64,000 bases of DNA from Zhihengliuella halotolerans. Lineage in GTDB: Bacteria > Actinomycetota > Actinomycetes > Actinomycetales > Micrococcaceae. Position 1 is the stretch's first letter. Every line of letters starts with the position of its first letter. The notes under the pieces are model-generated. The model ran no database searches. It was not told the DNA's origin and saw only the letters and a list, made by a program, of their open reading frames with translations. The stretch covers positions 3,519,061-3,583,060 of the forward strand of contig NZ_SHLA01000001.1 of the NCBI RefSeq assembly GCF_004217565.1, in the 5' to 3' direction. Below are positions 1 through 64,000 of this stretch, piece after piece. The translations under genes were made by a program, and so were the position numbers.

Positions 1-215
1 ACGCTGACGTCGGGCGGAGCGTGGAGCCGGGCGAACTCCTGGCCGCGCTCGGCGGCGAGACCTCGCCCCCTGTGGCGCATTGCCTCCTGACCGGACAGCA
101 AGTCAGCGCTGCGGACGGAGAGATCGCGGTGGGGCGCGACGACGTACTTGTTCTGGTTCCGGGCCGCGCGCCCGGAACCGCAGAGAATTCCAGAGATGAA
201 GAGGTAACGCAGTGA
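1..215 (+). CDS. C-terminal end of a glycoside hydrolase (possibly GH42 beta-galactosidase), cut by window edge
   Basis: The reading frame is open from base 3 to a TGA at 213-215, so this is the tail of a gene starting to the left. About 70 residues are visible. The pattern CLLTGQQV, then DDVLVLVPG, resembles the small C-terminal beta domain of GH42 beta-galactosidases, which typically ends with a LLTG turn and a hydrophobic strand. The stop overlaps the GTG start of the GH31 gene by four bases, so the two are translationally coupled. A beta-galactosidase would fit the locus, because xyloglucan side chains carry galactose on xylose. The family assignment rests on a short fragment and could be another glycosidase. 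Confidence 0.5.
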   Translation, partial: ADVGRSVEPGELLAALGGETSPPVAHCLLTGQQVSAADGEIAVGRDDVLVLVPGRAPGTAENSRDEEVTQ

Positions 216-2569
216 AATTCAGTGACGGATTCTGGCAGCTCCGACCGGGTGTACAAGCGCTCTACGGTCGGCAGACCTACGATGTGCAGCATGAAGGCGA
301 CACGCTGAATATCATCGTGCCCACCAAAGTGGTCGAGACCAGGGGAGACACCCTCAACCGGCCTGCTCTATCCGTGGTGCTGCACTCGCCCATGCCCGGC
401 GTCGTCGGCGTGCGGATCGAGCATCACACCGGCGGCGACCGCAAGGTGGCGTTCGACCTGCCCGGCACGCGCGACAGCTCGGGGGCAGGACACGTGCAGA
501 TCGCCATGGACCAGGACGCTGCGCGCCTGGTGAGCGGAGATGTCACGGCCACGGTGAGCCGTGGCGCGCCGTGGTCCCTCGTCTTTACGGACACCGAGAC
601 GGGGCGAGTCCTGACGTCCAGCGGTGACAAGTCCCTCGGATACCTTCAGGTGGCGGCGAACGCGCCCGTGGACGGGGCGTTCGTCAGCGGCACCGACGGT
701 TCCGTCGGCGGCGCCTACCTGCACGAGCAGCTGGCTCTGGGCGTTGGCGAACTCGTCTACGGGCTGGGGGAGCGATTCGGCCCGCTCGTCAAGAACGGCC
801 AGAGCATCGAGGTGTGGAACGCGGATGCCGGCACCTCGAGTGAGCAGGCCTACAAGAACATCCCGTTCTACCTCACCAACCGAGGCTACGGCGTACTGGT
901 CAATCATCCGGGGCACGTCTCGTTCGAAGTCGGCTCCGAAACGGTAGAACGCGTTCAGTTCTCCGTAGCGGGAGAATCGCTCGAGTACTTCGTCATCGGC
1001 GGCGGTCAGCCGGCCGGTGTCTTGGATCGCTACACCGAACTCACCGGCCGGCCGGCGCGTGTGCCCGCCTGGTCCTACGGTCTCTGGCTCTCCACCAGTT
1101 TCACGACGGACTACGACGAAGAGACCGTCACGGGTTTCATCGAGGGGATGGCCGAGCGTGAGATCCCCCTGAGCGTCTTCCATTTCGATTGTTTCTGGAT
1201 GCGCGAGTTCAACTGGTGCGACTTCGAGTGGGACCCCCGTGTGTTTCCGGATCCGGCCGGGATGCTGGCGCGTCTGCACGAGCGGGGGCTGCGTGTCTGC
1301 GTGTGGATCAATCCGTATATCGCCCAGCGATCACCGCTGTTCGACGAAGCCAAAGCCAACGGCTACCTGGTCCGCCGGACTGACGGTTCCGTCTGGCAAT
1401 GGGACATGTGGCAAGCGGGAATGGCCCTGGTCGACTTCACCAATCCGGCCGCCGTCACGTGGTACCAGGATCATTTGCGACGTCTGGTCGCCCAAGGTGT
1501 CGATTCGTTCAAGACCGATTTCGGCGAACGCATCCCCGTGGATGTCGACTACTTCGACGGCTCAGACCCGGAACGCATGCACAATCTCTACACGCAGCGC
1601 TACAACGAAGCGGTGTTCGAGGTCCTCGAGGAGGCTCGTGGTGCTGGCGAGGCGGTGCTGTTCGCGCGTTCGGCTACCACTGGTGGCCAGCGACTGCCCG
1701 TGCACTGGGGAGGTGACAACACATCGACGTTCGAATCAATGGCGGAGACGCTTCGCGGCGGGCTCTCTCTCGGCCTCAGCGGGTTCGGCTTCTGGAGCCA
1801 TGATATCGGCGGCTTCGAAGGCATGCCGGATGCCGGGGTGTTCAAGCGGTGGGTCGCGTTCGGCCTGCTCTCCAGCCACAGCCGGCTGCACGGATCTGAA
1901 AACTATCGCGTCCCCTGGCTGTTCGATGCCGCTGAAGGACGCGACGAAGCAGATCCGTTGTCCGCAACGTCGGTCCTGCGCCGCTTCACGCAGCTCAAAC
2001 TCGAACTGATGCCGTATTTGTTTGCAGCCGGAGAAGAAGCGCACCGGACCGGACTGCCGGTGATGCGACCCATGCAGGTCGCGTTCCCGGAGGACCCCGC
2101 AACGGCCTATCTCGAGCGGCAGTACATGCTGGGCCCGGACCTGTTGGTTGCACCGGTCATGGACCCGTCCGGCGAGGTGGATTTCTATCTGCCGGCTGGA
2201 CGGTGGACCAGCCTGCTCACGGGAGAAACGCGCGAAGGCGGGGCGTGGGTTCGAGAGCATCACGAGTTCGATTCGCTGCCGCTCTACGCACGCTCGGGGG
2301 CAGTGATCGCCACGTCGCCGGGTGCAGACCGGGCGGATGCTGACTGGCTTTCGGGCGTCACCTTGCGCATCTTCCCCGGCCCGACGACGGCGCGGCGCAC
2401 CGTTGACGTGGTGAGCCCCGACGGCCAGCGGGAGACCTTTGAGGTGACGATCGAAGCGGGCCGCGTGGCGGTTCGAGGCGGGCAGGGAACCGGCACCGGT
2501 TTTAAGGTCCAACTGCCCGGGGCGGACCCCGTGGCTGCACGTCATGGAGAGGTGGAGATTTCCCGGTGA
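212..2569 (+). CDS. yicI: GH31 alpha-xylosidase (YicI type)
   Basis: Cytoplasmic enzyme (no signal peptide) that removes alpha-1,6-linked xylose from the non-reducing end of xyloglucan oligosaccharides. At 785 residues it has the usual YicI length. The N-terminal beta-sandwich covers roughly residues 1-280 and the barrel 285-630, with the C-terminal beta domains after that. The nucleophile is D436 in SFKTDFGE and the acid/base is D502 in HWGGD; their 66-residue spacing matches E. coli YicI. The start is GTG at 212 with GAAGAGG at 198-204, overlapping the upstream stop; its own stop overlaps the GH1 start. The KTDFGE form favours xylosidase over alpha-glucosidase, and the GH1 and GH74 neighbours support a xyloglucan role. 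Confidence 0.93.
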
Positions 2570-4041
2570 AGACTGAGTCGAGCAAGCAGCACACGGCGAC
2601 CCCGCGTCAGGCACCTGAAGTGGCGAGTGAGTTCCCGGCGGGTTTCCTCATCGGTGCGGCGACGGCGTCGTACCAGATCGAAGGCGCCGTGCAGGAGGAC
2701 GGGCGCATCCCCTCCATCTGGGACACGTTCAGCCATACCCCGGGCAAGACCTGGAACGGCGACACGGGGGATATTGCGGTGGATCACTACCACCGCTTCG
2801 AGCAGGATCTCGATTTGATGGCGGACCTGGGGCTGCAGGCATACCGGTTCTCCATTGCTTGGCCACGCATTGTCGACGCTGACGGACAGACCAATCCCGC
2901 CGGCATCGACTTCTACTCGCGTCTTGTCGACGGACTGATCAGCCGCGGCATTCGTCCGATCGCCACGTTGTACCACTGGGACCTGCCCCAGCACTTGGAA
3001 GATGCTGGCGGATGGTTGAACCGTGAGACGGCGTATCGGTTTGCGGAGTACGCGGCTGAGATCGCCAAGGCACTCGGCGATCGGGTCCACACGTGGACCA
3101 CGTTGAACGAGCCGTGGTGCTCTGCTTACCTCGGCTACGGCTCCGGGGCCCACGCGCCGGGGCTGGCTGACGGCGCGGCAGCACTTCGCGCCGTGCACCA
3201 TTTGAATCTGGCGCACGGCTTGGCGGTCCCGCAACTCCGGCGGCATTCCAGTAACCGTCCCGCGGTCTCCGCCACGCTGAATTTCCATGTGGTCCGAGGC
3301 GACGATCAGGAGGCGTGCCGCCGAATAGATGCGCTGGCCAACCGTGCGTTCACGGGCCCCATGCTGCGCGGCGAATACGACGCGGATCTGCTCGAAGACA
3401 CTCGCGAGGTGACGGACTGGTCATTTGTGCAGGAGGGGGATCTGGAACTCATCCACCAGCCGATCGACCTGCTGGGTGTGAACTACTATTCCACCGTCAC
3501 AGTGCGGATGTGGGACGGCGAGGGGGAGCACGTCCGCAATGACGGCCACAAGGATATGGGCGGGACTCCGTGGCCCGGCAGCGAGCATGTCGAATTCCTG
3601 GCCCAGCCGGGTCCGTTCACGGACATGGGTTGGAACATCGCACCGGACGGGCTCGAGGATCTGCTGGTCTCCCTTCACGAACGCTACCCGGAGCTGCCGC
3701 TCATGATCACCGAGAACGGTGCTGCTTTCCCGGACGTCGTCGCGACGGGGGAGGACGGTCCGTGCGTGCACGACGAGCTGCGGGTGGACTACTTGGTCCG
3801 ACACTTTGCCGCCGCTCAAGCAGCTATCGCGCGCGGAGTCGACCTCCGCGGATATCTGGTCTGGTCCCTGCTGGACAATTTCGAGTGGGGCTTCGGCTAC
3901 GCCAAGCGCTTCGGCATTGTCCGGGTGGACTACGAAACGCAGGAACGCCTCGTCAAAGACAGCGGTCACTGGTTGCGTCAGACGATCTCAGCACACCGTC
4001 AGCGCTCCGCACTCGAAGCTCCCACTGAGACAGACGCATGA
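2566..4041 (+). CDS. GH1 beta-glucosidase
   Basis: Retaining beta-glucosidase of 491 residues, a single (beta/alpha)8 barrel with no signal peptide. The acid/base is E182 in TLNEP and the nucleophile is E383 in ITENG; the signature [18 protein letters not shown] lies at about residues 23-40. The GTG start overlaps the stop of the GH31 gene and follows GGAGAGGTGGAG, so the enzymes are co-translated. Expected role: once GH31 has removed xylose, this enzyme takes the exposed glucose from the cello-oligosaccharide backbone. Some GH1 enzymes act on other beta-glycosides, so exact specificity is inferred from context. The gene ends in a strong hairpin shared with the convergent GH74 gene. Confidence 0.93.
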
Positions 4042-4071
4042 GCTGACGCGCAGGGGAGGCGATGCACCGCA

Positions 4072-4106
4072 CAGCGGCGGCCGGGCCTAGGGCCCGGCCG
4101 CCGCTG
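4072..4106. terminator. Bidirectional hairpin terminator between GH1 and GH74 genes
   Basis: Two perfect 16-base arms, beginning CAGCGGCGGCC on the left and ending GGCCGCCGCTG on the right, flank a three-base TAG loop. It lies between the stops of two convergent genes (4041 and 4119). There is no clear T tract, as is common for high-GC terminators. Confidence 0.85.
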
Positions 4107-4118
4107 GTGTGCTCGGCT

Positions 4119-6599
4119 CTATTCGGAATTACCCATGATGATCCCGCGGCCGTTAGTGCCGACGTAGACGCGGCCGAAGACATCCGGGTCGCCTTCAACC
4201 GCAGCGCCGATCCAGCCCCACTGGTTCTGGTCGTCATTGATGCGGTTCCACGCGGATCCGCCGGTGGTTGAACGGAAGACCCCGCGCACGCCGTCGTGTT
4301 CGCCGACCACGAAGATCGTCGGCTCGCTCGAGCCCGGCGCCGCTTTGCCGTAGCCGACGGCGTCAGCTTCGTCGAAGCCTGGTGCCGGCGCCCATGTTTG
4401 ACCGTGGTCCGTCGAGTGCCACAGGCCGTACGTGGTGTCCTCATCGGCTTTACCACCGGCGAACCAGAGCTCGCCGGCTGCCCCCGGCACCGCGCCGAAA
4501 CGGATGTTGCCGGACGAAGGCAGTTGCGACGCGGCCGGAACGCCGTTCCGGTTGGCCGCGGTGAACGTCTCGCCACTGTCGGTGGAGTAGTAGAACTCTC
4601 CGTCACCGTAGGCGTAGAGAAGTGAACCATCCATCCGGTCGCTTTCCACCCGAGACCCCGCTGGCAGAGAGTTGACGGCCTGCCACGTGGCGCCGTCGTC
4701 CTCGCTGCGCACCGGCGTGGCACCGTCGGGAGCCCATACGACGACGTCGCCGTCCGCGTTGACGGTCACCGTCCCCGGGCCGTGGGCGCCAGCGATCGTG
4801 GCCCCGGAGTGCCACGTGTCGCCTTGGTCGCGTGACACCGCAGCGAGCTGCTGGCCGCTGCCGTCTGTTCCTGCGCGCACCAAGACGGTTTGGTCGAGCC
4901 CGGCTGCGTCGACGCTGGTTCCGCCGCCGAAGTACGGCCCGCTGAAGGACTGGGGGACGACAGAGACGTCGTCGTGCACGAATCCGCCGAGGTCGAGCAT
5001 CGCTGAAACCAGTTCGACGTCGCCAGCTGGGGCGACGAGGTCCTGGATCGCCGTTTCTTCGATGCCGAAAGCTGCCGATTCCAAGTGGATACGTTCGCCG
5101 TCGTCCCAATCGAGAAGGTTCTCGGTGCGGAAGATGGTTGCTCCCGTGCCGTACATCGCCTCGTCGGGGTTGAAGGGGTTGATCTGCAGCGATTCCATCA
5201 TCCAGCCCACCCTGGGTGAGGGTTGCACACCCGGGCCCGGGGCCGTGGGTTCACTGCCGAAGGTGAGCCAAGGGACACCATCGATGGACTGCGTGTACCG
5301 GGTGTTGATGGTCTGCTCGCCCGTCTGCGGGTCGGTTCTGAAGTCCCACAGCGGATCCCACGTGCCACCGCGGTCGGTGCTGCGGAAGATCAGGTTGTCC
5401 GGCCACCAGTGGATTTGCGAGGTGACCATCACGGTGCCCGGGTTGGTGCGGTCCAATGCGAGGCCGGCGAAGCCGAAGTCGGTGCCCGTGGGACGGTCCT
5501 GCGGGGTGATCTCCGTCCACGTTCCGTGGCTGATCGAATACCGCCAGACCTCGCCGTCTGCGCCGTCGTAAGGGCCGGCCGTGTCACTTGTGGCGAGGTA
5601 GAGATCGTTATTCTCGGGGTCGATCAGGCCTTGATGGGGGAGGAACCCCTTGGGGGCGCCGTCGACTGGCTGCCACGTGGAGCCCGCGTCATCGGAGCGG
5701 TAGAGGATGTTGTCGGTGTCAGCTACCGCGGTGAAGAGTGTTTGCGTCGGGCCGCTGGCGCTGCTGTCTGCAGCGAAGGCGGTCCAGAGGACGCCCAGGT
5801 TGGACCGCAAGTAGGAGTTGTCCGAGTCGGGCTCGGGGACGAAGTCTCCGACGTTGGGGAACGACTGGACCTGCGACCACGTGGCGCCGTAGTCCGTCGA
5901 GCGCCACAGGCCTTCACCTTCCTCAGCGCCGTAGTACAGGACGCTGTTGTCTTGCGGGTCGATCTGCAGTCGCTCGCCGATCCCGCGGCCCGGCATGTTG
6001 CCGCCAACTTTGAAAGGCAGCGCCGTGCTCTCCCAGGTTTCGCCGTAGTCGTCGGACCGCAGAATGGCCCCGTTGTAGGGGTCCCATTCGTTGGTGTACA
6101 TGCCGGTGGCGAGGTACACCCGGTTGGGTTCCACGGGGTCGGTGGCCAAGCTGAGGACGCCGAGCCGGTTCCATTCATCCCAGCCCAGATCGTCATTCAG
6201 CGGTATCCAGCGGTCTGTTGTGCGGTCGAGTCGGTAAGCACCTCCAATGTCCGTCCGGGCGTAGACGAGGCCCGGCTCGGATTGGTTGTAGATAATGCCC
6301 GGGACAAAACCTCCGCCAGCGATCTCTACGTTGGACCACGTGTAATCCTGGCTGTTCTGGTTGTCTTTGCCTTGATGGGGCCGGCCGCGTTCTTTGGCGC
6401 GCGCGTGTCCGGGCGGGACAACCCGCCCGTTCGAGTGCGGGGGAGGTCCGGCATGAGCCGGTGGGGTTGTTCGTTCAGCCTGGTCCGGCCTCGCATGGGG
6501 CGGTCGCTCCGGCGGGGCTGCGAGAGCGGAGGCGGGAAGGCAGGCAACTAACGTCATGGCGCCGGCCAAGGGCAGGGCGATCTTCAATCGAGGGCGCAA
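4119..6599 (-). CDS. GH74 xyloglucanase, exported
   Basis: Extracellular endo-xyloglucanase of 826 residues that cuts the glucan backbone of xyloglucan. The N-terminus (MRPRLKIALPLAGAMTLVAC) is a signal peptide. It can be read either as a Sec signal ending SALA at about residue 27 or as a lipoprotein signal with lipobox LVAC at 17-20. A Pro/His-rich linker covers residues 29-80. Two seven-bladed propellers follow, with repeated sialidase-like blades such as RSDDYGETW and RSTDYGATW. The family catalytic residues appear to be D117 in ARTDIGGAYR (base) and D536 in LDLGGF (acid). There is no carbohydrate-binding module. The start is TTG at 6599, chosen because AAGGAG lies at 6606-6611 and no better start precedes the signal. 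Confidence 0.92.
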   Translation of the reverse strand: MRPRLKIALPLAGAMTLVACLPASALAAPPERPPHARPDQAERTTPPAHAGPPPHSNGRVVPPGHARAKERGRPHQGKDNQNSQDYTWSNVEIAGGGFVPGIIYNQSEPGLVYARTDIGGAYRLDRTTDRWIPLNDDLGWDEWNRLGVLSLATDPVEPNRVYLATGMYTNEWDPYNGAILRSDDYGETWESTALPFKVGGNMPGRGIGERLQIDPQDNSVLYYGAEEGEGLWRSTDYGATWSQVQSFPNVGDFVPEPDSDNSYLRSNLGVLWTAFAADSSASGPTQTLFTAVADTDNILYRSDDAGSTWQPVDGAPKGFLPHQGLIDPENNDLYLATSDTAGPYDGADGEVWRYSISHGTWTEITPQDRPTGTDFGFAGLALDRTNPGTVMVTSQIHWWPDNLIFRSTDRGGTWDPLWDFRTDPQTGEQTINTRYTQSIDGVPWLTFGSEPTAPGPGVQPSPRVGWMMESLQINPFNPDEAMYGTGATIFRTENLLDWDDGERIHLESAAFGIEETAIQDLVAPAGDVELVSAMLDLGGFVHDDVSVVPQSFSGPYFGGGTSVDAAGLDQTVLVRAGTDGSGQQLAAVSRDQGDTWHSGATIAGAHGPGTVTVNADGDVVVWAPDGATPVRSEDDGATWQAVNSLPAGSRVESDRMDGSLLYAYGDGEFYYSTDSGETFTAANRNGVPAASQLPSSGNIRFGAVPGAAGELWFAGGKADEDTTYGLWHSTDHGQTWAPAPGFDEADAVGYGKAAPGSSEPTIFVVGEHDGVRGVFRSTTGGSAWNRINDDQNQWGWIGAAVEGDPDVFGRVYVGTNGRGIIMGNSE

Positions 6600-6680
6600 C
6601 AGGCACTCCTTCGGTGTCGCGTTGAGAACCGCCGGGAGCCAGCTGGTCTAGGCGCACGCCAGTACGTGGCAGTGGCGGAA

Positions 6681-6700
6681 CAACAGGTGTGTACCTGTTG
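6681..6700. promoter_or_regulatory. 8-bp inverted repeat CAACAGGT-N4-ACCTGTTG in the GH74 leader
   Basis: A perfect inverted repeat with a GTGT spacer, just downstream of the predicted GH74 -10 box and therefore near the transcription start. It could be a second operator or a small leader hairpin. The binding protein is unknown. Confidence 0.4.
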
Positions 6701-6708
6701 AAATCGAA

Positions 6709-6737
6709 ACCTATCGAAGCGCTTCACCAATGGTCAA
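6709..6737 (-). promoter_or_regulatory. GH74 promoter with LacI-type operator in the spacer
   Basis: On the minus strand, TTGACC (6737-6732) and ATAGGT (6714-6709) are separated by 17 bases. The spacer contains the perfect palindrome GAAGCGCTTC (6716-6725), whose AAGCGCTT core is the usual centre of LacI-family operators. A related half-site, CGAAGCGTTACG, lies at 6772-6783. A repressor here would block RNA polymerase directly. The repressor gene is not identified in the window. Confidence 0.65.
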
Positions 6738-6816
6738 GAGTTTTTGTGACGTAGATCGCAGAAAACTGAATCGAAGCGTTACGACGTCGAGCGCGAGCGC
6801 GGGGTGTCGCAAGGAC

Positions 6817-7752
6817 TCAGGGGGTGCAGGTCTCGGCCGCGATGTCGAGGACGGCGCTTGCGCGTGGAGTCAAGTCCATTCCCAGTGGCCACATGGCGAC
6901 GACGGAGGTCGGGCCGGCCGTTGGCTCGATGGGGCGGATAGCGAACGGGCGGCCCTCGAGGCTGAGCCGATGCTCGCGAGGGCGCGACATCTGGACGGTG
7001 TAGCCGACGCCGTGGGCCACGAGTTCGCGGGCGAGGATCATCTGCGGGACTGTCATGATGATTTTCGGCGTCAGACTGGCGGCCTCGAAGGCCGCGTACA
7101 CGGTCGCGGTGCTCGGATTCGTCCCGTACAGCAGCAGGTCCTCGCCGGCCAGGTCGGCAAGCGAGACCGTCGTCTGCGCGGTCAGCGGGTGGTCCTGCGG
7201 CAGGACGGCCTCGAGCTGAGTCGAATAGAGGCGGCGCTTAGCGAATCCGCCCGGAAGGTGCAGGTCGTAGGCGAGCATCGCGTCGAGGTATCCCGACTCC
7301 AGCTGCGGCAGCAGCTCGTCGTGCGTGCCGGCCATGAGCTGCAGATCGATGTCGGGGAAGCGCTGGCGGACCTCGCTCAGGATGGCCGGAAGCAGGTGCG
7401 GCGCGAGCGATGCGAAGCAGCCGAGGTGCACGGGACCGCGCAGGGGAGCACGGTCCTGGGACGGGTTGAGGAGCAGCTCCTCGGAAGCGCGAACGATCTT
7501 CGACGCCTGCGCGGCGAAGTGTCGTCCCGCCGGGGTCAGCTGGAGGCCGCGGCCCTTGCGTCGGACGCACAAGTGCTCGCCGGCGGCCCTTTCAACTTGT
7601 GTGATCGCCTGCGAGAGGGCTGATTCCGAGATGTGAAGCTCGGTGGCCGCCGAGGAAAGCGTCGAGTGCGAGGGCAGCACGCTGAACATCTCGAGCTGGC
7701 GCAGCGTGACGCGGACATTACCGACCGTTCGGTCGTCGTCGGGCGCGGGCAT
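6817..7752 (-). CDS. LysR-family regulator, divergent from MHS transporter
   Basis: LysR-type transcription factor of about 311 residues. The N-terminal winged helix-turn-helix (TLRQLEMFSVLPSHSTLSSAATELHISESALSQAI) is followed by a type 2 periplasmic-binding-like effector domain from about residue 95. The ATG at 7752 is preferred to a GTG two codons upstream because AGGTGAG sits just before it. The gene is divergent from the transporter starting at 7950, the classic layout for a LysR factor controlling uptake of its effector. It resembles the LysR gene at 19110-20021 throughout, including the LPGGF/LPSGL and DHPL segments, so the two are likely paralogues. The ligand is unknown. Confidence 0.88.
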   Translation of the reverse strand: MPAPDDDRTVGNVRVTLRQLEMFSVLPSHSTLSSAATELHISESALSQAITQVERAAGEHLCVRRKGRGLQLTPAGRHFAAQASKIVRASEELLLNPSQDRAPLRGPVHLGCFASLAPHLLPAILSEVRQRFPDIDLQLMAGTHDELLPQLESGYLDAMLAYDLHLPGGFAKRRLYSTQLEAVLPQDHPLTAQTTVSLADLAGEDLLLYGTNPSTATVYAAFEAASLTPKIIMTVPQMILARELVAHGVGYTVQMSRPREHRLSLEGRPFAIRPIEPTAGPTSVVAMWPLGMDLTPRASAVLDIAAETCTP

Positions 7753-7949
7753 GACCACTCACCTGCCTCTTCAGCTCAGCTTCATTATTATTCCGGATCT
7801 ATCCAATTTACCCGATGTGGTGACCCGTGCCACACTCGGGTGCGACGGGCAGGGGAATGGCGTTCCGGGCAGCCGGGCCCTTCCACCATCGACCACTTCA
7901 TTCGTCAAAGACGACGGCTGGCCGCGAGGCCGGCACCGAGGAGCAAGCA

Positions 7950-9344
7950 GTGAAAAAAGCAATCCGCCATTCCGGGAGGTCCAACCAGCGCCGCGTGGCG
8001 ATGGCCACCCTCGTGGGTACCACCGTCGAGTGGTATGACTACTTCATCTACGCGATGGCTGCGGGCCTCGTCTTCTCCAGCGCGTTCTTCGAGCCGGTCG
8101 GCCAGGAGCTCGGTCTGCTGATCGCTTTCGCCTCCGTCGGCATCAGCTTCCTCTTCCGCCCGCTCGGCGCCTTTCTCGCCGGGCACTACGGGGACCGGAT
8201 CGGCCGCCGCGCCATGCTGGTCCTCACCCTCGTCGTCATGGGCGGCGCCACGACCGCCGTCGGCCTGCTGCCGACCTATCACGACGCCGGCATCATCGCC
8301 CCGATCATCCTGCTCTGCCTGCGCATCCTGCAGGGCCTCTCCGCCGGCGGAGAATGGGGCGGCGCGGTGCTGATGGCCGTCGAGCACGCCCCGAAGGACC
8401 GCCGCGGCCGCGCTGGCGCTTTCCCGCAGCTGGGCGCCCCGCTGGGCCTCGTCATGGCCTCGGCGATGATGGCGCTCATGTCGGGCGTGATCGCACCCGG
8501 TGACGCGTTCGTCGAGTGGGGCTGGCGCATCCCGTTCCTGTTCTCGTTCGTCCTGATCATCCTGGGCTACATCATCCGCCGCGCCGTCGACGAGTCCCCG
8601 GTCTTCCAGGAGATCGCCGAGCACAAGCAGCAGTCCTCCGTTCCGGTGGTGGAGCTCTTCCGCAAGCACTCCCGCCTCGTCGTCATCGCGGCCCTCGTCT
8701 TCGCCGCCTGCAACGCCGCCGGCTACATGGCCACGGGCGGCTTCATCCAGAGCTACGCGGTCTCGAACGTCGGGCTCGACCGCACGGACGTGCTCAACGC
8801 CGTCACCTACGGAGCCGTCATCTGGGCCGCTGCCACCTATCTGACCGCCATCGCGTCGGACCGGTTCGGACGCATCCGGGTCTACCAGATCGGGCACGTG
8901 GTCCTGGCGGTGACGATCTTCCCGCTCTTCTGGCTCCTGAACACGGGCGAGATCAGCATGTTCTACGTCGGTCTGACGTTCTTCGCGCTCGGCCTCGGCG
9001 GCACCTACGGGGCGCAGGCGGCCCTCTACTCGGAGATGTTCCCGGCGTCGATCCGCTTCTCCGGGGTCTCGATCTCCTACGCGCTCGGTTCCATCGTCGG
9101 CGGAGCGTTCGCGCCCATGATCGCCGCCTACCTCGTGCAGCAGACCGGTACCACCACGTCGGTCTCGTTCTACCTGCTGGCGCTCACGGCCGTCTCCCTC
9201 GTCGCGGTCTCCCTGATCCGCGACCGCAGCGGCATCAACCTCTCGATCAACAATGAAGCCGAGCAGGCCATCGGCGCGCTCGTGACCGACAAACGTCCGA
9301 TTCCCGCCACGGTCAAGGAGGCTGCGGTCAAGGAGCGGGTCTGA
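7950..9344 (+). CDS. MFS transporter, metabolite:H+ symporter (MHS) family
   Basis: Inner-membrane proton symporter of 464 residues with 12 predicted helices. Family hallmarks are GTTVEWYDYFIYA in helix 1, the GDRIGRR loop between helices 2 and 3, and LRILQGLSAGGEWGGA in helix 4. MHS members carry shikimate, alpha-ketoglutarate, proline/betaine or aromatic acids. The GTG start at 7950 follows GAGGAG at 7938-7943; a longer in-frame extension back to 7827 lacks family similarity. It stands alone behind its divergent LysR regulator. It is strikingly similar to the transporter at 23089-24492 along its whole length, suggesting related substrates. Confidence 0.9.
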   Translation: MKKAIRHSGRSNQRRVAMATLVGTTVEWYDYFIYAMAAGLVFSSAFFEPVGQELGLLIAFASVGISFLFRPLGAFLAGHYGDRIGRRAMLVLTLVVMGGATTAVGLLPTYHDAGIIAPIILLCLRILQGLSAGGEWGGAVLMAVEHAPKDRRGRAGAFPQLGAPLGLVMASAMMALMSGVIAPGDAFVEWGWRIPFLFSFVLIILGYIIRRAVDESPVFQEIAEHKQQSSVPVVELFRKHSRLVVIAALVFAACNAAGYMATGGFIQSYAVSNVGLDRTDVLNAVTYGAVIWAAATYLTAIASDRFGRIRVYQIGHVVLAVTIFPLFWLLNTGEISMFYVGLTFFALGLGGTYGAQAALYSEMFPASIRFSGVSISYALGSIVGGAFAPMIAAYLVQQTGTTTSVSFYLLALTAVSLVAVSLIRDRSGINLSINNEAEQAIGALVTDKRPIPATVKEAAVKERV

Positions 9345-9356
9345 GCGGAATTGAAC

Positions 9357-9433
9357 AGCACGACGGCGTCGCTCGCGTGAGCGATCCGCGCGGGCCCGGC
9401 CACGCGGCGTCGCCCGCGCGGCGCCGTCGTGCT
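9357..9433 (+). terminator. Stem-loop after the first MHS transporter
   Basis: Twelve-base arms AGCACGACGGCG (9357-9368) and CGCCGTCGTGCT (9422-9433) are perfect complements. They enclose a smaller internal hairpin, GCTCGCGTGAGC. The element lies 13 bases after the stop codon and probably ends the transporter transcript. Confidence 0.65.
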
Positions 9434-9485
9434 AGTGGCATAGGCTGGAGTGGACCGAGACGCGACGAACGAGGAGATGGAGCCC

Positions 9486-9707
9486 ATGGCCGGCAAGAAG
9501 AAATGGTCCGAATTGAACCGTCGAGGCAAGTGGCGCGTGCTGGTGCTCGGCACCGCGCAGCTGGCGTTGCAGTTCGTCGTGCTCAAGGACCTCTCCGAGC
9601 GCCACGAGTCCGAGGTGCGCGGCCCGAAGTCCGCGTGGGTCGCCGGCAGCTTCGTCAACTTCATCGGCCCGCTGGCCTACCTCGTGGCGGGGCGCGTGAA
9701 GAAGTAG
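9486..9707 (+). CDS. Small membrane protein, PLDc_N-like
   Basis: Protein of 73 residues with two predicted membrane spans (about residues 13-30 and 48-68) and a charged RRGKWR segment before the first span. The pattern of a first span, then PKSAWVAGSFVNFIGPLAYLV and a C-terminal KK, resembles the short 'PLD nuclease N-terminal' membrane proteins common in Actinobacteria. Despite that name these have no nuclease activity and no assigned function. ATG at 9486 is preferred because GAGGAG (9471-9476) is at suitable distance; two upstream starts exist. It is a single gene between a terminator and the convergent LacI gene. Confidence 0.7.
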   Translation: MAGKKKWSELNRRGKWRVLVLGTAQLALQFVVLKDLSERHESEVRGPKSAWVAGSFVNFIGPLAYLVAGRVKK

Positions 9708-9752
9708 TCACGCCACCTGCCCGATACCTGCGGAGCCCGGCATGAACGATGA

Positions 9753-9774
9753 ACCGGACGAGTCGCCGTCCGGT
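9753..9774. terminator. Hairpin between small membrane protein and LacI gene
   Basis: ACCGGACG (9753-9760) and CGTCCGGT (9767-9774) form a perfect 8-bp stem with a six-base loop. It lies between convergent genes, 21 bases from the LacI stop, and may serve both. Confidence 0.5.
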
Positions 9775-9794
9775 CTGGAGTGCGTCGAGCGGTC

Positions 9795-10802
9795 CTAGTG
9801 GCCGCTGCTGGCGCGGGCGATAAGTTCCGGCTGGAACACGGTGTGCGCGCTGGGCGTCTCGCCGAGCAGCATCCGTACCGCCGTCCGACCGAGCTCTTCG
9901 GCCGGGCGGCGGACGGTCGTCAGGGGCACGATCGCGCTCGAGGCGAACTCGATGTCGTCGTAGCCGACCAGCGCGACGTCGTCCGGGACCGTGTAGCGCC
10001 CGTCGATGATGAACGCCTGCAGCGCGCCCGTGGCGAGAAGGTCGTTAGCGCAGAAGACCGCGTCGGGGATGTCGCCGGGATCGCGCTCGAACAGCGAGAG
10101 GGCCGCCGCGCGTCCGCCGAGCGTCGTCAGCGACTCCGCCTCGATGAGTTCGATGCTCGCGTCCGCCGTCCCCGCCGCGGCGGCCCGGGCCACCGCGTCC
10201 TGGGCGCCGCGCCAGCGGTCGGCGACCTGCCGCAGCTCGGTCTCGGCGGCCATGAACGCGATCCTTCGCCGACCGCTCGCCAGCAGGTGTTCGACGGCGG
10301 CGCGACCTCCATGCACGTCGTCGACGGAGACGGAGCCGTACGTCTCCGCCTCCGCGTCGCGGTCGACGAGAACCGTGCTGACGCCGTGGGCGGCGAGGTC
10401 GGCGACTCGCGCCGACGTCTCCCCGACGGGGCTCAGCAGCAGGCCCTGGGCGCGCTGCTCCTCGAAGAGGTCGATGTAGCGGGCCTCGCGGTCCGCGTCC
10501 TGAAGGCTGCTGGCCAGCAACAGCGAGAACTCGTGGCGGGCGGCCTCGGCCTCGGCTCCGCGGGCCAGGGCCGCGTAGAACGGGTTCGCCGCGTCGAGGA
10601 CGACGAGTCCGATCGTGCGGCTGTGGCCGGCGCGCAACTGCCGGGCGGCGTCGTTCCGGACGAAGCCGAGGTCGGCGATCGCCGACTGGACGCGTTCGCG
10701 GGTGCGCTCGGCGACGCGGTCCGGATTGTTGAGCACGTTGGAGACCGTGCCCACGGAGACGCCGGCGCGGTCGGCCACGTCCTTGACGCTCGCTGCCTTC
10801 AC
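9795..10802 (-). CDS. LacI-family repressor of rhamnose genes
   Basis: DNA-binding repressor of 335 residues. The N-terminal LacI helix-turn-helix reads SVKDVADRAGVSVGTVSNVLN, the hinge helix contains AARQLRAG, and a periplasmic-binding-like sugar domain fills residues 60-335. The start is GTG at 10802 preceded by AAGGAG. Extending to 10868 would add 22 residues encoded by the promoter and operator. It is divergent from rhaI, so rhamnose or rhamnulose (or a phosphate) is the expected inducer. Its likely sites are the TGAAWCGWTTCA-type palindromes at 10869-10880 and, 20 kb away, 30867-30878 and 30967-30978. Rhamnose regulators in other phyla are often AraC or DeoR types. Confidence 0.88.
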   Translation of the reverse strand: MKAASVKDVADRAGVSVGTVSNVLNNPDRVAERTRERVQSAIADLGFVRNDAARQLRAGHSRTIGLVVLDAANPFYAALARGAEAEAARHEFSLLLASSLQDADREARYIDLFEEQRAQGLLLSPVGETSARVADLAAHGVSTVLVDRDAEAETYGSVSVDDVHGGRAAVEHLLASGRRRIAFMAAETELRQVADRWRGAQDAVARAAAAGTADASIELIEAESLTTLGGRAAALSLFERDPGDIPDAVFCANDLLATGALQAFIIDGRYTVPDDVALVGYDDIEFASSAIVPLTTVRRPAEELGRTAVRMLLGETPSAHTVFQPELIARASSGH

Positions 10803-10826
10803 AGCACTCCTTAAAGTGGGTTCCCC

Positions 10827-10881
10827 TTGACAGTACCTGCCCCTCATCCTACATTTGAATCGTAGCAATGAAACGATTCAA
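10827..10881 (+). promoter_or_regulatory. rhaI promoter and LacI operator
   Basis: A -35 TTGACA (10827-10832) and a -10 TACATT (10850-10855) are 17 bases apart. Directly downstream, TTGAATCGT (10855-10863) and ACGATTCAA (10873-10881) form an inverted repeat. The right part contains the near-palindrome TGAAACGATTCA (10869-10880), a typical LacI-family operator. Repressor bound here would cover the transcription start of rhaI and lie upstream of its own gene. Confidence 0.7.
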
Positions 10882-10927
10882 TCTTGCGGCGCCCATCGCG
10901 GACAGCGCTCGCACCAGGAGGCACGCC

Positions 10928-12094
10928 ATGACCGACCTGTCAGCCATCGAGAAGCAGCTGGACCGCCTGGCCATCGAGGTCCCGTCGTGGGCCTACGGCA
11001 ACTCCGGCACCCGCTTCAAGGTCTTCGCCACTGAGGGCACGCCCCGCACCGTCGAGGAGAAAATCTCCGACGCCGCCCAGGTCAACAAGACCACCGGTCT
11101 GGCCCCCGCCGTCGCACTCCACATCCCGTGGGACAAGGTGGACGACTACGCGGCGCTGCGCCGGTTCGCCGCCGACGCCGGGGTGGAGATCGGCACGGTC
11201 AACTCCAATACCTTCCAGGCCGACACCTACAAGTTCGGGTCCCTGACGCACCACGATCCGGCCGTCCGCCGTGCCGCCGTCGAGCACCACCTCGAATGCG
11301 TCGAGATCATGACCGCCACCGGCTCCAAGGACCTGAAGATCTGGCTCGCCGACGGCACCAACTACCCGGGCCAGCAGGACATGCGCCAGCGCCAGGACGC
11401 GCTGGCCGAGTCGCTTGCCGAGATCTACGCCGGGCTTGCGGACGACCAGCGCATGGTGCTCGAGTACAAGTTCTTCGAACCGGCTTTCTACCACACGGAC
11501 GTTCCGGACTGGGGCACCTCCTACGCCCAGGTGGCGGCCCTCGGCGACAAGGCCAAGGTCTGCCTGGACACCGGTCACCACGCCCCGGGCACCAACATCG
11601 AGTTCATCGTGATGCAGCTGCTGCGCCTCGGCAAGCTCGGCTCGTTCGACTTCAACTCGCGGTTCTACGCAGACGACGACCTGATCGTGGGCGCGGCCGA
11701 CCCGTTCCAGCTCTTCCGCATCATGACCGAGGTCGTCCGCGGCGGCGGGCTCGACGAGGGCAGCGACTTGTCCCTAATGCTGGACCAGTGCCACAACGTC
11801 GAAGAGAAGATCCCGGGTCAGATCCGCTCCGTGCTCAATGTTCAGGAGATGACGGCCCGCGCGCTGCTCGTCGACCAGGAGGCGCTGGCCGCCGCACGCA
11901 CCGCCAACGATGTCCTCGGGGCCAACGAGGTCTTCATGGACGCCTTCTACACGGACGTCCGCCCGACCCTTGCTGCCTGGCGCGAGTCCCGCGGCCTGCC
12001 CGCGGACCCGATGGCCGCCTACGCCGCCTCCGGGTACCAGCAGAAGATCAACGCCGAACGCCAGGGCGGCCAGCAGGCCAGCTGGGGCGCCTGA
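10928..12094 (+). CDS. rhaI: L-rhamnose isomerase
   Basis: Metal-dependent aldose-ketose isomerase (EC 5.3.1.14), L-rhamnose to L-rhamnulose, 388 residues, cytoplasmic TIM barrel of the RhaI type found in Gram-positives and Pseudomonas stutzeri. Visible features are the N-terminal EVPSWAYGNSGTRFKVF, the metal-ligand segment around EYKFFEPAFYHTDVPDWG, and CLDTGHHAPGTNIE. The ATG at 10928 follows AGGAGG (10916-10921) at six bases. An upstream in-frame ATG at 10868 lies inside the operator and is unlikely. First gene of a three-gene operon; 42 bases separate it from the next. Enzymes of this type often accept other aldoses too. Confidence 0.94.
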   Translation: MTDLSAIEKQLDRLAIEVPSWAYGNSGTRFKVFATEGTPRTVEEKISDAAQVNKTTGLAPAVALHIPWDKVDDYAALRRFAADAGVEIGTVNSNTFQADTYKFGSLTHHDPAVRRAAVEHHLECVEIMTATGSKDLKIWLADGTNYPGQQDMRQRQDALAESLAEIYAGLADDQRMVLEYKFFEPAFYHTDVPDWGTSYAQVAALGDKAKVCLDTGHHAPGTNIEFIVMQLLRLGKLGSFDFNSRFYADDDLIVGAADPFQLFRIMTEVVRGGGLDEGSDLSLMLDQCHNVEEKIPGQIRSVLNVQEMTARALLVDQEALAAARTANDVLGANEVFMDAFYTDVRPTLAAWRESRGLPADPMAAYAASGYQQKINAERQGGQQASWGA

Positions 12095-12136
12095 GCCCCT
12101 CCCGCGACGAGAACCCGAACGAACACGAGAGAAGCC

Positions 12137-14173
12137 ATGACCAACGAAACCGTTGCATCACTCATCGCCCGGTCCAACCGCCTGGGCGCCGACAAGCGCA
12201 ATACCAACTACGCCGGGGGCAACACCTCCGCCAAGGGCACCGAGCGGGATCCGGTCACCGGCGAGGACGTCGAGCTGCTCTGGGTCAAGGGATCCGGCGG
12301 AGATCTCGGCACGCTGGCCGAGAAGGGCCTCGCCGTCCTCCGGCTCGACCGCATGCGCGCCCTCGTCGACGTCTACCCGGGTCTCGACCGCGAGGACGAG
12401 ATGGTCGCCGCGTTCGACTACTGCCTGCACGGCAAGGGCGGTGCCGCGCCGTCGATCGACACCGCCATGCACGGGCTAGTAGACGCCGCGCACGTCGACC
12501 ACCTGCACCCCGACTCGGGCATCGCCATCGCGACCGCCGCCGACGGCGAGAAGCTGACCGCCGACATCTTCGGCGACAAGGTTGTCTGGGTCCCGTGGCG
12601 CCGCCCCGGATTCCAGCTGGGCCTGGACATCGCCGAGATCAAGAAGCAGAACCCGCAGGCCATCGGCTGCATCCTCGGCGGTCACGGCATCACTTCCTGG
12701 GGCGAGACCGCCGAGGAATCCGAAGCCAACTCCCTGCACATCATCCGCACCGCAGAGGAGTACATCGCCGCCAACGGACGCGAGAACCCGTTCGGGGCAG
12801 CCAAGGCCGGCTTCGGCGCTCTGGGGGAGGGCGAGCGCCGCGCGAAGGCCGCCGCCCTGGCCCCGGTCATCCGCGGCCTCGCCTCGGCTGACAAGCCGCA
12901 GGTCGGCCACTTCACCGACTCGGCTGAGGTCCTCGACTTCCTGGGCTCCGAACGCCTCGACGAGCTCGCCGCCCTCGGAACCAGCTGCCCGGACCACTTC
13001 CTGCGCACCAAGGTCAAGCCGATGGTCCTGGACCTGCCGGCCGACGCCTCGATCGAGGACGCCAAAGCCCGCCTGGGTGAGCTGCACGCCGCCTACCGCG
13101 AGGACTACGCCGCCTACTACAACCGCTACGCCGACGGTGCATCGCCAGCCATGCGCGGCGCCGACCCGGCGATCGTCCTGGTCCCGGGCGTCGGCATGTT
13201 CAGCTTCGGTAAGGACAAGCAGACCGCCCGCGTCGCCGGCGAGTTCTACGTCAACGCCATCAACGTGATGCGCGGTGCCGAGGCGATCTCCACCTACGCC
13301 CCGATCGATGAGCGCGAGAAGTTCCGCATCGAGTACTGGGCGCTGGAGGAAGCCAAGCTGGCCCGCATGCCGAAGCCGAAGCCGCTGGCCACCCGCATCG
13401 CGCTGGTCACGGGCGCCGCCTCCGGCATCGGCAAGGCCATCGCCGAGCGCCTCGCCGCCGAGGGCGCCTGCGTCGTCATCGCCGACCTGGACCTAGAGAA
13501 GGCCCAGGCCGTCGCCGCCGAGATCGGCTCGACCGACGTGGCCGTCGGCGTCCGCGCCGATGTCACCAACGAGGACGAGGTCGAGGCCGCCATTAACGAG
13601 GCGGTCTTGGCCTTCGGCGGCCTGGACCTCGTGGTCAACAACGCCGGCCTGTCCCTCTCGAAGTCCCTGCTCGAGACCACCGTCAAGGACTGGGACCTGC
13701 AGCACAACGTGATGGCTAAGGGCTCCTTCCTGGTCTCGCGCGCCGCAGCCCGCGTCCTGATCGACCAGGAGATGGGCGGCGACGTCGTCTACATCTCGTC
13801 CAAGAATTCGGTCTTCGCGGGCCCGAACAACATCGCTTACTCGGCCACCAAGGCCGACCAGGCCCACCAGGTGCGCCTGCTGGCCGCCGAGCTTGGCGAG
13901 CACGGTGTGAAGGTCAACGGCATTAACCCGGACGGCGTCGTCCGCGGCTCGGGCATCTTCGCCGGTGGCTGGGGCGCCAAGCGCGCCGCCGTGTACGGCG
14001 TCGAGGAGGAGGACCTGGGCAAGTTCTACGCGCAGCGCACCCTGCTCAAGCGCGAGGTGCTCCCGGAGAACGTGGCCAACGCGGTGTTCGCGCTCTGCAG
14101 CGCGGACCTCTCGCACACCACCGGCCTGCACATCCCCGTCGACGCCGGCGTCGCTGCCGCGTTCCTGCGCTAA
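12137..14173 (+). CDS. rhaD: Bifunctional rhamnulose-1-phosphate aldolase / L-lactaldehyde dehydrogenase
   Basis: Fused enzyme of 678 residues. Residues 1 to about 400 form a class II (zinc) aldolase domain that splits rhamnulose 1-phosphate into dihydroxyacetone phosphate and L-lactaldehyde. Residues from about 415 form a short-chain dehydrogenase with cofactor motif VTGAASGIG, NNAG and the catalytic YSATK. The dehydrogenase half is expected to oxidise lactaldehyde to L-lactate with NAD; the homologous B. subtilis protein (RhaEW/YuxG) has this arrangement. It sits between rhaI and rhaB; the stop is 10 bases before the kinase. The L-lactate produced is a substrate for the lutABC operon at 32.5-35.4 kb. 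Confidence 0.92.
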   Translation: MTNETVASLIARSNRLGADKRNTNYAGGNTSAKGTERDPVTGEDVELLWVKGSGGDLGTLAEKGLAVLRLDRMRALVDVYPGLDREDEMVAAFDYCLHGKGGAAPSIDTAMHGLVDAAHVDHLHPDSGIAIATAADGEKLTADIFGDKVVWVPWRRPGFQLGLDIAEIKKQNPQAIGCILGGHGITSWGETAEESEANSLHIIRTAEEYIAANGRENPFGAAKAGFGALGEGERRAKAAALAPVIRGLASADKPQVGHFTDSAEVLDFLGSERLDELAALGTSCPDHFLRTKVKPMVLDLPADASIEDAKARLGELHAAYREDYAAYYNRYADGASPAMRGADPAIVLVPGVGMFSFGKDKQTARVAGEFYVNAINVMRGAEAISTYAPIDEREKFRIEYWALEEAKLARMPKPKPLATRIALVTGAASGIGKAIAERLAAEGACVVIADLDLEKAQAVAAEIGSTDVAVGVRADVTNEDEVEAAINEAVLAFGGLDLVVNNAGLSLSKSLLETTVKDWDLQHNVMAKGSFLVSRAAARVLIDQEMGGDVVYISSKNSVFAGPNNIAYSATKADQAHQVRLLAAELGEHGVKVNGINPDGVVRGSGIFAGGWGAKRAAVYGVEEEDLGKFYAQRTLLKREVLPENVANAVFALCSADLSHTTGLHIPVDAGVAAAFLR

Positions 14174-14183
14174 GGGGGAGCGC

Positions 14184-15683
14184 GTGAGCACCACGACGCC
14201 GACTCCCGTGCCCGGGACCGCGTCACCGCCCGTGATGATCGCCGTGGACATCGGCGCCTCCTCCGGCCGCGTCATCATCGGCCGCCTGCCCGCCGCGAGC
14301 GGGCAGGCGGCCGGCACGCTCGAGATGGAGGTTGTGCACCGCTTCCCGAACGGTGTCACGGAGATCGACGGCTCATTGCACTGGGACGCCGAGGCGATCT
14401 TCGCGCAGGTGCAGGCCGGGCTGGAAGCGGCCGGCGCCGTCGTGCGGGAGAACGGCGAGCGCGTGGTCTCCATCGGGATCGACACGTGGGCCGTGGACTA
14501 CGGCCTGCTGGATGCCGAGGGCGAGCTGATCGCGGCCCCGCACGCGTACCGCGACGCGCGCACCGACGCCGTGATCGAGCGCGTGCACGCCACGGTCAGC
14601 CCCGAACGGCTCTACGCGATCGGCGGCATGCAGTTCCTCCCGTTCAACACCGTGTACCAGCTGGCGGCCGAGGTGGACCTGGCGGGCAAGCGCGCGCTGA
14701 TGATTCCGGATCTGTTGGCCTACTGGCTGACCGGGGTCGAGCGGACGGAGGAGACCAACGCGTCCACCACCGCCCTGTTCGACGCTCGGGCGGTCGCCTG
14801 GTCGCCGGAGGTGTTCGACGCGATCGATGCGCCGCAGCTCTTCGCCGAGCTGATCGCGCCCGGGGAATCTTACGGGAGGCTGCTGCCCGAGGTGGCCGCC
14901 GCGACCGGGCTCGACCCGGCGGTCGAGGTGGTCGCGGTCGGCTCGCACGACACGGCCTCGGCCGTGGCCGCGGTGCCTGCCGACGATGAGGACTTCGCGT
15001 ACGTGTCCTCCGGGACGTGGTCGCTGGTGGGCCTCGAGCTGGACGGTCCCGTACTGAGTCAGGCGAGCCGCGCGGCGAACTTCACCAACGAGCGCGGCGT
15101 CGACGGAACCATCCGTTACCTGCAGAACGTTGGCGGGCTGTGGCTCCTTCAGGAATCCATGCGCGACTGGGCCGGGCAGGGCCGGGGCCGCGAACTGACC
15201 CACCTGCTCGCTGGGGCCGCCGCACTGCCCGCGGGACCGGTGGTGGATGCGAACTCCTCCGAGTTCATCGCGCCCGGTGGCATGGCGGGCCGGATCCGCG
15301 CCGCTGTGGAGGCCGCGGGCGGGAGCCTGCCCGCGGCGCCCGCCGAGCCGGGTTCCGGCGTGGACGCCGACCAAGCCGCCACGGTGCGCTGCATCATGGA
15401 CAGCCTCGCCGCTGGCTACGCGGCGTCGCTGAGGACGGCCGCCGAGCTGGCGGGGAAACGGCCAGCGGTCGTCCACATCGTGGGCGGCGGTTCGCAGAAT
15501 TCGCTGCTGTGCCAGCTGACTGCCAACGCGACCGGACTGCCCGTGATTGCAGGTCCGGTCGAGGCGACCGCGCAGGGCAACCTGTTGGTCCAAGCCCGCG
15601 CCGCGGGGCTGATCGAGGGCGGTCTCACCCAGCTGCGCGCTGCGATCGCCGTGGACCCCGTCCGTTACGAGCCGCAGCAGTAG
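14184..15683 (+). CDS. rhaB: Rhamnulokinase
   Basis: FGGY-family sugar kinase of 499 residues that phosphorylates L-rhamnulose at C1 with ATP. The N-terminal ATPase core shows VDIGASSGRVIIG. The hinge and second domain show VGSHDTASAVAAVP, SSGTWSLVG, and VHIVGGGSQNSLLCQLTANATG near the C-terminus. GTG at 14184 follows AGGGGGAG at 14173-14180. A longer open frame back to 13965 lies within the aldolase gene and is not used. Last gene of the rha operon in this window. No dedicated transporter or mutarotase is next to it; these appear at 29-31 kb. Confidence 0.94.
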   Translation: MSTTTPTPVPGTASPPVMIAVDIGASSGRVIIGRLPAASGQAAGTLEMEVVHRFPNGVTEIDGSLHWDAEAIFAQVQAGLEAAGAVVRENGERVVSIGIDTWAVDYGLLDAEGELIAAPHAYRDARTDAVIERVHATVSPERLYAIGGMQFLPFNTVYQLAAEVDLAGKRALMIPDLLAYWLTGVERTEETNASTTALFDARAVAWSPEVFDAIDAPQLFAELIAPGESYGRLLPEVAAATGLDPAVEVVAVGSHDTASAVAAVPADDEDFAYVSSGTWSLVGLELDGPVLSQASRAANFTNERGVDGTIRYLQNVGGLWLLQESMRDWAGQGRGRELTHLLAGAAALPAGPVVDANSSEFIAPGGMAGRIRAAVEAAGGSLPAAPAEPGSGVDADQAATVRCIMDSLAAGYAASLRTAAELAGKRPAVVHIVGGGSQNSLLCQLTANATGLPVIAGPVEATAQGNLLVQARAAGLIEGGLTQLRAAIAVDPVRYEPQQ

Positions 15684-15709
15684 CCGGACCGGGACGGCCG
15701 TTCGAGCAT

Positions 15710-15776
15710 CCCGTTTTCAAGCGTCACGGCCTTACCAGCATGCGGACCTGAGCCCAGTGAACACGCTGAAAACGGG
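15710..15776. repeat. Inverted repeat CCCGTTTTCA / TGAAAACGGG, left of the DUF559 gene
   Basis: Ten-base perfect arms at 15710-15719 and 15767-15776 enclose a 47-base loop; AGCGT and ACGC next to the arms extend the pairing with a one-base bulge. The arm sequence recurs in the larger inverted repeat at 16713-16797. Together the two frame the gene at 15788-16627. It could terminate rhaB transcription or be part of a small repeated element. Confidence 0.55.
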
Positions 15777-15787
15777 TTGTTGGTGAC

Positions 15788-16627
15788 TTAGCTGTTCCGC
15801 AGCAGCCACTTGAAGCGCTCAAAGGCGCTGGTAATGCTGGACCTCACGTACTCGGGAGCGCTCCAGACCTGCTCGGCCCGGAACCGCAGCGAGACGTAGC
15901 CGTCGCCCAAGCTGGCCGTGTCTCGGTCCATGTCGCGCCGCCATTGCTCCCGGTTGCCGTGCCACTGCCACCCGTCGGTCTCGATGATGAGGAATCCTTC
16001 GACCAAGAAGTCGACGCGGCCGACGCCCGGGATGAGGACCTGGGTCTCGTAGCGAAGTCCCATGCTGTCCAGCACGCGGCGCAGGTGGACCTCGATGATC
16101 GACCCCGCATCGCCGCGGACGTCATTTAGTGCGGACAGTGCGCCAGCGCCGTGGCGGTGGCCGAGCAGGGGGCGGACGTCGGACAACGACAGGCCGTGCA
16201 GCACGACCGCGGATTCGACCAGCGCCACGGAATCGTTCGGCGGAAGGCAACTGAGCGCGTGAGCGCAGACCTCGGGCAGTGGAAGCACTGGATCGGCGGC
16301 CAGTGGCCGGTCACCGAATCGGCGGTGCCTGATGAGGCCCGACGACGACCGTCCGGAATGGCCCGCGGTGAAAGACAGATGCAGTGCGGGCGGCGGGTCT
16401 CTCAGCCAAAGTCCGAAGGGCTCCGCGGCCGAGGCGCACGTCAAAGCACCGCCGAGCGATGCCGCCGTGCGTAGCGCGGGTGGCGCCTCGCGGTGCACGA
16501 CGACTCCCCGGCGAACCAGAAGGTGCTCGGCAGCGAGGCGGCGGTACTGCGCGACCGTGAAGCCGGCGGCCAGAAACGACCGGCGGTAGAGAACTCCCCG
16601 GGAGGCCAAATACGTGGCAGGGTCCAT
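15788..16627 (-). CDS. DUF559 / PD-(D/E)XK endonuclease-like protein
   Basis: Protein of 279 residues. The N-terminal half (YLASRGVLYRRSFLAAGFTVAQYRRL and following) resembles the winged-helix region of AbiEi-like actinobacterial proteins. The C-terminal part, about residues 175-275, has the DUF559 pattern: IEVHLRRVLDSMG, then GVGRVDFLVEGFLIIETDGWQWHG, an arginine/aspartate-rich helix and a VSLRFRAEQVW strand. The D and E-x-D residues match a PD-(D/E)XK nuclease core like that of very-short-patch-repair enzymes. ATG at 16627 is chosen because the frame upstream crosses an inverted repeat and shows no family similarity. Nuclease activity and biological role are not established. Such genes are often single, sporadic and lineage-variable. 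Confidence 0.78.
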   Translation of the reverse strand: MDPATYLASRGVLYRRSFLAAGFTVAQYRRLAAEHLLVRRGVVVHREAPPALRTAASLGGALTCASAAEPFGLWLRDPPPALHLSFTAGHSGRSSSGLIRHRRFGDRPLAADPVLPLPEVCAHALSCLPPNDSVALVESAVVLHGLSLSDVRPLLGHRHGAGALSALNDVRGDAGSIIEVHLRRVLDSMGLRYETQVLIPGVGRVDFLVEGFLIIETDGWQWHGNREQWRRDMDRDTASLGDGYVSLRFRAEQVWSAPEYVRSSITSAFERFKWLLRNS

Positions 16628-16712
16628 GCGTTGAGTTTGGCCAGACCGTGGGCAACGCGCAGCTGAAGATCGCTGAATGTGGATTGCCGCGTTGGGGGAC
16701 GTCGTTGTGGAG

Positions 16713-16797
16713 GACGAGTGACCCGTTTCGCTCACTGCGGCGACGGCGAGAACCGCGCGATGCCGCTGGAACGACGGTTGAAAACGGGTCACTCGTC
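16713..16797. repeat. 16-bp perfect inverted repeat with 53-base loop, right of the DUF559 gene
   Basis: GACGAGTGACCCGTTT (16713-16728) is repeated in exact reverse complement at 16782-16797. The inner side of the right arm continues TTGAAAACGGG, matching the left-hand repeat near 15710. The element lies between the DUF559 start (16627) and the DinB stop (16845). It is larger than a normal terminator and has no T tract. Confidence 0.65.
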
Positions 16798-16844
16798 GAT
16801 GGGCGCTTCTGCCGCAGGGGGTGGCCCAGCGCAGAGCTACCCGT

Positions 16845-17438
16845 TCAGGCCGGTTGCCACGGCTTGAGCCAGGGCGTCTCCTCCATCCCGTCGACGGCGG
16901 CCATGAGTTCGAACCACGTCGCGCCGTCGATGCTCTCGCGGATGATGTCGGCGTGCCCGGCATGCCGCGACAGCTCCTCGATCAGGTGCCCCAGGACCCA
17001 GCGCACCGACCAGGCCTCGATGTCGCGGGGGAACCACGGGGCGTTGCGGGGAACGGGCACGGGCGCGTCCAGCTCGGCCGCCGCGACGACGGCCGCGGTG
17101 ACGCGTTCCTGTTCGTCGAGGCGCTCCAGCAACGCGTCGAGGGTGTCTGTCTCGGACATCCGGTACTGGTCCTCGTAGGAGGCGGCTGCCTCTTCGAACG
17201 GGATCGAATCGGAGGCCGGGTACTCGGGGGCAGCGGCGATCCGCTCGACCCAGCCGGCCTCGCACGCGGTGACGTGCTTGATCAGCGCCCCGACGGTCAG
17301 GTCCGAGGCGCTCGGGGCGAGACGCGCTTGGGCGTCGCTCAGCCCGAAGGCGATGGTGCGGAAGTTCTGGCGCTGTTGGGCGAGGAAGGCCAGGAGGGAG
17401 GATTTCTCGTCGGCGACGGGGCCGGGCATGGCGGGCAT
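16845..17438 (-). CDS. DinB-family (DUF664) protein
   Basis: Four-helix-bundle protein of 197 residues of the DinB/YfiT superfamily, whose members bind a divalent metal through three histidines. Candidates here are H in IKHVTACEAGW, H in LGHLIEELSRHAGHADIIRESIDG and the second H in that helix. Many members are mycothiol- or bacillithiol-linked S-transferases; this one belongs to the uncharacterised DUF664 branch. It lies 21 bases downstream of a second DinB-fold gene (17460-18062) and both are divergent from a WYL regulator, so the three probably form one stress-response unit. The substrate is unknown. Confidence 0.82.
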   Translation of the reverse strand: MPAMPGPVADEKSSLLAFLAQQRQNFRTIAFGLSDAQARLAPSASDLTVGALIKHVTACEAGWVERIAAAPEYPASDSIPFEEAAASYEDQYRMSETDTLDALLERLDEQERVTAAVVAAAELDAPVPVPRNAPWFPRDIEAWSVRWVLGHLIEELSRHAGHADIIRESIDGATWFELMAAVDGMEETPWLKPWQPA

Positions 17439-17459
17439 GGTAGATCCTTTCGGGAGGTT

Positions 17460-18062
17460 TCAGTTGGTGCGGTGGGCGTAGAGGTCGCGCAGGAGGGCGA
17501 TTTCGGCGCCGTGGTGGATGGCTTCGCGGTTGATGTGCAGGACCAGGTCGGCCAGCGGGCTCTCCCCGTACGGCCCCTCGGCGGGCCCGCACGGGCGGGC
17601 CAGTCCGTCCTCCCCGAGCCCGCGCACCCCGGCGATCCACTGTTCGTAGACCGCATCGAGCTGGTCCAGAGCGCCGGCGGCGGTTCCCGCGTAGACGTGG
17701 GTCTCGTAGTCGATCTCCGCGCCGCCGAAGTGGCTCGCGTTGCGCGCTCCGAAAACGCCGACGATGAGGTGGCCGAGCCGCCACGCGATGGTGGTGACGG
17801 GTGGCGGCGTTGGTTCCGGAAAGGCGAAATCGATGGTGTAGTCGCCGCCACCGGCGGCGACCGCGCCCTCGACCGCGGGGCCCGCCTCGCCACGCGGGCG
17901 GACGTTCCAGCAGTCCGGAACGGGTTCCCAGCGGTACTCGTGGTCGGTCATGCCCTCCATCCGGGGTCGAAGCGCCGTGCGCCAGTGGAAGTCGAGCTGG
18001 TCGAGAATACGGGCGTTCCAGCCGGCCAGCGAGGTTGCTTCAGGTGCTCTCTGCGTCGTCAT
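17460..18062 (-). CDS. DinB-family protein
   Basis: Protein of 200 residues with the DinB four-helix bundle. Visible features are the start-proximal ILDQLDFHWRTALRPRMEGMTDHEYRWEP helix, WRLGHLIVGVFGARNASHFGG with a likely metal histidine, and a C-terminal LVLHINREAIHHGAEIALLRDLY helix with further histidines. First gene of a two-gene operon and divergent from the WYL regulator at 18124. Function unknown; by family, a metal-dependent thiol transferase or hydrolase is possible. Confidence 0.82.
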   Translation of the reverse strand: MTTQRAPEATSLAGWNARILDQLDFHWRTALRPRMEGMTDHEYRWEPVPDCWNVRPRGEAGPAVEGAVAAGGGDYTIDFAFPEPTPPPVTTIAWRLGHLIVGVFGARNASHFGGAEIDYETHVYAGTAAGALDQLDAVYEQWIAGVRGLGEDGLARPCGPAEGPYGESPLADLVLHINREAIHHGAEIALLRDLYAHRTN

Positions 18063-18085
18063 GCCTCCACTCTGACGGCAATATA

Positions 18086-18100
18086 GGACCGTTTCTGTCC
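18086..18100. promoter_or_regulatory. GGAC-N7-GTCC palindrome between DinB operon and WYL regulator
   Basis: GGAC (18086-18089) and GTCC (18097-18100) form an interrupted palindrome within the 60-base divergent promoter region, preceded by an AT-rich ATATA. It is the only obvious symmetric site there and a candidate operator for the divergent WYL regulator. Confidence 0.4.
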
Positions 18101-18123
18101 GCTACTTCTGGCATGCTGTGGAC

Positions 18124-19134
18124 ATGGCCGAAACACTGCGGCGCGTGCTGCGATTGCTGAACCTCCTGCAGTCACGACCTGTCTGGACCGGGACCGAGCT
18201 CGCGGCGGAGCTGGGGGTCACCACGCGGTCCGTTCGCCGCGACGTCCAGCGCCTGCGGGACCTCGGCTACCCGGTCAGTGCCGAGCAGGGCGTAGGCGGC
18301 GGCTACCTGCTCGCGGCCGGCCGGGCCCTGCCGCCGTTGCTGCTCGACGACGACGAGGCCATCGCGGTCGCCGTCGGCCTGCGTCTGGCTACGGGAGGCA
18401 GCGTGGGAGGTGTGGGCGAGGCCGCAGTGCGCGCGATGGCCAAGCTCGACCAGGTCCTTCCCTCGCGGCTTCGCGGTTCCGTCGACGCCGTGGTGCAGTC
18501 GACGGTGTCGCTGGACGGCTCCCGAGATGTCGCGGAGACGGTCTCCGCGGAAACGCTGGTGGACGTCGCGCGGGCGATCCGGACCCCCGAGCGGATCGTG
18601 TTCGCGTACGCCAAGGCGTACGGGGCAGAATCGGACCTCGCGGAGCGGCGCGCGGAGCCGTACCGGCTCGTCTCGGCAGGGCGGCGCTGGTACCTCATGG
18701 CGTACGACGTCGACCGCGAGGACTGGCGCACGTTCCGGCTGGACCGCATGGGTCCGGTCCGCCGGACGGGGTGGCGGTTCCCAGCCCGGGAGGCCCCGGA
18801 CCCCGTCGAGTTCGTCGGCAAGGCGATCTCGCAGCGGCCCTACCCGGCGGTGACGAAAATCCGGATCGAAGCGCCGGCCGAGACCGTGCGGGCGCGCGTC
18901 CCCGCGGCGGCCGCGACGATCGAACCCGACGGTCCCGACGCCTGCGTGCTCACGGCGGGGGCGTCGTCGTCGGACTTCGTGGCCTTCCACGTCGCGCGGC
19001 TCGGTTTGCCCGCGCGCATCCTGGAGTCTGTGGGCGCGGGCGTGGACCTGCAGCGGCTGGGGCGGCAGTTGCTGGACATGGCCGGCGAGCGGCCGGGTGA
19101 CGCCGGAGGTCAGTTCGCGCCGCCCTCCCCGTAG
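18124..19134 (+). CDS. YafY/WYL-type transcriptional regulator
   Basis: Regulator of 336 residues with an N-terminal HTH_11 winged helix (AETLRRVLRLLNLLQ, then TELAAELGVTTRSVRRDVQRLRDLGYPVSAEQGVGGGY). A WYL sensor domain runs from about residue 130 to 240, with RWYLMAYDVDREDWRTFRLDRM, and a WCX C-terminal extension follows. ATG at 18124 fits family N-termini; a GTG two codons earlier is also possible. There is no clear Shine-Dalgarno site, so the message may be nearly leaderless. It is divergent from the two DinB genes, which it probably controls. Its end overlaps the convergent LysR gene by 25 bases. Confidence 0.88.
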   Translation: MAETLRRVLRLLNLLQSRPVWTGTELAAELGVTTRSVRRDVQRLRDLGYPVSAEQGVGGGYLLAAGRALPPLLLDDDEAIAVAVGLRLATGGSVGGVGEAAVRAMAKLDQVLPSRLRGSVDAVVQSTVSLDGSRDVAETVSAETLVDVARAIRTPERIVFAYAKAYGAESDLAERRAEPYRLVSAGRRWYLMAYDVDREDWRTFRLDRMGPVRRTGWRFPAREAPDPVEFVGKAISQRPYPAVTKIRIEAPAETVRARVPAAAATIEPDGPDACVLTAGASSSDFVAFHVARLGLPARILESVGAGVDLQRLGRQLLDMAGERPGDAGGQFAPPSP

Positions 19135-20021
19135 GTCTCCCGGGCCAGATCGATCATGGCCTGCGCGGCCTGCGAGGGCTTCGTGTCCCGCGGCCAGACG
19201 AGCGAAACGCCGACGGGCCGGGGTACCGGGTCGAGGGGAAGGACCACGAGTTCGCGCCCCTCGTAGCTCCGGGAACCGGCGGGCTGCTGCACCAGGATGG
19301 CGTAGCCCATGCCCCGCGCCACCAGGGACCGCGTGACCTCGTAGTTGGACGTGCGGAACCGGATGGCCGGATCGAGGCCGGCTTCGGAGAACATCGACAG
19401 CGTGTTCTCCCGGCTGGTGTGGACGTCCAGGAGGATCATGGGCTCGGCTGCGAGCTCGGTGAGGGTCAGCGATTCCCGCCCGGCCAGCGGGTGGTCGGCG
19501 GAGAGGACGGCGCACGGCGTCGCCTCGTAGAGGGGCAGGCTCGCGAGTCCGCTCGGGAGTCCGAAGTCGTAGGTGATGGCCAGGTCGACCCGCCCTGAGG
19601 CGGCGTAATCGTGCATCTGCATCTGGCCCCCATCCAGGAAGTCCAATTCGACGGCGGGGTGCCGCGCCGCGTAGCCGTCGATCAGGCGGGCCAGCACGGT
19701 CGGGGCCAGCGTGACGTAGGAGCCGAGCATCAGCGTCCCCCGCAGCTCCGCGCCGGCGTCGGCTGCGTGCAGGGAGAGGTCCCGGGAGGAGCGCAGGATG
19801 CCGCGGGCGTGCTCCAGCACGTAGCGCCCCGACGGAGTCAGCACGACGCCGTGGGCCTTGCGACGGATGGTCAGCCGGGCGTCGAGGCTGCGCTCGAGCT
19901 CGGTCACCGCCCCCGAGACAGCGGAATCGGACAGATGCAGCGCCTTGGCCGCGGCGCTGAGGCTTCCGGTGTCGGCGACGGCGACGAAGCACTCGAGCTG
20001 GCGGAGAGTGTAGTGGGCCAT
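19110..20021 (-). CDS. LysR-family regulator of the P450 operon
   Basis: LysR regulator of 303 residues. The winged helix (YTLRQLECFVAVADTGSLSAAAKALHLSDSAVSGAVTELE) is followed by an effector domain with DLAITYDFGLPSGL and AVLSADHPLAGRESL segments. It is divergent from the P450 operon at 20127 and very likely controls it in response to the P450 substrate or a product. It is similar in plan and sequence to the LysR gene at 6817-7752, which likewise faces an MHS transporter. The perfect palindrome at 20051-20062 lies in the shared promoter region. Confidence 0.88.
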   Translation of the reverse strand: MAHYTLRQLECFVAVADTGSLSAAAKALHLSDSAVSGAVTELERSLDARLTIRRKAHGVVLTPSGRYVLEHARGILRSSRDLSLHAADAGAELRGTLMLGSYVTLAPTVLARLIDGYAARHPAVELDFLDGGQMQMHDYAASGRVDLAITYDFGLPSGLASLPLYEATPCAVLSADHPLAGRESLTLTELAAEPMILLDVHTSRENTLSMFSEAGLDPAIRFRTSNYEVTRSLVARGMGYAILVQQPAGSRSYEGRELVVLPLDPVPRPVGVSLVWPRDTKPSQAAQAMIDLARETYGEGGAN

Positions 20022-20050
20022 CAGTTTCCTCGCTAAAAGTGTGGATATAT

Positions 20051-20062
20051 CAATAATTATTG
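20051..20062. promoter_or_regulatory. Palindrome CAATAATTATTG in the LysR-P450 intergenic region
   Basis: A perfect 12-base AT-rich palindrome in an otherwise GC-rich genome, midway between the LysR start (20021) and the P450 start (20127). Position and symmetry fit a LysR recognition site, although no classical T-N11-A box was confirmed. Confidence 0.45.
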
Positions 20063-20126
20063 CACTTTATCGTGGTTGTGATGTGGTTCACCATGGAGGA
20101 AAGATCCTCGAGCACCAGGAGCCGAC

Positions 20127-21407
20127 GTGTCAGCCACCTTCCACCAGACCACCGTCCAGAGATGCCCCGTTCATGAGGGCGCCGAACCCTCGCGCCTAGG
20201 CGCCGCCGTCTCTGGCGGAACCGCCCCAGGCGAGTCTCGTGAAGCCCCCGTCGCCGACTGGGTAACGCTCGACGCGCTGCACCGGGACCCGTTCCCGCTC
20301 TACCGAAGGCTCCGCGAGGAGGCACCCGTGCACTGGATCCCGGCGCTCAACCGTTATCTGGTGACGTCCTACGCGGCTTGTCACGCAATCGAGCAGGACG
20401 AGGCGACATTCTCCGCCGACGAGCGCGAATCGCTGATGAAACGGGCTATGGGGCACTCGATGCTGCGGAAGGACAACCCGGAGCATCAGCGGGACCGCGA
20501 CTCCTACGGGAAGACGCTCCGACCAGCCACAATCAAGAAGCACTGGAACGGCATCTTCGAGCAGAACTACGTTGACTGCCTCCGACGGCTCAAGAAGGCC
20601 GGCCCCGGCGCCGACTTCGTCTGGGATTTCGCGGCCCCGTACGCGGCGGAGAACCTCCGGCTCGTCATGGGCTTCCAGAACGCCACCGAAGCGGACATGC
20701 AGCGCTGGAGCCAGACGATGATCGACGGGACCGGAAACTACGCCGACGACCCCGACATCTGGGCCAAGAGCGAACGGTCCTCCGCGGAGGTGGATGCGGC
20801 CATCGACGAGATGCTGCCGTACTTCAAGGACCATCCCGACCATTCCCTCCTCTCGGGACTCGCGAGCCTGCCCATCCCGCTCGAGGCGATTCGCGCCAAC
20901 ATGAAGATGACGATCGGCGGCGGCCTCAACGAGCCACGCGACGTGCTGGCGACCACCGTGTGGGCCCTACTGCGCGAGCCGGAGCAGCTGGAGGCGGTGG
21001 TTGCGGACCCGTCCCTGCACACCGCGGCGTTCGAGGAGTCGGTGCGCTGGGTCGCCCCGATCGGCATGTATCCGCGGCAGGTCGCCAGGGACACCGTCCT
21101 CGAGGGCATCCGGCTCCGCCGCGGCGACCGCGTCGGCGTGGCGATCGGGGCGGCCAACCGTGACCCGGCGGTATTCGAGGATCCGGAATCCTTCGACATC
21201 ATGCGTCCGAAGAAGCCGCACCTGGCCTTCGGCGGCGGCGTGCACTTCTGCGCCGGCACGTGGGTCGCGCGGGCGCAGGTGGCCCAGATCGCGATGCCGC
21301 GGATCTTCGACGATCTTCCGGGCCTGCGGCTCGACGAGTCCAGCCCGGCGGTCGCCGGCGGCTGGGTCTTCCGCGGCATGCTCGAGATGCCCGTCGCCTG
21401 GGACTGA
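20127..21407 (+). CDS. Cytochrome P450 with atypical I-helix
   Basis: Soluble bacterial P450 of 426 residues. The heme-binding loop is FGGGVHFCAG with C375 as thiolate ligand, and the K-helix ExxR motif is EESVR at 303-307. The I-helix reads GGGLNEPRD (264-272) instead of the usual AGxxT, so the acid-alcohol pair that delivers protons to oxygen is replaced. A similar EP-containing I-helix and a GWxFRG-like C-terminus occur, as I recall, in guaiacol O-demethylase GcoA (CYP255A), suggesting a small aromatic ether substrate; this is inference. GTG at 20127 follows AGGAG at 20117-20121. The ferredoxin, reductase and MHS transporter genes follow directly and should supply electrons and substrate. 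Confidence 0.9.
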   Translation: MSATFHQTTVQRCPVHEGAEPSRLGAAVSGGTAPGESREAPVADWVTLDALHRDPFPLYRRLREEAPVHWIPALNRYLVTSYAACHAIEQDEATFSADERESLMKRAMGHSMLRKDNPEHQRDRDSYGKTLRPATIKKHWNGIFEQNYVDCLRRLKKAGPGADFVWDFAAPYAAENLRLVMGFQNATEADMQRWSQTMIDGTGNYADDPDIWAKSERSSAEVDAAIDEMLPYFKDHPDHSLLSGLASLPIPLEAIRANMKMTIGGGLNEPRDVLATTVWALLREPEQLEAVVADPSLHTAAFEESVRWVAPIGMYPRQVARDTVLEGIRLRRGDRVGVAIGAANRDPAVFEDPESFDIMRPKKPHLAFGGGVHFCAGTWVARAQVAQIAMPRIFDDLPGLRLDESSPAVAGGWVFRGMLEMPVAWD

Positions 21408-21476
21408 CACCCGGCCGCACCCGAACCACTCGCGCGGCGGCCTCGCCCGCCCCAACCAACTTTCAGGAGGAAAACC

Positions 21477-21800
21477 ATGCCCAACATCACCTTCGTCCAG
21501 CCGACCGGTGAAGCTGTCGAACTCGAAGCCGCCGAGGGCACCTCGCTCATGCGCGCGGCGGTGAGCAACGGCGTCGACGGTATCGTCGGCGAATGCGGCG
21601 GCCAGGCCATGTGCGCCACGTGCCACGTCTACGTCCGGCCCGAGCACGCAGACGGCCTGAGTGAGGTCACCGAAGACGAGGACGAGATGCTCGACTGCAC
21701 CGTCGCGGAACGCACGGAGCGTTCCCGGCTCGGCTGCCAGATCGCGGTCGGTCTCGAACACGACGGGATCGTCGTCGATGTCCCATCCGGGCAGGTCTGA
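21477..21800 (+). CDS. [2Fe-2S] ferredoxin (putidaredoxin type)
   Basis: Electron carrier of 107 residues that passes electrons from the reductase to the P450. The four cluster ligands are C40, C46, C49 (in CGGQAMCATC) and C87 (in LGCQIA), the adrenodoxin/putidaredoxin pattern. The ATG is preceded by AGGAGG. It starts 69 bases after the P450 stop and ends two bases before the reductase start. Class I three-component P450 systems have exactly this set of partners. Confidence 0.93.
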   Translation: MPNITFVQPTGEAVELEAAEGTSLMRAAVSNGVDGIVGECGGQAMCATCHVYVRPEHADGLSEVTEDEDEMLDCTVAERTERSRLGCQIAVGLEHDGIVVDVPSGQV

Positions 21801-21802
21801 TC

Positions 21803-23071
21803 ATGGACGAAACCACGGCAGGCGCCGGCGTCGTCGTGATCGGCGGGGGACAGGCCGGAATCCAGGCCGCGGACTCGCTGCGTGCGGCCGGATACGAGCC
21901 GCCGGTGACCGTCATCGCGGACGAGGACGGGCTCCCGTACCAGCGCCCGCCGCTGTCCAAGGACTACCTGGGGCAGGGGCCATCACCGGAGCCGCTGCCG
22001 CTGCGGGCCGGCGGATTCTTCGTCGATCGACGCATCGACCTGCGCCGCGGCGTCGCGGCGACCGCGATCGACCGGACGAGGCGCCGCGTCGCCCTGTCCG
22101 ACGGCGAGCACCTCGAATACGACTACCTGATCCTCGCCACCGGTGCCAGCAACCGCGTACTGACCTGTCCCGGAGCGGAGCTGCCGGGGGTCCGCGGGCT
22201 GCGCACGCTCGAGGATGCGCAGGCTCTGCGCGGAGAGCTCGAGACGGTCGGCGATGTCGTCGTGGTCGGCGCCGGATTCATCGGCCTGGAGTTCGCGGCC
22301 GCCGCTCGTCAGCGGGGCGTGCGCGTCACCGTCCTCGAATTCGGAGACCGGCCCATGGGCCGCGCCCTGACTCCGGCCGCCGGCGACTGGTTCGCGGGTG
22401 CCCACCGGCGCAACGGCGTCGACCTCCGCTTCGGCGAGGGGATTGGGTCCATCGCGGCCGGAGACGACGGCCGGGCCGTCGCCGTCGTGTCGACGACGGG
22501 GCGCCGCTACCGCGCGGACCTTGTGGTGGTGGGCATTGGCGTCGTCCCGAACACGGGGCTCGCCGCCGACGCCGGCCTCGAGATCGACAACGGGATCGTC
22601 GTCGACGAATCGCTCGCGACCTCTGACCCGGCGATCCTGGCGGTGGGCGACTGCGCGAACTTCCCGAGCGCACGCAGCGGCTCACGGCTGCGGCTGGAAT
22701 CGGTGCAGAACGCCACCGATCAGGGCCGGCACGCCTCCCGGATCATTCTGGAGGGCACCGAGCGGTACGACGACGTCCCGTGGTTCTGGTCTACCCAGGG
22801 CGCGATCCGGCTGCAGATCGCCGGCGTCTCCGCGCCGGGGGACGCCACCAGCGTGGTGGGGGACCCCGCCGCGGGCAGATTCTCCGTGATCTGCCATCGC
22901 GATGGGCGCCTCAGCGCGGTGGAGTCCGTGAACTCGCCAGCCGACCACCTGGCCGCGCGCAAGCTGCTCTCCTCCGGGGACGGGCCGTCGCTTCAGGACG
23001 TCGCGGCCCCGGGATTCTCGCTCAAGGCGTTCGCACGAAACGCCGCCAACCGCACTGCCTCCACCCACTAG
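21803..23071 (+). CDS. Ferredoxin--NAD(P)+ reductase (putidaredoxin reductase type)
   Basis: FAD flavoprotein of 422 residues that takes electrons from NAD(P)H to the neighbouring ferredoxin. The FAD-binding GxGxxG is VVVIGGGQAGIQAADS at about residues 10-25. The NAD-binding fold is VVVVGAGFIGLEFAAAA at about 150, and the second FAD motif AVGDCANF lies at about 285. PYQRPPLSKDYL is typical of the putidaredoxin/rubredoxin reductase family. It lacks the disulfide of glutathione-type reductases. Third gene of the P450 operon, 17 bases before the transporter. Confidence 0.93.
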   Translation: MDETTAGAGVVVIGGGQAGIQAADSLRAAGYEPPVTVIADEDGLPYQRPPLSKDYLGQGPSPEPLPLRAGGFFVDRRIDLRRGVAATAIDRTRRRVALSDGEHLEYDYLILATGASNRVLTCPGAELPGVRGLRTLEDAQALRGELETVGDVVVVGAGFIGLEFAAAARQRGVRVTVLEFGDRPMGRALTPAAGDWFAGAHRRNGVDLRFGEGIGSIAAGDDGRAVAVVSTTGRRYRADLVVVGIGVVPNTGLAADAGLEIDNGIVVDESLATSDPAILAVGDCANFPSARSGSRLRLESVQNATDQGRHASRIILEGTERYDDVPWFWSTQGAIRLQIAGVSAPGDATSVVGDPAAGRFSVICHRDGRLSAVESVNSPADHLAARKLLSSGDGPSLQDVAAPGFSLKAFARNAANRTASTH

Positions 23072-23088
23072 CACCGCAGGAGAACACC

Positions 23089-24492
23089 ATGTCCGCACCC
23101 GCACCGGTTGCGCAGCAGAAGGCGAATCAACGACGAGTCGCCGCCGCCACGCTCATCGGAACCACGATCGAATGGTACGACTTCTTCATCTACGCGACGG
23201 CCGCCGGTCTGGTCTTCGCGCAGCTCTTCTTCGAGCCTTCCGGACAGTCCATCGGCCTGCTGCTGGCGTTCGCCTCGGTCGGCATCAGCTTCCTCTTCCG
23301 TCCGCTGGGCGCGTTCCTGGCCGGGCACTTCGGGGACAAGATCGGACGCCGCCCCATGCTGGTCATCACGCTGGTGCTCATGGGCGCGGCGACCACGCTG
23401 ATCGGCATCCTGCCGACCTATGAGACGGCCGGCGTCATCGCGCCGATCATGCTCCTGATGCTGCGCATCCTGCAGGGCGTCTCCGCAGGTGGCGAGTGGG
23501 GCGGGGCGGTGCTCATGGCCGTCGAGCACGCGTCGCCGGGCCGTCGCGGCAGGGCCGGAGCCGTGCCACAGCTCGGTGTTCCGCTCGGCATGCTGCTGGC
23601 CGCCGGGGTGACTGCTCTGATGATCGGGTGGATCGCGCCCGGTGACGCCTTCCTCGAGTGGGGCTGGCGCGTCCCGTTCCTGCTCAGCGTGGTCCTTGTC
23701 GGCGTCGGATACTTCATCCGCCGCGCCGTCGACGAGTCCCCCGTCTTCGAGGAGATCGCCCAGCGCAAGGAACAGACCAGGGTCCCCGTCGTCGAGCTCT
23801 TCCGTAAACACTGGCTTCTGGTGATTCTGGCCGCTGTGGTCTTCGCCGGGAACAACGCCGCCGGCTACATGGCGACGGGCGGCTTCATCCCGAGCTACGC
23901 AAGCGGCCCGGCGGTGGGGCTGGAACGCACCGACGTGCTGCTCGCGGTGACCTTCGCCGCCGCCCTGTGGTTCTGCTTCACTCTGCTCTCCGGTTTCCTC
24001 TCCGACGTGATCGGGCGCAAGCGCACGTACCTCATCGGTTTCGCCTCCCAGGCCCTGATGGTGTTCCCGTTGTTCTGGCTCATCAACACGGGAGACCTGG
24101 TGCTGCTGTATGTTGCACTCGGCCTGTTCACGATCGGCTTGGGGCTCTCCTACGGCCCTCAGGCAGCGTGGTACAGCGAGATCTTCCCGGCCAGCGTCCG
24201 GTTCTCCGGTGTCTCGATCTCCTACGCGCTCGGCGCCATTATCGGCGGAGCGTTCGCCCCGACGATCGCCCAGGCGCTCGTCAACGCGACGGGGAGCACC
24301 GACGCGGTCTCCTTCTACCTCCTGGCGATGACGGGACTCTCGGTCGTCGCCGTCGCGCTGCTGCGGGACCGCCGCGGCATCGACTTGTCCGTGTCCAACC
24401 AGGCCGAGCAGGAGGTCGGGGCGACGATCTTCGACCACCGCCGCGCCGCGGCCGGCGAAGCTGCGCCTGCGGCGGAGCCCGCGCGGCGCTGA
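23089..24492 (+). CDS. MFS transporter, MHS family, of the P450 operon
   Basis: Proton symporter of 467 residues with 12 predicted helices and MHS hallmarks GTTIEWYDFFIYA, GDKIGRRPM and LRILQGVSAGGEWGGA. ATG at 23089 follows AGGAG at 23078-23082. The open frame extends upstream to 22780 but inside the reductase gene. Placement as last gene of the P450 operon suggests it imports the P450 substrate. By eye it is identical at well over half of its positions to the transporter at 7950-9344, including PVVELFRKH and FPASxRFSGVSISYALG. Confidence 0.92.
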   Translation: MSAPAPVAQQKANQRRVAAATLIGTTIEWYDFFIYATAAGLVFAQLFFEPSGQSIGLLLAFASVGISFLFRPLGAFLAGHFGDKIGRRPMLVITLVLMGAATTLIGILPTYETAGVIAPIMLLMLRILQGVSAGGEWGGAVLMAVEHASPGRRGRAGAVPQLGVPLGMLLAAGVTALMIGWIAPGDAFLEWGWRVPFLLSVVLVGVGYFIRRAVDESPVFEEIAQRKEQTRVPVVELFRKHWLLVILAAVVFAGNNAAGYMATGGFIPSYASGPAVGLERTDVLLAVTFAAALWFCFTLLSGFLSDVIGRKRTYLIGFASQALMVFPLFWLINTGDLVLLYVALGLFTIGLGLSYGPQAAWYSEIFPASVRFSGVSISYALGAIIGGAFAPTIAQALVNATGSTDAVSFYLLAMTGLSVVAVALLRDRRGIDLSVSNQAEQEVGATIFDHRRAAAGEAAPAAEPARR

Positions 24493-24504
24493 GTCACGGC
24501 TGCC

Positions 24505-24537
24505 GAACGCCCCGGCCTCTTGCCGGCCGGGGCGTTC
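24505..24537 (+). terminator. Terminator of the P450 operon
   Basis: Perfect 13-base arms GAACGCCCCGGCC (24505-24517) and GGCCGGGGCGTTC (24525-24537) with a seven-base loop, 12 bases after the transporter stop. A short T-containing tail follows. Confidence 0.85.
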
Positions 24538-24630
24538 ATACCTAGGGTTCAGGCAGGCGGCACGAACGTAGAGCGGGGCCGCGTTCAAGTACGGAACGGG
24601 CGGGAGCTCGCCTGACGGAGAGGATCCCGA

Positions 24631-24942
24631 ATGTCGCGGTCACTGGCCTGGTTGGCGCTCGCCGTCGCCGCCGGGCTCGTCCTGCTGGGTCTCGTCCTCG
24701 TGGGGTCTTATCGCTTCCCGGTCCCACTCGTATACCCGGCACTCCCCACTCCGGACTACGCGCTGCAGGCGGCAATCGCCTACGCCGGAGCCGTCCCGAT
24801 TGTCGCGGTTCTCGTCGTCGCCGGAGTCTTCGCCCACAAGCGGCCGGAGCAACGCGGGCGAATCGTCGCCAGGGGAGCAGGCGTCATGATTCTCATCGGT
24901 TTGATCGTCTCGATCGTGGCGCTCACTCTGCCTGCCCCGTGA
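24631..24942 (+). CDS. Small three-span membrane protein, unknown function
   Basis: Hypothetical protein of 103 residues with three hydrophobic stretches at about residues 5-25, 47-68 and 82-100. A polar segment with PLVYPALPTPDY and a KRPEQRGR loop lie between them. GGAGAGG stands before the ATG. It stands alone between the P450 operon terminator and the convergent IclR gene. I recognise no family; the coding call rests on codon usage, the ribosome site and the clean membrane topology. Confidence 0.55.
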   Translation: MSRSLAWLALAVAAGLVLLGLVLVGSYRFPVPLVYPALPTPDYALQAAIAYAGAVPIVAVLVVAGVFAHKRPEQRGRIVARGAGVMILIGLIVSIVALTLPAP

Positions 24943-25021
24943 CGAAACCCGCCCGCCGTCGTCGTGTGCGCGAAAAGCCCCAGCCCCGCCGCCGTCCGAC
25001 GAGAATCCTAGGAATCACGGA

Positions 25022-25771
25022 CTACATCTGCTCACTGATGGAGCGTGCGGCGCTCATGAGCTGAGGTCGAAGCTTCATCATCTCGTCGCCGCTCAGCGTG
25101 TCGTCGTGCGCCACGATATTGACAGCGCCCGACACATCGCCTTCCGGTGTCCGGATCGGGGCTGCGAGGCTGACCGCCCCGTGGTGGCGTTCTGAAACGC
25201 TCAAGTAGAAACCCTGCCTGCGGATGGACTCGACTTCACGCTCGAGGTCTGCGGGCGTCTGCTCGCGACCATCCGCCAACGTCTGGGTGCTGAACCCGGC
25301 AAGGGCTTCCTCGTAGTCCGCCGCTGGCAAGAACGCGAGTAATACTTTGCCGCTGCCTCGGGTCAGCTCGAGCCGGTGACCGATCGGCAGCTGATATCGC
25401 ATGGGGTGAGGCGCCTCGACGCGGCAAGTCAGCACGCGAGTGTTGCCGGTGCGGACGTAGATCGACGACGTCAGGCCAGTGGCATCGGTCAGGCCCTGGA
25501 GCACGGGAAACGATACGACGCTGAGTCGATCCTGGAGGGTGAACGCGCGTGCCAGCGACAAAACAGAAGGCCCGACGGTATAGCCGACGTCCGTAGCCCG
25601 CAGGTACCCGCGCTGAACGAGAGTCGTCGCAAGTCGCTGGGTCGTGGCCAGGTGCAGGCCGGTTTCGCGTGAAATCTGGCTCAGCTTCACAGGGCTGCGG
25701 ACCGTGCTGACGTAGTCGACGATGTCCAGCGCTCGCTCGACCGTGCGACCGCGGTTGTTGCCGTCTGCCAT
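25022..25771 (-). CDS. IclR-family regulator
   Basis: Regulator of 249 residues. The N-terminal winged helix (TVERALDIVDYVSTVRSPVKLSQISRETGLHLATTQRLATTLVQRGYL) is followed by an IclR effector (GAF-like) domain with VEAPHPMRYQLPIGHRLELTRGSGKVLLAFLP and GAVSLAAPIRTPEGDVSGAVNIV. ATG at 25771 is chosen because GAGAGG precedes it; the longer frame to 25927 runs through the promoter. It is divergent from the dehydrogenase-RraA/TRAP operon and should control it. The inverted repeat at 25896-25914 is the likely binding site. IclR factors commonly respond to aromatic or short organic acids. Confidence 0.88.
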   Translation of the reverse strand: MADGNNRGRTVERALDIVDYVSTVRSPVKLSQISRETGLHLATTQRLATTLVQRGYLRATDVGYTVGPSVLSLARAFTLQDRLSVVSFPVLQGLTDATGLTSSIYVRTGNTRVLTCRVEAPHPMRYQLPIGHRLELTRGSGKVLLAFLPAADYEEALAGFSTQTLADGREQTPADLEREVESIRRQGFYLSVSERHHGAVSLAAPIRTPEGDVSGAVNIVAHDDTLSGDEMMKLRPQLMSAARSISEQM

Positions 25772-25856
25772 CAGGTGCCTCTCGGTTGGTGTGCGTCTGG
25801 GTCCATTGTGGCAAGAAATTTCCACCTGGCGCACAACTCTCTCAAATCTCACGTGG

Positions 25857-25914
25857 TTGACATCACTGTGGGCTGTGCCACTATGATGAGTGCGAACTCT
25901 CACAGAGTGAGAGT
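25857..25914 (+). promoter_or_regulatory. Promoter and inverted repeat upstream of dehydrogenase-RraA gene
   Basis: TTGACA (25857-25862) and TATGAT (25882-25887) are 19 bases apart. Just downstream, ACTCTCAC-AGA-GTGAGAGT (25896-25914) is a perfect inverted repeat with 8-base arms covering the likely transcription start. It is the strongest candidate operator for the divergent IclR protein. Confidence 0.6.
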
Positions 25915-25944
25915 AATACTCAAGCAATGATAGGAAGTTTCGTT

Positions 25945-27297
25945 ATGCGAGTTGCAGTGTTGGGTCTGGGGGAGGCCGGTCGGGTGTTCGCGGAAGGGTT
26001 CGCCCGGCATGGCCACGCAGTGGCAGGGTTCGATCCTGCCGATGTCAGCGTCGACAGCGCAGTCGAACGCAAAAGTTCCGTGGCAGAGGCGGTGGGCGAC
26101 GCCGACGTCGTACTCAGCCTGACGACGGCCGCACACGCGGTTTCGGCCGCGAGCGAGGCCGCCTTCTCTGCGCGGAGCGGGGCCGTGTACATCGACATGA
26201 ATTCGGGATCGCCGCAGCTCAAGGCGGAGGTTCGCGACGCGACGCTCGGACGCGACATCGAAGTCGTGGACGGGGCGGTCATCGGGTCGGTTCGAAGCGT
26301 GGGTATCGGGGTTGAAGTACTGTTGGCTGGCCCGGCCGCGGAGGAAGCCGCACGGAGACTGGCAGTCCTGGGTGGCAACCCCACGGCGATCAGCGAGGTG
26401 CTCGGCGCCGCTTCCCAGCGCAAGTTGCTGCGCAGCGTCTTCATGAAAGGTCTCGGGGCGCTCATCAGCGAGTCGATGGACGCTGCGGAACTGGGCGGCG
26501 AACCCGAGTGGATGCGCGAACAGATCGCGGGCGCTCTGGCCGATGGTGATCCGGGGGTGGAGCGGCTGCGCTCGGGGACGCTTCTCCATGCGGCCCGGCG
26601 GGGTCGAGAGCTCTCGGACAGTCTCGCCGGACTGGCTGGGCCGGAGTCATCATGGCCCGTGACGTTCGGGGCGCGGGAGTACCACTTGCGGGCCGCGCAC
26701 TCCGAGATGGACCTGTCGAGCAGCCTCGCCACGATTCCCACAGCCGCGTTGGGCGACGCCGGCGACCGGATGGGGTTGTTGCACTCGTCGATTAAGCCGG
26801 TGTGGGACGCTCCAGCGGTGGCCGGCCGGGCGTTGACAGTTTGGACGCGTCCTGGAGACAATGCGGCTGTGCACCGGGCGCTGGACATCGCGCGTCCGGG
26901 TGACGTGTTGGTCGTGGCCGCCGGTGGTCACGTCGAACGGGCACTGATGGGAGAGCTGATCGGTGAACGCGCCGTCTCCAAGGGAATCCGCGCCTTCATT
27001 ACCGACGGCGCCGTGCGTGATGCGCAGGAACTGGCGAAGATCGGCTTTCCCGTGTGGGCCGGGGGCGTTTCGCCGGCTGGTCCCTACAAAGATGGCCCCG
27101 GGCGCGTCGACGTCCCGGTTTCCATTGGTGGCGCCGTGTGCTCGCCCGGTGACTACATCGTGGCCGATGGCGATGGCGTGATCGTCATCCCGTCCGTGGC
27201 GGCCGAATCTCTGTTGTCCCGCGGCCGGGCGGTACTGGCCGATGAAGCCCTCCGCCGAAGTGAGATCCTCCGCCGGCGCGAGGAGGGTGATTCCTGA
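25945..27297 (+). CDS. Fusion of NAD(P)-binding dehydrogenase (DUF1932 type) and RraA-like aldolase
   Basis: Two-domain protein of 450 residues. Residues 1 to about 245 form a 6-phosphogluconate/3-hydroxyisobutyrate dehydrogenase-like unit with Rossmann motif VLGLGEAG, YIDMNSGSP and a helical DUF1932-like part (KLLRSVFMKGLGALISESM). Residues from about 260 form an RraA/HMG-CHA aldolase fold with GELIGERAVSKGIRAFITDGAVRDAQEL, which keeps the metal-site G...L...R-D pattern, and a PGDYIVADGDGVIVIP tail. ATG at 25945 has GGAAG upstream; an ATG at 25927 is possible. The stop overlaps the TRAP permease start. A plausible role is NAD-linked oxidation of a branched hydroxy acid followed by retro-aldol release of pyruvate. 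The substrate is unknown and I know no characterised homologue. Confidence 0.82.
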   Translation: MRVAVLGLGEAGRVFAEGFARHGHAVAGFDPADVSVDSAVERKSSVAEAVGDADVVLSLTTAAHAVSAASEAAFSARSGAVYIDMNSGSPQLKAEVRDATLGRDIEVVDGAVIGSVRSVGIGVEVLLAGPAAEEAARRLAVLGGNPTAISEVLGAASQRKLLRSVFMKGLGALISESMDAAELGGEPEWMREQIAGALADGDPGVERLRSGTLLHAARRGRELSDSLAGLAGPESSWPVTFGAREYHLRAAHSEMDLSSSLATIPTAALGDAGDRMGLLHSSIKPVWDAPAVAGRALTVWTRPGDNAAVHRALDIARPGDVLVVAAGGHVERALMGELIGERAVSKGIRAFITDGAVRDAQELAKIGFPVWAGGVSPAGPYKDGPGRVDVPVSIGGAVCSPGDYIVADGDGVIVIPSVAAESLLSRGRAVLADEALRRSEILRRREEGDS

Positions 27298-28646
27298 TGC
27301 CTACAGCGCTTATCGCCCTGGCCGTATTCGTTGCGGTGATCGTGGTGTGGAACGTCGTCGTCAAGCGCAACATGGGCGAAGCGATGATTCTCGGATTCAT
27401 CGCCACACTGTTCTTCGCGGGCGCGGCAGCTCCATCCGTCGCCGTCGACTCCATGGTCGAAGCCACCGAGTCCGAAGTTCTCTACGCGGCGGCGGCGTTC
27501 GTGTTCATGACGTATTTCGTTGAACGTGTCGGCGTCATCGGCAAGCTCGTGCAGATCCTCTCCGCCGCGCTGGGACGGCTCAGGGGAGGCCCTGCACTGG
27601 TCGATACGGTGACCTCCGGAGTCATGGGCGCCTTGGCGGGTGGTTCGAACACCGGCAACGCTGCCGCGTCGGGATCCATCACCGGCCCCTGGATGATCAG
27701 CACTGGATGGAAGCGATCCCGTGCGGCTACGGTTATCGCCGGCAACGCCGGCCTGGGGGCCGCGCTGCCCCCGAGCGCGTCGATGATCATCATGATCGGT
27801 TTCGCCGGAACCATGGTCACCACCAGTCAGGTGTATATCGCCCTGCTGGTTGCGGGTCTGTACCAAGTTCTGTGGCGCATCGTTCTCACCTTGTGGTTCG
27901 TCCGTCGGGATGGGGTGCCGGCGGAGACCGGCCACCACGCGGGCGCCGTGAAACAGGCACTGCGCGCCGGGTGGCCCTCTACCCTGATCTTCTTCGGTGC
28001 GCTGATCCCGATCTTCGTCACGGTCGGACCTCTGGCTGACGCCCTCACGGCGACGGGCAGATACGGTGAATCGCTCGACGAGATCTCGCTGATCGTGTGG
28101 ATTCCGATTCTCATCATCGCCATCAGCGCCGTCATCGCCTGGCGGGAGCTTCCACGAACGGTGTCAGGCTGGTGGGAATTCTTCCGTGACAGTGTGCCCC
28201 ACTTCTTCACGATCGGAGTCTTGCTCTACTTCGCCATTGCAGCCAGCCAGGTATTGGACCGGCTCGGACTGGCGGCAGACGTCGATCAGGTCATCGGGGG
28301 CCTCAGCATTCCGACGTGGATGTTGGTGGCCATTGTGGGGTTCATGGTGGTGGTCGTCGCCGGTCCACTGTCGTCAACGGCGACTCTCTCCGCAGTCGGC
28401 CAGGTTTCGCTGGTCACCTTGGTCGGCGCTGGAATAGACCCGCTGCTGGCCGTCGTCGCACTGCTGGTGTTCGCTTCGACGGAGGGTTCCTCGCCTCCGG
28501 CCTCCGGCTCGATATTCGTCGCGTGCGGAATCACGGAGGCCAAACCGGAGAGCACCTTCATTCCGCTCATCATCTACTACGTCCTTCCGATTACCCTGCT
28601 GGGCGTCCTCATCGCCCTCGGTATCGTGCCTGTTCCCATCAACTAG
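27297..28646 (+). CDS. TRAP-type large permease (DctM-like)
   Basis: Inner-membrane carboxylate permease of 449 residues with about 12 hydrophobic segments. Sequences GALAGGSNTGNAAASGSITGPWMI and GNAGLGAALPPSASMIIMIGFAG are the twin re-entrant loop motifs of DctM-like proteins. A third such stretch, STEGSSPPASGSIFVACGI, lies near the C-terminus. The start overlaps the stop of the fused dehydrogenase gene by one base. TRAP systems normally need a DctQ small subunit and a DctP binding protein; neither is recognisable here, only an 82-residue membrane protein. It may be a binding-protein-independent relative, or its receptor is elsewhere. Confidence 0.85.
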   Translation: MPTALIALAVFVAVIVVWNVVVKRNMGEAMILGFIATLFFAGAAAPSVAVDSMVEATESEVLYAAAAFVFMTYFVERVGVIGKLVQILSAALGRLRGGPALVDTVTSGVMGALAGGSNTGNAAASGSITGPWMISTGWKRSRAATVIAGNAGLGAALPPSASMIIMIGFAGTMVTTSQVYIALLVAGLYQVLWRIVLTLWFVRRDGVPAETGHHAGAVKQALRAGWPSTLIFFGALIPIFVTVGPLADALTATGRYGESLDEISLIVWIPILIIAISAVIAWRELPRTVSGWWEFFRDSVPHFFTIGVLLYFAIAASQVLDRLGLAADVDQVIGGLSIPTWMLVAIVGFMVVVVAGPLSSTATLSAVGQVSLVTLVGAGIDPLLAVVALLVFASTEGSSPPASGSIFVACGITEAKPESTFIPLIIYYVLPITLLGVLIALGIVPVPIN

Positions 28647-28654
28647 GAGGAAAT

Positions 28655-28903
28655 GTGCGTCAGTCATTGAATAGAGCTTTCACCACCCTGTACGCCGTGG
28701 CGATGATCGCGTTCCTCGGGCTCGCCTTCATCCTGGTGCTTGCGCAAGCCGCGGGCCTCGTTCTCGCACAAGGAGACTGGATCGTGGGGGCTTCCGAATC
28801 GTTGCTCCGCCCGGCCATCATTGCCGCTGTGGTTGCCGGTCTGCTCGGGTTCAGCGTCTACAACGTTCAGGGGAGACCGGAAACTGAGGATGACAAGGAC
28901 TAA
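28655..28903 (+). CDS. Small two-span membrane protein beside TRAP permease
   Basis: Protein of 82 residues with two hydrophobic segments (about 10-34 and 48-70) and an acidic C-terminus ending TEDDKD. GTG at 28655 is used, with TAGGAGG at 28644-28650 partly inside the permease stop. An overlapping ATG at 28653 reads into an immediate stop. It is far shorter than a DctQ subunit (about 160 residues, four spans), so it is either a reduced small subunit or an accessory protein. Last gene of the IclR-controlled operon. Confidence 0.7.
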   Translation: MRQSLNRAFTTLYAVAMIAFLGLAFILVLAQAAGLVLAQGDWIVGASESLLRPAIIAAVVAGLLGFSVYNVQGRPETEDDKD

Positions 28904-29018
28904 TCGCGGGCCCGCAGTCACTGCTGGCTGCTCCCAGAGGTCCGAGTAGGTGCACGGCTGAGGCCGGCCGTCGGAGCGATCCGGCCGCCGCGCCGCCGCC
29001 GTGCCCCGAGATACGAGA

Positions 29019-29073
29019 AGCCCCGGCCCAGACCAGCCCCGAGGGGAAAGGGATGCTGGTCGGGGCCGGGGCT
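29019..29073. terminator. Bidirectional hairpin terminator
   Basis: AGCCCCGGCCC plus GACCAGC (29019-29037) pairs with GCTGGTC plus GGGCCGGGGCT (29055-29073) with a single A-G mismatch. It lies between convergent operons ending at 28903 and 29087. Confidence 0.82.
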
Positions 29074-29086
29074 GTGTGCCGCCGTG

Positions 29087-30418
29087 CTACTTGATGCCGG
29101 CGGTGGCCTTGGAGTTGCTCTCGCCGTCGAGGCGATCGCCCGGGGCGGCCCCGTAGCGCTCGGTCTCGATGTCCTGCAGCGTGCGGCCGCTGGTGTTCGG
29201 GGCGCCGATCCAGCCGATGATCATGGCCGCGACGAGGAGGGCGATCATGATGACGCCGACGAAGGCGACGCCCTGTTCGGCCAGCATCGTCGGGAACCAG
29301 TAGCTGAGCACGCCGACTAGGATGCGGGCGACGAAGAAGAGCAGGCCCTGGGCGCTGGCGCGGTACTTGGTCGCGAACATCTCGGCGGCCCACAAGGCGT
29401 AGAACGCCTGGGCGCCGATGCCGGCGGCGACGCCCCACAGGACGGCGAAGAGGATGAGCATCGGCATCGTGATGTTCGCGAAGACCAGCAGGACCCAGGC
29501 GGCGATGCCGAGGATCGCGCCCAGCAGGTAGAGCTTGCGGCGGTCGACCCGGTCGCCGTACTTCATGAAGCCGAAGTAGGTGGCGGCCACCGTGCACGTC
29601 CAGAGCAGGACCTGGAGCAGGTTCTGGCTCGTCGCCGACTCGACGCCCGCGGACTCGTAGACGCGCGGCATGAAGATGCCCATCTGGCCGGCGACCAGGT
29701 TCCACAGCGCGTAGACGCCCGTGAGGAACAGCAGGGCCTTGACGTTGCCCTTGTTCAGCAGCAGCTCGCGGTAGTTCCGGCGCTTGATGCCGGTCGAGGC
29801 CTCGGAAGCGAGGCGCTCCGCGTTCGACTTCTTCCAGGTGTCGGACTCGCCGAGGCCGCGGCGGACCCACCACGTCACCAGAGCGACAAGGAAGAGATGC
29901 GCGAAGATGATGCGCGAGCCCAGCAGGCCCAGCGGCACCACGAGTGTGGCGAAGAGGAAGACGAGCGCCGGCCCGAGGGACCAGGCGAGCTGGGCCGAGC
30001 CCACGTGCTTGGCGCGATCGGCGGCTGGCGCCTCCTCGGCGATGTAAGTCCAGGCCACGGGCACGCCGGCGCCGACGGCGATGCCGGTCAGCACGACGCC
30101 GGTCAGCAGCATCGCCGGATGCGTCGCGAACACGACCAGCAGTGTGCCCGCCATGTAGACGACGAGGTCGTAGGTGTAGATGAACTTGCGGCCGAACCGG
30201 TCGCCGGCCCAGCCGCCGAGCAGCGCGCCGATCGCGGCGCCGAACGCGTTGGCGCTGATCGCGGCGACCAGCCCGATCACCAGGTTGGAGAAGCCGAAGT
30301 ACTCCTGCCAGAACGCCAGCGAGGTGGCCAGGGCGATGATCGAGCCGGCTTCGATGTAGTTGGACATGGCGACGGCGATGGTCGCCTTCCAGCCGGTGAC
30401 CTTGGGTTTGGTGGACAT
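29087..30418 (-). CDS. MFS sugar transporter, probably for L-rhamnose
   Basis: MFS protein of 443 residues with 12 predicted helices, motif GGWAGDRFGRKFIY between helices 2 and 3 and GDRVDRRKLYLLG between 8 and 9. It lies 61 bases downstream of the L-rhamnose mutarotase gene on the same strand, preceded by AAGGA. The mutarotase promoter carries the same TGAAWCGWTTCA-type operators as rhaI, so the pair likely belongs to the rhamnose regulon and this protein would bring in rhamnose. The substrate is inferred purely from context; family members also carry acids and polyols. Confidence 0.82.
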   Translation of the reverse strand: MSTKPKVTGWKATIAVAMSNYIEAGSIIALATSLAFWQEYFGFSNLVIGLVAAISANAFGAAIGALLGGWAGDRFGRKFIYTYDLVVYMAGTLLVVFATHPAMLLTGVVLTGIAVGAGVPVAWTYIAEEAPAADRAKHVGSAQLAWSLGPALVFLFATLVVPLGLLGSRIIFAHLFLVALVTWWVRRGLGESDTWKKSNAERLASEASTGIKRRNYRELLLNKGNVKALLFLTGVYALWNLVAGQMGIFMPRVYESAGVESATSQNLLQVLLWTCTVAATYFGFMKYGDRVDRRKLYLLGAILGIAAWVLLVFANITMPMLILFAVLWGVAAGIGAQAFYALWAAEMFATKYRASAQGLLFFVARILVGVLSYWFPTMLAEQGVAFVGVIMIALLVAAMIIGWIGAPNTSGRTLQDIETERYGAAPGDRLDGESNSKATAGIK

Positions 30419-30479
30419 CAGGATTCCTTTGGAGAGATTTCGTGCGTGCTCCGGCCGCGTCGCTGCGGCTGCGGAGCGG

Positions 30480-30845
30480 TCAGGCGAGGCGGAAGTAGGG
30501 CAGGAGCGCCTCCTGGACGCTGCCCTCGACGAAGTACTGGGCCATTTCGGCTTGCCAGGTGGCGTTGACGGGGTCGGCGCCCATGGCTGCCTGCGCTGCG
30601 TCGACGTCGTCAGCCTCGAAGTAGCCGACTACCAGGCCGTCCTCCTCGCGCAGGAAGAGCGTGTAGTTGCGCCAGCCGTGACGGCTGAGGGCTTCGAGCA
30701 TCTCCGGCCAGACGCGCTGGTGGGCTTCGACGTACTCGGCGAGGCGCTCGGGTTTGACGTGCAGCAGGAAGGCGGCGCGCGTGGACGTCACGTCCTCGCC
30801 CAACTGAACGAGATCGGCGACGCCTGCGGTGGTGTCCTCACCCAT
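30480..30845 (-). CDS. rhaM: L-rhamnose mutarotase
   Basis: Enzyme of 121 residues that interconverts alpha and beta anomers of L-rhamnose, speeding entry into the isomerase pathway. After a roughly 20-residue extension not present in the E. coli protein, the ferredoxin-like fold shows AAFLLHVKPERLAEYVEAHQRVWPEML with the catalytic histidine region. NYTLFLREEDGLVVGYFEAD and a conserved WQAEMAQYF region follow. ATG at 30845 follows AAGGAGG. First gene of a two-gene operon with the transporter. It lies 15 kb from rhaI-rhaD-rhaB but shares operator sequences with it. Confidence 0.9.
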   Translation of the reverse strand: MGEDTTAGVADLVQLGEDVTSTRAAFLLHVKPERLAEYVEAHQRVWPEMLEALSRHGWRNYTLFLREEDGLVVGYFEADDVDAAQAAMGADPVNATWQAEMAQYFVEGSVQEALLPYFRLA

Positions 30846-30866
30846 GAGGACCTCCTTGACTAGGTA

Positions 30867-30878
30867 TGAATCGATTCA
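30867..30878 (-). promoter_or_regulatory. LacI operator TGAATCGATTCA upstream of rhaM
   Basis: A perfect 12-base palindrome 21 bases before the rhaM start. It matches the near-palindrome TGAAACGATTCA at 10869-10880 before rhaI at all but one position. Binding here would act as a roadblock just ahead of the ribosome site, complementing the site at 30967-30978. Confidence 0.7.
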
Positions 30879-30951
30879 ATTTCGAGGACCGGCGTACCGC
30901 CCGAGATCTTGCTCTCTGGGGTGTGTGACGCCGGCCTCCGTGTCACGCACC

Positions 30952-30980
30952 ATGGTAGCGCCGTTTTGAGACGTTTCAAA
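30952..30980 (-). promoter_or_regulatory. rhaM promoter with second LacI operator
   Basis: On the minus strand TTGAAA (30979-30974) and TACCAT (30957-30952) are 16 bases apart. TGAAACGTCTCA (30978-30967) overlaps the -35 and is one of the same operator family (TGAAWCGWTTCA-like). Two operators about 90 bases apart could allow repression looping. Confidence 0.6.
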
Positions 30981-31049
30981 CACCGGGATTCACCACCTCG
31001 GTTGCCCGGGCTTGACCTCAACTATTGTTGATGTTCTTAGCTGCTGCCT

Positions 31050-32489
31050 ATGACCCTTTCTCCCACGGGACCGACCGCGGACTGCCGCGAGTGCGAGGCC
31101 CCCGACAGCGCCCGCATCCCGACAGTCGAGGACCGGTTGTGGACGGCGGCCTCGTGGCCCCTGATCGCGGCATCCCTGACGCTCGTCGCCCTGATCGCGT
31201 TCGAGTCCTTCGCGGTCACCACCGTGCTGCCCGTCGTCGCCCGCGAACTGGGAGGCGAGCAGTGGTACTCGTTCGCCTTCGCCGGCACGCTCACCGCCGG
31301 GCTCGTGGCGACGGCACTGGCCGGCGGCTGGGCGGACCGCGCGGGCACGAACCGGCCCCTTCTCACCGGCGCGAGCCTCTTCGCGGCCGGCCTGGGGATG
31401 TGCGTGCTGGCCGGCGACATGGCCTGGTTCATCGGCGGACGCCTCCTGCAGGGTTTCGGCGGCGGGCTCGTCTCGGTGGTGATCTACGCCCTGATCGGTC
31501 GGCATATCGCGGAGGGGCTGCGTCCACGCTTCTTCGGGCTGCTCTCCGCGGCCTGGCTGCTGCCGGCGATGCTGGGGCCCGTCGTCGCCGGCGCCGTCAC
31601 CGAGCTGTGGTCGTGGCGCGTGCTCTTCGCGGCCGTCCTGGTCGGGACGGCTGCCGCCTCCGCCCTGCTGTGGCTGGCCACGGCGCGCCATGGCCGGGCG
31701 GGGACGCCGGGGGCGGCAGGGGGACGACGACGCACGCTCGCCTGGGCGATCGCCGCCTCCCTGGCGGCTTCCGTGCTGCACGTCGGCGGACAACAGCAGG
31801 GGCTCTGGCGGCTGACGGTGCCCGTCGCAGCCGTCGTCGTGGTGGTGGCGGCGTCTCGCCTGCTGCCGCGCGGCACCCTGCGGGCCGCCGCAGGAACGCC
31901 GCGCCTGATCGCCCTGCGCGGCCTCGTGGGGGTCTCGGCGACCGGGTGCGAGGTCTACCTGACGCTGTACCTGCAGGAGGCGCGCGGCCTGAGCCCGACC
32001 CTGGCCGGGTGGTCCGTGGCGGTCAGCGCCCTCACGTGGGCGGCCGGCTCGTGGTGGCAGGGGCGACGGGTGGGAAGCCGGGCTGATGACGCGGCTTTCA
32101 TCGCCGCCGGAGTCGGCTTGGTGCTGGCCGGTCCCGCCGTGGTCCTCGCCGTCGTCGCAACCAACGCGCCGGTGGGTCTGGCGGTCATCGGGTGGGCAAT
32201 TGCGGGGCTGGGGCTGGGGACGTGTTATCCCCGGATCAGTTCGGCGACCCTTCAGCTCGCGGGCGCCGGTGCTCACGGGCGACTCGGCGCGGCCCTGCAG
32301 CTCGGCGAAGGGCTGAGCTCGGCGCTCGGCCTCGCGCTCCTCGGATCGGTCCTCGCCGTCGCGAGCACTCTGACGGGCGGTCTGGTCGCGGTTTTCGCGG
32401 TCCTGACGCTGCTCGCGGCGACGGCCGCCGTCGTCGCGGTGCGCACGCTCCGCTCCACACCTTCGGCCGCACCGGACACGGGCGCGTAG
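31050..32489 (+). CDS. MFS drug-type transporter (DHA2-like)
   Basis: Membrane transporter of 479 residues with a hydrophilic 30-residue N-terminus and many predicted spans (12-14). Motifs FESFAVTTVLPVVARELGG in helix 1, AGGWADRAGTNRPLL in the helix 2-3 loop and GRLLQGFGGGLVSVVIYALIG in helix 4 match the EmrB/QacA-type exporter families. There is no clear ribosome site before the ATG, so the mRNA may be leaderless. It is convergent with lutC, with only 21 bases between stops. No regulator is adjacent. The substrate is unknown. Confidence 0.82.
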   Translation: MTLSPTGPTADCRECEAPDSARIPTVEDRLWTAASWPLIAASLTLVALIAFESFAVTTVLPVVARELGGEQWYSFAFAGTLTAGLVATALAGGWADRAGTNRPLLTGASLFAAGLGMCVLAGDMAWFIGGRLLQGFGGGLVSVVIYALIGRHIAEGLRPRFFGLLSAAWLLPAMLGPVVAGAVTELWSWRVLFAAVLVGTAAASALLWLATARHGRAGTPGAAGGRRRTLAWAIAASLAASVLHVGGQQQGLWRLTVPVAAVVVVVAASRLLPRGTLRAAAGTPRLIALRGLVGVSATGCEVYLTLYLQEARGLSPTLAGWSVAVSALTWAAGSWWQGRRVGSRADDAAFIAAGVGLVLAGPAVVLAVVATNAPVGLAVIGWAIAGLGLGTCYPRISSATLQLAGAGAHGRLGAALQLGEGLSSALGLALLGSVLAVASTLTGGLVAVFAVLTLLAATAAVVAVRTLRSTPSAAPDTGA

Positions 32490-32510
32490 GGCGCGACACG
32501 GCGTCCGCAG

Positions 32511-33143
32511 CTACGCGTCGGCGAGGATCACCACCGCCAGATTGCGCGGGCCGTGCACGCCCTCGACGCGCTCGAGCTCGATGTCGCTCGTCGCGCTCGG
32601 ACCCGAGATCCACGTCTGCGGGCGGGAGATGTCCAGGCGCGGCAGGGCCTCCGGCAGCAGTTGCACGATGCTCGACGCCGCCACCACGCACACGTGGGTG
32701 TCCGGCACCAGCGAGATCGCCCGCCGCCCCTGCGCCGCGGATCCGTCGAGGATGATCGTGCCGGACTCGGAGACCGAGACCGCCGACGCCGTGACCACGG
32801 CGTCGATCGCGTCGAGGTCCGCGACCGATGTCGGCTGCTCGGGTGAATCGACGATGCGTCGCGCGCCGGCCGGCACCGCGGCCAGCCACGCCTCGTCGAG
32901 CCCGGCGGGCACCACGTACGACGACGCCGCGGCCAGTCGCGCCGCGATCGCCGCCGCCGCCTCGGCCGCCGGCACGACGTCGACTCTCGCCTTGTAGTCG
33001 ACCAGACGGTCGACGAGCTGCTCGATCAGCTGCTCGCGGGTCAGCTCCGAGGTCCGACGGTAGGTGCGCTGCACCTCGGGGGCGGCAGGTGCGTCGCTCA
33101 ACGCGGTGCGGATGCGGCTCATGATCTCGTCGCGGGCGCTCAT
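32511..33143 (-). CDS. lutC: Lactate utilization protein C (LUD domain)
   Basis: LUD-domain protein of 210 residues and third component of the LutABC L-lactate oxidase complex. Family features are the N-terminal MSARDEIMSRIRTAL helix, AVVTASAVSVSESGTIILDGS and a C-terminal ISGPSATSDIELERVEGVHGPRNLAVVIL that closely matches the family consensus. The ATG at 33143 overlaps the lutB stop by four bases (ATGA). The complex converts L-lactate to pyruvate, passing electrons to the respiratory chain. Last gene of the lut operon. Confidence 0.92.
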   Translation of the reverse strand: MSARDEIMSRIRTALSDAPAAPEVQRTYRRTSELTREQLIEQLVDRLVDYKARVDVVPAAEAAAAIAARLAAASSYVVPAGLDEAWLAAVPAGARRIVDSPEQPTSVADLDAIDAVVTASAVSVSESGTIILDGSAAQGRRAISLVPDTHVCVVAASSIVQLLPEALPRLDISRPQTWISGPSATSDIELERVEGVHGPRNLAVVILADA

Positions 33144-34624
33144 GAGCGTCCCTCCTTCTTCCACCAGTCGCGGAACGACTGGGCCGGCGGGGCGGGAATA
33201 TCGCGTGAAGAAGTCCAGGCCCCCGCGAGCTTGCCCGGCAGTTTCTTGATCTTCTTGTCGCGTCCGGCCGCGAGGCGCCCGAGCGGCAGGGCCTTCTCCA
33301 TCAGGTTCAGGACCTTTCCGGAGGAGAGGGCGATTTCGGCGCCCTTCATGAGCAGGTCCATCTCGGTCGGCACGCGACTTGCGGCGTGCTGGGCCTTCAC
33401 GTCCTCGCCGCGCAGGTGCACGAGGATGTCCGGGATGTTGATCTTCACCGGGCAGGCGTCGTAGCAGGCGCCGCAGAGGCTCGAGGCGTAGGGCAGCGAG
33501 CCGTTGTCCTCGGCCTCGATGCCCGTCATGAGCGGGGAGAGGATCGCGCCGATCGGACCCGGGTAGGTCGAGCCGTAGGCGTGGCCGCCCGTCCGCTCGT
33601 ACACCGGGCACACGTTCATACAGGCGGAGCAGCGGATGCAGTTCAGCGCGGTGCGGCCGTACTTGTCGGCCAGCGCGTTGGTGCGGCCGTTGTCGAGCAG
33701 GACGATGTGCACGTTCTGCGGGCCGTCGCCCTCGGTAACGCCGGTCCAGAGGGAGGTGTAGGGGTTCATGCGCTCACCCGTCGAGGAGCGGGGGAGTAGC
33801 TGCATGAACACCTCGAGGTCCTGCGCGCTCGGCAGCACCTTCTCGATGCCCATGACCGTGATGAGGGTTTCCGGCAGCGTCAGGCACATGCGCCCATTGC
33901 CCTCGGACTCGACGACGCCGAGTGTTCCGGTGTCTGCCAGCGCGAAGTTCGCCCCGGAGATCGCGACCTTCGCGCTGAGGAACTTCTGGCGGAGGTGGGC
34001 GCGGGCCGCCATCGCCAGCTCGGCGGGGTTGTCTGTCAGGTCAGGGTCTACCTCGGGCATCTCGTTGAGGAAGATATCGCGCACCTCGGTGCGGTTCTTG
34101 TGGATTGCGGGAACCAAGATGTGGCTCGGCTTGTCGTGCCCCAGCTGGACGATCAGCTCCGCCAGATCCGTCTCGAAGGCGGCGATGCCCTGCTCCTCGA
34201 GGTGCTCGTTGAGGCCGATCTCCTGGGTGGCCATCGACTTGACCTTGACGATCTCCTCCGAGCCCGTTGCGCGCACCAGATCCGTGACGATCCGGTTGGC
34301 CTCCTCCGCATCGCGCGCCCAGTGGACGACGCCGCCGCGGGCGGTGAAGTTCTTCTCGAACTCGTCCAGCTTGGCCGGCAGGTCCGCCATGACGGCGTCC
34401 TTGGTGTCCGACCCGGCCTGGCGCAGGTCCTCCCAATCCGGCAGCTCGCCGACGACGTTGAGCCGCTTGTCGCGGATGGTGTGGGTCGCGTGGCGCAGGT
34501 TGGCGCGCAGCTGGCTGTTTCCGAGCTCGCGCGTCGCGGCCTGCGGGAACGGCTCCTCGGCGTGCAGGTTCCCGTGTCCGCGCTGGCTCGGCAGGGTCGG
34601 CATGCCGACAAAGGTGGAACTCAT
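33140..34624 (-). CDS. lutB: Lactate utilization iron-sulfur protein B
   Basis: Iron-sulfur subunit of the LutABC complex, 494 residues. A LUD domain occupies about residues 60-300. A bacterioferredoxin-type two-[4Fe-4S] segment follows, with CIRCSACMNVCP at about 330 and CGACYDACP at about 385, and then a helical C-terminal region. The ATG at 34624 overlaps the lutA stop by four bases. In this lineage LutB carries a short N-terminal extension (FVGMPTLPSQRGHGNLHAE). It works with LutA and LutC at the membrane, oxidising L-lactate, including that made from rhamnose lactaldehyde. Confidence 0.93.
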   Translation of the reverse strand: MSSTFVGMPTLPSQRGHGNLHAEEPFPQAATRELGNSQLRANLRHATHTIRDKRLNVVGELPDWEDLRQAGSDTKDAVMADLPAKLDEFEKNFTARGGVVHWARDAEEANRIVTDLVRATGSEEIVKVKSMATQEIGLNEHLEEQGIAAFETDLAELIVQLGHDKPSHILVPAIHKNRTEVRDIFLNEMPEVDPDLTDNPAELAMAARAHLRQKFLSAKVAISGANFALADTGTLGVVESEGNGRMCLTLPETLITVMGIEKVLPSAQDLEVFMQLLPRSSTGERMNPYTSLWTGVTEGDGPQNVHIVLLDNGRTNALADKYGRTALNCIRCSACMNVCPVYERTGGHAYGSTYPGPIGAILSPLMTGIEAEDNGSLPYASSLCGACYDACPVKINIPDILVHLRGEDVKAQHAASRVPTEMDLLMKGAEIALSSGKVLNLMEKALPLGRLAAGRDKKIKKLPGKLAGAWTSSRDIPAPPAQSFRDWWKKEGRS

Positions 34625-35412
34625 CGGGTGGCCCCCGTCGTCGTGCTGGGGACTTCGGCCGGTTCCTCGAGCGTGGAGGCGAGGATCTCGGCCAGGTGCA
34701 GCGTTCCGGCGGCCGAGCCGGCGCGCGAGAGGCCGCCGCCGATGTGCAGTAGGCAGGACGCGTCGCCGCCGGCGCAGAGCCCGGCACCGGTGGAGCGGAT
34801 GTTCTCCGCCTTGTCCTCGAGCATCGCGGTGGAGACCTGCGCGTTCTTCATGGAGAACGTGCCGCCGAAGCCGCAGCAAGCGTCCGCCTCGGGCAGTTCG
34901 ACGACGTCGATCCCGCCGACTGTCTTCAGTAGATCCAGCTGGCGGTCGCCCAGGCGCAGCAGGCGCATGCCGTGGCAGGAGGGGTGGTAGGTGATGGTGT
35001 GCGGGAAGTAGCTGCCGAGCTGCTCGGCGGCGTCGGTCACGCCGAGGACGTCGACCAGCAGCTGGGTGAGCTCGTACGTCTTCGCGCCGACTGCGGTGGC
35101 CCGCTCGGCGAGGTCCGTGTCGCCGGCGCGCTCGGCGAGCATCGGGTGCTGGTGCTTGACCGAGGCGACGCAGGAGCCCGAGGGTGCCACGGCGACGTCG
35201 TACTCGACGGACTCGAACGCCGTGATGTGGTTCGCGGCGACCTTGCGCGCGGCGTCGAAGTAGCCGGAGTTGGTGTGCATCTGCCCGCAGCAGGCCTGGC
35301 CGGCCGGGAAAACCACCTCGTGACCGAGGCGCTCGAGGATCCTGACGGTGGCGCGCGCCGTCGACGGGTACATCGCGTCGACGATGCACGTGGCGAAGAG
35401 GGCGATTCTCAT
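34621..35412 (-). CDS. lutA: Lactate utilization protein A (CCG domains)
   Basis: Protein of 263 residues with two cysteine-rich CCG domains that bind unusual iron-sulfur clusters, as in GlpC and heterodisulfide reductase HdrB. The motifs are AGQACCGQMHTNSG and HPSCHG with ADACCGFGGTFS. ATG at 35412 is the only start near the family N-terminus RIALFATCIVDAMYP. First gene of the lutABC operon, divergent from a FadR-family regulator whose likely operator lies at 35441-35451. Confidence 0.93.
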   Translation of the reverse strand: MRIALFATCIVDAMYPSTARATVRILERLGHEVVFPAGQACCGQMHTNSGYFDAARKVAANHITAFESVEYDVAVAPSGSCVASVKHQHPMLAERAGDTDLAERATAVGAKTYELTQLLVDVLGVTDAAEQLGSYFPHTITYHPSCHGMRLLRLGDRQLDLLKTVGGIDVVELPEADACCGFGGTFSMKNAQVSTAMLEDKAENIRSTGAGLCAGGDASCLLHIGGGLSRAGSAAGTLHLAEILASTLEEPAEVPSTTTGATR

Positions 35413-35440
35413 TCTGACCCCAGGTGAGTGGAAAGCGGTG

Positions 35441-35456
35441 TGGTCTGACCATAGTA
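35441..35456 (-). promoter_or_regulatory. lut promoter with FadR-type operator TGGTCTGACCA
   Basis: TGGTC-T-GACCA (35441-35451) is a perfect odd palindrome matching the TGGTnnnACCA form known for FadR/LldR-type GntR proteins. It overlaps the candidate lutA -10 TACTAT (35456-35451 on the minus strand). Position fits repression of lutABC by the divergent regulator and relief by lactate. Confidence 0.72.
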
Positions 35457-35503
35457 GCTGGGCCGCCGCCGGGCGTCCATCAGCTGCCCATTACAGTGGA
35501 GTC

Positions 35504-36220
35504 GTGAACAATCCAGACAAGCCAGCCAGAGCGTACGAGGCGGTGCTCGATGCCGTCGAGGTCGACCTGCGCGCGGGGCGCCTGAAGCTCGGCGACCAGC
35601 TGCCGGGCGAGCGCGCGCTCGCCGAACGCCACGGGATCTCCAGGGCCTCGGTCCGGGACGCCATCCGGATCCTCGACGTCATGGGCGTCGTGCGAACCTC
35701 GACGGGCTCGGGGCCGTCGTCGGGCGCTGTCCTCATCTCCCGGCCGGCGGCGGGCATCTCGACCGCCCTGCGCATGCACGTCGCCTCCGCGCAGCTGACG
35801 GTGCGCGAGATCGTCGAGACGCGCGTGCTCCTCGAGACCTGGGCGGCCGGCGCGGTGAGCCTGCACGATGACGAGGCGCGGGCCGAGGAGTTGCTCGACG
35901 AGGCGCGCGACCTGTTGGAGCAGATGGAGCGGCCCGAAACGGGGCGGCAGGAGTTCCACGACCTGGATGCCCGGTTCCATGTGGTGCTGGCTTCGCTCTC
36001 CGGGAACGCGGTGATCACGGCGATGATGGAGTCGTTGCGCCTGGCGATCCGCGACTACGTCTCCGAGGCGATCACCTCGGAGGCGGCCTGGGGCGACGTC
36101 GTTGCCACCCTGAAGGCGCAGCACCGCGGGATTTTCGACGCCGTCGCCGGCGGCCGCGGTGGCGAGGCGGCCGGGCTGCTGCGCGAGCACATCGAGTGGT
36201 TCCACCGCGAGGTAGGTTGA
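35504..36220 (+). CDS. lldR: FadR-family (GntR) regulator of lactate genes
   Basis: Regulator of 238 residues. The N-terminal winged helix (AYEAVLDAVEVDLRAGRLKLGDQLPGERALAERHGISRASVRDAIRILDVMGVV) is followed by an all-helical FCD effector domain. Metal/ligand residues there include the D and H of FHDLDARFHVVLASLSGN and the late H in LKAQHRGIFDAVAGG and LREHIEWFHREV. GTG at 35504 fits the conserved start. It is divergent from lutABC. Lactate-responsive LldR proteins have this architecture, hence the suggested name; no sequence feature proves lactate as ligand. Confidence 0.87.
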   Translation: MNNPDKPARAYEAVLDAVEVDLRAGRLKLGDQLPGERALAERHGISRASVRDAIRILDVMGVVRTSTGSGPSSGAVLISRPAAGISTALRMHVASAQLTVREIVETRVLLETWAAGAVSLHDDEARAEELLDEARDLLEQMERPETGRQEFHDLDARFHVVLASLSGNAVITAMMESLRLAIRDYVSEAITSEAAWGDVVATLKAQHRGIFDAVAGGRGGEAAGLLREHIEWFHREVG

Positions 36221-36335
36221 GCGTGGCGCGCTTGTATCGCCGACTTGACACAAGACGATGTGCGCGGCAGGATGGCAGCACATCTTGTATCAGGCTGTTG
36301 CCACAAATGGCCTGATGGGCGCTGAGGGGGTCCCG

Positions 36336-37382
36336 TTGTTCTCACCAATTATCATCGTCGCTGGCGGCGCCGTGCTGCTGTGGCTGCTGGTGTTGATCCT
36401 GCGCGGACTGATCTCGCGCCAAACGCCGCGCCTGAGCGACCTCATCGAGCCGAGCTGGCGCGCGGCCCACGGCAGCCGCCCGGAGATTCTGCGCCACCTG
36501 CGACGTCGCTTCATCGGCATGATCGTCATCGGAATTCTCGCCTGCATCTCCTGCCTGGCCTGGCAGTTCGTGGCGCCGCAGCTCGGCGGCCTGCCCGTCG
36601 TCCTGGTCCCGGTCATGGTCTGGCTGGCGATCATGGTCGCGTGGTCCGCGTGGCCGTGGCCTCGCGAGCACGACGACGGCCCGCGGCCTGACGCCGACCA
36701 CGTCGAAGGCGCCGCGACCCACGCCGACCTCATCCGCCGGGGCTGGACGACCTTCGGGCCCCGGTGGTCCTTCCTGCTGCCGGGCGCACTGCTGGCGCTG
36801 CTCGTCTTCGGGCTCGCGGCGGCGGGCCTGACCTCCGTCGAGGACGAGTCCGGCCGCCTGCGTCAGCTCGGCTACGAGCTCCAGGGCGGTGCCGAGCTCG
36901 ACGAGTCCGGCCTAGTCACCGAGGTGCTCTCAGGCGTCGGAGCTTCTGGCCCCTATCCGGGCTGGTACTACGGCGGCGTCATCCTCGTCGTCGCGTTCCT
37001 CGCAGCGATCGCCTCCCTCATCGTCCTGGGACGCAACGCGCGCCGGGCCCGCCCGCGCGACTTCCGGCTCTTCCGCCTCGACAACGGCGTCCGTGCCGCC
37101 GTCGCCTACACGGTGGCGACCCTGTCGACGGCTTTCCTCGCCTTCCAAGGCGCCGTCGTCGGGCTCATGGCGGCGACGGCGCAGTTCTCGGCGGCCCAGC
37201 GCACGCGGTTCGTCGTCGGAGAGCCCATCGACGCCGCCGACATCACCTTCGATCCCCAGTTCCTCACGGCCTCCCTCACGATGGTCGTGATCGCGATCGT
37301 GCTCACGGTGGTCGGCGTCATGCTGCTGGCCTCATGCTCCCGGCGCATGACCCAGGCGTTCGGCGTGCGGGAGCCGGTGTGA
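36336..37382 (+). CDS. Multi-span membrane protein paired with GntR regulator
   Basis: Membrane protein of about 348 residues with some seven hydrophobic segments: one at the very N-terminus, a pair near the RRRFIGMIVIGILACISCLAW region, one near GPRWSFLLPGALLALLVFGLAAAGL, one after PGWYYGGVILVV, and two near the C-terminus. TTG at 36336 is chosen because GAGGGGG precedes it at proper distance; an ATG at 36315 has no ribosome site. The stop overlaps the GTG of a YtrA-type GntR gene by four bases. Such pairs are common in Gram-positives, often with an ABC ATPase, absent here. Function unknown. Confidence 0.72.
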   Translation: MFSPIIIVAGGAVLLWLLVLILRGLISRQTPRLSDLIEPSWRAAHGSRPEILRHLRRRFIGMIVIGILACISCLAWQFVAPQLGGLPVVLVPVMVWLAIMVAWSAWPWPREHDDGPRPDADHVEGAATHADLIRRGWTTFGPRWSFLLPGALLALLVFGLAAAGLTSVEDESGRLRQLGYELQGGAELDESGLVTEVLSGVGASGPYPGWYYGGVILVVAFLAAIASLIVLGRNARRARPRDFRLFRLDNGVRAAVAYTVATLSTAFLAFQGAVVGLMAATAQFSAAQRTRFVVGEPIDAADITFDPQFLTASLTMVVIAIVLTVVGVMLLASCSRRMTQAFGVREPV

Positions 37383-37741
37383 TCTCCGTCGACCCGGCCT
37401 CTCCGCTGGGGCCGGCCGAGCAGATCCGAGGTCAGCTCGAGGCGCTCATCCGCTCCGGCGCGCTCGCCGCCGACGAGCGCCTGCCGAGCGTTCGCCAGCT
37501 GGCCGCCGACCTGCGCGTCGCCGCCGGCACCGTCGCCCGCGCCTACAAGGAGTTGGAGGAGGCGGGCCTGGTGCGCGCGGCCCGCGCCGCGGGCACGCGC
37601 GTCAACCCCGGGCACGACGACGGCGCGGACGCCTTCGCGCTGGCCTCCGACCTCGTGCGGTCGGCTCGCGGCCGGGGGCTGAGCCTCGCCGAGGCCCAGG
37701 CCCTTGTCGCCGCGGCCTGGGTGGCCGGCGAGCCGCGATAG
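37379..37741 (+). CDS. GntR-family regulator, YtrA type
   Basis: Short regulator of 120 residues: a GntR winged helix (PLGPAEQIRGQLEALIRSGALAADERLPSVRQLAADLRVAAGTVARAYKELEEAGLVR) followed by a brief helical dimerisation tail. The absence of a ligand-binding domain marks the YtrA subfamily. GTG start overlaps the stop of the upstream membrane-protein gene, so the two are co-translated. YtrA-type factors usually repress their own operon and respond to cell-envelope-active compounds. Confidence 0.86.
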   Translation: MISVDPASPLGPAEQIRGQLEALIRSGALAADERLPSVRQLAADLRVAAGTVARAYKELEEAGLVRAARAAGTRVNPGHDDGADAFALASDLVRSARGRGLSLAEAQALVAAAWVAGEPR

Positions 37742-37895
37742 CCTGGCTCTGGGCGCGGGATTTCTCCGATGTGTTTGGCGAAGAGTTCCGCCTCGACGGT
37801 CCCAGCGCGTGGACCAGCGGTCATCGTCGGAAGGGACGTGTCGGCGCCGGAGGACGCGGCGAGCGAGTAACTGCAGCTCCCGCCGCCAGGTTTCG

Positions 37896-38423
37896 TCAGG
37901 CCGCCGGCTTGGGGATGTGGGCGACGATCTCGTCCATCATCTGGCCGCTCGGGTACTGCTTGCCGAAGAGGGCGGCGCCTTCGTCGGTGAGCAGTACCGT
38001 GTTGACCCGCCACTGGAGAGTGTCGCCCTGATCGGCGAAGCCGCCGGAGTACATGCGCGCGATGACGATGCGCGCCTGCTCGGGTGCCGTGCCCTCGACG
38101 GTGTCCGCAGCGACCGAGAGCACCGTGTGGCTGCCGACCAACTCGATCGCCGGATCGAGCAGTCGCACGTGCATCATGCCCTCATGACCCGAGAGGATCA
38201 CGTCGCCGGTGAAGGACATTTTCCCGGTCGACAGGTCCGGCGAGAGGTCGACCTCGCCCGCGGCGAACGAGAAGGCGCCGTCGTCGGTGGTCAGGGCGCC
38301 GCTGCGCGCCGTGATGGTCCCGTCGTCGAGCGAACCGACGTACTCGACGAAACTCTTCCTGATGCCCCAAACCAAGCCGTGGGGCTGCGTGGGTCCTGGT
38401 GTCTCCGGCATGCTCACCATCAT
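37896..38423 (-). CDS. HtaA-domain protein without signal peptide
   Basis: Protein of 175 residues carrying a single HtaA domain (GLVWGIRKSFVEYVGSLDDGTITARSGA, then FSFAAGEVDLSPDLSTGKMSFTGDVILSGHEGMMHVRLLDPAIEL). HtaA domains in Corynebacterium bind heme on the cell surface through conserved Tyr and His residues; a Tyr (SFVEYV) and a His (GMMHVRL) are present here. Unlike those proteins it has no signal peptide, anchor or transmembrane tail. ATG at 38423 overlaps the stop of the EamA gene (ATGA), so it is translationally coupled to it. Heme binding is unproven, and many actinobacterial cytoplasmic HtaA proteins have unknown roles. Confidence 0.8.
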   Translation of the reverse strand: MMVSMPETPGPTQPHGLVWGIRKSFVEYVGSLDDGTITARSGALTTDDGAFSFAAGEVDLSPDLSTGKMSFTGDVILSGHEGMMHVRLLDPAIELVGSHTVLSVAADTVEGTAPEQARIVIARMYSGGFADQGDTLQWRVNTVLLTDEGAALFGKQYPSGQMMDEIVAHIPKPAA

Positions 38424-39280
38424 AGGGCTGGCCGGGTGCGGACGGCGCCGACGCACGCGAGAATGACACAACCGATCGCCGCGAGATCCACAGGTCCCAG
38501 CTGCTGGCCGAGCACCACGAACGCGGTCAGCGCCGCCATCACCGGCGACAGGCACGTGAGCATGCCGAACGTCGACGCCGGGAGCAAGCGGAGAACGTGG
38601 GTCTCGATGCCGTAGGGGATGGCCGAGGAGAGCAAGGCGATGCCGACGCCGATCGCGAGGACCCAGGGGTCGAGCAGTTCCGTGCCGCCGGTCGCGATGC
38701 CGAACGGGGCGGCGACGACGGTTCCCGCGCACATCGCCAGCGCGAGGCCCGCCACTCCGGGGAAGTGGCGGCCGGCCTCCCGGTTCATCAAGATGAACCC
38801 GGCCCAGCACGCGGCCGCGCCCAAGGCGAACCCGACGCCGATCGGGTCGAGGCCGTCGGCGGCGAATCCGTCCCGGCCCAGCAGCACGATGCCCGCGAAC
38901 GCGAGCATCGCCCAGAGCAGGCCGATCCAGCGCCGCCCGGCGATCACGGAAAGCGCCAGGGGACCGAGCGCCTCGAACGTCACGGCGACCCCCTGCGGGA
39001 TCCGGTCGAACGCCTCGTAAATCATGAGGTTCATCGCCGACATGGTGACCCCGAGCCCGATGATGGTCCGCCAGCCGGTCCATCCGAGCCGCGAAAGCGT
39101 AGGGCGCAGAATGGCGATCATGATGACAGCCGAGAAGAGAAGCCGCATCAGCACCATGCCCTGGGGGCCGACCCGGTGGAACAGCGTGCCGGCGAGGGAA
39201 GCACCGAGTTGCTGGCCGAGGATGCTGACCAGCACCAGCAGGATCGGCAGGAGCGGGGACGCCGCGATGCGCTCTTTCAC
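38420..39280 (-). CDS. EamA-family (RhtA-like) exporter
   Basis: Membrane protein of 286 residues with ten predicted helices in two EamA repeats (drug/metabolite transporter superfamily). Features include SILGQQLGASLAGTLFHRVGPQGMVLMRLLFSA, FDRIPQGVAVTFEALGPL and LLPASTFGMLTCLSPVMAALTAFVVLGQ. The sequence is closest in character to RhtA, an exporter of threonine/homoserine. GTG at 39280 matches where similarity begins; the frame is open to 39406 but the extra 42 residues are hydrophilic and unlike the family. Its stop overlaps the HtaA-protein start. Confidence 0.86.
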   Translation of the reverse strand: MKERIAASPLLPILLVLVSILGQQLGASLAGTLFHRVGPQGMVLMRLLFSAVIMIAILRPTLSRLGWTGWRTIIGLGVTMSAMNLMIYEAFDRIPQGVAVTFEALGPLALSVIAGRRWIGLLWAMLAFAGIVLLGRDGFAADGLDPIGVGFALGAAACWAGFILMNREAGRHFPGVAGLALAMCAGTVVAAPFGIATGGTELLDPWVLAIGVGIALLSSAIPYGIETHVLRLLPASTFGMLTCLSPVMAALTAFVVLGQQLGPVDLAAIGCVILACVGAVRTRPAL

Positions 39281-39420
39281 TCCGAAAGGATACGCCGGTA
39301 CCGCGAGGCTCAACCAACGAGACCCGAGGGCGTCGCCGAGCCGCCATCCGCCCGCAATAACTCTTGCCTTACGGGCCGGTAGGTGGTGATCTGAAAGTGG
39401 AGGCAACCAGGGAGGTCGTC

Positions 39421-40092
39421 ATGAGAATCGGGATCGTCGGAGCGGCTGGAGGAGTGGGGCGCCGGCTGGCACGCAAACTTACAGACCACGGTGACGAGGT
39501 CACCGGGTTCTTCCGCCGGATCGAGCAGGAGGAAGTCGTCGTCGCTTCCGGCGCGAAACCCGTGCGCTACGACCTCGTCGCCGACGGGCCGGAAGTCCTG
39601 GCCAGCGCGCTGCGCGGACACGACGCCGTCGTCTTCGCCGCCGGTGCGCACGGCACGGGCGCGGACCAGACCTCGCTGATCGACGGCAAGGGCGTGGAAT
39701 CGGCCATTGTCGCCGCCGACTCGGCCATGGTTCCGCGGATGATTCTGATCTCCGCGATGCCGGAGTCGGGCCGCGGCCGCGAGATCTCCGAGTCGTTCGA
39801 GCACTACCTGACGGTGAAGAAGGAAGCCGACCAGACACTGGCGAGCTCCGGGCTGGACTGGGTGATCGTCCGGCCGGGTCGGCTCACGGACGACGACGGC
39901 AACGGGCGCGTGCGCTCGGGCCTCGCCGTGCCGTACGGTCAGATCCAGCGCGACGACGTAGCCGCCTTCATCCTCGAAATCCTGCACGAACCCCGGCTGA
40001 CCCGGCACATCGTCGAGGTCGTCGACGGGCCCTCGACCGTGCACGAGGCGGTCGACACTCTCGTCGGGCTGTACGGGACGCCGCACCTGTAG
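39421..40092 (+). CDS. NAD(P)-binding Rossmann protein (atypical SDR, NmrA-like)
   Basis: Protein of 223 residues with N-terminal IGIVGAAGGVGRRLARKLTDHGDEVTGFFR and the AVVFAAG strand of atypical short-chain dehydrogenases. There is no YxxxK catalytic pair in the usual place. GLDWVIVRPGRLTDDDGNGRV and RDDVAAFILEIL are typical of the SDR_a5/YwnB group, often described as NAD(P)H-binding or flavin-reductase-like. ATG at 39421 follows GGGAGG. It stands alone between the EamA promoter and LysR. The role is unknown; redox sensing or house-cleaning is plausible. Confidence 0.85.
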   Translation: MRIGIVGAAGGVGRRLARKLTDHGDEVTGFFRRIEQEEVVVASGAKPVRYDLVADGPEVLASALRGHDAVVFAAGAHGTGADQTSLIDGKGVESAIVAADSAMVPRMILISAMPESGRGREISESFEHYLTVKKEADQTLASSGLDWVIVRPGRLTDDDGNGRVRSGLAVPYGQIQRDDVAAFILEILHEPRLTRHIVEVVDGPSTVHEAVDTLVGLYGTPHL

Positions 40093-40109
40093 CCGGGCGT
40101 TCGCCCGGC
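40092..40109 (+). terminator. Hairpin after NAD(P)-binding protein gene
   Basis: GCCGGGC-GTTC-GCCCGGC with a four-base loop overlaps the last base of the stop codon. It is a compact GC-rich stem, probable terminator before the LysR gene on the same strand. Confidence 0.6.
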
Positions 40110-40160
40110 GGCCGGCGCGCGGGCTGAGGCCGGCGTGGTGCCCCGTGGTCCAATAGCAGG

Positions 40161-41066
40161 ATGTTGTTCCGTCAGCTCGAGTACTTCGTGGCGCTCGCCC
40201 GGGAGCGCCACTTCGCGCGTGCGGCCGAGGTCTGCTTCGTCTCTCAACCGGCGCTTTCCGAGGCGATCAGAAAGCTCGAACGCGAACTCGGGGTCCCGCT
40301 GGTCAGGCGCGGGCACAGTTTTCAGGGGCTGACGCCCGAGGGCGAACGCGTCCTGCTCTGGGCGCGCCGAATCCTCGCCGACCATGATGCCCTGCACGAC
40401 GAGGTCGCGGCACTCCACGCCGGTCTGACTGGAACGCTGCGCGTGGGCGTCAACCCGGCGGCTACGAGCGCGGCCGCCGTGATCTCTGCGGCGTTCTGCA
40501 CAACGCATCCCCGGGTGGAGCTCTCGCTGGAGACCAACCTGCGCTCGGCCGATATCGTCGACCGCGTGCAGGATTTCGAACTCGACGCGGGCATCGTCTA
40601 TCTCGATGAGGACACGGCGGACCAGGTGCGGGTCCAAACGCTGTACCGGGAGCGCCTGGTCCTCATCGCTTCCGAACGCCTGCTGCTCGACGCGGGGGAG
40701 CCGTCCACATGGGCCGACGCGGCGAATCTGCCGTTGTGCCTGTTGCCGAGGGGGATGCGCGGACGCGAGGTCTTGGATCATGCGCTCGCCGATCGCGGCG
40801 TCGCCGTCAGGCCGCAGATCGAGGCGGACTCGATCGTCGCATTGCTCGCGCACGTGATGACCGGTCGGTGGGCCAGTGTGGTGCCGGAGCAGTGGCTTCC
40901 GGGACTCGCCCTGCCCCAGGACCTGCGCACGATGCCTCTGGACGGTCCGGCCATCGGCGCGCACATGGCGCTTATCTCGCATGCCGCGGAACCGGCTTCC
41001 GTCCTGGCCCGCGCCCTGTTCGAGGCAGCAGGCACCGTTGACCGGTTTCGAGAGTCCTCCGACTGA
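40161..41066 (+). CDS. LysR-family regulator, orphan
   Basis: LysR regulator of 301 residues. The DNA-binding part (LFRQLEYFVALARERHFARAAEVCFVSQPALSEAIRKLERELGVPLVRRG) is followed by an effector domain, TGTLRVGVNPAATSAAAVISAAFCTTHPRVEL, with CLLPRGMRGREVLDHALADRG toward the end. It is not divergent from any gene: the upstream neighbour is on the same strand after a hairpin and the downstream one begins 185 bases later. Its target may be the FUSC gene downstream or something distant. The effector is unknown. Confidence 0.86.
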   Translation: MLFRQLEYFVALARERHFARAAEVCFVSQPALSEAIRKLERELGVPLVRRGHSFQGLTPEGERVLLWARRILADHDALHDEVAALHAGLTGTLRVGVNPAATSAAAVISAAFCTTHPRVELSLETNLRSADIVDRVQDFELDAGIVYLDEDTADQVRVQTLYRERLVLIASERLLLDAGEPSTWADAANLPLCLLPRGMRGREVLDHALADRGVAVRPQIEADSIVALLAHVMTGRWASVVPEQWLPGLALPQDLRTMPLDGPAIGAHMALISHAAEPASVLARALFEAAGTVDRFRESSD

Positions 41067-41239
41067 TTCGCCACCGGCCGCCCCGCGGATCAAACAGGGG
41101 AACCGCTTATATGGCGAAGATCGATTGACGGCCCTTATCAACCGATCGGAAACAAGTCTTGGACGCAAGGAACGGACTTCGAGAGGCTGGAGAGTGCTTG
41201 GGGCACTGGTGAACGCAGGCCCACTCTCGCCCCAACCTC

Positions 41240-41254
41240 AGGAGGACGATCATC
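41240..41254 (+). promoter_or_regulatory. Strong ribosome binding site in front of an ATC codon
   Basis: AGGAGG at 41240-41245, six bases before ATC at 41252-41254, the position where an initiator is expected for the FUSC-family gene. A 7-bp stem GAGAGTG (41190-41196) / CACTCTC (41222-41228) just upstream could also modulate the leader. Confidence 0.6.
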
Positions 41255-42337
41255 GGCCAACGCACTCTGCCGCCCGCACTCGATTCGCAGCGGCGGCCCG
41301 GACAGCGCTGGAGCCAGCTGCTCGGGCCGCTCATCCAAGCGGACCACCGGCCGGCGCTCAGGGTCGGGATCGGGCTCGCCGTTCCGGGCGTCCTTCTCCT
41401 CGCGGCGGAACGTCCAGACCTGCTGGTCTACGCGGTCTTCGGTTCGTTCGTCGGAATGTATGGTCGGGGGCAACCCCCGGCCGTCCGACTGCGGCAGCAG
41501 GGCTGGGCGGCCCTCCGTCTCGGTCTTGCGATCGCCACCGGCCTCGCCCTCAATGCCGGCGGCGCGCCGCTCTGGGGTATCGCCCTGTGTTCCGTGGCGT
41601 TCGCGGCCTTCGCCTCGTGGGCCGCCGAGCGGGTGGGGTTGAGCCCCTCGGGACCCTTCTTCGGGATCTTCGCGCTCGGGACGTTCGCGACGCTGCCTCC
41701 GGGCGAGGCCGATGTCCGATACGCGCTCGTCATCTACGGTGCGACGGCCGCTCTGTGCCTGCTCGTCGGCCAGCTGAGCAGGGTGAACATTCTCGGCGCC
41801 CGCCGGATCTTGCCGGCGCCCGGGGTCGCCCGGGGCGTCGACGCCGCGGCCGCACGACGGCGTGCGCTCGGCTATGCGGTCGCGGTGGCGGCAGCGTCGG
41901 CCATTGCGCTCCTGCTCGGCATCGCTCACGTCGGCTGGGCCGCGGCTGGCGCGACGATCCCGCTCGCCGCGTCGACGTTGCGCGCCCAGGCGTTCAGAGG
42001 CGCCGAATGCGTCGTCGGAACCCTCCTGGGGATCGTCCTCGCCGGCATGGTCCTCGTCCCCGAGCTCTCGGCGACGGCACAGGCGATCCTGGTGATGTGG
42101 CTGCTGTTCCCCACGGAGGCGCTGATGGCCCGGAACTACGGACTCGCACTCGGCTTCTTCACGCCTCTGGTCTTGCTGATGACCGATCTGACCGGCCCGG
42201 CTGAGCCCTTTTCCCTTCTGCTCGACCGTCTGGCGGGTGCCGTGGTCGGTGCCGCCGTGGGAGTCGCGATCGCGTGGTTGTTCGCGCGGACCGCCCGCAC
42301 GTGTCGCTCGGGGGGGGGCAGGTCAGACGCGGACTAA
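41252..42337 (+). CDS. FUSC-family membrane protein, apparently initiated at ATC
   Basis: Membrane protein of about 361 residues in the FUSC/aromatic-acid-exporter-like class, with a repeated set of hydrophobic hairpins. Protein-like sequence (RWSQLLGPLIQADHRPALRVG and a hydrophobic GLAVPGVLLLA) extends well upstream of the first in-frame ATG at 41456, which falls after the second span. The frame is open back to a TGA at 41210-41212 and contains no ATG, GTG or TTG before 41456. A perfect AGGAGG (41240-41245) stands six bases before ATC at 41252 (another ATC at 41249). I therefore place the start at ATC; CTG at 41267 or a sequence error are alternatives. The 3' end holds a run of nine G. Confidence 0.75.
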   Translation: MGQRTLPPALDSQRRPGQRWSQLLGPLIQADHRPALRVGIGLAVPGVLLLAAERPDLLVYAVFGSFVGMYGRGQPPAVRLRQQGWAALRLGLAIATGLALNAGGAPLWGIALCSVAFAAFASWAAERVGLSPSGPFFGIFALGTFATLPPGEADVRYALVIYGATAALCLLVGQLSRVNILGARRILPAPGVARGVDAAAARRRALGYAVAVAAASAIALLLGIAHVGWAAAGATIPLAASTLRAQAFRGAECVVGTLLGIVLAGMVLVPELSATAQAILVMWLLFPTEALMARNYGLALGFFTPLVLLMTDLTGPAEPFSLLLDRLAGAVVGAAVGVAIAWLFARTARTCRSGGGRSDAD

Positions 42338-43017
42338 CCGCCGGCCGGTCGGGCGAAGTGCTCGTTCACGATGTCGCGAAGACTCGTGACCACGGCGAAC
42401 GCGTCGGCCTCGGCGTCGATCACCGCCCAGCCCTCGGTGATGGCGCAGGTGAGGTAGGCGTCGCGGGCCGCCTCGAGGTAGGCGAGTGATTCGGTATCGA
42501 GGCCGCGTTCGTCGATGCGGCCCAGCGCCGTCACTGGGGAGACGTCGAGGAGAACGGTCAGGTCCGGCTCCTTGAGCGACCGCCGAAGGCCCCTCAGCCC
42601 GCGGGCCAAGAGACCATTCGGGTCGAGGCCGCGGGTCTCGCGGGTGACTTCCTGGCAGACCAGATGGCGGTCCATGACCGACAGCCCGTCGAACGCCCGG
42701 GCGCGGGCGTGGGAGCGAACCACGTTGGCCCCACGCAGGACTGTCTCGATGGTCTCCGCCAGAGCGGCGGGCACGGCGTAGCCCGAGCGCGCGCTCCAGC
42801 GCCCCAGCCAGCTGCGGCCGGACGGGTTGCGCAGCAGCTGTGCTGGCATTCCCGCGTCGAAGAGGCCCGCCGCGAGGTAGGAGGCCGCCGTCGTCTTGCC
42901 GGATCCGTCGATGCCGACGATCGCGACGGTGGCCCGACGCCGGGCACCGGCCGCGTCGCGCTTCGTGGCTGGCGCCGCGGGCGCGGCGGTGGCGGGGGCA
43001 GAGTGGGTGAGCAGCAT
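42334..43017 (-). CDS. Thymidylate kinase-like P-loop protein
   Basis: Protein of 227 residues of the thymidylate kinase fold. The P-loop is VGIDGSGKTTAASYLA at about residues 32-47, a DRH motif stands in the place of the DRY/DRH lid-binding motif, and the later segment TVLLDVSPVTALGRIDERGLDTESLAYLEAARDAYL matches the Tmk LID region. It is divergent enough that true dTMP kinase activity is uncertain; actinobacterial genomes often hold extra Tmk-like proteins for other nucleotides. ATG at 43017 is used with AGGAGG close upstream. Its stop overlaps the convergent FUSC stop by four bases. Confidence 0.78.
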   Translation of the reverse strand: MLLTHSAPATAAPAAPATKRDAAGARRRATVAIVGIDGSGKTTAASYLAAGLFDAGMPAQLLRNPSGRSWLGRWSARSGYAVPAALAETIETVLRGANVVRSHARARAFDGLSVMDRHLVCQEVTRETRGLDPNGLLARGLRGLRRSLKEPDLTVLLDVSPVTALGRIDERGLDTESLAYLEAARDAYLTCAITEGWAVIDAEADAFAVVTSLRDIVNEHFARPAGG

Positions 43018-43214
43018 GATTCCTCCTGGGGCCGACTCGGTGGTCTTACCCGGTTCAACGCCCGGCGCCACTCGATGTCGCCTAGAATCGGCCGTGTATC
43101 AGCTGTGCAGTTGCTGTACTTCCGCCATGAGGTAGGGGAGTTCCGGTCGACGTCAAGGCATCAGCCGACATCCGACGACTCGCCCCCGACGCGAGTCCCT
43201 TACCGTTTCGCGTT

Positions 43215-43337
43215 TCAGCCTTGCCGGGCCTTCATGCGCGGGTTCTTCTTATTGATGACGAACACCCGGCCGCGGCGTCGCACGATCTGTGCGCCCGGAA
43301 TCTTCTTGAGCGCCTTGAGCGAATTGCGTACTTTCAT
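43215..43337 (-). CDS. rpmJ: 50S ribosomal protein L36, zinc-free paralogue
   Basis: Forty-residue L36 (bL36) starting [20 protein letters not shown], with the [21 protein letters not shown] tail. It has no cysteine: the zinc-ribbon CxxC...C...H of the normal L36 is missing. Such C-minus copies (YkgO type) are made under zinc starvation and replace the zinc-binding paralogue, freeing zinc from ribosomes. ATG at 43337 is preceded by AGGAGA. A Zur-like box (43363-43375) lies between it and the divergent CobW-like gene, which fits joint control by Zur. Confidence 0.92.
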
Positions 43338-43357
43338 GATTTCTCCTGATCTGTTAA

Positions 43358-43380
43358 TTGCGAATGATTCTCATTATATG
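43358..43380. promoter_or_regulatory. Zur-like zinc operator between rpmJ and CobW-like gene
   Basis: AATGA-TTC-TCATT (43363-43375) is a palindrome within an AT-rich stretch in GC-rich surroundings. It resembles the AATGATTTTCATT-like boxes bound by actinobacterial Zur. It stands 26 bases upstream of the rpmJ start and 69 bases upstream of the divergent CobW-like gene, so one dimer could repress both. Confidence 0.7.
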
Positions 43381-43443
43381 GTTGGATGGGGTGCCGCAGG
43401 CAAATGCAACCCGGCACAGGCCTGCCGACGCCCGAGGAGGAGC

Positions 43444-44472
43444 ATGAATCAGGCCAACGTCACGCTGATATGCGGGACATGTGTCCCCGAACGTCGCGAA
43501 CATCTCCGCGTTATCGCCGAGGCGACGGGCGCGGTCGCGATCCGCACGGACCCGGCCCGGTCGCTCGGGCGAAGCGCAGCCGAGCGGGTGGACTTCCTGG
43601 ACGACATGGCCGTCACCATTCAATCCGCCGGCCAGGACGTTGTTGCCGATATTCCGCTCGATGTCCCAGTCACCGACGCCGTGGGGCTCGTCGGCAGCGA
43701 GCAGGCGGCGGTGCTCGCCGACGTCGTCTGCATCGTCGACGCCACGCACCTGGGAAAGGATCTAGCCGACGGGGACTACCTGCCCGGCTTTGTCGCGCGG
43801 GCGACGCTGGCGGTCCATCAGATCGAGCACGCTTCCGTCGTGCTCGTGACCAACTGGTCCGCGCTGGACGCACCGCAGCTCTCCAGTACGCTCTCACTCT
43901 TGAGCCACCTGAACCCCACCGCCCACCTCGACCTCGACGTCGGGCGGTGGCTAGAGGACCGCGGCACCGGAAGAGCCGCAGGCAGCCCGATCGCCGGCGT
44001 CGGCCAGCGCCCCGGGTGGGTCCAGCGGCTCAACGACCATCCGAGCTGGCAGCCCCGCATGCTCGATCCCCGCGTCTCGTCGGTCCGCTTCTCCTCAGTG
44101 CGGCCTTTCCACCCGGGGCGTCTGCGCGACGTGCTCGAGAACGTCGGTTCAGGTCGTGCAGGGCAGCTGGTCCGGTCGGCGGGCTTTGCACGTCTGGCGA
44201 CGCGACCGCAAGTCACCGCTCTGTGGGAGCACGTGGGGCAGATGTTCGATCTGGTGCCGCTGACGCGCGACGACGCCGATCAAGAGGAGCTGCTGTGCCT
44301 GGGGCAGGACATCGTCCTGACGGGAATCGACCTCGACGAGGCGCGGCTGCGGGGGCTTCTCGAATCGGCGCTGCTGACGGACGAAGAGTTCTGCGCCGGA
44401 TTCGAAACGTGGGCGAATTTCCCGGACCCGTTTCCGGTGTGGGTCCCGGCCCACGACGCCGCGGAGGACTGA
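43444..44472 (+). CDS. CobW C-terminal domain protein lacking the P-loop
   Basis: Protein of 342 residues related to the COG0523 (CobW/ZNG) metal-chaperone GTPases. The C-terminal half contains the CobW_C signature region VSSVRFSSVRPFHPGRLRDVLENV, then GFARLATRPQVTALWEHVGQMFDLVP. The N-terminal strand NVTLICGTCVPERREHL occupies the place of the Walker A loop but has no GxxGxGKT, so GTP hydrolysis is unlikely; it has C10-x2-C13 instead. ATG at 43444 follows GAGGAGGAGC. It is divergent from the zinc-free L36 gene across a Zur-like box, pointing to a role in zinc shortage. It ends seven bases from the convergent lipoprotein gene. Confidence 0.8.
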   Translation: MNQANVTLICGTCVPERREHLRVIAEATGAVAIRTDPARSLGRSAAERVDFLDDMAVTIQSAGQDVVADIPLDVPVTDAVGLVGSEQAAVLADVVCIVDATHLGKDLADGDYLPGFVARATLAVHQIEHASVVLVTNWSALDAPQLSSTLSLLSHLNPTAHLDLDVGRWLEDRGTGRAAGSPIAGVGQRPGWVQRLNDHPSWQPRMLDPRVSSVRFSSVRPFHPGRLRDVLENVGSGRAGQLVRSAGFARLATRPQVTALWEHVGQMFDLVPLTRDDADQEELLCLGQDIVLTGIDLDEARLRGLLESALLTDEEFCAGFETWANFPDPFPVWVPAHDAAED

Positions 44473-44479
44473 AAGGGAG

Positions 44480-45091
44480 TCAGCCGCGGATCCCCCAACG
44501 GGACTTCTTCAGCGTCGCGGTGTCGGGGGCTCCGCCGCTCAGCGCTTCGTCTCGGGCTTCGTCCACTGAATCGCGCAGGCTCTGGTCCGAGGAGCAGGCT
44601 GTCGTGTACTGCACCAGCGTGCGTTCTTCGCCGGCTTCAACGGCGATCAGGCGGCCGCCGTCGTCCTTTGCGCTGACATAGGCGGTCCCGCCGACGACTC
44701 CGTTCCGGCGCGAGGGATCGGACGGGAGGCCCAAGCTGGCCAGTACGTCTTCGGCCTCGACGATGAAGGCCTCAGGGTCCTCGACCCCCGCACCCTGGAA
44801 GGATGGCGTCAGCCGCCAGAAACCGTCCTCGGGGCAGGGCGCAGGGGTGATCGCATCGACAGCGGAGAGCAGCTGATCGAGTTCGCCGGCCTGCGGGATG
44901 ATCGGGTGGATGGCCGCGATCACGGCTTTGGAGTCGTCTCGTAGTTCATCGAGGGTGGGCTCGCTGTCCTTCGTCACTGATGCTCCTGGTTTCGAAGTCG
45001 ATGTGGTGGCGGGGGTCGTCGCCGGCGCACAGCCCGCGAGGGCTGTCGCTGCTACGAGGCCGACGGCGACCGCCAGCAGTGCGCGTTTCAT
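44480..45091 (-). CDS. Putative lipoprotein, third gene of the DUF1023 cassette
   Basis: Lipoprotein of 203 residues with signal MKRALLAVAVGLVAATALAGC and lipobox LAGC, so it should sit on the outer face of the membrane. A Thr/Ser/Pro-rich linker is followed by a small domain with a likely disulfide pair (PAPCPEDGFWRLTPSFQG and YTTACSSDQSL). I recognise no named family, though the CPxDxxW-like start of the domain resembles small actinobacterial lipoproteins encoded beside WXG-like genes. It follows the large hydrolase gene by 31 bases and is probably co-expressed with it. Confidence 0.75.
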   Translation of the reverse strand: MKRALLAVAVGLVAATALAGCAPATTPATTSTSKPGASVTKDSEPTLDELRDDSKAVIAAIHPIIPQAGELDQLLSAVDAITPAPCPEDGFWRLTPSFQGAGVEDPEAFIVEAEDVLASLGLPSDPSRRNGVVGGTAYVSAKDDGGRLIAVEAGEERTLVQYTTACSSDQSLRDSVDEARDEALSGGAPDTATLKKSRWGIRG

Positions 45092-45122
45092 GAATTCAGC
45101 CTACGTGCTGCGGGAGTGGTCA

Positions 45123-47546
45123 TCAGGGCAACTTGTCCTTGGCCCAGCCCCAGGCGTCGCCAGCGGCGTCTTTTACGTCGTTGGCGCGCTCGGCGACTTC
45201 GTCCTTGGCGTCGCCAGCGAAATCGACGACGTCGTCTTTGCGGTCGCCGGCCCAGTTCCAGGCTGTTTCGGCTCCGTCGACGACGTCGTCTTTGCGGTCG
45301 CCGGCCCAGTTCCAGGCTGTTTCGGCTCCGTCGACGACGTCGTCTTTGCGGTCGCCGGCCCAGTTCCAGGCTGTTTCGGCTCCGTCGACGACGTCGTCTT
45401 TGCGGTCGCCGGCCCAGTTCCAGGCTGTTTCGGCTCCGTCGACGACGTCGTCTTTGCGGTCGCCGGCCCAGTTCCAGGCTGTTTCGGCTCCGTCGACGAC
45501 GTCGTCTTTGCGGTCGCCGGCCCAGTTCCAGGCTGTTTCGGCTCCGTCGACGACGTCGTCTTTGCGGTCGCCGGCCCAGTTCCAGGCTGTTTCGGCTCCG
45601 TCGACGACGTCGTCTTTGCGGTCGCCGGCCCAGTCCCACGCTGCTTCGGCCCCGGCGACGACATCGTCGTAGGCGTCGCGCCCCTTCTCCATCACCTGGT
45701 GCTCAAGCTTCGGATCGGAGTCGTACCTGCTCTCCTCGAGGTAGTCGATTTCGTCGGGATTCCCGTTGAGGATCTCGCTCATCGAGTTCAGCGATTGGCT
45801 GCCGCGCTCGAGGTACCCGTATTGGGTGTCGCTGCTCGACCCTTCGGTCTGACCGTGGCCCGTACCCGCTTCACCCGGGATGTTTCCTTCGCCGTCGGAC
45901 GAGAACGTGTAGGCGCCGAATTCTTCCGCGGTCGGGGAGATGCGCCCGGACGGGATCTGTCCGCGCGGCGCCCATGGGTCGTCGTACGCGATCGTGGCGT
46001 AGACCGCCGGGTTGCCGTTCTTGTCAGCCTTGACGTTGAAGTCCGATGCGTGATCGGCCACCGCGGGGTCGATACCGGCCGAACCGTACATGACGTACCG
46101 GTCGACGTCGTGCCTTGTCTGGGTGAGGCCGACGGCCGCCGTCGTCGTCCCGTACGAGTGCGCCGTCACGTTCGTCGTCGGGACGTCCCCGCGCGCGTCG
46201 CGCGTCTCGTGCAACCCGTCCAGGAAGATGGCCAGCTGGGTGCCGCCCCTCTCTGCGTGCTCGTTTCCGACGACCTCCCACGGGCGGGGGAGGAGGTTCT
46301 TGTCCTTGGCCAGCTCGAGCGGTTGGTCGGGCGAGTCGTAGCCGATCCAGGCGACGACGGCGTGGTTGCCCTGCATCTTGTCGTAGAGCGTCTGTGCCTT
46401 GCCGACTTCGCCGTCCATGTTGTGCGTGCCGCTTCCCATGCCGGACACGGAAACCGTCACGTCGTCAGCGGTGTCCAGATTGCCGATGGAGATGGAAGCG
46501 AGGGGGCGCTCGGAGACCGGATCGACGGGGATGAAGTGATTCAAGAAGCGCTCGCCGGAGTTCCCGTCGAGGCTGCCTCCGGAGCTTTCCACCAGGGCGT
46601 CGGCGATCGATTCGAACGCCTCGAGCTGCTTGTCCGTGTACGCGGGATCGTTGCGGACCAGATTCAGGGTGGTGACGTTCGCCCGGTGGCGGTCCGAATA
46701 CGGGACGCCGTTGGTGTTGCCCACCAGAGCCGGGAGCATGGCCGTGAGCGCGGTCTGCTGCTCGGTGCTGAGACCGTCCCACCAGGCCGCCCCGTGCCTG
46801 CCGGAGGGGTAGCCGTCCCCGGCGGGCGGCTCGGCCGATACCGGCGGCGGCGTGGTCCGCGCCTCGGGATGCGTCGATGCGAGCGCCTCGATCTCTTGAG
46901 GTGAGAGCTTGCCCAGATACGCGTAGTACGCCTCGACGTCCTCGGCCGTCGCGCCCTCGCCCATGGCGATGCGATACAGGCGCGCCGCGGTGTTCACGCG
47001 CGTCGAATTCGTTCCGTAATCGAAGTGGGCGCGAGTATTCGTGCTGATGCGTTCGATGCCGCCGACGGTGGTGTTGAAAGCCTCCTGCGCCGCCACCCAG
47101 TCGTCGACGATCGCATTGAAGTCGCCCTGGAGCTCCCGCTGCAGGGTCGCCTTGGCGTACGGGTACTGGCGGCTCGCCGCGGCGCCGGTGTAGTTGTCCT
47201 TGTAGTTCGTCTCCTGGGCCGGAACGGTGCTGTCCCAGAAAGTTCCTTCCCGGGTGTTGAGATCGTCGATGGCATCCGCCAGCGTGATGGCGGCCTTCTT
47301 GATCGAATCGGTGCTTTCCTCGAGCTCGCCGGCGTCGCGGACGGCCGGGGCCAGGGACGTCGCGAGGGCCTGTTCACTCGGACCCTCGTAGAGCGGCCGC
47401 ATGCCGTTCCACGTGGTCTTCGCCGCGGTGACCTCGTCCTCGATGCTCTTGGCGGCGCTTTTGAGTGCTCGTGCGGCGGCACGGATTCCCTCGGTGTTTT
47501 TCGGGAGGTTCGCCAATCCGGACGTGTTGATCGAGAAGATGCTCAT
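45123..47546 (-). CDS. DUF1023 alpha/beta hydrolase with WXG-like N-terminus and 18-residue C-terminal repeats
   Basis: Large protein of 807 residues. Residues 1-200 are helical (GLANLPKNTEGIRAAARALKSAAKSIEDEV and onward), resembling WXG100/LXG-like heads of type VII substrates, with no signal peptide. Residues of about 280-600 form a DUF1023 alpha/beta hydrolase with nucleophile elbow VTAHSYGTTTA and GSAGIDP. Eight tandem 18-residue repeats (GAEtAWnWAGDRKDDVVD) follow, seven identical in DNA, and then a degenerate tail ending WGWAKDKLP. ATG at 47546 overlaps the stop of the small upstream gene. DUF1023 proteins are often annotated as putative lipases/esterases. Export by a type VII-like route is inferred. 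Confidence 0.82.
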   Translation of the reverse strand: MSIFSINTSGLANLPKNTEGIRAAARALKSAAKSIEDEVTAAKTTWNGMRPLYEGPSEQALATSLAPAVRDAGELEESTDSIKKAAITLADAIDDLNTREGTFWDSTVPAQETNYKDNYTGAAASRQYPYAKATLQRELQGDFNAIVDDWVAAQEAFNTTVGGIERISTNTRAHFDYGTNSTRVNTAARLYRIAMGEGATAEDVEAYYAYLGKLSPQEIEALASTHPEARTTPPPVSAEPPAGDGYPSGRHGAAWWDGLSTEQQTALTAMLPALVGNTNGVPYSDRHRANVTTLNLVRNDPAYTDKQLEAFESIADALVESSGGSLDGNSGERFLNHFIPVDPVSERPLASISIGNLDTADDVTVSVSGMGSGTHNMDGEVGKAQTLYDKMQGNHAVVAWIGYDSPDQPLELAKDKNLLPRPWEVVGNEHAERGGTQLAIFLDGLHETRDARGDVPTTNVTAHSYGTTTAAVGLTQTRHDVDRYVMYGSAGIDPAVADHASDFNVKADKNGNPAVYATIAYDDPWAPRGQIPSGRISPTAEEFGAYTFSSDGEGNIPGEAGTGHGQTEGSSSDTQYGYLERGSQSLNSMSEILNGNPDEIDYLEESRYDSDPKLEHQVMEKGRDAYDDVVAGAEAAWDWAGDRKDDVVDGAETAWNWAGDRKDDVVDGAETAWNWAGDRKDDVVDGAETAWNWAGDRKDDVVDGAETAWNWAGDRKDDVVDGAETAWNWAGDRKDDVVDGAETAWNWAGDRKDDVVDGAETAWNWAGDRKDDVVDFAGDAKDEVAERANDVKDAAGDAWGWAKDKLP
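45222..45653. repeat. Tandem repeat, eight 54-bp units
   Basis: Eight head-to-tail 54-bp units in frame with the hydrolase gene. The seven at lower coordinates appear identical; the eighth (45600-45653) differs at several bases and encodes AEAAWDW instead of AETAWNW. A unit encodes 18 residues, i.e. five full alpha-helical turns, so each repeat would show the same face. The near-perfect DNA identity indicates recent expansion by slippage or recombination. Confidence 0.93.
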
Positions 47547-47845
47547 TTCGCGTTGGTCCTCGCGTCATCAGCCATCTGTTCGTCGCCGTTCGAGATGGCC
47601 TCGCTGATGCCCCAGCCCGCACCGATCACGTTCTCGCAGCGCACCACCGTGGCCCGGGCGTCCGGCAGGAGGACGCTGGCGCCGCACGTCTCGACGGTGC
47701 CCGCGCAGTCCGTATCGTCGAGGGCGATCTTGAGGTCCGCGATCGCGTCCTCGAGCCCGACGACGTGTTCCGGGAGATTCAGGACGACGTCGTCACAGTC
47801 GCGCAGGAGCTGATTGAAAGCTGGCTGCTCCAAGCGGTAGCGCAT
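47543..47845 (-). CDS. Small helical protein, first gene of the DUF1023 cassette
   Basis: Protein of 100 residues, mostly helical, with no signal peptide or membrane span and three cysteines (RDCDDVVL, TDCAGTVETCG, VVRCENV). Its size and place directly before a protein with a WXG-like head recall the small helical partners encoded with type VII (LXG/WXG) substrates. The WxG motif itself is not in the usual place, although GAGWGISEAI comes late. ATG at 47845 follows GGAG. The stop overlaps the start of the hydrolase gene, so the two are translationally coupled and may bind each other. Function unknown. Confidence 0.7.
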   Translation of the reverse strand: MRYRLEQPAFNQLLRDCDDVVLNLPEHVVGLEDAIADLKIALDDTDCAGTVETCGASVLLPDARATVVRCENVIGAGWGISEAISNGDEQMADDARTNAK

Positions 47846-47904
47846 CCGATTCTCCGTTCGTCGTCTTCATGCGTGATGGTCGAGGGCCACCCGGCAAGAC
47901 GACG

Positions 47905-49143
47905 CTATAGGGCATTGCCCGTGGTTGGCGATGGGGAGGACTCCCCATCGTGATCGGGTGAGCGACCGTGGGAGATCGTGAATTCGGCCCGGCCGCGGGG
48001 CTGGCCGTTCACGAGGAATTCGACGATGTGCGGGCCCGTCGTCGCTCGTCGCGTCGTCATGGCTGCGCGCAGGGGGTGGCTCTTGGCCAGTCGCAGAGGC
48101 CCGTCGGCCGGGACCACGGACTGCTTCAGCTTGAAGACCTTGCGCCCGCGGGCCAGGCCCGTCGACTTCACAACGGCGGTGCCGACCGGTTGAATTGCGT
48201 AGTCGACGACGACGGGGACAGCGGCGCCGGTGGTCTCGATCGCCAGAGAGAAGTCGAGGGATCCACCCAGGGTGACCAGATCGGGAACCGACACCTCCGA
48301 GAGCGTGACGTGCGCGTCGGCGTCGTACCCGAGGAGCGCGAGGGCGCCGGCATGGCCGGTTTTGACGAGCGTGCGGGTCGCGTGGCGCGTGATGAACGCG
48401 AGGTCTGGCATCACCCGGCCGCCAGCGGCTTCCTCGCGCCAACGCGAGAGGATCGTGACCACCAGGTCGGGGTCCCGCTTGGCGATGTCGTTGAGGTGGT
48501 TGGCCACCGACCGGGTCACATAGCGTGTGGGGTCCCCGGCGAGCGTGTCGAGCAGCGGCAGGGGCGCCTCTGGATCGAGTGTCAGGCGCGGAGCCCAGGG
48601 CAGCAGGGGGCGGGTCCCCTCGGAGCAGAGGCGGCGGACGTGGTAGTTGGAATCGCGGGACCAGGCCTCGAGCCGGGCGAGAGTGGGGCCGGGGAAGTCG
48701 TCGAGGAAGAAGCGGATCGCGTATTCGGCGGAGAAGCGGCGGGTGATCTCGTGCAGGGCATCGAGCCCGAGACCGAGCAGTTCGGAGGTGCGGCAGGTTT
48801 CGGCGACGAACTGGGCGAAAGGCTGGTGGATGAAGTCGCCGAAGTCGTCGTCGGAGAGCGTCGGATCCAGCTCAGGCGGGAGCGCGTCGATCAGGATGGC
48901 GACCGACGCGGCGACGCCGGCCGGGTCGTCTCCGCCGCGGGTCGGCAGGTGGGCGCGGAGGCGGTCCGTGATCCACGCCATGCGCGCTTTCAGCTCCTGT
49001 TCCGCGAAGCGGGCCACACACTCGTCTGTGAAGGCCGCCGCGTCGAAGAGGTGCCCGGCCGCGGCGCTGGACCGTTCGACGTCGGAAGCGATCCGCTTGA
49101 TGCTGCTGCGGTTGAAGATCTGGTCTTTGAGGGGTGCCGCCAT
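47905..49143 (-). CDS. AlkC-like DNA alkylation repair protein
   Basis: HEAT-like repeat protein of 412 residues of the AlkC/AlkD class, DNA glycosylases that remove alkylated bases such as 3-methyladenine without flipping them. Helical repeats fill residues 1-280 (e.g. LKDQIFNRSSIKRIASDVERS, LARLEAWSRDSNYHVRRLCSEGTRPLLPWAPRL, PTRYVTRSVANHLNDIAKRDPDLV). The C-terminal 110 residues look like the immunoglobulin-like domain found in AlkC but not AlkD (LTLGGSLDFSLAIETTGAAVPVVVDYAI). RRLCSEGTRPLLPWA is a family signature. A single gene with no adjacent repair genes. Confidence 0.87.
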   Translation of the reverse strand: MAAPLKDQIFNRSSIKRIASDVERSSAAAGHLFDAAAFTDECVARFAEQELKARMAWITDRLRAHLPTRGGDDPAGVAASVAILIDALPPELDPTLSDDDFGDFIHQPFAQFVAETCRTSELLGLGLDALHEITRRFSAEYAIRFFLDDFPGPTLARLEAWSRDSNYHVRRLCSEGTRPLLPWAPRLTLDPEAPLPLLDTLAGDPTRYVTRSVANHLNDIAKRDPDLVVTILSRWREEAAGGRVMPDLAFITRHATRTLVKTGHAGALALLGYDADAHVTLSEVSVPDLVTLGGSLDFSLAIETTGAAVPVVVDYAIQPVGTAVVKSTGLARGRKVFKLKQSVVPADGPLRLAKSHPLRAAMTTRRATTGPHIVEFLVNGQPRGRAEFTISHGRSPDHDGESSPSPTTGNAL

Positions 49144-49222
49144 GAGGTCAGTCTAGAGCGACCGCGGAGACGCCAGTGGCGCGCGTCGAGTGAGGGCGCG
49201 CGCCATCGGCGTTGCGGGGCGA

Positions 49223-50236
49223 TCAGCCCTCGAGCTGGGGATCCACGCCGAAGTGCTCGGCCAGCTCGGTCACGACGGCGTCGGCACCCTGAATGCTGAC
49301 GGACGAGGCGAAGATCGAGTCGTCGACCTGGACGATCTCGCCGGTCAGCTCGTCCCAGAGCGGGTTACTGTGGAACTTCTCCTGCTGGGCGCGGGCGGCG
49401 TCGCCCTCCTCGCCCTCCGGGGCCCACATGGATTCCATGATGAAGGTGGCGTCGCCGTCGAGGAGGTTCTCCTGCGAGAGCTCGACGAGGATGCTCTCGT
49501 CCGTGTCCGGCTGCCCCTCCGGGCGCGGGATGCCCGTGTCCGCCATGATCTCGCCGATGAACGAGTTCGAGGAGTACAGCCGGAGCGTGTCCTCGCCGAC
49601 GAAGCGCAGGAAGGAGTAGGTGGTGTCCGGGGCCTTTTCGAGGATTTCGGCGCCGACGGCGGCGGCTCGCGCCTCGTAGGCCGCGACCTTGGCCTCGGCC
49701 TCGTCTTTCTTTCCGAGCGCCTCGCCCAGGAGGACGACGTTCTCCTTCCACGTCGGTCCCGTCGACTCGGAGAAGATCGTCGGGGCGATCTTGTTCAGCT
49801 GGTCGTACATCTCGCCCTGGCGGACGTCGGCCGAGATGATCAGATCCGGCTCGGCCTCGACGATCTTCTCGAGGTCGGGTTCGGCGATGGTGCCGACGTT
49901 GACTGCTTCGTCGGTCAGCTCGGTGATGTCGCCCAGATACTCGGGGAACGGGTTCTTGCCCGGGCGGTACTCGGTGTAGGCGACGAGCTCGGCCCCCAGC
50001 AGCATCGTGGCGTCGATGTAACTCGGGTCGAGGGCGGCGATGCGCAGCGGCTGCTCGGGAATCTCGGCGGATCCGCGGAAGTGTTCGACGGTCATCGGGT
50101 ACTCGCCGGAGGCGTTGCCGTACTGTCCCTCGGTCGTGTCTGCGCCGCCGCCGCAGGCGGTCAGCGCGAGCAGGAGCGTCGCGGAAGCGGCGCCGGCGAA
50201 TGCCCGGAAACGGGACGGTGTGCGAGTCATGGTCAT
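49223..50236 (-). CDS. Iron-siderophore substrate-binding lipoprotein
   Basis: FecB/FhuD-type binding lipoprotein of 337 residues. The signal peptide ends in lipobox LTAC at about residue 28. The two lobes show PLRIAALDPSYIDATMLLGAELVAY, IVEAEPDLIISADVRQGEMYDQLNKIAPTIF and WKENVVLLGEALGKKDEA, typical of ferric-siderophore receptors. It delivers the iron complex to the divergent permeases. An IdeR/DtxR-type iron box at 50265-50283 lies between the two transcription units. The siderophore is unknown, and no biosynthesis genes are near. Confidence 0.92.
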   Translation of the reverse strand: MTMTRTPSRFRAFAGAASATLLLALTACGGGADTTEGQYGNASGEYPMTVEHFRGSAEIPEQPLRIAALDPSYIDATMLLGAELVAYTEYRPGKNPFPEYLGDITELTDEAVNVGTIAEPDLEKIVEAEPDLIISADVRQGEMYDQLNKIAPTIFSESTGPTWKENVVLLGEALGKKDEAEAKVAAYEARAAAVGAEILEKAPDTTYSFLRFVGEDTLRLYSSNSFIGEIMADTGIPRPEGQPDTDESILVELSQENLLDGDATFIMESMWAPEGEEGDAARAQQEKFHSNPLWDELTGEIVQVDDSIFASSVSIQGADAVVTELAEHFGVDPQLEG

Positions 50237-50264
50237 TTAGACATTCTTCCGTTACTAAAGGTCA

Positions 50265-50283
50265 TTAGGTGAGGCTTACCTCG
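50265..50283. promoter_or_regulatory. Iron box (IdeR/DtxR-type) between siderophore receptor and permease genes
   Basis: TTAGGTGAGGCTTACCTCG matches the 19-base TTAGGTTAGGCTAACCTAA consensus of DtxR-family repressors at most positions. It lies in the 93-base divergent promoter region, so iron-loaded repressor would shut off both units. Confidence 0.85.
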
Positions 50284-50329
50284 TTGTCGAGTCAGAACGG
50301 TACCATCGGGGAAACACCTTGGAGAACAT

Positions 50330-51385
50330 GTGAAGATTTCTGCCCTCGCGCCGGCCCTGCCGGCCGCGCCGAAACCGGCTGCCGCCCGCTGGACGACGGC
50401 CGCGCGCACCCGGACGCTGGCGGTCCTCGCGGCGGTCGTCGTCGTCGGGGTCGTCCTGAGCATCGGCGTCGGCTCCGCCCGCTCGACGCCTGCTGATCTC
50501 TGGCACGCCTTCGTCAGCTACAGCGGGAGCGTCATGGATCTGACGATCCGCGGCATCCGCGTCCCCCGGACCGTCACCGCGCTCGCCGTCGGTGCGGCGC
50601 TCGGCGTCGCCGGCACTCTCGTCCAGGGGCACACCCGCAACCCGATCGCCGAACCCGGGCTGCTCGGCGTCAACCACGGCGCGGCCCTTGCGATCGTCGC
50701 GACAACGGCGGCCGTCGGCCCGCTGGCCTTCCCAGCGCAGGCGGGTCTGGCCTTCGTCGGCGCCCTCGTGGCCTCCCTCGTCGTCTTCGGCATCGGCAGC
50801 GTGGACCGCCGCGGCGGTTCCCCCACGACGCTCGTGCTCGTCGGCGCCGCCGTGACGTCGATGTGCCTCGGCCTCGTCTCGGCGATCGTCCTGCTCAGCG
50901 AGGCCGCTCTGGAGACCCTGCGCTTCTGGCAGGTCGGCTCCGTCGCCGGGCGGTCCGGGGCGCTCGAGCTCCTCTGGCCCGTCCTCCTCGTCGGCGGTCT
51001 CCTCGCCTGGCTGAACGCGACCCAGCTCAACGCCCTCGCGCTCGGCGAGGCCGCGGCGACGAGCCTGGGCGTGACCACGGCACGCGCCCGCGGCGTCGGG
51101 CTCGCCGCCCTCGTCCTCCTCGCCGGGGCGGCCGTCACGATCGCGGGCCCCATCGCCTTCGTCGGCCTCCTCGTGCCTCACATCGCCCGGTGGGCCATCG
51201 GCGCCGACTACCGCTGGCTCGTGCCCGCGTCAGCGCTCATCGGCAGCGCGATCGTCCTGCTCTCCGATACCCTCGGCCGGATCATCGCCCGCCCCGGCGA
51301 GCTTCCCGTGGGCGTCGTGGTCGCCCTCGTCGGCGCCCCCGTGTTCGTCTACATCGCGCGTCGGAAACGGGTGGTCTCCGCATGA
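50330..51385 (+). CDS. Iron-siderophore ABC permease (FecCD family), first
   Basis: FecCD/BtuC-type permease of 351 residues with about ten helices. Motifs include RVPRTVTALAVGAALGVAGTLVQGHTRNPIAEPGLLGVNHGAAL and the C-terminal GPIAFVGLLVPHIARWAIG with the ATPase-coupling region. GTG at 50330 follows GGAG. The stop overlaps the start of the second permease. The two form a heterodimer in the membrane. No ATPase gene follows, so an ATPase from elsewhere must drive it. Confidence 0.92.
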   Translation: MKISALAPALPAAPKPAAARWTTAARTRTLAVLAAVVVVGVVLSIGVGSARSTPADLWHAFVSYSGSVMDLTIRGIRVPRTVTALAVGAALGVAGTLVQGHTRNPIAEPGLLGVNHGAALAIVATTAAVGPLAFPAQAGLAFVGALVASLVVFGIGSVDRRGGSPTTLVLVGAAVTSMCLGLVSAIVLLSEAALETLRFWQVGSVAGRSGALELLWPVLLVGGLLAWLNATQLNALALGEAAATSLGVTTARARGVGLAALVLLAGAAVTIAGPIAFVGLLVPHIARWAIGADYRWLVPASALIGSAIVLLSDTLGRIIARPGELPVGVVVALVGAPVFVYIARRKRVVSA

Positions 51386-52515
51386 GCCAGCGTCTCCTTC
51401 CGGACGACCGGATCGCCGAACCCCGCGCCGCCGCCAGCGTCCTCCTGGCGGCCGGTACGGCCGCGCCCTCTCCGGCGCGAGCGCACGGCACGACGACGGC
51501 GCGCCGCCGTTACGCCGTCGTCGTCACCGCGGCGCTGGGGCTCGCGACGTTCGCCGCCGCCGCATGGCACATCGCCGTGGGCGGCTCCCTGATCCCGATG
51601 CTCGACGTGGCGGCCAGCCTGCTCGGCATGGCGCCGGATGCGCGCACCGAACTCGTGGTCCTCGAATTTCGCGCGCCCCGCACGGCCGCAGCCGTCCTCG
51701 CCGGTGTCGCGCTGGGCACGGCGGGGGCGCTGACTCAGACCGTGGCTCGGAATCCGTTGGCCAGTCCCGACGTCCTCGGGATCACCAACGGCGCGGCGTT
51801 CGGCGCGGTCGGCGTCACCGTGCTGGCCGGCAGTGCCGGCGGCGTCTCCGGGGCGGCGGCGGCCTTTGGGATGCCGGCCGCGGCCGCGGTGACCGGCTTC
51901 GCTGCCGCGGCGCTCGTCTTCCTGCTCGCATGGAAGGGCGGGCTCGAGTCGAATCGCGTGATCATCGTCGGCCTCGGCGTCGGTGGACTCGCCGCCGCCC
52001 TGACGACGTGGATGCTCACGCTCGGCAGCGTCCAGGACGCAGGCAAGGCGCTGACGTGGATGTCGGGGACCATCAACGGGCGCGACTGGAACCAGATCGC
52101 CCCGCTTTGGCCGATCATCCTCGTCGGTGTGTGCGCGGCACTGGCCTCCCGGCGGGGGCTGAACATGATCGCTCTGAACCCGGATACCGCCGTCGCGCTC
52201 GGCCTGCGGATCAACGTCACCCGCGTGTGGATCCTCTCGCTCGCGACCCTGCTGGCCGTGGCTGCGACCGTGCTGGCGGGCCCGGTCGCGTTCGTGGCGC
52301 TGGCCAGCCCGCAGATCGCGCGCATGATGACCCGCGGGACGATCCCGCCGGTGCCAGCGGCCGCTCTGGTGGGTGCGCTCTTCCTGCTGCTGGCCGATCT
52401 GCTGGCCGCGCGGACGTTCGAGGTCGCGCTGCCCGCCGGCGTCGCCACGGCGGTCATCGGGGCGCCGTACCTGATGTACCTCGTGATCCGGCAGCAGCGC
52501 CGGCGCACCGCATAG
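51382..52515 (+). CDS. Iron-siderophore ABC permease (FecCD family), second
   Basis: FecCD-type permease of 377 residues. A 45-residue hydrophilic N-terminus precedes ten predicted helices with FRAPRTAAAVLAGVALGTAGALTQTVARNPLASPDVLGITNGAA and AGPVAFVALASPQIARMMTRG. ATG at 51382 overlaps the stop of the first permease. It partners with it for ferric-siderophore import. The next gene is an unrelated lipoprotein after 120 bases, so the usual FecE/FhuC ATPase is absent from the cluster. Confidence 0.92.
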   Translation: MSQRLLPDDRIAEPRAAASVLLAAGTAAPSPARAHGTTTARRRYAVVVTAALGLATFAAAAWHIAVGGSLIPMLDVAASLLGMAPDARTELVVLEFRAPRTAAAVLAGVALGTAGALTQTVARNPLASPDVLGITNGAAFGAVGVTVLAGSAGGVSGAAAAFGMPAAAAVTGFAAAALVFLLAWKGGLESNRVIIVGLGVGGLAAALTTWMLTLGSVQDAGKALTWMSGTINGRDWNQIAPLWPIILVGVCAALASRRGLNMIALNPDTAVALGLRINVTRVWILSLATLLAVAATVLAGPVAFVALASPQIARMMTRGTIPPVPAAALVGALFLLLADLLAARTFEVALPAGVATAVIGAPYLMYLVIRQQRRRTA

Positions 52516-52635
52516 ACCGTGCGGGAGGAGGCCCGCGAGAACGCACAAGCTGTACAGGAGGTGCTCACAACCTGGGCATAGCCTGCGGCGTCAGGCTGGA
52601 GGGGAAACAGAAACCCGCCACCTGAAAGTGACCTC

Positions 52636-54198
52636 ATGAAACTCCCCCGCGCCGCCACCGCCGCCCTCTCCACCCTGACCGCCGTCGTGCTGGCCGGCTC
52701 CCTCGCCGCCTGTTCCAGCGCTTCCGGCGACACCGCTGAGACCGCTGCCGGAGCCAGCACCGCCTCCGCTGGCGCCACCGGCAGCGAGACGGACGCGGCC
52801 GACGTCTCCCTCGACGACCTCGGCGCCGACACCCACTTCTCCGAATCCGACCTCGAATGGGACGAGGCAGATGTCGTCGACGTGAGCCTCGCCGACGGCG
52901 CCAGCAGCGGCGGCGAGGGCGTCGAGGTCGTTGGCGACGCGGTCACCATCACCGCGGCCGGCGTCTACCGGTTGAGCGGCACCCTCGTCGACGGCACGGT
53001 GAACGTGGCCGCGGGGGAGGAGGACGACGTCGTGCTGATACTCGACGGGGTTGACATCGCCTCGGGCATCGGCTCGCCGCTGACCGCGACCACGGCCGAC
53101 GAGGTCACCGTGTACCTCGCCGAGGGCAGCGGGAACCGGCTCGTCGACGCGGTCGACTACGCGGAAACCGACTTGCCCACCGCGACGATCGCGGCGGCGA
53201 CGGACCTGACGATCGCCGGACCCGGAAGCCTTGAGCTGACCGGCAACGCGAACGACGCCATCAACACCAAGGACGGGCTCGTCCTCGCGGGCGGGAACGT
53301 CAGCATCGCCGCCGTCGACGACGGCATCCGCGGCAAGGACTACGTGGCCGTGACCGGCGGGACGTGGCAGATCAGCGCGGCCGACGACGGCTTGAAATCT
53401 GACGACGAGGAGGATGCGGACCGCGGCTGGGTGCTCGTCGGCGGAGGGGCGCTGGAGATCGACGCGGGGGACGACGGCGTCAAGGCCGTCAACACCGTGC
53501 GCGTCGCCGGCGGCGCCGTGACCGTGACGGGCTCCTACGAGGGGATCGAGGCCGCGCACGTGCTGATCGAGTCGGGGGACGTGGACGTGACTTCGAGCGA
53601 CGACGGGATCAATGCCGCGGGCGCCTCGGCGGAGGCGTCGGCAGGTGGGATGGGCGGGCAGGGCTCGGGCGACTACACCGTGGAGATCTCCGGCGGCGAG
53701 GTCACCATCGACGCCGAGGGCGACGGCCTGGACTCGAACGGGACCGCGTCGATCTCCGGCGGAACCGTCGTGATCAACGGCCCGGAGTCCAACGGGAACG
53801 GCGCCCTCGATGTTGACGGCGAGTTGGACGTCTCCGGTGGCACGGTCGTGGCCGCCGGCAGTGCGGGCATGGCGGTGACGCCGTCCGCGGCGTCGGAGCA
53901 GTCGAGCATCCAGCTCACGGCCGACTCGGCCCTGCCGGCGGGCACCGTGATCCAGGTCGTGGATGCGGACGAGGAGCTGCTGACGACGTTCGTCACCGCC
54001 AAGGAGGCGCAGTCCATCGTGCTCTCGACCGAGGGCATGACCGACGGCGCGGAGTACACCGTCTACACGGGAGGCGCGGCCGACGGGGCGGGCCTGACGG
54101 AGGGCTCGCTCGACGGCGCCGCCGAGTACGCGGTGCTCACGGGCGGCGAGTACACCGCCGGGCAGATGGGCGGCATGGGCGGGCGGCAGCGCCCGTAG
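52636..54198 (+). CDS. Beta-helix carbohydrate-binding-domain lipoprotein
   Basis: Lipoprotein of 520 residues with lipobox LAAC at about residue 26 and an acidic Ala/Ser/Gly-rich linker to about 80. The rest is a right-handed beta-helix with short repeating turns such as NDAINTKDGLVLAGGNVSIAAVDDGIRGKD, DDGLKSDDE, DDGVKAVNTVRVAGGAVTV and DGLDSNGTASISGG. This fits the Cthe_2159-type domain (DUF4353), a calcium- and polygalacturonate-binding fold. A GGMGGQGSGD loop at about 340 and a GGMGGRQRP end are glycine-rich. The very acidic composition suits calcium binding outside the cell. Pectin or cellulose binding is inferred from the family. Confidence 0.82.
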   Translation: MKLPRAATAALSTLTAVVLAGSLAACSSASGDTAETAAGASTASAGATGSETDAADVSLDDLGADTHFSESDLEWDEADVVDVSLADGASSGGEGVEVVGDAVTITAAGVYRLSGTLVDGTVNVAAGEEDDVVLILDGVDIASGIGSPLTATTADEVTVYLAEGSGNRLVDAVDYAETDLPTATIAAATDLTIAGPGSLELTGNANDAINTKDGLVLAGGNVSIAAVDDGIRGKDYVAVTGGTWQISAADDGLKSDDEEDADRGWVLVGGGALEIDAGDDGVKAVNTVRVAGGAVTVTGSYEGIEAAHVLIESGDVDVTSSDDGINAAGASAEASAGGMGGQGSGDYTVEISGGEVTIDAEGDGLDSNGTASISGGTVVINGPESNGNGALDVDGELDVSGGTVVAAGSAGMAVTPSAASEQSSIQLTADSALPAGTVIQVVDADEELLTTFVTAKEAQSIVLSTEGMTDGAEYTVYTGGAADGAGLTEGSLDGAAEYAVLTGGEYTAGQMGGMGGRQRP

Positions 54199-54345
54199 CC
54201 GGCCGGCCGGGCGGATCGGGGGCGCGCAGGCTGAGCGTGCATTGTGTGGAACTGGATGTCAAGTATTGAGACTGAATCCCAAACCCTCTATTGTCGACCG
54301 TGTGACGTACATCATGAACCCCCGCCTCGACCGAGGAGCCCGACC

Positions 54346-55917
54346 ATGACCGGACCCGTTTCCCACCTGACCCTGTCCGTAGCCGCCGTGCTGGCCGAAT
54401 CGGCCGCCCGGCACGCGGACCGCACGGCGATCACGGTCGGCGGGCAGGGCACCACCTATGCGCAGCTGTGGGAGCAGGCCCGGGCCTACGCCGGTGCCCT
54501 GCGCGACGCCGGCATCGGCGAGAACGACCGGGTGGCGGTCCTCATCCCGAACGTCACCGACTTCGCGCGGGTCTACTACGCCGTCCTGAGCCTCGGCGCC
54601 GTCGTCGTTCCGATCCACGCGCTCCTCAAGCGCCACGAGATCGCCTACGTGCTCGAGGATGCCGCCGCCGGCCTGATGATCTGCGCGGCCCCGCTGCTGG
54701 GTGAGGGTGCCGCCGGGGCCGAACAGGCGGGTGTGCCGACGTACTCGGTGCTCGCCCCGGAGGAGGCCGGCACCGACCGGCTCGAAGACCGCGCCGCCGC
54801 GGCCGTCCCGATCGACGACTACCTGCCACGGCACCCGGAGGACATCGCCACGATCCTCTACACCTCGGGCACGACCGGCAAACCGAAAGGCGCCCTCGGC
54901 ACCCACCTGGCGCTCGTGGAGCAGACCAACGCGATGCTGCTCGACACCCTGGATCTGCGCCCCGGTGACCGGCTCTTCGGCGGGCTGCCGCTTTTCCACA
55001 CGTTCGGTCAGACCGCAGTGCTCAACTGCGGTCTGCGCGCGGGGGCGGAGATCCTGCTGCTGCCCAGATTCACGGGCCCGGAGGCCCTGGATCTGGTGCT
55101 GGGGCACGGGGTGAACGTCTTCTTCGGGGTGCCGACGATGTATGTGGCGCTGCTCGAGGCCGCCGCCGCAGGTGAGGGCCGGCCCGATGCGCTGCGCTAC
55201 GCCGTCTCCGGCGGCGCCTCGCTACCCGTGGCATTGCTCGAGGCGTTCGAGGAGCGGTTCGGGGCGAAGGTCTATGAGGGCTATGGGCTCACGGAGACCT
55301 CGCCGGTGGCGTGCTTCAACCGGGTCGGCCGCGACCCGCGACCCGGGACGGTCGGCACCCCGATCTGGGGCGTGCAGGTCGAGATCGCCGATCCGCTGGA
55401 GACCGGGCGGATCGACCTGCTGCCCCGCGGAGAGCTCGGCGAGATCGTCGTCCGCGGTCACAACCTGTTTTCGGGCTATCTGAACCGGCCGGAAGCCACC
55501 GCGGAGGCGGTCGTGGACGGCTGGTTCAGGACCGGTGATCTGGGAACCAAGGACGACGACGACTATGTCCGCATCGTCGACCGCACCAAGGACATGATCC
55601 TGCGTAACGGATACAACGTCTATCCGCGTGAGGTCGAGGAGGCGCTGCTCGAACACCCGGGTATCACCAACGCCGCCGTCTACGGCGTCCCGGACGAGAA
55701 GCACGGTCAGGAGGTGGCCGCGGCCATCACGGTCGACGCGGCCGCAGGGCTCGACGCTGCAGCGGTCAAGGAATGGATCGCCGGGCGCCTCGCCGCCTAC
55801 AAGTACCCCCGCCGGGTGGAGATCGTGGCCGAGTTCCCGCTGGGCCCGAGCGGCAAAATCCTCAAACGCGAACTCGCTGCGCGGCACGACCAGCAGTTCG
55901 CGGCCAACGAATCCTGA
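54346..55917 (+). CDS. Long-chain fatty acid--CoA ligase (AMP-dependent synthetase)
   Basis: ANL-superfamily ligase of 523 residues that activates a fatty acid through an acyl-adenylate to acyl-CoA. Motifs are the P-loop-like TILYTSGTTGKPKGA at about 171-185, YEGYGLTETSP at about 309, the hinge TGDLGTKDDDDYVRIVDRTKDMI, and the C-terminal catalytic lysine in GPSGKILKREL. ATG at 54346 follows GAGGAG; the open frame back to 54244 lies in the promoter region. The lipase gene 28 bases downstream would supply free fatty acid. Chain-length preference cannot be read from sequence. Confidence 0.92.
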   Translation: MTGPVSHLTLSVAAVLAESAARHADRTAITVGGQGTTYAQLWEQARAYAGALRDAGIGENDRVAVLIPNVTDFARVYYAVLSLGAVVVPIHALLKRHEIAYVLEDAAAGLMICAAPLLGEGAAGAEQAGVPTYSVLAPEEAGTDRLEDRAAAAVPIDDYLPRHPEDIATILYTSGTTGKPKGALGTHLALVEQTNAMLLDTLDLRPGDRLFGGLPLFHTFGQTAVLNCGLRAGAEILLLPRFTGPEALDLVLGHGVNVFFGVPTMYVALLEAAAAGEGRPDALRYAVSGGASLPVALLEAFEERFGAKVYEGYGLTETSPVACFNRVGRDPRPGTVGTPIWGVQVEIADPLETGRIDLLPRGELGEIVVRGHNLFSGYLNRPEATAEAVVDGWFRTGDLGTKDDDDYVRIVDRTKDMILRNGYNVYPREVEEALLEHPGITNAAVYGVPDEKHGQEVAAAITVDAAAGLDAAAVKEWIAGRLAAYKYPRRVEIVAEFPLGPSGKILKRELAARHDQQFAANES

Positions 55918-55945
55918 ACCCCGCGGACGCACCGAAAGGCACACC

Positions 55946-56764
55946 TTGTCCACTTCTCCAGATTGCACCCCCGTCGACGGGACCCTTGGCCGGATCAGCG
56001 TGTGGCGCTGGGCGGCGAAGTCCCCACGCTTCATCACGGTCATCGCGCACGGGTACGGCGAGCACGCCCGCCGCTACGACCACGTCGCGGAACGCCTGCT
56101 CGCCGTCGGTGCCGAGGTCTTTGCCCCCGATCACTTCGGTCACGGCAGCTCCGAAGGCGAGCGTGTTCTGATCGAGCGGTTTGACGACTACGCCATCGAC
56201 CTGGAGAACGTCGTCGACCGCGCCCGCGAGCAGCACCCGGGGCTGCCCGTCGTCCTGATCGGGCATTCGATGGGAGGCGCCATCTCCACTCGATACATCC
56301 AGCGCGCGGGCCCGGGCGCTTTGAGCGCCCTCGTGCTCAGCGGTCCGCTCCTCGGCGGCAGCCCGCTGGTGGACCTGCTCCAGCACGATCCCCTTCCCGA
56401 CGTCCCGATCGACACCGAAGGGCTCTCGCGTGACCCGGCCACCGGGCGCGCGTATCTCGAAGACCCGCTCGTTCATCACGGGTCCTTTCGCCGCGAGACG
56501 CTGCTCGCGATCCGGGACGCGCTCGACGACGTCGCCGCCGGGCCGGATTTCGCCGGGCTGCCGACCCTGTGGCTGCACGGGGAGGACGACCCGATCGTCC
56601 CGTTCGAACCGGCCGGCCGCGTCGTGCCCCGCCTCATCGGCGAGGCGGGCCGGCGGAAGAGTTACCCCGGCGCCCGGCACGAGATCTTCAACGAGACCAA
56701 CCGGGACGAAGTGATCGAAGATGCGATCGCGTTCATCGACGCAGCGGTCTCCGCGCGCGGCTGA
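55946..56764 (+). CDS. Monoacylglycerol lipase-like alpha/beta hydrolase
   Basis: Hydrolase of 272 residues of the lysophospholipase/monoacylglycerol lipase group. The nucleophile serine is in VLIGHSMGGAIS, the acid D in LHGEDDPIVP and the histidine in PGARHEIFNE. The oxyanion HGYGEHARRYDHVAERL segment is diagnostic. Start TTG at 55946, preceded by AAAGG; no ATG or GTG matches the family N-terminus. It follows the acyl-CoA ligase, so the pair would release and activate fatty acids from glycerides. No signal peptide. Confidence 0.88.
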   Translation: MSTSPDCTPVDGTLGRISVWRWAAKSPRFITVIAHGYGEHARRYDHVAERLLAVGAEVFAPDHFGHGSSEGERVLIERFDDYAIDLENVVDRAREQHPGLPVVLIGHSMGGAISTRYIQRAGPGALSALVLSGPLLGGSPLVDLLQHDPLPDVPIDTEGLSRDPATGRAYLEDPLVHHGSFRRETLLAIRDALDDVAAGPDFAGLPTLWLHGEDDPIVPFEPAGRVVPRLIGEAGRRKSYPGARHEIFNETNRDEVIEDAIAFIDAAVSARG

Positions 56765-56788
56765 ACTCCATGGTCGCCCGCCGTGCGG

Positions 56789-57811
56789 TCACTCCGAGGC
56801 GACCCGCTGCCGGGGCAGGGGAGGGCCTTCGAGGATCCGCACCGCGAGCTCCGCGAGGTCGGCTGCACGCAGCGACGGCCAGCCGTGCAGGGCCTCCCGC
56901 CACTCCGCGGGAACAGCACTCGCGCCGTGCGCGGCACCGCTGAGGGCGCCGGCGATCGCGGCCACGGTGTCGGTGTCGTTTCCGCCGCGCACCGCCCGCT
57001 GCAGCACGTCCTCGAGGCAGAACCCGTGGTGGATCGCCGACCAGGCGCCCTGGAAGGCCTCGACGACCCACGTGTTGTGGGGGAAATCCTCCGGCTGCTT
57101 CGCCTCGGCCACGCCGATGCGTTTGGCCCACACGTCGCGCCGCTCGGCGGGGAGCCAGTAGAGCTGGTCGCGGAGGTTCAGCTGCCCGGTCAGGACCGCC
57201 TTGCGAATGGCCAGGCACCAGAGGACGCACGCGTCCCCGGCGTCGTCGCTCCAGTGCGTGATCTGGGACAGTTGCCTCGCCGCGGTCGCCAGCGCCTCCT
57301 CTTGGCCGGTCCCCAGGAACGCGAGGGCCAGCGGCGCGGTGCGCATGAGGGAGCCGTTGCCGGCTGAGCGCCCGGTGATGATGTGCAGCCGGTGGGAAGA
57401 CTCCCAGGCCTCGCGGGCGGTCGCCTCCTTGAGGCCGCCCAGCACGCGCCGGGTCTGCGCGCCGACCGAGGGGGCCCTCAGATGCCATTCGTGCCAGGCG
57501 GCGACGATCCGGTCCAGCGTCCCCTCGGCCTCAAGCCGGTGCCCGGCCGCCAGCTCGCACGCAATCGCGACAGCCATGGAGGTGTCGTCCGTCCACTCGC
57601 CCGGGGCGTATCCGAAGGGGCCGCCGCCGATCATCGCGATTGATCCGCCCGCGCCCATCGGCGGGCCGAACTCGTAGCCGGCCCCGAGGGCGTCACCGGC
57701 TGCCGCGGCGACGAGCGCGCCCTGGGCGCGATCGCGCTGGGACCACCGGTCCTCGCCGTCGTCGGGGCCGTGTCGGTCGTCCGTGTATCGTGCGAATTGT
57801 GCCGTCTGCAT
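56789..57811 (-). CDS. ADP-ribosylglycohydrolase family protein
   Basis: All-helical dinuclear-magnesium hydrolase of 340 residues that removes ADP-ribose from proteins or small molecules. Metal-site motifs are the first GDALG, then EWTDDTSMAVAIACEL near residue 95, and the C-terminal GGNDTDTVAAIAGALSGA. A further acidic site, SDDAGDACVLWC, lies in the middle. ATG at 57811 is taken with GGGAGA upstream; a longer frame to 57871 is possible. It is convergent with the lipase gene. The substrate is unknown: the family includes DraG, ARH3 and crystallin-like members. Confidence 0.88.
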   Translation of the reverse strand: MQTAQFARYTDDRHGPDDGEDRWSQRDRAQGALVAAAAGDALGAGYEFGPPMGAGGSIAMIGGGPFGYAPGEWTDDTSMAVAIACELAAGHRLEAEGTLDRIVAAWHEWHLRAPSVGAQTRRVLGGLKEATAREAWESSHRLHIITGRSAGNGSLMRTAPLALAFLGTGQEEALATAARQLSQITHWSDDAGDACVLWCLAIRKAVLTGQLNLRDQLYWLPAERRDVWAKRIGVAEAKQPEDFPHNTWVVEAFQGAWSAIHHGFCLEDVLQRAVRGGNDTDTVAAIAGALSGAAHGASAVPAEWREALHGWPSLRAADLAELAVRILEGPPLPRQRVASE

Positions 57812-57994
57812 CGAAAGTCTCCCTGCGTCGAGCTGGTGCGGGACGGCGCGGGGAAATGTGGCGCCGGTCACCGGATTTCAGCGTAATCTGTGATCCTGAG
57901 TGTCGGCCGGGAAATCGTTGAATCCGACGGCATCTGCCCTGCTGTCTGGGCGGAATCGATAGGCTGGAACGGAACTCGAGATGAGGAGGACGGC

Positions 57995-58828
57995 GTGATC
58001 GAATTCCGCGGGGTCGGCAAGACGTACGACGACGGCACCGTGGCCGTCGAGACCTTCAGCTACACGGTCGCGGCCAATAGCCTCGTGGTCCTCGTCGGCT
58101 CCTCGGGGTCGGGCAAGACGACGCTGTTGCGCATCGTGAACCGGATGGTCGAGCCCACGAGGGGCCACGTGCTGGTCGACGGCCGTGACGTTGCCAGCAT
58201 GGACAAGGTTCGGCTCCGGCGCTCGATCGGCTACGTTCTTCAGGCCGGAGGGCTGCTGCCGCACCGCACGGTCGCCGACAACGTTGCGACCGTGCCCGTG
58301 CTCAACGGCGTCGGAAGGCGTCAGGCCCGCGCCGCCGTCGCGTCGCTGATGGAACGGGTCGGGCTCGACCCGGTGCTCGCCACGCGATACCCGGCCCAGC
58401 TCTCCGGCGGCCAGCAGCAGCGCGTGGGGGTCGCACGGGCGCTCGCCGCCGACCCGGACATCCTGCTCATGGATGAGCCGTTCGGTGCCGTCGACCCCAT
58501 CGTCCGACGCGAACTCCAGGACGAGCTGCGGCGGCTGCAGCGCGAACTCGGTAAGACGATCCTGCTCGTGACCCACGACATCGACGAGGCGTTCGGTGTG
58601 GGGGACGAGGTCGTCGTGCTCAAGGAGCGTGGAGTCACCGCGCAGTCCGGCACGCCCGCTCAGATCCTCGCCCACCCCGCTGACGAGTTCGTACGCTCCT
58701 TCATCGGGGCAGACCGTGCCGAGCGCCGCCTCCGGCCCGCCACCGTCGGCGGGAGGCGCGTCCTCGTCGACGACGAGGGCCGGCCGGTGGGCGTCCTGCT
58801 GGGCGAGGAACCGGTGGCCGGGGCATGA
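57995..58828 (+). CDS. opuCA: Osmoprotectant ABC transporter ATPase
   Basis: ATPase of 277 residues for a glycine betaine/carnitine/choline importer. Walker A GSSGSGKTT, Q-loop LQAGGLLPH, signature LSGGQQQRVGVARAL, Walker B ILLMDEPFGAVDP and the switch histidine in THDIDEAF are all present. Unlike OpuCA and ProV it has no tandem CBS domains after the ATPase core, only about 35 residues (RRVLVDDEGRPVGVLLGEEP) that look like a CBS remnant. GTG at 57995 follows GAGGAGG. First of four overlapping genes. Confidence 0.9.
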   Translation: MIEFRGVGKTYDDGTVAVETFSYTVAANSLVVLVGSSGSGKTTLLRIVNRMVEPTRGHVLVDGRDVASMDKVRLRRSIGYVLQAGGLLPHRTVADNVATVPVLNGVGRRQARAAVASLMERVGLDPVLATRYPAQLSGGQQQRVGVARALAADPDILLMDEPFGAVDPIVRRELQDELRRLQRELGKTILLVTHDIDEAFGVGDEVVVLKERGVTAQSGTPAQILAHPADEFVRSFIGADRAERRLRPATVGGRRVLVDDEGRPVGVLLGEEPVAGA

Positions 58829-59475
58829 CCTGGCTCTCGCACGCGTGGGGATGGGTGCTTGAACTGACGTGGGCGCACCTGTGGCTCAGTCTGCCGGCCA
58901 TCCTGCTCAGTGCGGCGATCGCCGTGCCGGTCGGGAGGCTGGCCTTCCGGCGGCCCCGGCTGGGCGGGCCCCTGCTCTCGGGCGCGAGCCTCCTCTACGC
59001 GATCCCGGCGCTGCCGCTGCTGATCATCGTCCCCGCCATCTTCGGCGTCCCCCTGCGCTCGTCGGCGACGATCGTCATCGCGCTCACGATCTACGGTGCC
59101 GCGCTCATGGTCCGGACGGCCGCCGACGCGTTCGCGTCCGTCGATCCCCACGTGCGGCAGGCCGCGCTCGCCGTCGGGCATTCGCCCCGGGAACTGTTCT
59201 GGAAAGTGGACCTGCCGCTCGCGGTGCCCGTCCTCGTGGCGGGCCTGCGCGTGGTCACCGTCAGCACGGTCGGGCTCGTGACGATCGGTGCGCTCATCGG
59301 TGTCCCGAGCCTCGGCACCCTCTTCACGGACGGATTCCAGCGCGGGATCGTCGCCGAGGTCGTCACCGGCCTCGTCGCCACCGTCGTCGTCGCCCTCGTG
59401 CTCGATGCGCTGTGCCTCCTCGCGGGCCGGGCGCTGACGCCGTGGCGGCGGGTGAAGGCGGGAGTCGGCGCATGA
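58825..59475 (+). CDS. opuCB: Osmoprotectant ABC transporter permease, first
   Basis: Permease of 216 residues with about six helices and the binding-protein-dependent transport (EAA-type) loop at AALAVGHSPRELFWKVDLPLAVPVLVAGLRV. Start overlaps the ATPase stop. It forms the translocation channel with the second permease. The ATGA overlaps through the cluster suggest tightly balanced synthesis. Confidence 0.9.
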   Translation: MTWLSHAWGWVLELTWAHLWLSLPAILLSAAIAVPVGRLAFRRPRLGGPLLSGASLLYAIPALPLLIIVPAIFGVPLRSSATIVIALTIYGAALMVRTAADAFASVDPHVRQAALAVGHSPRELFWKVDLPLAVPVLVAGLRVVTVSTVGLVTIGALIGVPSLGTLFTDGFQRGIVAEVVTGLVATVVVALVLDALCLLAGRALTPWRRVKAGVGA

Positions 59476-60185
59476 ACCTTCTTCTCGACGCCGCCGCCTG
59501 GCTGGCCGATCCGGCGCAGTGGACCGGCCCGGGATCGGTGCCGACGCGGATCCTCGAACACCTGTGGGTGACCCTCCTCGTCGTCGTCGCGGCCGCCGCG
59601 GTCGCCCTCCCCGCGGGCGTGTGGGTGGGACACACCGGGCGGGGGCGGTCCGTCGTCATCGCGTTCGCCGGGGCCGCCCGCGCCATCCCGACGCTCGGCC
59701 TGCTCACGCTGCTCGGGCTGTGGCTGGGGATCGGGCTCGGGGCACCGCTGCTGGCGCTCATCGTCCTGGCCATTCCATCGCTGCTCGCCGGGGCCTACTC
59801 GGGGGTCGAATCGGTGGACCACACGACGACGTCGGCCGCCCGGGCCCTCGGCATGAGCGAGTGGCAGATCGTCACCCGCGTCGAATTGCCGCTTGCGGCC
59901 CCGGTCATCCTCGGCGGTGTGCGCGCCGCGACGCTGCAGGTCATCGCCACGGCGACGCTCGCGGCTTACCTGGCGAACACCGGCCTGGGGCGCTACCTGT
60001 TCAACGGACTGAAGTCCCGGGACTACGCGCAGATGCTCGCTGGAGCCCTGCTGGTGACACTGCTCGCCCTTCTGCTGGAAATCGTGCTGGCCTTGCTCCA
60101 GCGCCGCGCCCAGCGCATGGCCCGCCCCGCGGCCGAACGCTCTCAGCCCTCAACGCCCATGGTTCCAACGAAAGGACCGTCATGA
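59472..60185 (+). CDS. opuCD: Osmoprotectant ABC transporter permease, second
   Basis: Permease of 237 residues, homologous in plan to the preceding one, with the EAA-type loop ARALGMSEWQIVTRVELPLAAPVILGGVRAATLQ. About six membrane spans precede a basic C-terminal tail. ATG at 59472 overlaps the previous stop, and its own stop overlaps the binding-protein start at 60182. Confidence 0.9.
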   Translation: MNLLLDAAAWLADPAQWTGPGSVPTRILEHLWVTLLVVVAAAAVALPAGVWVGHTGRGRSVVIAFAGAARAIPTLGLLTLLGLWLGIGLGAPLLALIVLAIPSLLAGAYSGVESVDHTTTSAARALGMSEWQIVTRVELPLAAPVILGGVRAATLQVIATATLAAYLANTGLGRYLFNGLKSRDYAQMLAGALLVTLLALLLEIVLALLQRRAQRMARPAAERSQPSTPMVPTKGPS

Positions 60186-61105
60186 AACGCCTGCTCTCCC
60201 TGACCGCCGTCGTCGCGGCGTCCGCGCTCGCCCTGACCGCGTGCGGCAACGCTGACCCGCTCGCCGACGACCCCGACTCTGGCGCTACCGGCGGCGCCGG
60301 ACAAGGCGGTGCGCCGCTCGTGATCGGTTCGCAGGACTACTACTCGTCAGAGATCATTGCTGAGGTCTACGCGCAGGCGCTCGAGTCCTCGGGCCTCGAG
60401 GTGGAGCGTCAGTTCCGCATCGGCCAGCGCGAGGCGTACCTTCCCGAGATCGAGTCGGGCGCGATCGATCTCTTCCCCGAGTACACCGGTCCGCTGCTGC
60501 AGTACTGGGAGCCGGAGACCGAGGCGCGGCTGGCGGACGACGTCTACGCCGAGCTCGCGGCCTCTACCCCGGACGGACTGCGCGTGCTCGAACAGGCCCC
60601 GGCCACCGACCAGGACGCGTACGTCGTCACGGAGGACTTCGCCGAACGGTGGGGGCTCGAGACCATCGGCGATCTCGCCAAGGTGGACGTCGACATGACA
60701 CTCGGCGCGAACTCGGAAGCCGAATCCCGGCCCAACGGCCCCGGTGGACTCGCCGAGGCGTACGGCATCGACGTCGGGTTCACTCCCATCGAGGACGGGG
60801 GCGGCCCCCTGACGGTCAAGGCGCTCACCGATGACGACGTCCAGCTGGCGATCATCTACACGGGGGATCCGTCGATCGCCAAGAACGGGCTGGTCGCGCT
60901 CGAGGACACCGAGGGGCTCTTCCTGGCCTCGCACGTGGTGCCGCTGGCCGGCGATGCGGTCGGCGAGGACGCGGCCGCCGTCGTCGACGCCGTGAGCGCC
61001 GCGCTGACCGGCGAGGAGCTGCTCGAGCTGAATCGCCGCAGCGTCGACGAGCAGCTGCCGGCCGCGACGATCGCGGAGGACTGGCTCGCCGGGCGCGATC
61101 TCTGA
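60182..61105 (+). CDS. opuCC: Osmoprotectant substrate-binding lipoprotein
   Basis: Binding lipoprotein of 307 residues with lipobox LTAC at about residue 21. The mature part begins with a Gly-rich spacer. Family segments are IGSQDYYSSEIIAEVYAQALESSGLEVERQFRIGQREAYLPEIESGAIDLFPEYTGPLLQYW and LGANSEAESRPNGPGGLAEAYGI. It belongs to the OpuC/OsmX group that captures quaternary amines such as glycine betaine, carnitine or choline. Last gene of the operon. Confidence 0.9.
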   Translation: MKRLLSLTAVVAASALALTACGNADPLADDPDSGATGGAGQGGAPLVIGSQDYYSSEIIAEVYAQALESSGLEVERQFRIGQREAYLPEIESGAIDLFPEYTGPLLQYWEPETEARLADDVYAELAASTPDGLRVLEQAPATDQDAYVVTEDFAERWGLETIGDLAKVDVDMTLGANSEAESRPNGPGGLAEAYGIDVGFTPIEDGGGPLTVKALTDDDVQLAIIYTGDPSIAKNGLVALEDTEGLFLASHVVPLAGDAVGEDAAAVVDAVSAALTGEELLELNRRSVDEQLPAATIAEDWLAGRDL

Positions 61106-61167
61106 GCGGTCGCGGCCGTGCCGGGGCCGTAACACCGCCGTCATCCGGCGCGCATAGGATGTGATCC

Positions 61168-61650
61168 GTGAACCAGCAGATCCTCCGCGCCGACTTCGCC
61201 GACCCCCGCCTCGAGGAGTTCCTCGGCGAGCACCTCGCCGACATGCTCGCGACGTCGCCGCCCGAGAGCGTGCACGCGCTCGACCTCGCTGGTCTCGACC
61301 GCCCGTCCGTGCGCATGTGGGTCCTGTACGACGACGGCGTCCTCGCCGCCACGGGCGCCCTCGCCTCGGTGGAGCTCGGTCACGAGGAACTCAAGAGCAT
61401 GCGCACCCGCGCGGCGTATCGGGGCCGCGGGCTCGCGCGCCGGATGCTGCACCACCTCGTCGCCGACGCGAGCGAGCGCGGGATCGGGCGCCTCTCGCTG
61501 GAGACCGGGACAGAGGACTACTTCGCCCCGGCCCGGGCGTTCTACGCATCCGAGGGTTTCGCCGCCTGCGAGCCCTTCGGCGCCTACGAGCTGGACCCCA
61601 ACAGCGTCTTCATGACGCGGGAACTCCTGGTCGTGGCCGAGGCCTCATAG
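61168..61650 (+). CDS. GNAT-family N-acetyltransferase
   Basis: Acetyltransferase of 160 residues that uses acetyl-CoA. The acetyl-CoA pyrophosphate loop is RTRAAYRGRGLARRMLHHLV, and the following strand and helix are GIGRLSLETGTEDYFAPARAFYASEGFAACEPFGAY. This composition matches the putative acetyltransferase YedL/ElaA-like group acting on small molecules. GTG at 61168 is the chosen start. Stands alone, convergent with the dioxygenase-like gene. Substrate unknown. Confidence 0.87.
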   Translation: MNQQILRADFADPRLEEFLGEHLADMLATSPPESVHALDLAGLDRPSVRMWVLYDDGVLAATGALASVELGHEELKSMRTRAAYRGRGLARRMLHHLVADASERGIGRLSLETGTEDYFAPARAFYASEGFAACEPFGAYELDPNSVFMTRELLVVAEAS

Positions 61651-61675
61651 GTCGCGGCCACCTGTCGCCCCGGAC

Positions 61676-62542
61676 TCAGCTGCCGGTCCCGGAGTCGGCG
61701 GCCCTCGCATCCACCGGGGCGGTGAGCGTGACGACGTAGCCGGAGGCGGCGTCTCCCGTGACGGCGGCGAGCTGACTGGCGCCGCCGTCGTCCCCGAAGA
61801 CCATGTCCGTCTCCAGACTCAGCATGGCCATGTTCCTGACCGAGCGCTCGTAGCCCCGGCTCGCGTAGGCGGCCTCGCACACGTCCTGCGGCAGCGCCAT
61901 CTGGGAGACCGCGATCGCGTTCGTCGGCTCCGTAATCGACTCCTGGTCCGGGTACACCTCGAAGTGCACGTGCGGCCACCGGCCGGGATAGCAGGCGGGG
62001 ACGATGCTCGTGAAGCGGACCCGGCCCTCGTCGTCGGCGACCTGCGCGCCGCGCAGGTAGTTCTCGTTCTCGACGCCGTCGGAGTAGAGGGAGTAGTTTC
62101 CGTCGCGGTCGCAGTGCCAGACATAGACGGCCGCCCCGGCCAGCGGCGTGCCGTCCGCGACGCTCAGAATCGTCAGCTCGAGCGTCATCGGGACGCCTTC
62201 GGCGGTCGCGCTGCCCGTGCCGAAGCTCGAGCGGATGTCGCTGCGCAGGATGCCCGACTCCTGCAGCACATCCGGGCCGTTCGATCCGTTGCCCGGGAAC
62301 GGACCTGCAGTCTCGTCGGGGATCTCTTCGAGCGCCGCAGACGACGACGTCGCGCCCGTCGGCGCGGCCGCCCCGCACGCAGCGAGGCCGGCGGCGGCCG
62401 CGCCGAGCCCGATTACGGAGAGCACCCGCCGCCGTTCCAACAGCGTGGTGACGTCGAAGCCGAGGCCCTGATCCTCGAGGTCTTCCTCGGGGCGCGGCAG
62501 GCGCCGGGAGCCGAACCATTTGCCGGAGCGGACGGGGAACAT
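61676..62542 (-). CDS. Exported intradiol dioxygenase-like lipoprotein
   Basis: Protein of 288 residues with a long N-terminus, twin arginines in LLERRRVLSVIGLG and a lipobox-like LAAC at about residue 55, suggesting Tat export and lipid anchoring. The C-terminal domain is the intradiol ring-cleavage fold, with likely iron ligands in AAVYVWHCDRDGNYSLY, a Tyr in CYPGRW and two histidines in PHVHFEVYP. Cytoplasmic relatives cleave catechols, hydroxyquinol or protocatechuate. Exported members are widespread in Actinobacteria and of unknown role. ATG at 62542 is preferred; a GTG at 62575 would add 11 residues. Confidence 0.85.
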   Translation of the reverse strand: MFPVRSGKWFGSRRLPRPEEDLEDQGLGFDVTTLLERRRVLSVIGLGAAAAGLAACGAAAPTGATSSSAALEEIPDETAGPFPGNGSNGPDVLQESGILRSDIRSSFGTGSATAEGVPMTLELTILSVADGTPLAGAAVYVWHCDRDGNYSLYSDGVENENYLRGAQVADDEGRVRFTSIVPACYPGRWPHVHFEVYPDQESITEPTNAIAVSQMALPQDVCEAAYASRGYERSVRNMAMLSLETDMVFGDDGGASQLAAVTGDAASGYVVTLTAPVDARAADSGTGS

Positions 62543-62674
62543 GGCGTGAATCCTCTGCTGGGCGTCGTGTTGCACGCTTTCGAGCCTAGGCAGCGCGCCT
62601 GTGGTCAGCCTGTACCCCGGATGGGGCGGACCCGTGATTCAGTTCCTGTTCCGGGGCGCCGTCGGGAGCGGCGT

Positions 62675-63298
62675 TCAGGCTTTCCAGCGCGCGTAGAGGG
62701 TGTCGACGAGGGCCTCGAAATCGTCGACCATCGTGGGGTAGTCCGCATCGGTGAGCCACTGCAGCTGCAGCCCGTCCATCGCGGCGATGAGCAGGCGGGA
62801 GATCGTCTCGGCGGGCGCGTCGGGCCGCAGCTGGCCGAGCTCGACGGCCTCGGCGACGGAGCGTTCCATCATCGAGCGGGAGGCGCCGTGGTGCTTCTGC
62901 AGCCATTCGTTGGCCGGGTGTCCCGCCGTCACGGCCTCGCCCGCGACCGACGTGTACAGCCGCACCATGGTCTCCTGGGACTCGTTGTGGCGGACGAGCG
63001 CGATCAGACTCCGGATGACCTCCCATCCCCGCAGCGACCGGCCGAGGTCGAACTGTGCCATATCGTGCTCGTCACGGCGGTCGAGTACTGCGCTGAGCAG
63101 GTCGTCCTTCGTGGGGAAGTGGTGCACGAGCCCCGTCTGGCTCATGCCGGACTCGCGGGCGACGAGGCTCATGGAGACGCCGCGGTAGCCCTCCGTCGAG
63201 AAGAGCTTCTCGGCGGCATCGAGGATCTCGGCCCGTCGTGCCGCGGGGTCGGCGCCGGGCGGACGGCCGCTCTTTCGTTGCGGGCGGGGCGGGGTCAC
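62675..63298 (-). CDS. TetR-family regulator
   Basis: Regulator of 207 residues. The TetR DNA-binding domain (RRAEILDAAEKLFSTEGYRGVSMSLVARESGMSQTGLVHHFPTKDDLLSAVLDRRD) is followed by a helical ligand-binding part (AETISRLLIAAMDGLQLQWLTDAD). The C-terminal domain resembles the BetI/TetR_C_6 group. GTG at 63298 follows AGAGGA; the frame is open upstream but lies in the terminator. It is downstream of a GH3 gene on the same strand, separated by a strong hairpin, so it may sense a glycoside-related ligand. Confidence 0.88.
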   Translation of the reverse strand: MTPPRPQRKSGRPPGADPAARRAEILDAAEKLFSTEGYRGVSMSLVARESGMSQTGLVHHFPTKDDLLSAVLDRRDEHDMAQFDLGRSLRGWEVIRSLIALVRHNESQETMVRLYTSVAGEAVTAGHPANEWLQKHHGASRSMMERSVAEAVELGQLRPDAPAETISRLLIAAMDGLQLQWLTDADYPTMVDDFEALVDTLYARWKA

Positions 63299-63320
63299 GG
63301 CGTGTTCCTCTCGAAATGCA

Positions 63321-63354
63321 GGTGGTCGCGGGGGAACGAACCCCCGCGACCACC
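63321..63354 (-). terminator. Terminator of the GH3 gene
   Basis: GGTGGTCGCGGGGG (63321-63334) and CCCCCGCGACCACC (63341-63354) are perfect 14-base arms around a six-base loop. It lies between the GH3 stop (63384) and the TetR start (63298), both on the minus strand. Confidence 0.88.
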
Positions 63355-63383
63355 CTAGCCAATGCCCGGCCGTCAGGCCTTCT

Positions 63384-64000
63384 CTAGCCGAGTTCGACGC
63401 GCCCCCGGACGTCACCGAGGCCGCGCGCGACGATGAGCTCGCCGCCGTTCAGCTCAGCCCACGTGTTCGCCTGCGCGTCCCAGCGGCGGAACAGGCGCGC
63501 GTCGCACTCAACTCTCACGGTCGCGTCCGCCCCGGCCGCGACCTGCACGCCCTGGTAGCCGGCCAGGCGCACCGGCTGTGTCGCGTCGGCGGGCCTGTAG
63601 TAGACCTGTACGGTCTCGCGCGAGTCCCGCGCCGACGTGTTGCGCACCCGCACGTCCACCGCGAGGGAGCCCGCGGCACCGGCCAGCGCGACGTCGTCGT
63701 ACTCCCACGAGCCGTAGCCGAGGCCGTGGCCGAGCCAGAACAGCGGCTCCAGCTCGGCCGACGCGTCGTAGCCGCGGTAGCCGATCGCGACGCCGTCGGC
63801 GTACTCGAGGCCGAGATCTTCGCCCGGAGTGGTGTTCCACGCCGGCGCGGCGCCGTCGGCCGCGGGGTAGGTCGTCACGAGACGGCCCGTCGGCTCGAGC
63901 TCGCCGGTCAGCACGGCGGCGATCGCATGGCCGCCCTCCTGCCCGGGCAGGCCCGCGATGAGCACGGCGTCGACGTCGTCGAGCCACGGCATGAGCACGG
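63384..64000 (-). CDS. GH3 glycosidase, C-terminal part, cut by window edge
   Basis: Only the last 205 or so residues are present; the frame runs on past the right edge. The visible sequence holds the end of the GH3 C-terminal alpha/beta domain (DAVLIAGLPGQEGGHAIAAVLTGELEPTGRLVTTYP) and the conserved LFWLGHGLGYGSWEYDDVAL. A fibronectin type III-like domain follows (LAVDVRVRNTSARDSRETVQVYYRPADA, then ARLFRRWDAQANTWAELNGGELIVARG). Most such proteins are beta-glucosidases or beta-xylosidases of about 750-850 residues. A signal peptide, if any, is outside the window. A beta-glycosidase would complement the xyloglucan enzymes at the other end, but the specificity is not visible. Confidence 0.88.
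   Translation of the reverse strand, partial: VLMPWLDDVDAVLIAGLPGQEGGHAIAAVLTGELEPTGRLVTTYPAADGAAPAWNTTPGEDLGLEYADGVAIGYRGYDASAELEPLFWLGHGLGYGSWEYDDVALAGAAGSLAVDVRVRNTSARDSRETVQVYYRPADATQPVRLAGYQGVQVAAGADATVRVECDARLFRRWDAQANTWAELNGGELIVARGLGDVRGRVELG

Follow-up and report, generated by a model that had tools for sequence, protein, structure and literature searches.

The window analyzed here, a 64,000-nucleotide stretch of Zhihengliuella halotolerans DNA, encodes a protein that joins an N-terminal dehydrogenase of the beta-hydroxyacid type to a C-terminal RraA-like aldolase in a single chain. We propose, with a probability of about 45%, that this one protein performs the NAD-dependent oxidation of a hydroxy di- or tricarboxylate that is probably imported, followed by an aldol cleavage that releases pyruvate. 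A DctM-like permease would take up the acid, the dehydrogenase half would use NAD to oxidize its hydroxyl and so form a 4-hydroxy-4-carboxy-2-oxo acid, and the metal-dependent aldolase half would split that acid to yield pyruvate together with another 2-oxo acid (oxaloacetate or again pyruvate), and both products would enter central metabolism without further enzymes. Because the cassette comprises a permease and one soluble protein, the fusion alone should be able to bring the acid to central metabolism. The most likely substrates resemble 2,4-dihydroxy-4-carboxyadipate or 2,4-dihydroxy-4-methylglutarate, that is, reduced CHA or HMG; from a 2,4-dihydroxy acid the dehydrogenase would supply the 2-oxo group that an RraA-type aldolase needs in its 4-hydroxy-2-oxo acid substrate. 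An oxidation and retro-aldol route had been suggested in the preliminary description of this DNA. The domains, residues, and gene context support it, whereas we infer the substrate, direction, transport, and order of steps, with oxidation before cleavage giving the best-fitting mechanism.

The fusion occupies one unbroken frame in the ORF list (25927 to 27297, plus strand). The preferred start is the ATG at 25945, which has AGGAAG 7 bases 5' of it, and the listed relatives mostly begin with MKVAVLG, MRVAVLG, or a similar sequence (Table 1). Pfam residues are numbered here on the 456-amino-acid product from 25927 and catalytic residues on the 450-amino-acid product whose first methionine is at 25945. 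Pfam NAD_binding_2 matched residues 8 to 140 (44 bits) and RraA-like (PF03737) matched residues 273 to 420 (156 bits); in a PDB sequence search, 4ezb aligned with residues 5 to 261 of the fusion (E = 2e-19) and 3noj with residues 258 to 440 (E = 3e-35). Structure prediction, proposed earlier as a check, recovered both folds (pTM 0.73; domain orientation not fixed by the model), with a GxGxxG Rossmann domain and a helical C-terminal domain in the dehydrogenase half and a modeled alpha-beta-beta-alpha aldolase fold in the other. An artefactual join of frames was ruled out by the single frame in the window and by 136 relatives that align through both halves, and a one-off fusion was ruled out by the many relatives in the protein search; the single-chain architecture claimed in the preliminary description is thus borne out. 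That description had also given the dehydrogenase a DUF1932-like part. The beta-hydroxyacid dehydrogenase fold stands, but the Pfam DUF1932 model (PF09130) did not match the fusion at an E value of 0.01, and the Z. halotolerans genome gave no DUF1932 match at 1e-8. The model also missed the nearest fusions but matched many of the more distant ones.

Table 1. Features of the fusion locus, in window coordinates
Feature	Position	Strand	Details
IclR-family regulator	25022..25771	-	divergent; PF01614 and PF09339; ATG at 25771
Predicted promoter	25857..25887	+	TTGACA 25857-25862, TATGAT 25882-25887, spacer 19
Palindrome ACTCTCAC-AGA-GTGAGAGT	25896..25914		predicted IclR operator
Fused dehydrogenase-aldolase gene	25945..27297	+	450 aa; stop counted in coordinates
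Beta-hydroxyacid-dehydrogenase half, N-terminal	25945..26700	+	residues 1-252; GLGEAG dinucleotide loop, D30, N86, Lys160 (26422-26424)
RraA/CHA-aldolase half, C-terminal	26707..27279	+	residues 255-445; N306, H310, G336-E337, R358-D359 (27016-27021), K382, E434
DctM-like permease	27297..28646	+	449 aa; PF06808, 164 bits
Small membrane protein	28655..28903	+	82 aa; GTG start, AGGAGG 5'; concealed in a longer listed frame

Residue conservation was assessed in an alignment of 137 rows, namely the fusion and 136 proteins of at least 420 amino acids out of 268 returned by the relative searches; one of the 136 lacks the extreme N terminus. D30, N86, D109, G114, K160, R163, N306, G336, R358, D359, and E434 are invariant (137/137). 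The glycines of the dinucleotide loop are kept in 136 rows, with a gap in the other, and K93 and H310 occur in 135 and 120 rows, respectively. Position 337 is Glu in 127 rows, Asp in 9, and Ile in 1; position 382 is Lys in 124 and Arg in 13; position 164 is Ser in 111 and Thr in 26, so that the catalytic Lys stands in a K-x-x-R-S/T motif. The classic motif of beta-hydroxyacid dehydrogenases is K-x-x-N-N, in which Asn occupies positions +3 and +4 relative to the Lys, and this Asn pair is absent both from the fusions and from nine other dehydrogenases compared. The G...L...R-D metal pattern ascribed earlier to the aldolase half is found as G336-E337-L338 and R358-D359. In the PDB sequence alignment, R358-D359 coincide with R123-D124 of 3noj, and passages of PMC5065237 describe Arg-123 of the HMG/CHA aldolase as essential and Asp-124 as a metal ligand. 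Given this conservation and alignment, both active sites look intact, with K160, R358, and D359 retained in every row where the preliminary description had raised the loss of catalytic residues in both domains. Two reservations apply to this view: the missing Asn pair, and E434, which despite its invariance is placed two residues off the metal-binding Glu-199 of 3noj. The Arg-Asp pair and Glu434 in all rows, the aldolase as nearest structure, and the operon with a permease make it extremely improbable that the RraA half is an RNase E-type regulator lacking aldolase activity. D30 ends the second strand, which suggests NAD rather than NADP as the cofactor.

The gene neighborhood was surveyed in 27 fusion loci (the Z. 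halotolerans locus, L001, and 25 regions of 24 genomes), which are not independent cases because some are near relatives. The fusion stop and the permease ATG overlap by one base (TGATG), and the permease lies directly downstream on the same strand at 25 loci; the exceptions are L043, where it is divergent, and L039, where it is replaced by TctC, a short gene, and TctA. The small membrane protein, whose Z. halotolerans and L036 copies share 68% identity, has a member within 9 kb of the fusion at 23 of the 27 loci and is a conserved partner of the permease. An IclR gene adjoins the fusion divergently at 19 loci. At the remaining 8, an IclR-like gene is found at another place no more than 6 kb away; given how common these genes are, coincidence may account for part of this. 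This gene-neighbor survey, also recommended earlier, shows that regulator, fusion, permease, and small membrane protein form a recurring cassette, and the PF01614/PF09339 and PF06808 matches confirm the IclR and permease neighbors that the preliminary description had cited as context. The sole solved relative of the permease at an E value of 0.01 was TRAP DctMQ (PDB, E = 3e-6). No DctP partner was found near the permease, and because the sole PF03480 match in the Z. halotolerans genome is about 1.1 Mb away, the permease does not seem to belong to a standard TRAP system, judged by the DctP family (PF03480) as the only partner checked.

Outside the cassette the neighbors vary, with a PF04199 cyclase at 7 of the 27 loci, Ldh_2 at 2, TctA at 2, and a CoA-transferase III within 9 kb at 3 (L043, L051, and L056); a PDB search with the cyclase returned one uncharacterized protein. 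Since the cyclase, Ldh_2, CoA-transferase with CitE-like lyase, and Tct genes differ in this way, the substrate may differ between loci, a point against the proposed oxidation and cleavage. In the window, an MFS transporter gene and a rhamnose-mutarotase-like gene (29087-30845, minus strand) have counterparts beside the cassette of G442, a genome from the same genus, and are unmatched at the other loci of the 27. Further away, genes for a cytochrome P450, a 2Fe-2S ferredoxin, a ferredoxin reductase, and an MFS transporter stand in a row (20127-24492, plus strand), upstream of which a LysR-type gene lies on the opposite strand, and overlapping ORFs resemble lactate-utilization LutA, LutB, and LutC (32511-35452, minus strand), both as judged by eye.

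The IclR regulator would control the cassette at the palindrome upstream of the fusion, which is a plausible, predicted operator. The palindrome is recognizable, with changes, in three aligned relatives (L001, L036, and L037). In the four aligned upstream regions, TTGACA of the predicted promoter is identical, and TATGAT is intact in all but L037, where a single base differs. A consensus promoter scan limited to spacers of 16 to 18 did not report this spacer-19 promoter, giving one site inside the coding region instead, and an automatic palindrome search of 27 upstream regions found no common site, although the alignment of four regions did show the palindrome. The palindrome pattern has one further site in the Z. 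halotolerans genome, near a gene that by eye is MerR-like; a control pattern gave the same count. The listed ORF of the IclR gene reaches 25927 via an upstream TTG.

The protein search returned 701 relatives at an E value of 1e-10 among 7,992 scored. The 120 listed are 431 to 522 amino acids long, all with RraA-like and most with NAD_binding_2, and they come from actinobacteria (Citricoccus, Nocardiopsis, Brevibacterium, Corynebacterium, Nesterenkonia, Streptomyces, Saccharopolyspora, Mycolicibacterium, and others). In whole genomes at 1e-60 the fusion is patchy, occurring in 2 of 396 genomes of a phylum sample, 10 of 394 of a class sample (with P0084 as the query), 12 of 396 of an order sample, and 6 of 295 of a family sample; these samples overlap, and each includes the Z. 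halotolerans genome. A search of genome contigs yielded a single fusion, L001, along with one distant RraA match. Trees were built for each half from 35 of 70 aligned fusions (every second one) and single-domain relatives, and they required four label changes for RraA and three for the dehydrogenase before clean-up. Clean-up dropped L034_ShinRraA0 (very long branch), L035_NitDH2 (by eye a D-2-hydroxyacid dehydrogenase), and, as fusion pieces, P0121, P0151, P0153, and P0152, which match a section of a listed fusion at 99.7%, 98%, 89%, and 66% identity. For P0153 and P0152 this is a judgment; they come from short contigs (1,311 and 900 bases), and their alignments start within the fusion. P0149, P0150, P0154, P0155, P0157, P0164, and P0170 are in no tree. 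After clean-up, a single branch (support 81, not starred) set the aldolase halves of the fusions apart, and the dehydrogenase tree needed two label changes, with a constraint grouping the fusions not rejected (p-AU 0.16). Both trees fit one fusion event, with later re-splitting at least once if P0152 or P0153 is truly single-domain.

Unfused counterparts were found in several settings. Across 148 genomes sampled from the class, the 23 DUF1932 loci included one fusion (L081), two with a separate RraA gene within about 3 kb (L082 and L083), and one (L076) whose RraA gene lies just past the roughly 3 kb fetched and is visible in L056/L090. At the other 19, no RraA gene was seen in the roughly 3 kb fetched or immediately past it, and most of the DUF1932 dehydrogenases at the sampled loci stand without RraA, which weighs against oxidation followed by cleavage. 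L088, from the same family as Z. halotolerans, is the cassette in unfused form, with TctB, TctA, TctC, RraA, dehydrogenase, permease, small membrane protein, cyclase, and a divergent IclR gene; an Arthrobacter plasmid (L096) matches this set except for TctB and the small membrane protein, which were unseen in that comparison. In genome G1071, an unfused cassette (L090/L056) of CoA-transferase III, CitE-like lyase, permease, small membrane protein, RraA, IclR, and dehydrogenase lies within about 8 kb of a fused one. Eight plasmid records were also compared, two of 440 matches, chosen for RraA beside a dehydrogenase, and six of 24 matches to the L088 dehydrogenase. Five of the latter six carry an RraA/CHA-aldolase gene in the examined stretch, and that of the Agrobacterium vitis plasmid has none. 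By annotation, three of the eight are ring-cleavage clusters: Diaphorobacter (ligK, DUF1932, amidohydrolase, ligA, dioxygenase beta, and Gfo/Idh/MocA), Thermus oshimai (catechol 2,3-dioxygenase, DUF6282, PIG-L, CHA aldolase, and dehydrogenase), and Thioclava (4-oxalomesaconate tautomerase, CHA aldolase, VOC protein, PIG-L, and DUF1932). PIG-L proteins include the oxalomesaconate hydratase GalB. The unfused pairs in these ring-cleavage clusters point to CHA-like acids. Rhizobium sp. Pop5 has annotated SLC13 and TRAP large permease genes, then DUF1932, then RraA; the Z. halotolerans permease had no match in that record. Near unfused pairs we noted PrpF and DUF6282 (L089), DUF6282 and PIG-L (L095), and 4-oxalomesaconate tautomerase and PIG-L (L098); this recurrence of DUF6282, PIG-L, and PrpF or tautomerase genes is possibly an undescribed ring-cleavage route.

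The unfused loci also bear on two other explanations. The dehydrogenase half might act on another molecule of the same pathway, as could the CoA-transferase and CitE-like lyase beside some cassettes, the fusion merely tying co-regulated enzymes. A CoA-transferase III and an HpcH/CitE-type lyase in the cassettes of L043 (fused) and L090/L056 (split), the IclR gene that separates the two enzymes in L090, and the 19 of 23 DUF1932 loci without a close RraA gene speak for this, but the pair is adjacent again in distant bacteria, in either gene order, which favors sequential steps and leaves this explanation decidedly unlikely. Alternatively, the dehydrogenase half could make a 2-oxo diacid that the RraA half decarboxylates, as in malic enzyme but over two domains. 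We consider this very unlikely: oxaloacetate decarboxylase is also an annotation of CHA aldolases, and the context includes a dicarboxylate-type permease and tricarboxylate transporters, but malic enzymes oxidize and decarboxylate in one site, which makes two domains roundabout, and the unfused pair sits in clusters seemingly built for CHA cleavage.

The two steps could also run in the reverse order, with the aldolase half first cutting an imported 4-hydroxy-2-oxo acid and the dehydrogenase half reducing the released aldehyde or 2-oxo acid. Glucarate breakdown proceeds in this manner with the separate enzymes GarL (aldolase) and GarR (reductase). Tartronate-semialdehyde reductases are indeed among the dehydrogenases matched, and an Ldh_2-type dehydrogenase that could provide the 2-oxo group adjoins the cassette in L041 and L042. 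Nevertheless, the two tartronate-semialdehyde-reductase models scored only 26 and 29 bits (cut-offs, 340.75 and 397), characterized RraA-type aldolases are known to release 2-oxo acids, not aldehydes, and Ldh_2 occurs at only those 2 of 27 loci, both near relatives. We regard the reverse order as unlikely.

Oxidation before cleavage faces objections of its own. It needs a hydroxyl alpha to a carboxylate, whereas beta-hydroxyacid dehydrogenases usually act beta; L-threonate dehydrogenase would be a precedent for alpha-hydroxyl oxidation, but its model NF043037 matches the fusion at only 20 bits (cut-off, 350). The K-x-x-R-S/T motif in place of K-x-x-N-N, the E434 offset, the aldolase half scoring under the CHA-aldolase equivalog cut-offs, and the model's unfixed domain arrangement also count against it. 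To our knowledge, neither the gallate nor the protocatechuate 4,5 route requires such a dehydrogenase; this argues against the proposed mechanism, and the reaction of the dehydrogenase is therefore unexplained even in the unfused clusters. Passages of PMC5065237, PMC10154247, and PMC6592069 name no such dehydrogenase. A more speculative and rather improbable version is that the fusion salvages reduced, dead-end forms of CHA or HMG: imported 2,4-dihydroxy tri- or dicarboxylates would be reoxidized and cleaved in one chain, with the oxo acid passed between sites, and the unfused dehydrogenase in protocatechuate- or gallate-type clusters would be a missing repair step.

These observations matter because a dehydrogenase without a known reaction recurs in some clusters beside CHA-type aldolases, and actinobacteria have the two joined in a single chain that comes with a dedicated permease and regulator. 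Since both enzymes are one chain, NADH and pyruvate provide two optical read-outs on a single protein, an assay that could assign the reaction of orphan DUF1932-type dehydrogenases and would tell whether the protocatechuate and gallate routes have an overlooked side or repair step. The fusion would also offer ready one-pot catalysis on branched hydroxy acids.

Both halves are known enzyme kinds. The preliminary description knew of no characterized enzyme with this domain order, and this holds within our searches of the PDB and of open-licence literature, in which we found no characterized dehydrogenase-RraA aldolase fusion; a DUF1932 search of that literature gave nothing related by title. The novelty is qualified, as the fused order is not rare in databases, where it appears as "RraA family protein," "NAD(P)-binding domain-containing protein," or similar, with no function stated. 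The dehydrogenase half shares its fold with the DUF1932-type proteins 4ezb, 3qsg, and 1i36, to which the PDB titles assign no function; they are 26 to 32% identical and stand-alone, and 4ezb has in common the G-x-G-E-A loop, the D-x-N-S ... K stretch, and a catalytic Lys followed by Arg-Ser. With 3-hydroxyisobutyrate dehydrogenase, tartronate-semialdehyde reductase, and L-threonate dehydrogenase it shares the Rossmann and helical fold and the catalytic Lys, at about 16 to 23% identity in the rows listed and with scores far under the equivalog cut-offs. Z. halotolerans has a second RraA fusion (L062:4886-6391; G000:C1, about 1342885-1344390), presumably of the PRK12764 kind; genes for a GntR-type regulator and an aldehyde dehydrogenase follow it. 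There RraA is likewise the C-terminal part of a two-domain protein, but the N-terminal half is a fumarylacetoacetate hydrolase, and Tyr and Lys replace Asn306 and His310. The aldolase half scored 85.8 bits against the RNase E regulator RraA model (NF006875; cut-off, 136) and 135 and 152.4 bits against the LigK/PcmE CHA aldolase equivalogs TIGR02798 and NF006731 (cut-offs, 304.5 and 179). It is 36% identical to the HMG/CHA aldolase of Pseudomonas putida (3noj, of the LigK/PcmE/GalC kind, PF03737), from which the fusion differs in having Glu rather than Asp after the pocket Gly and in carrying the additional N-terminal dehydrogenase.
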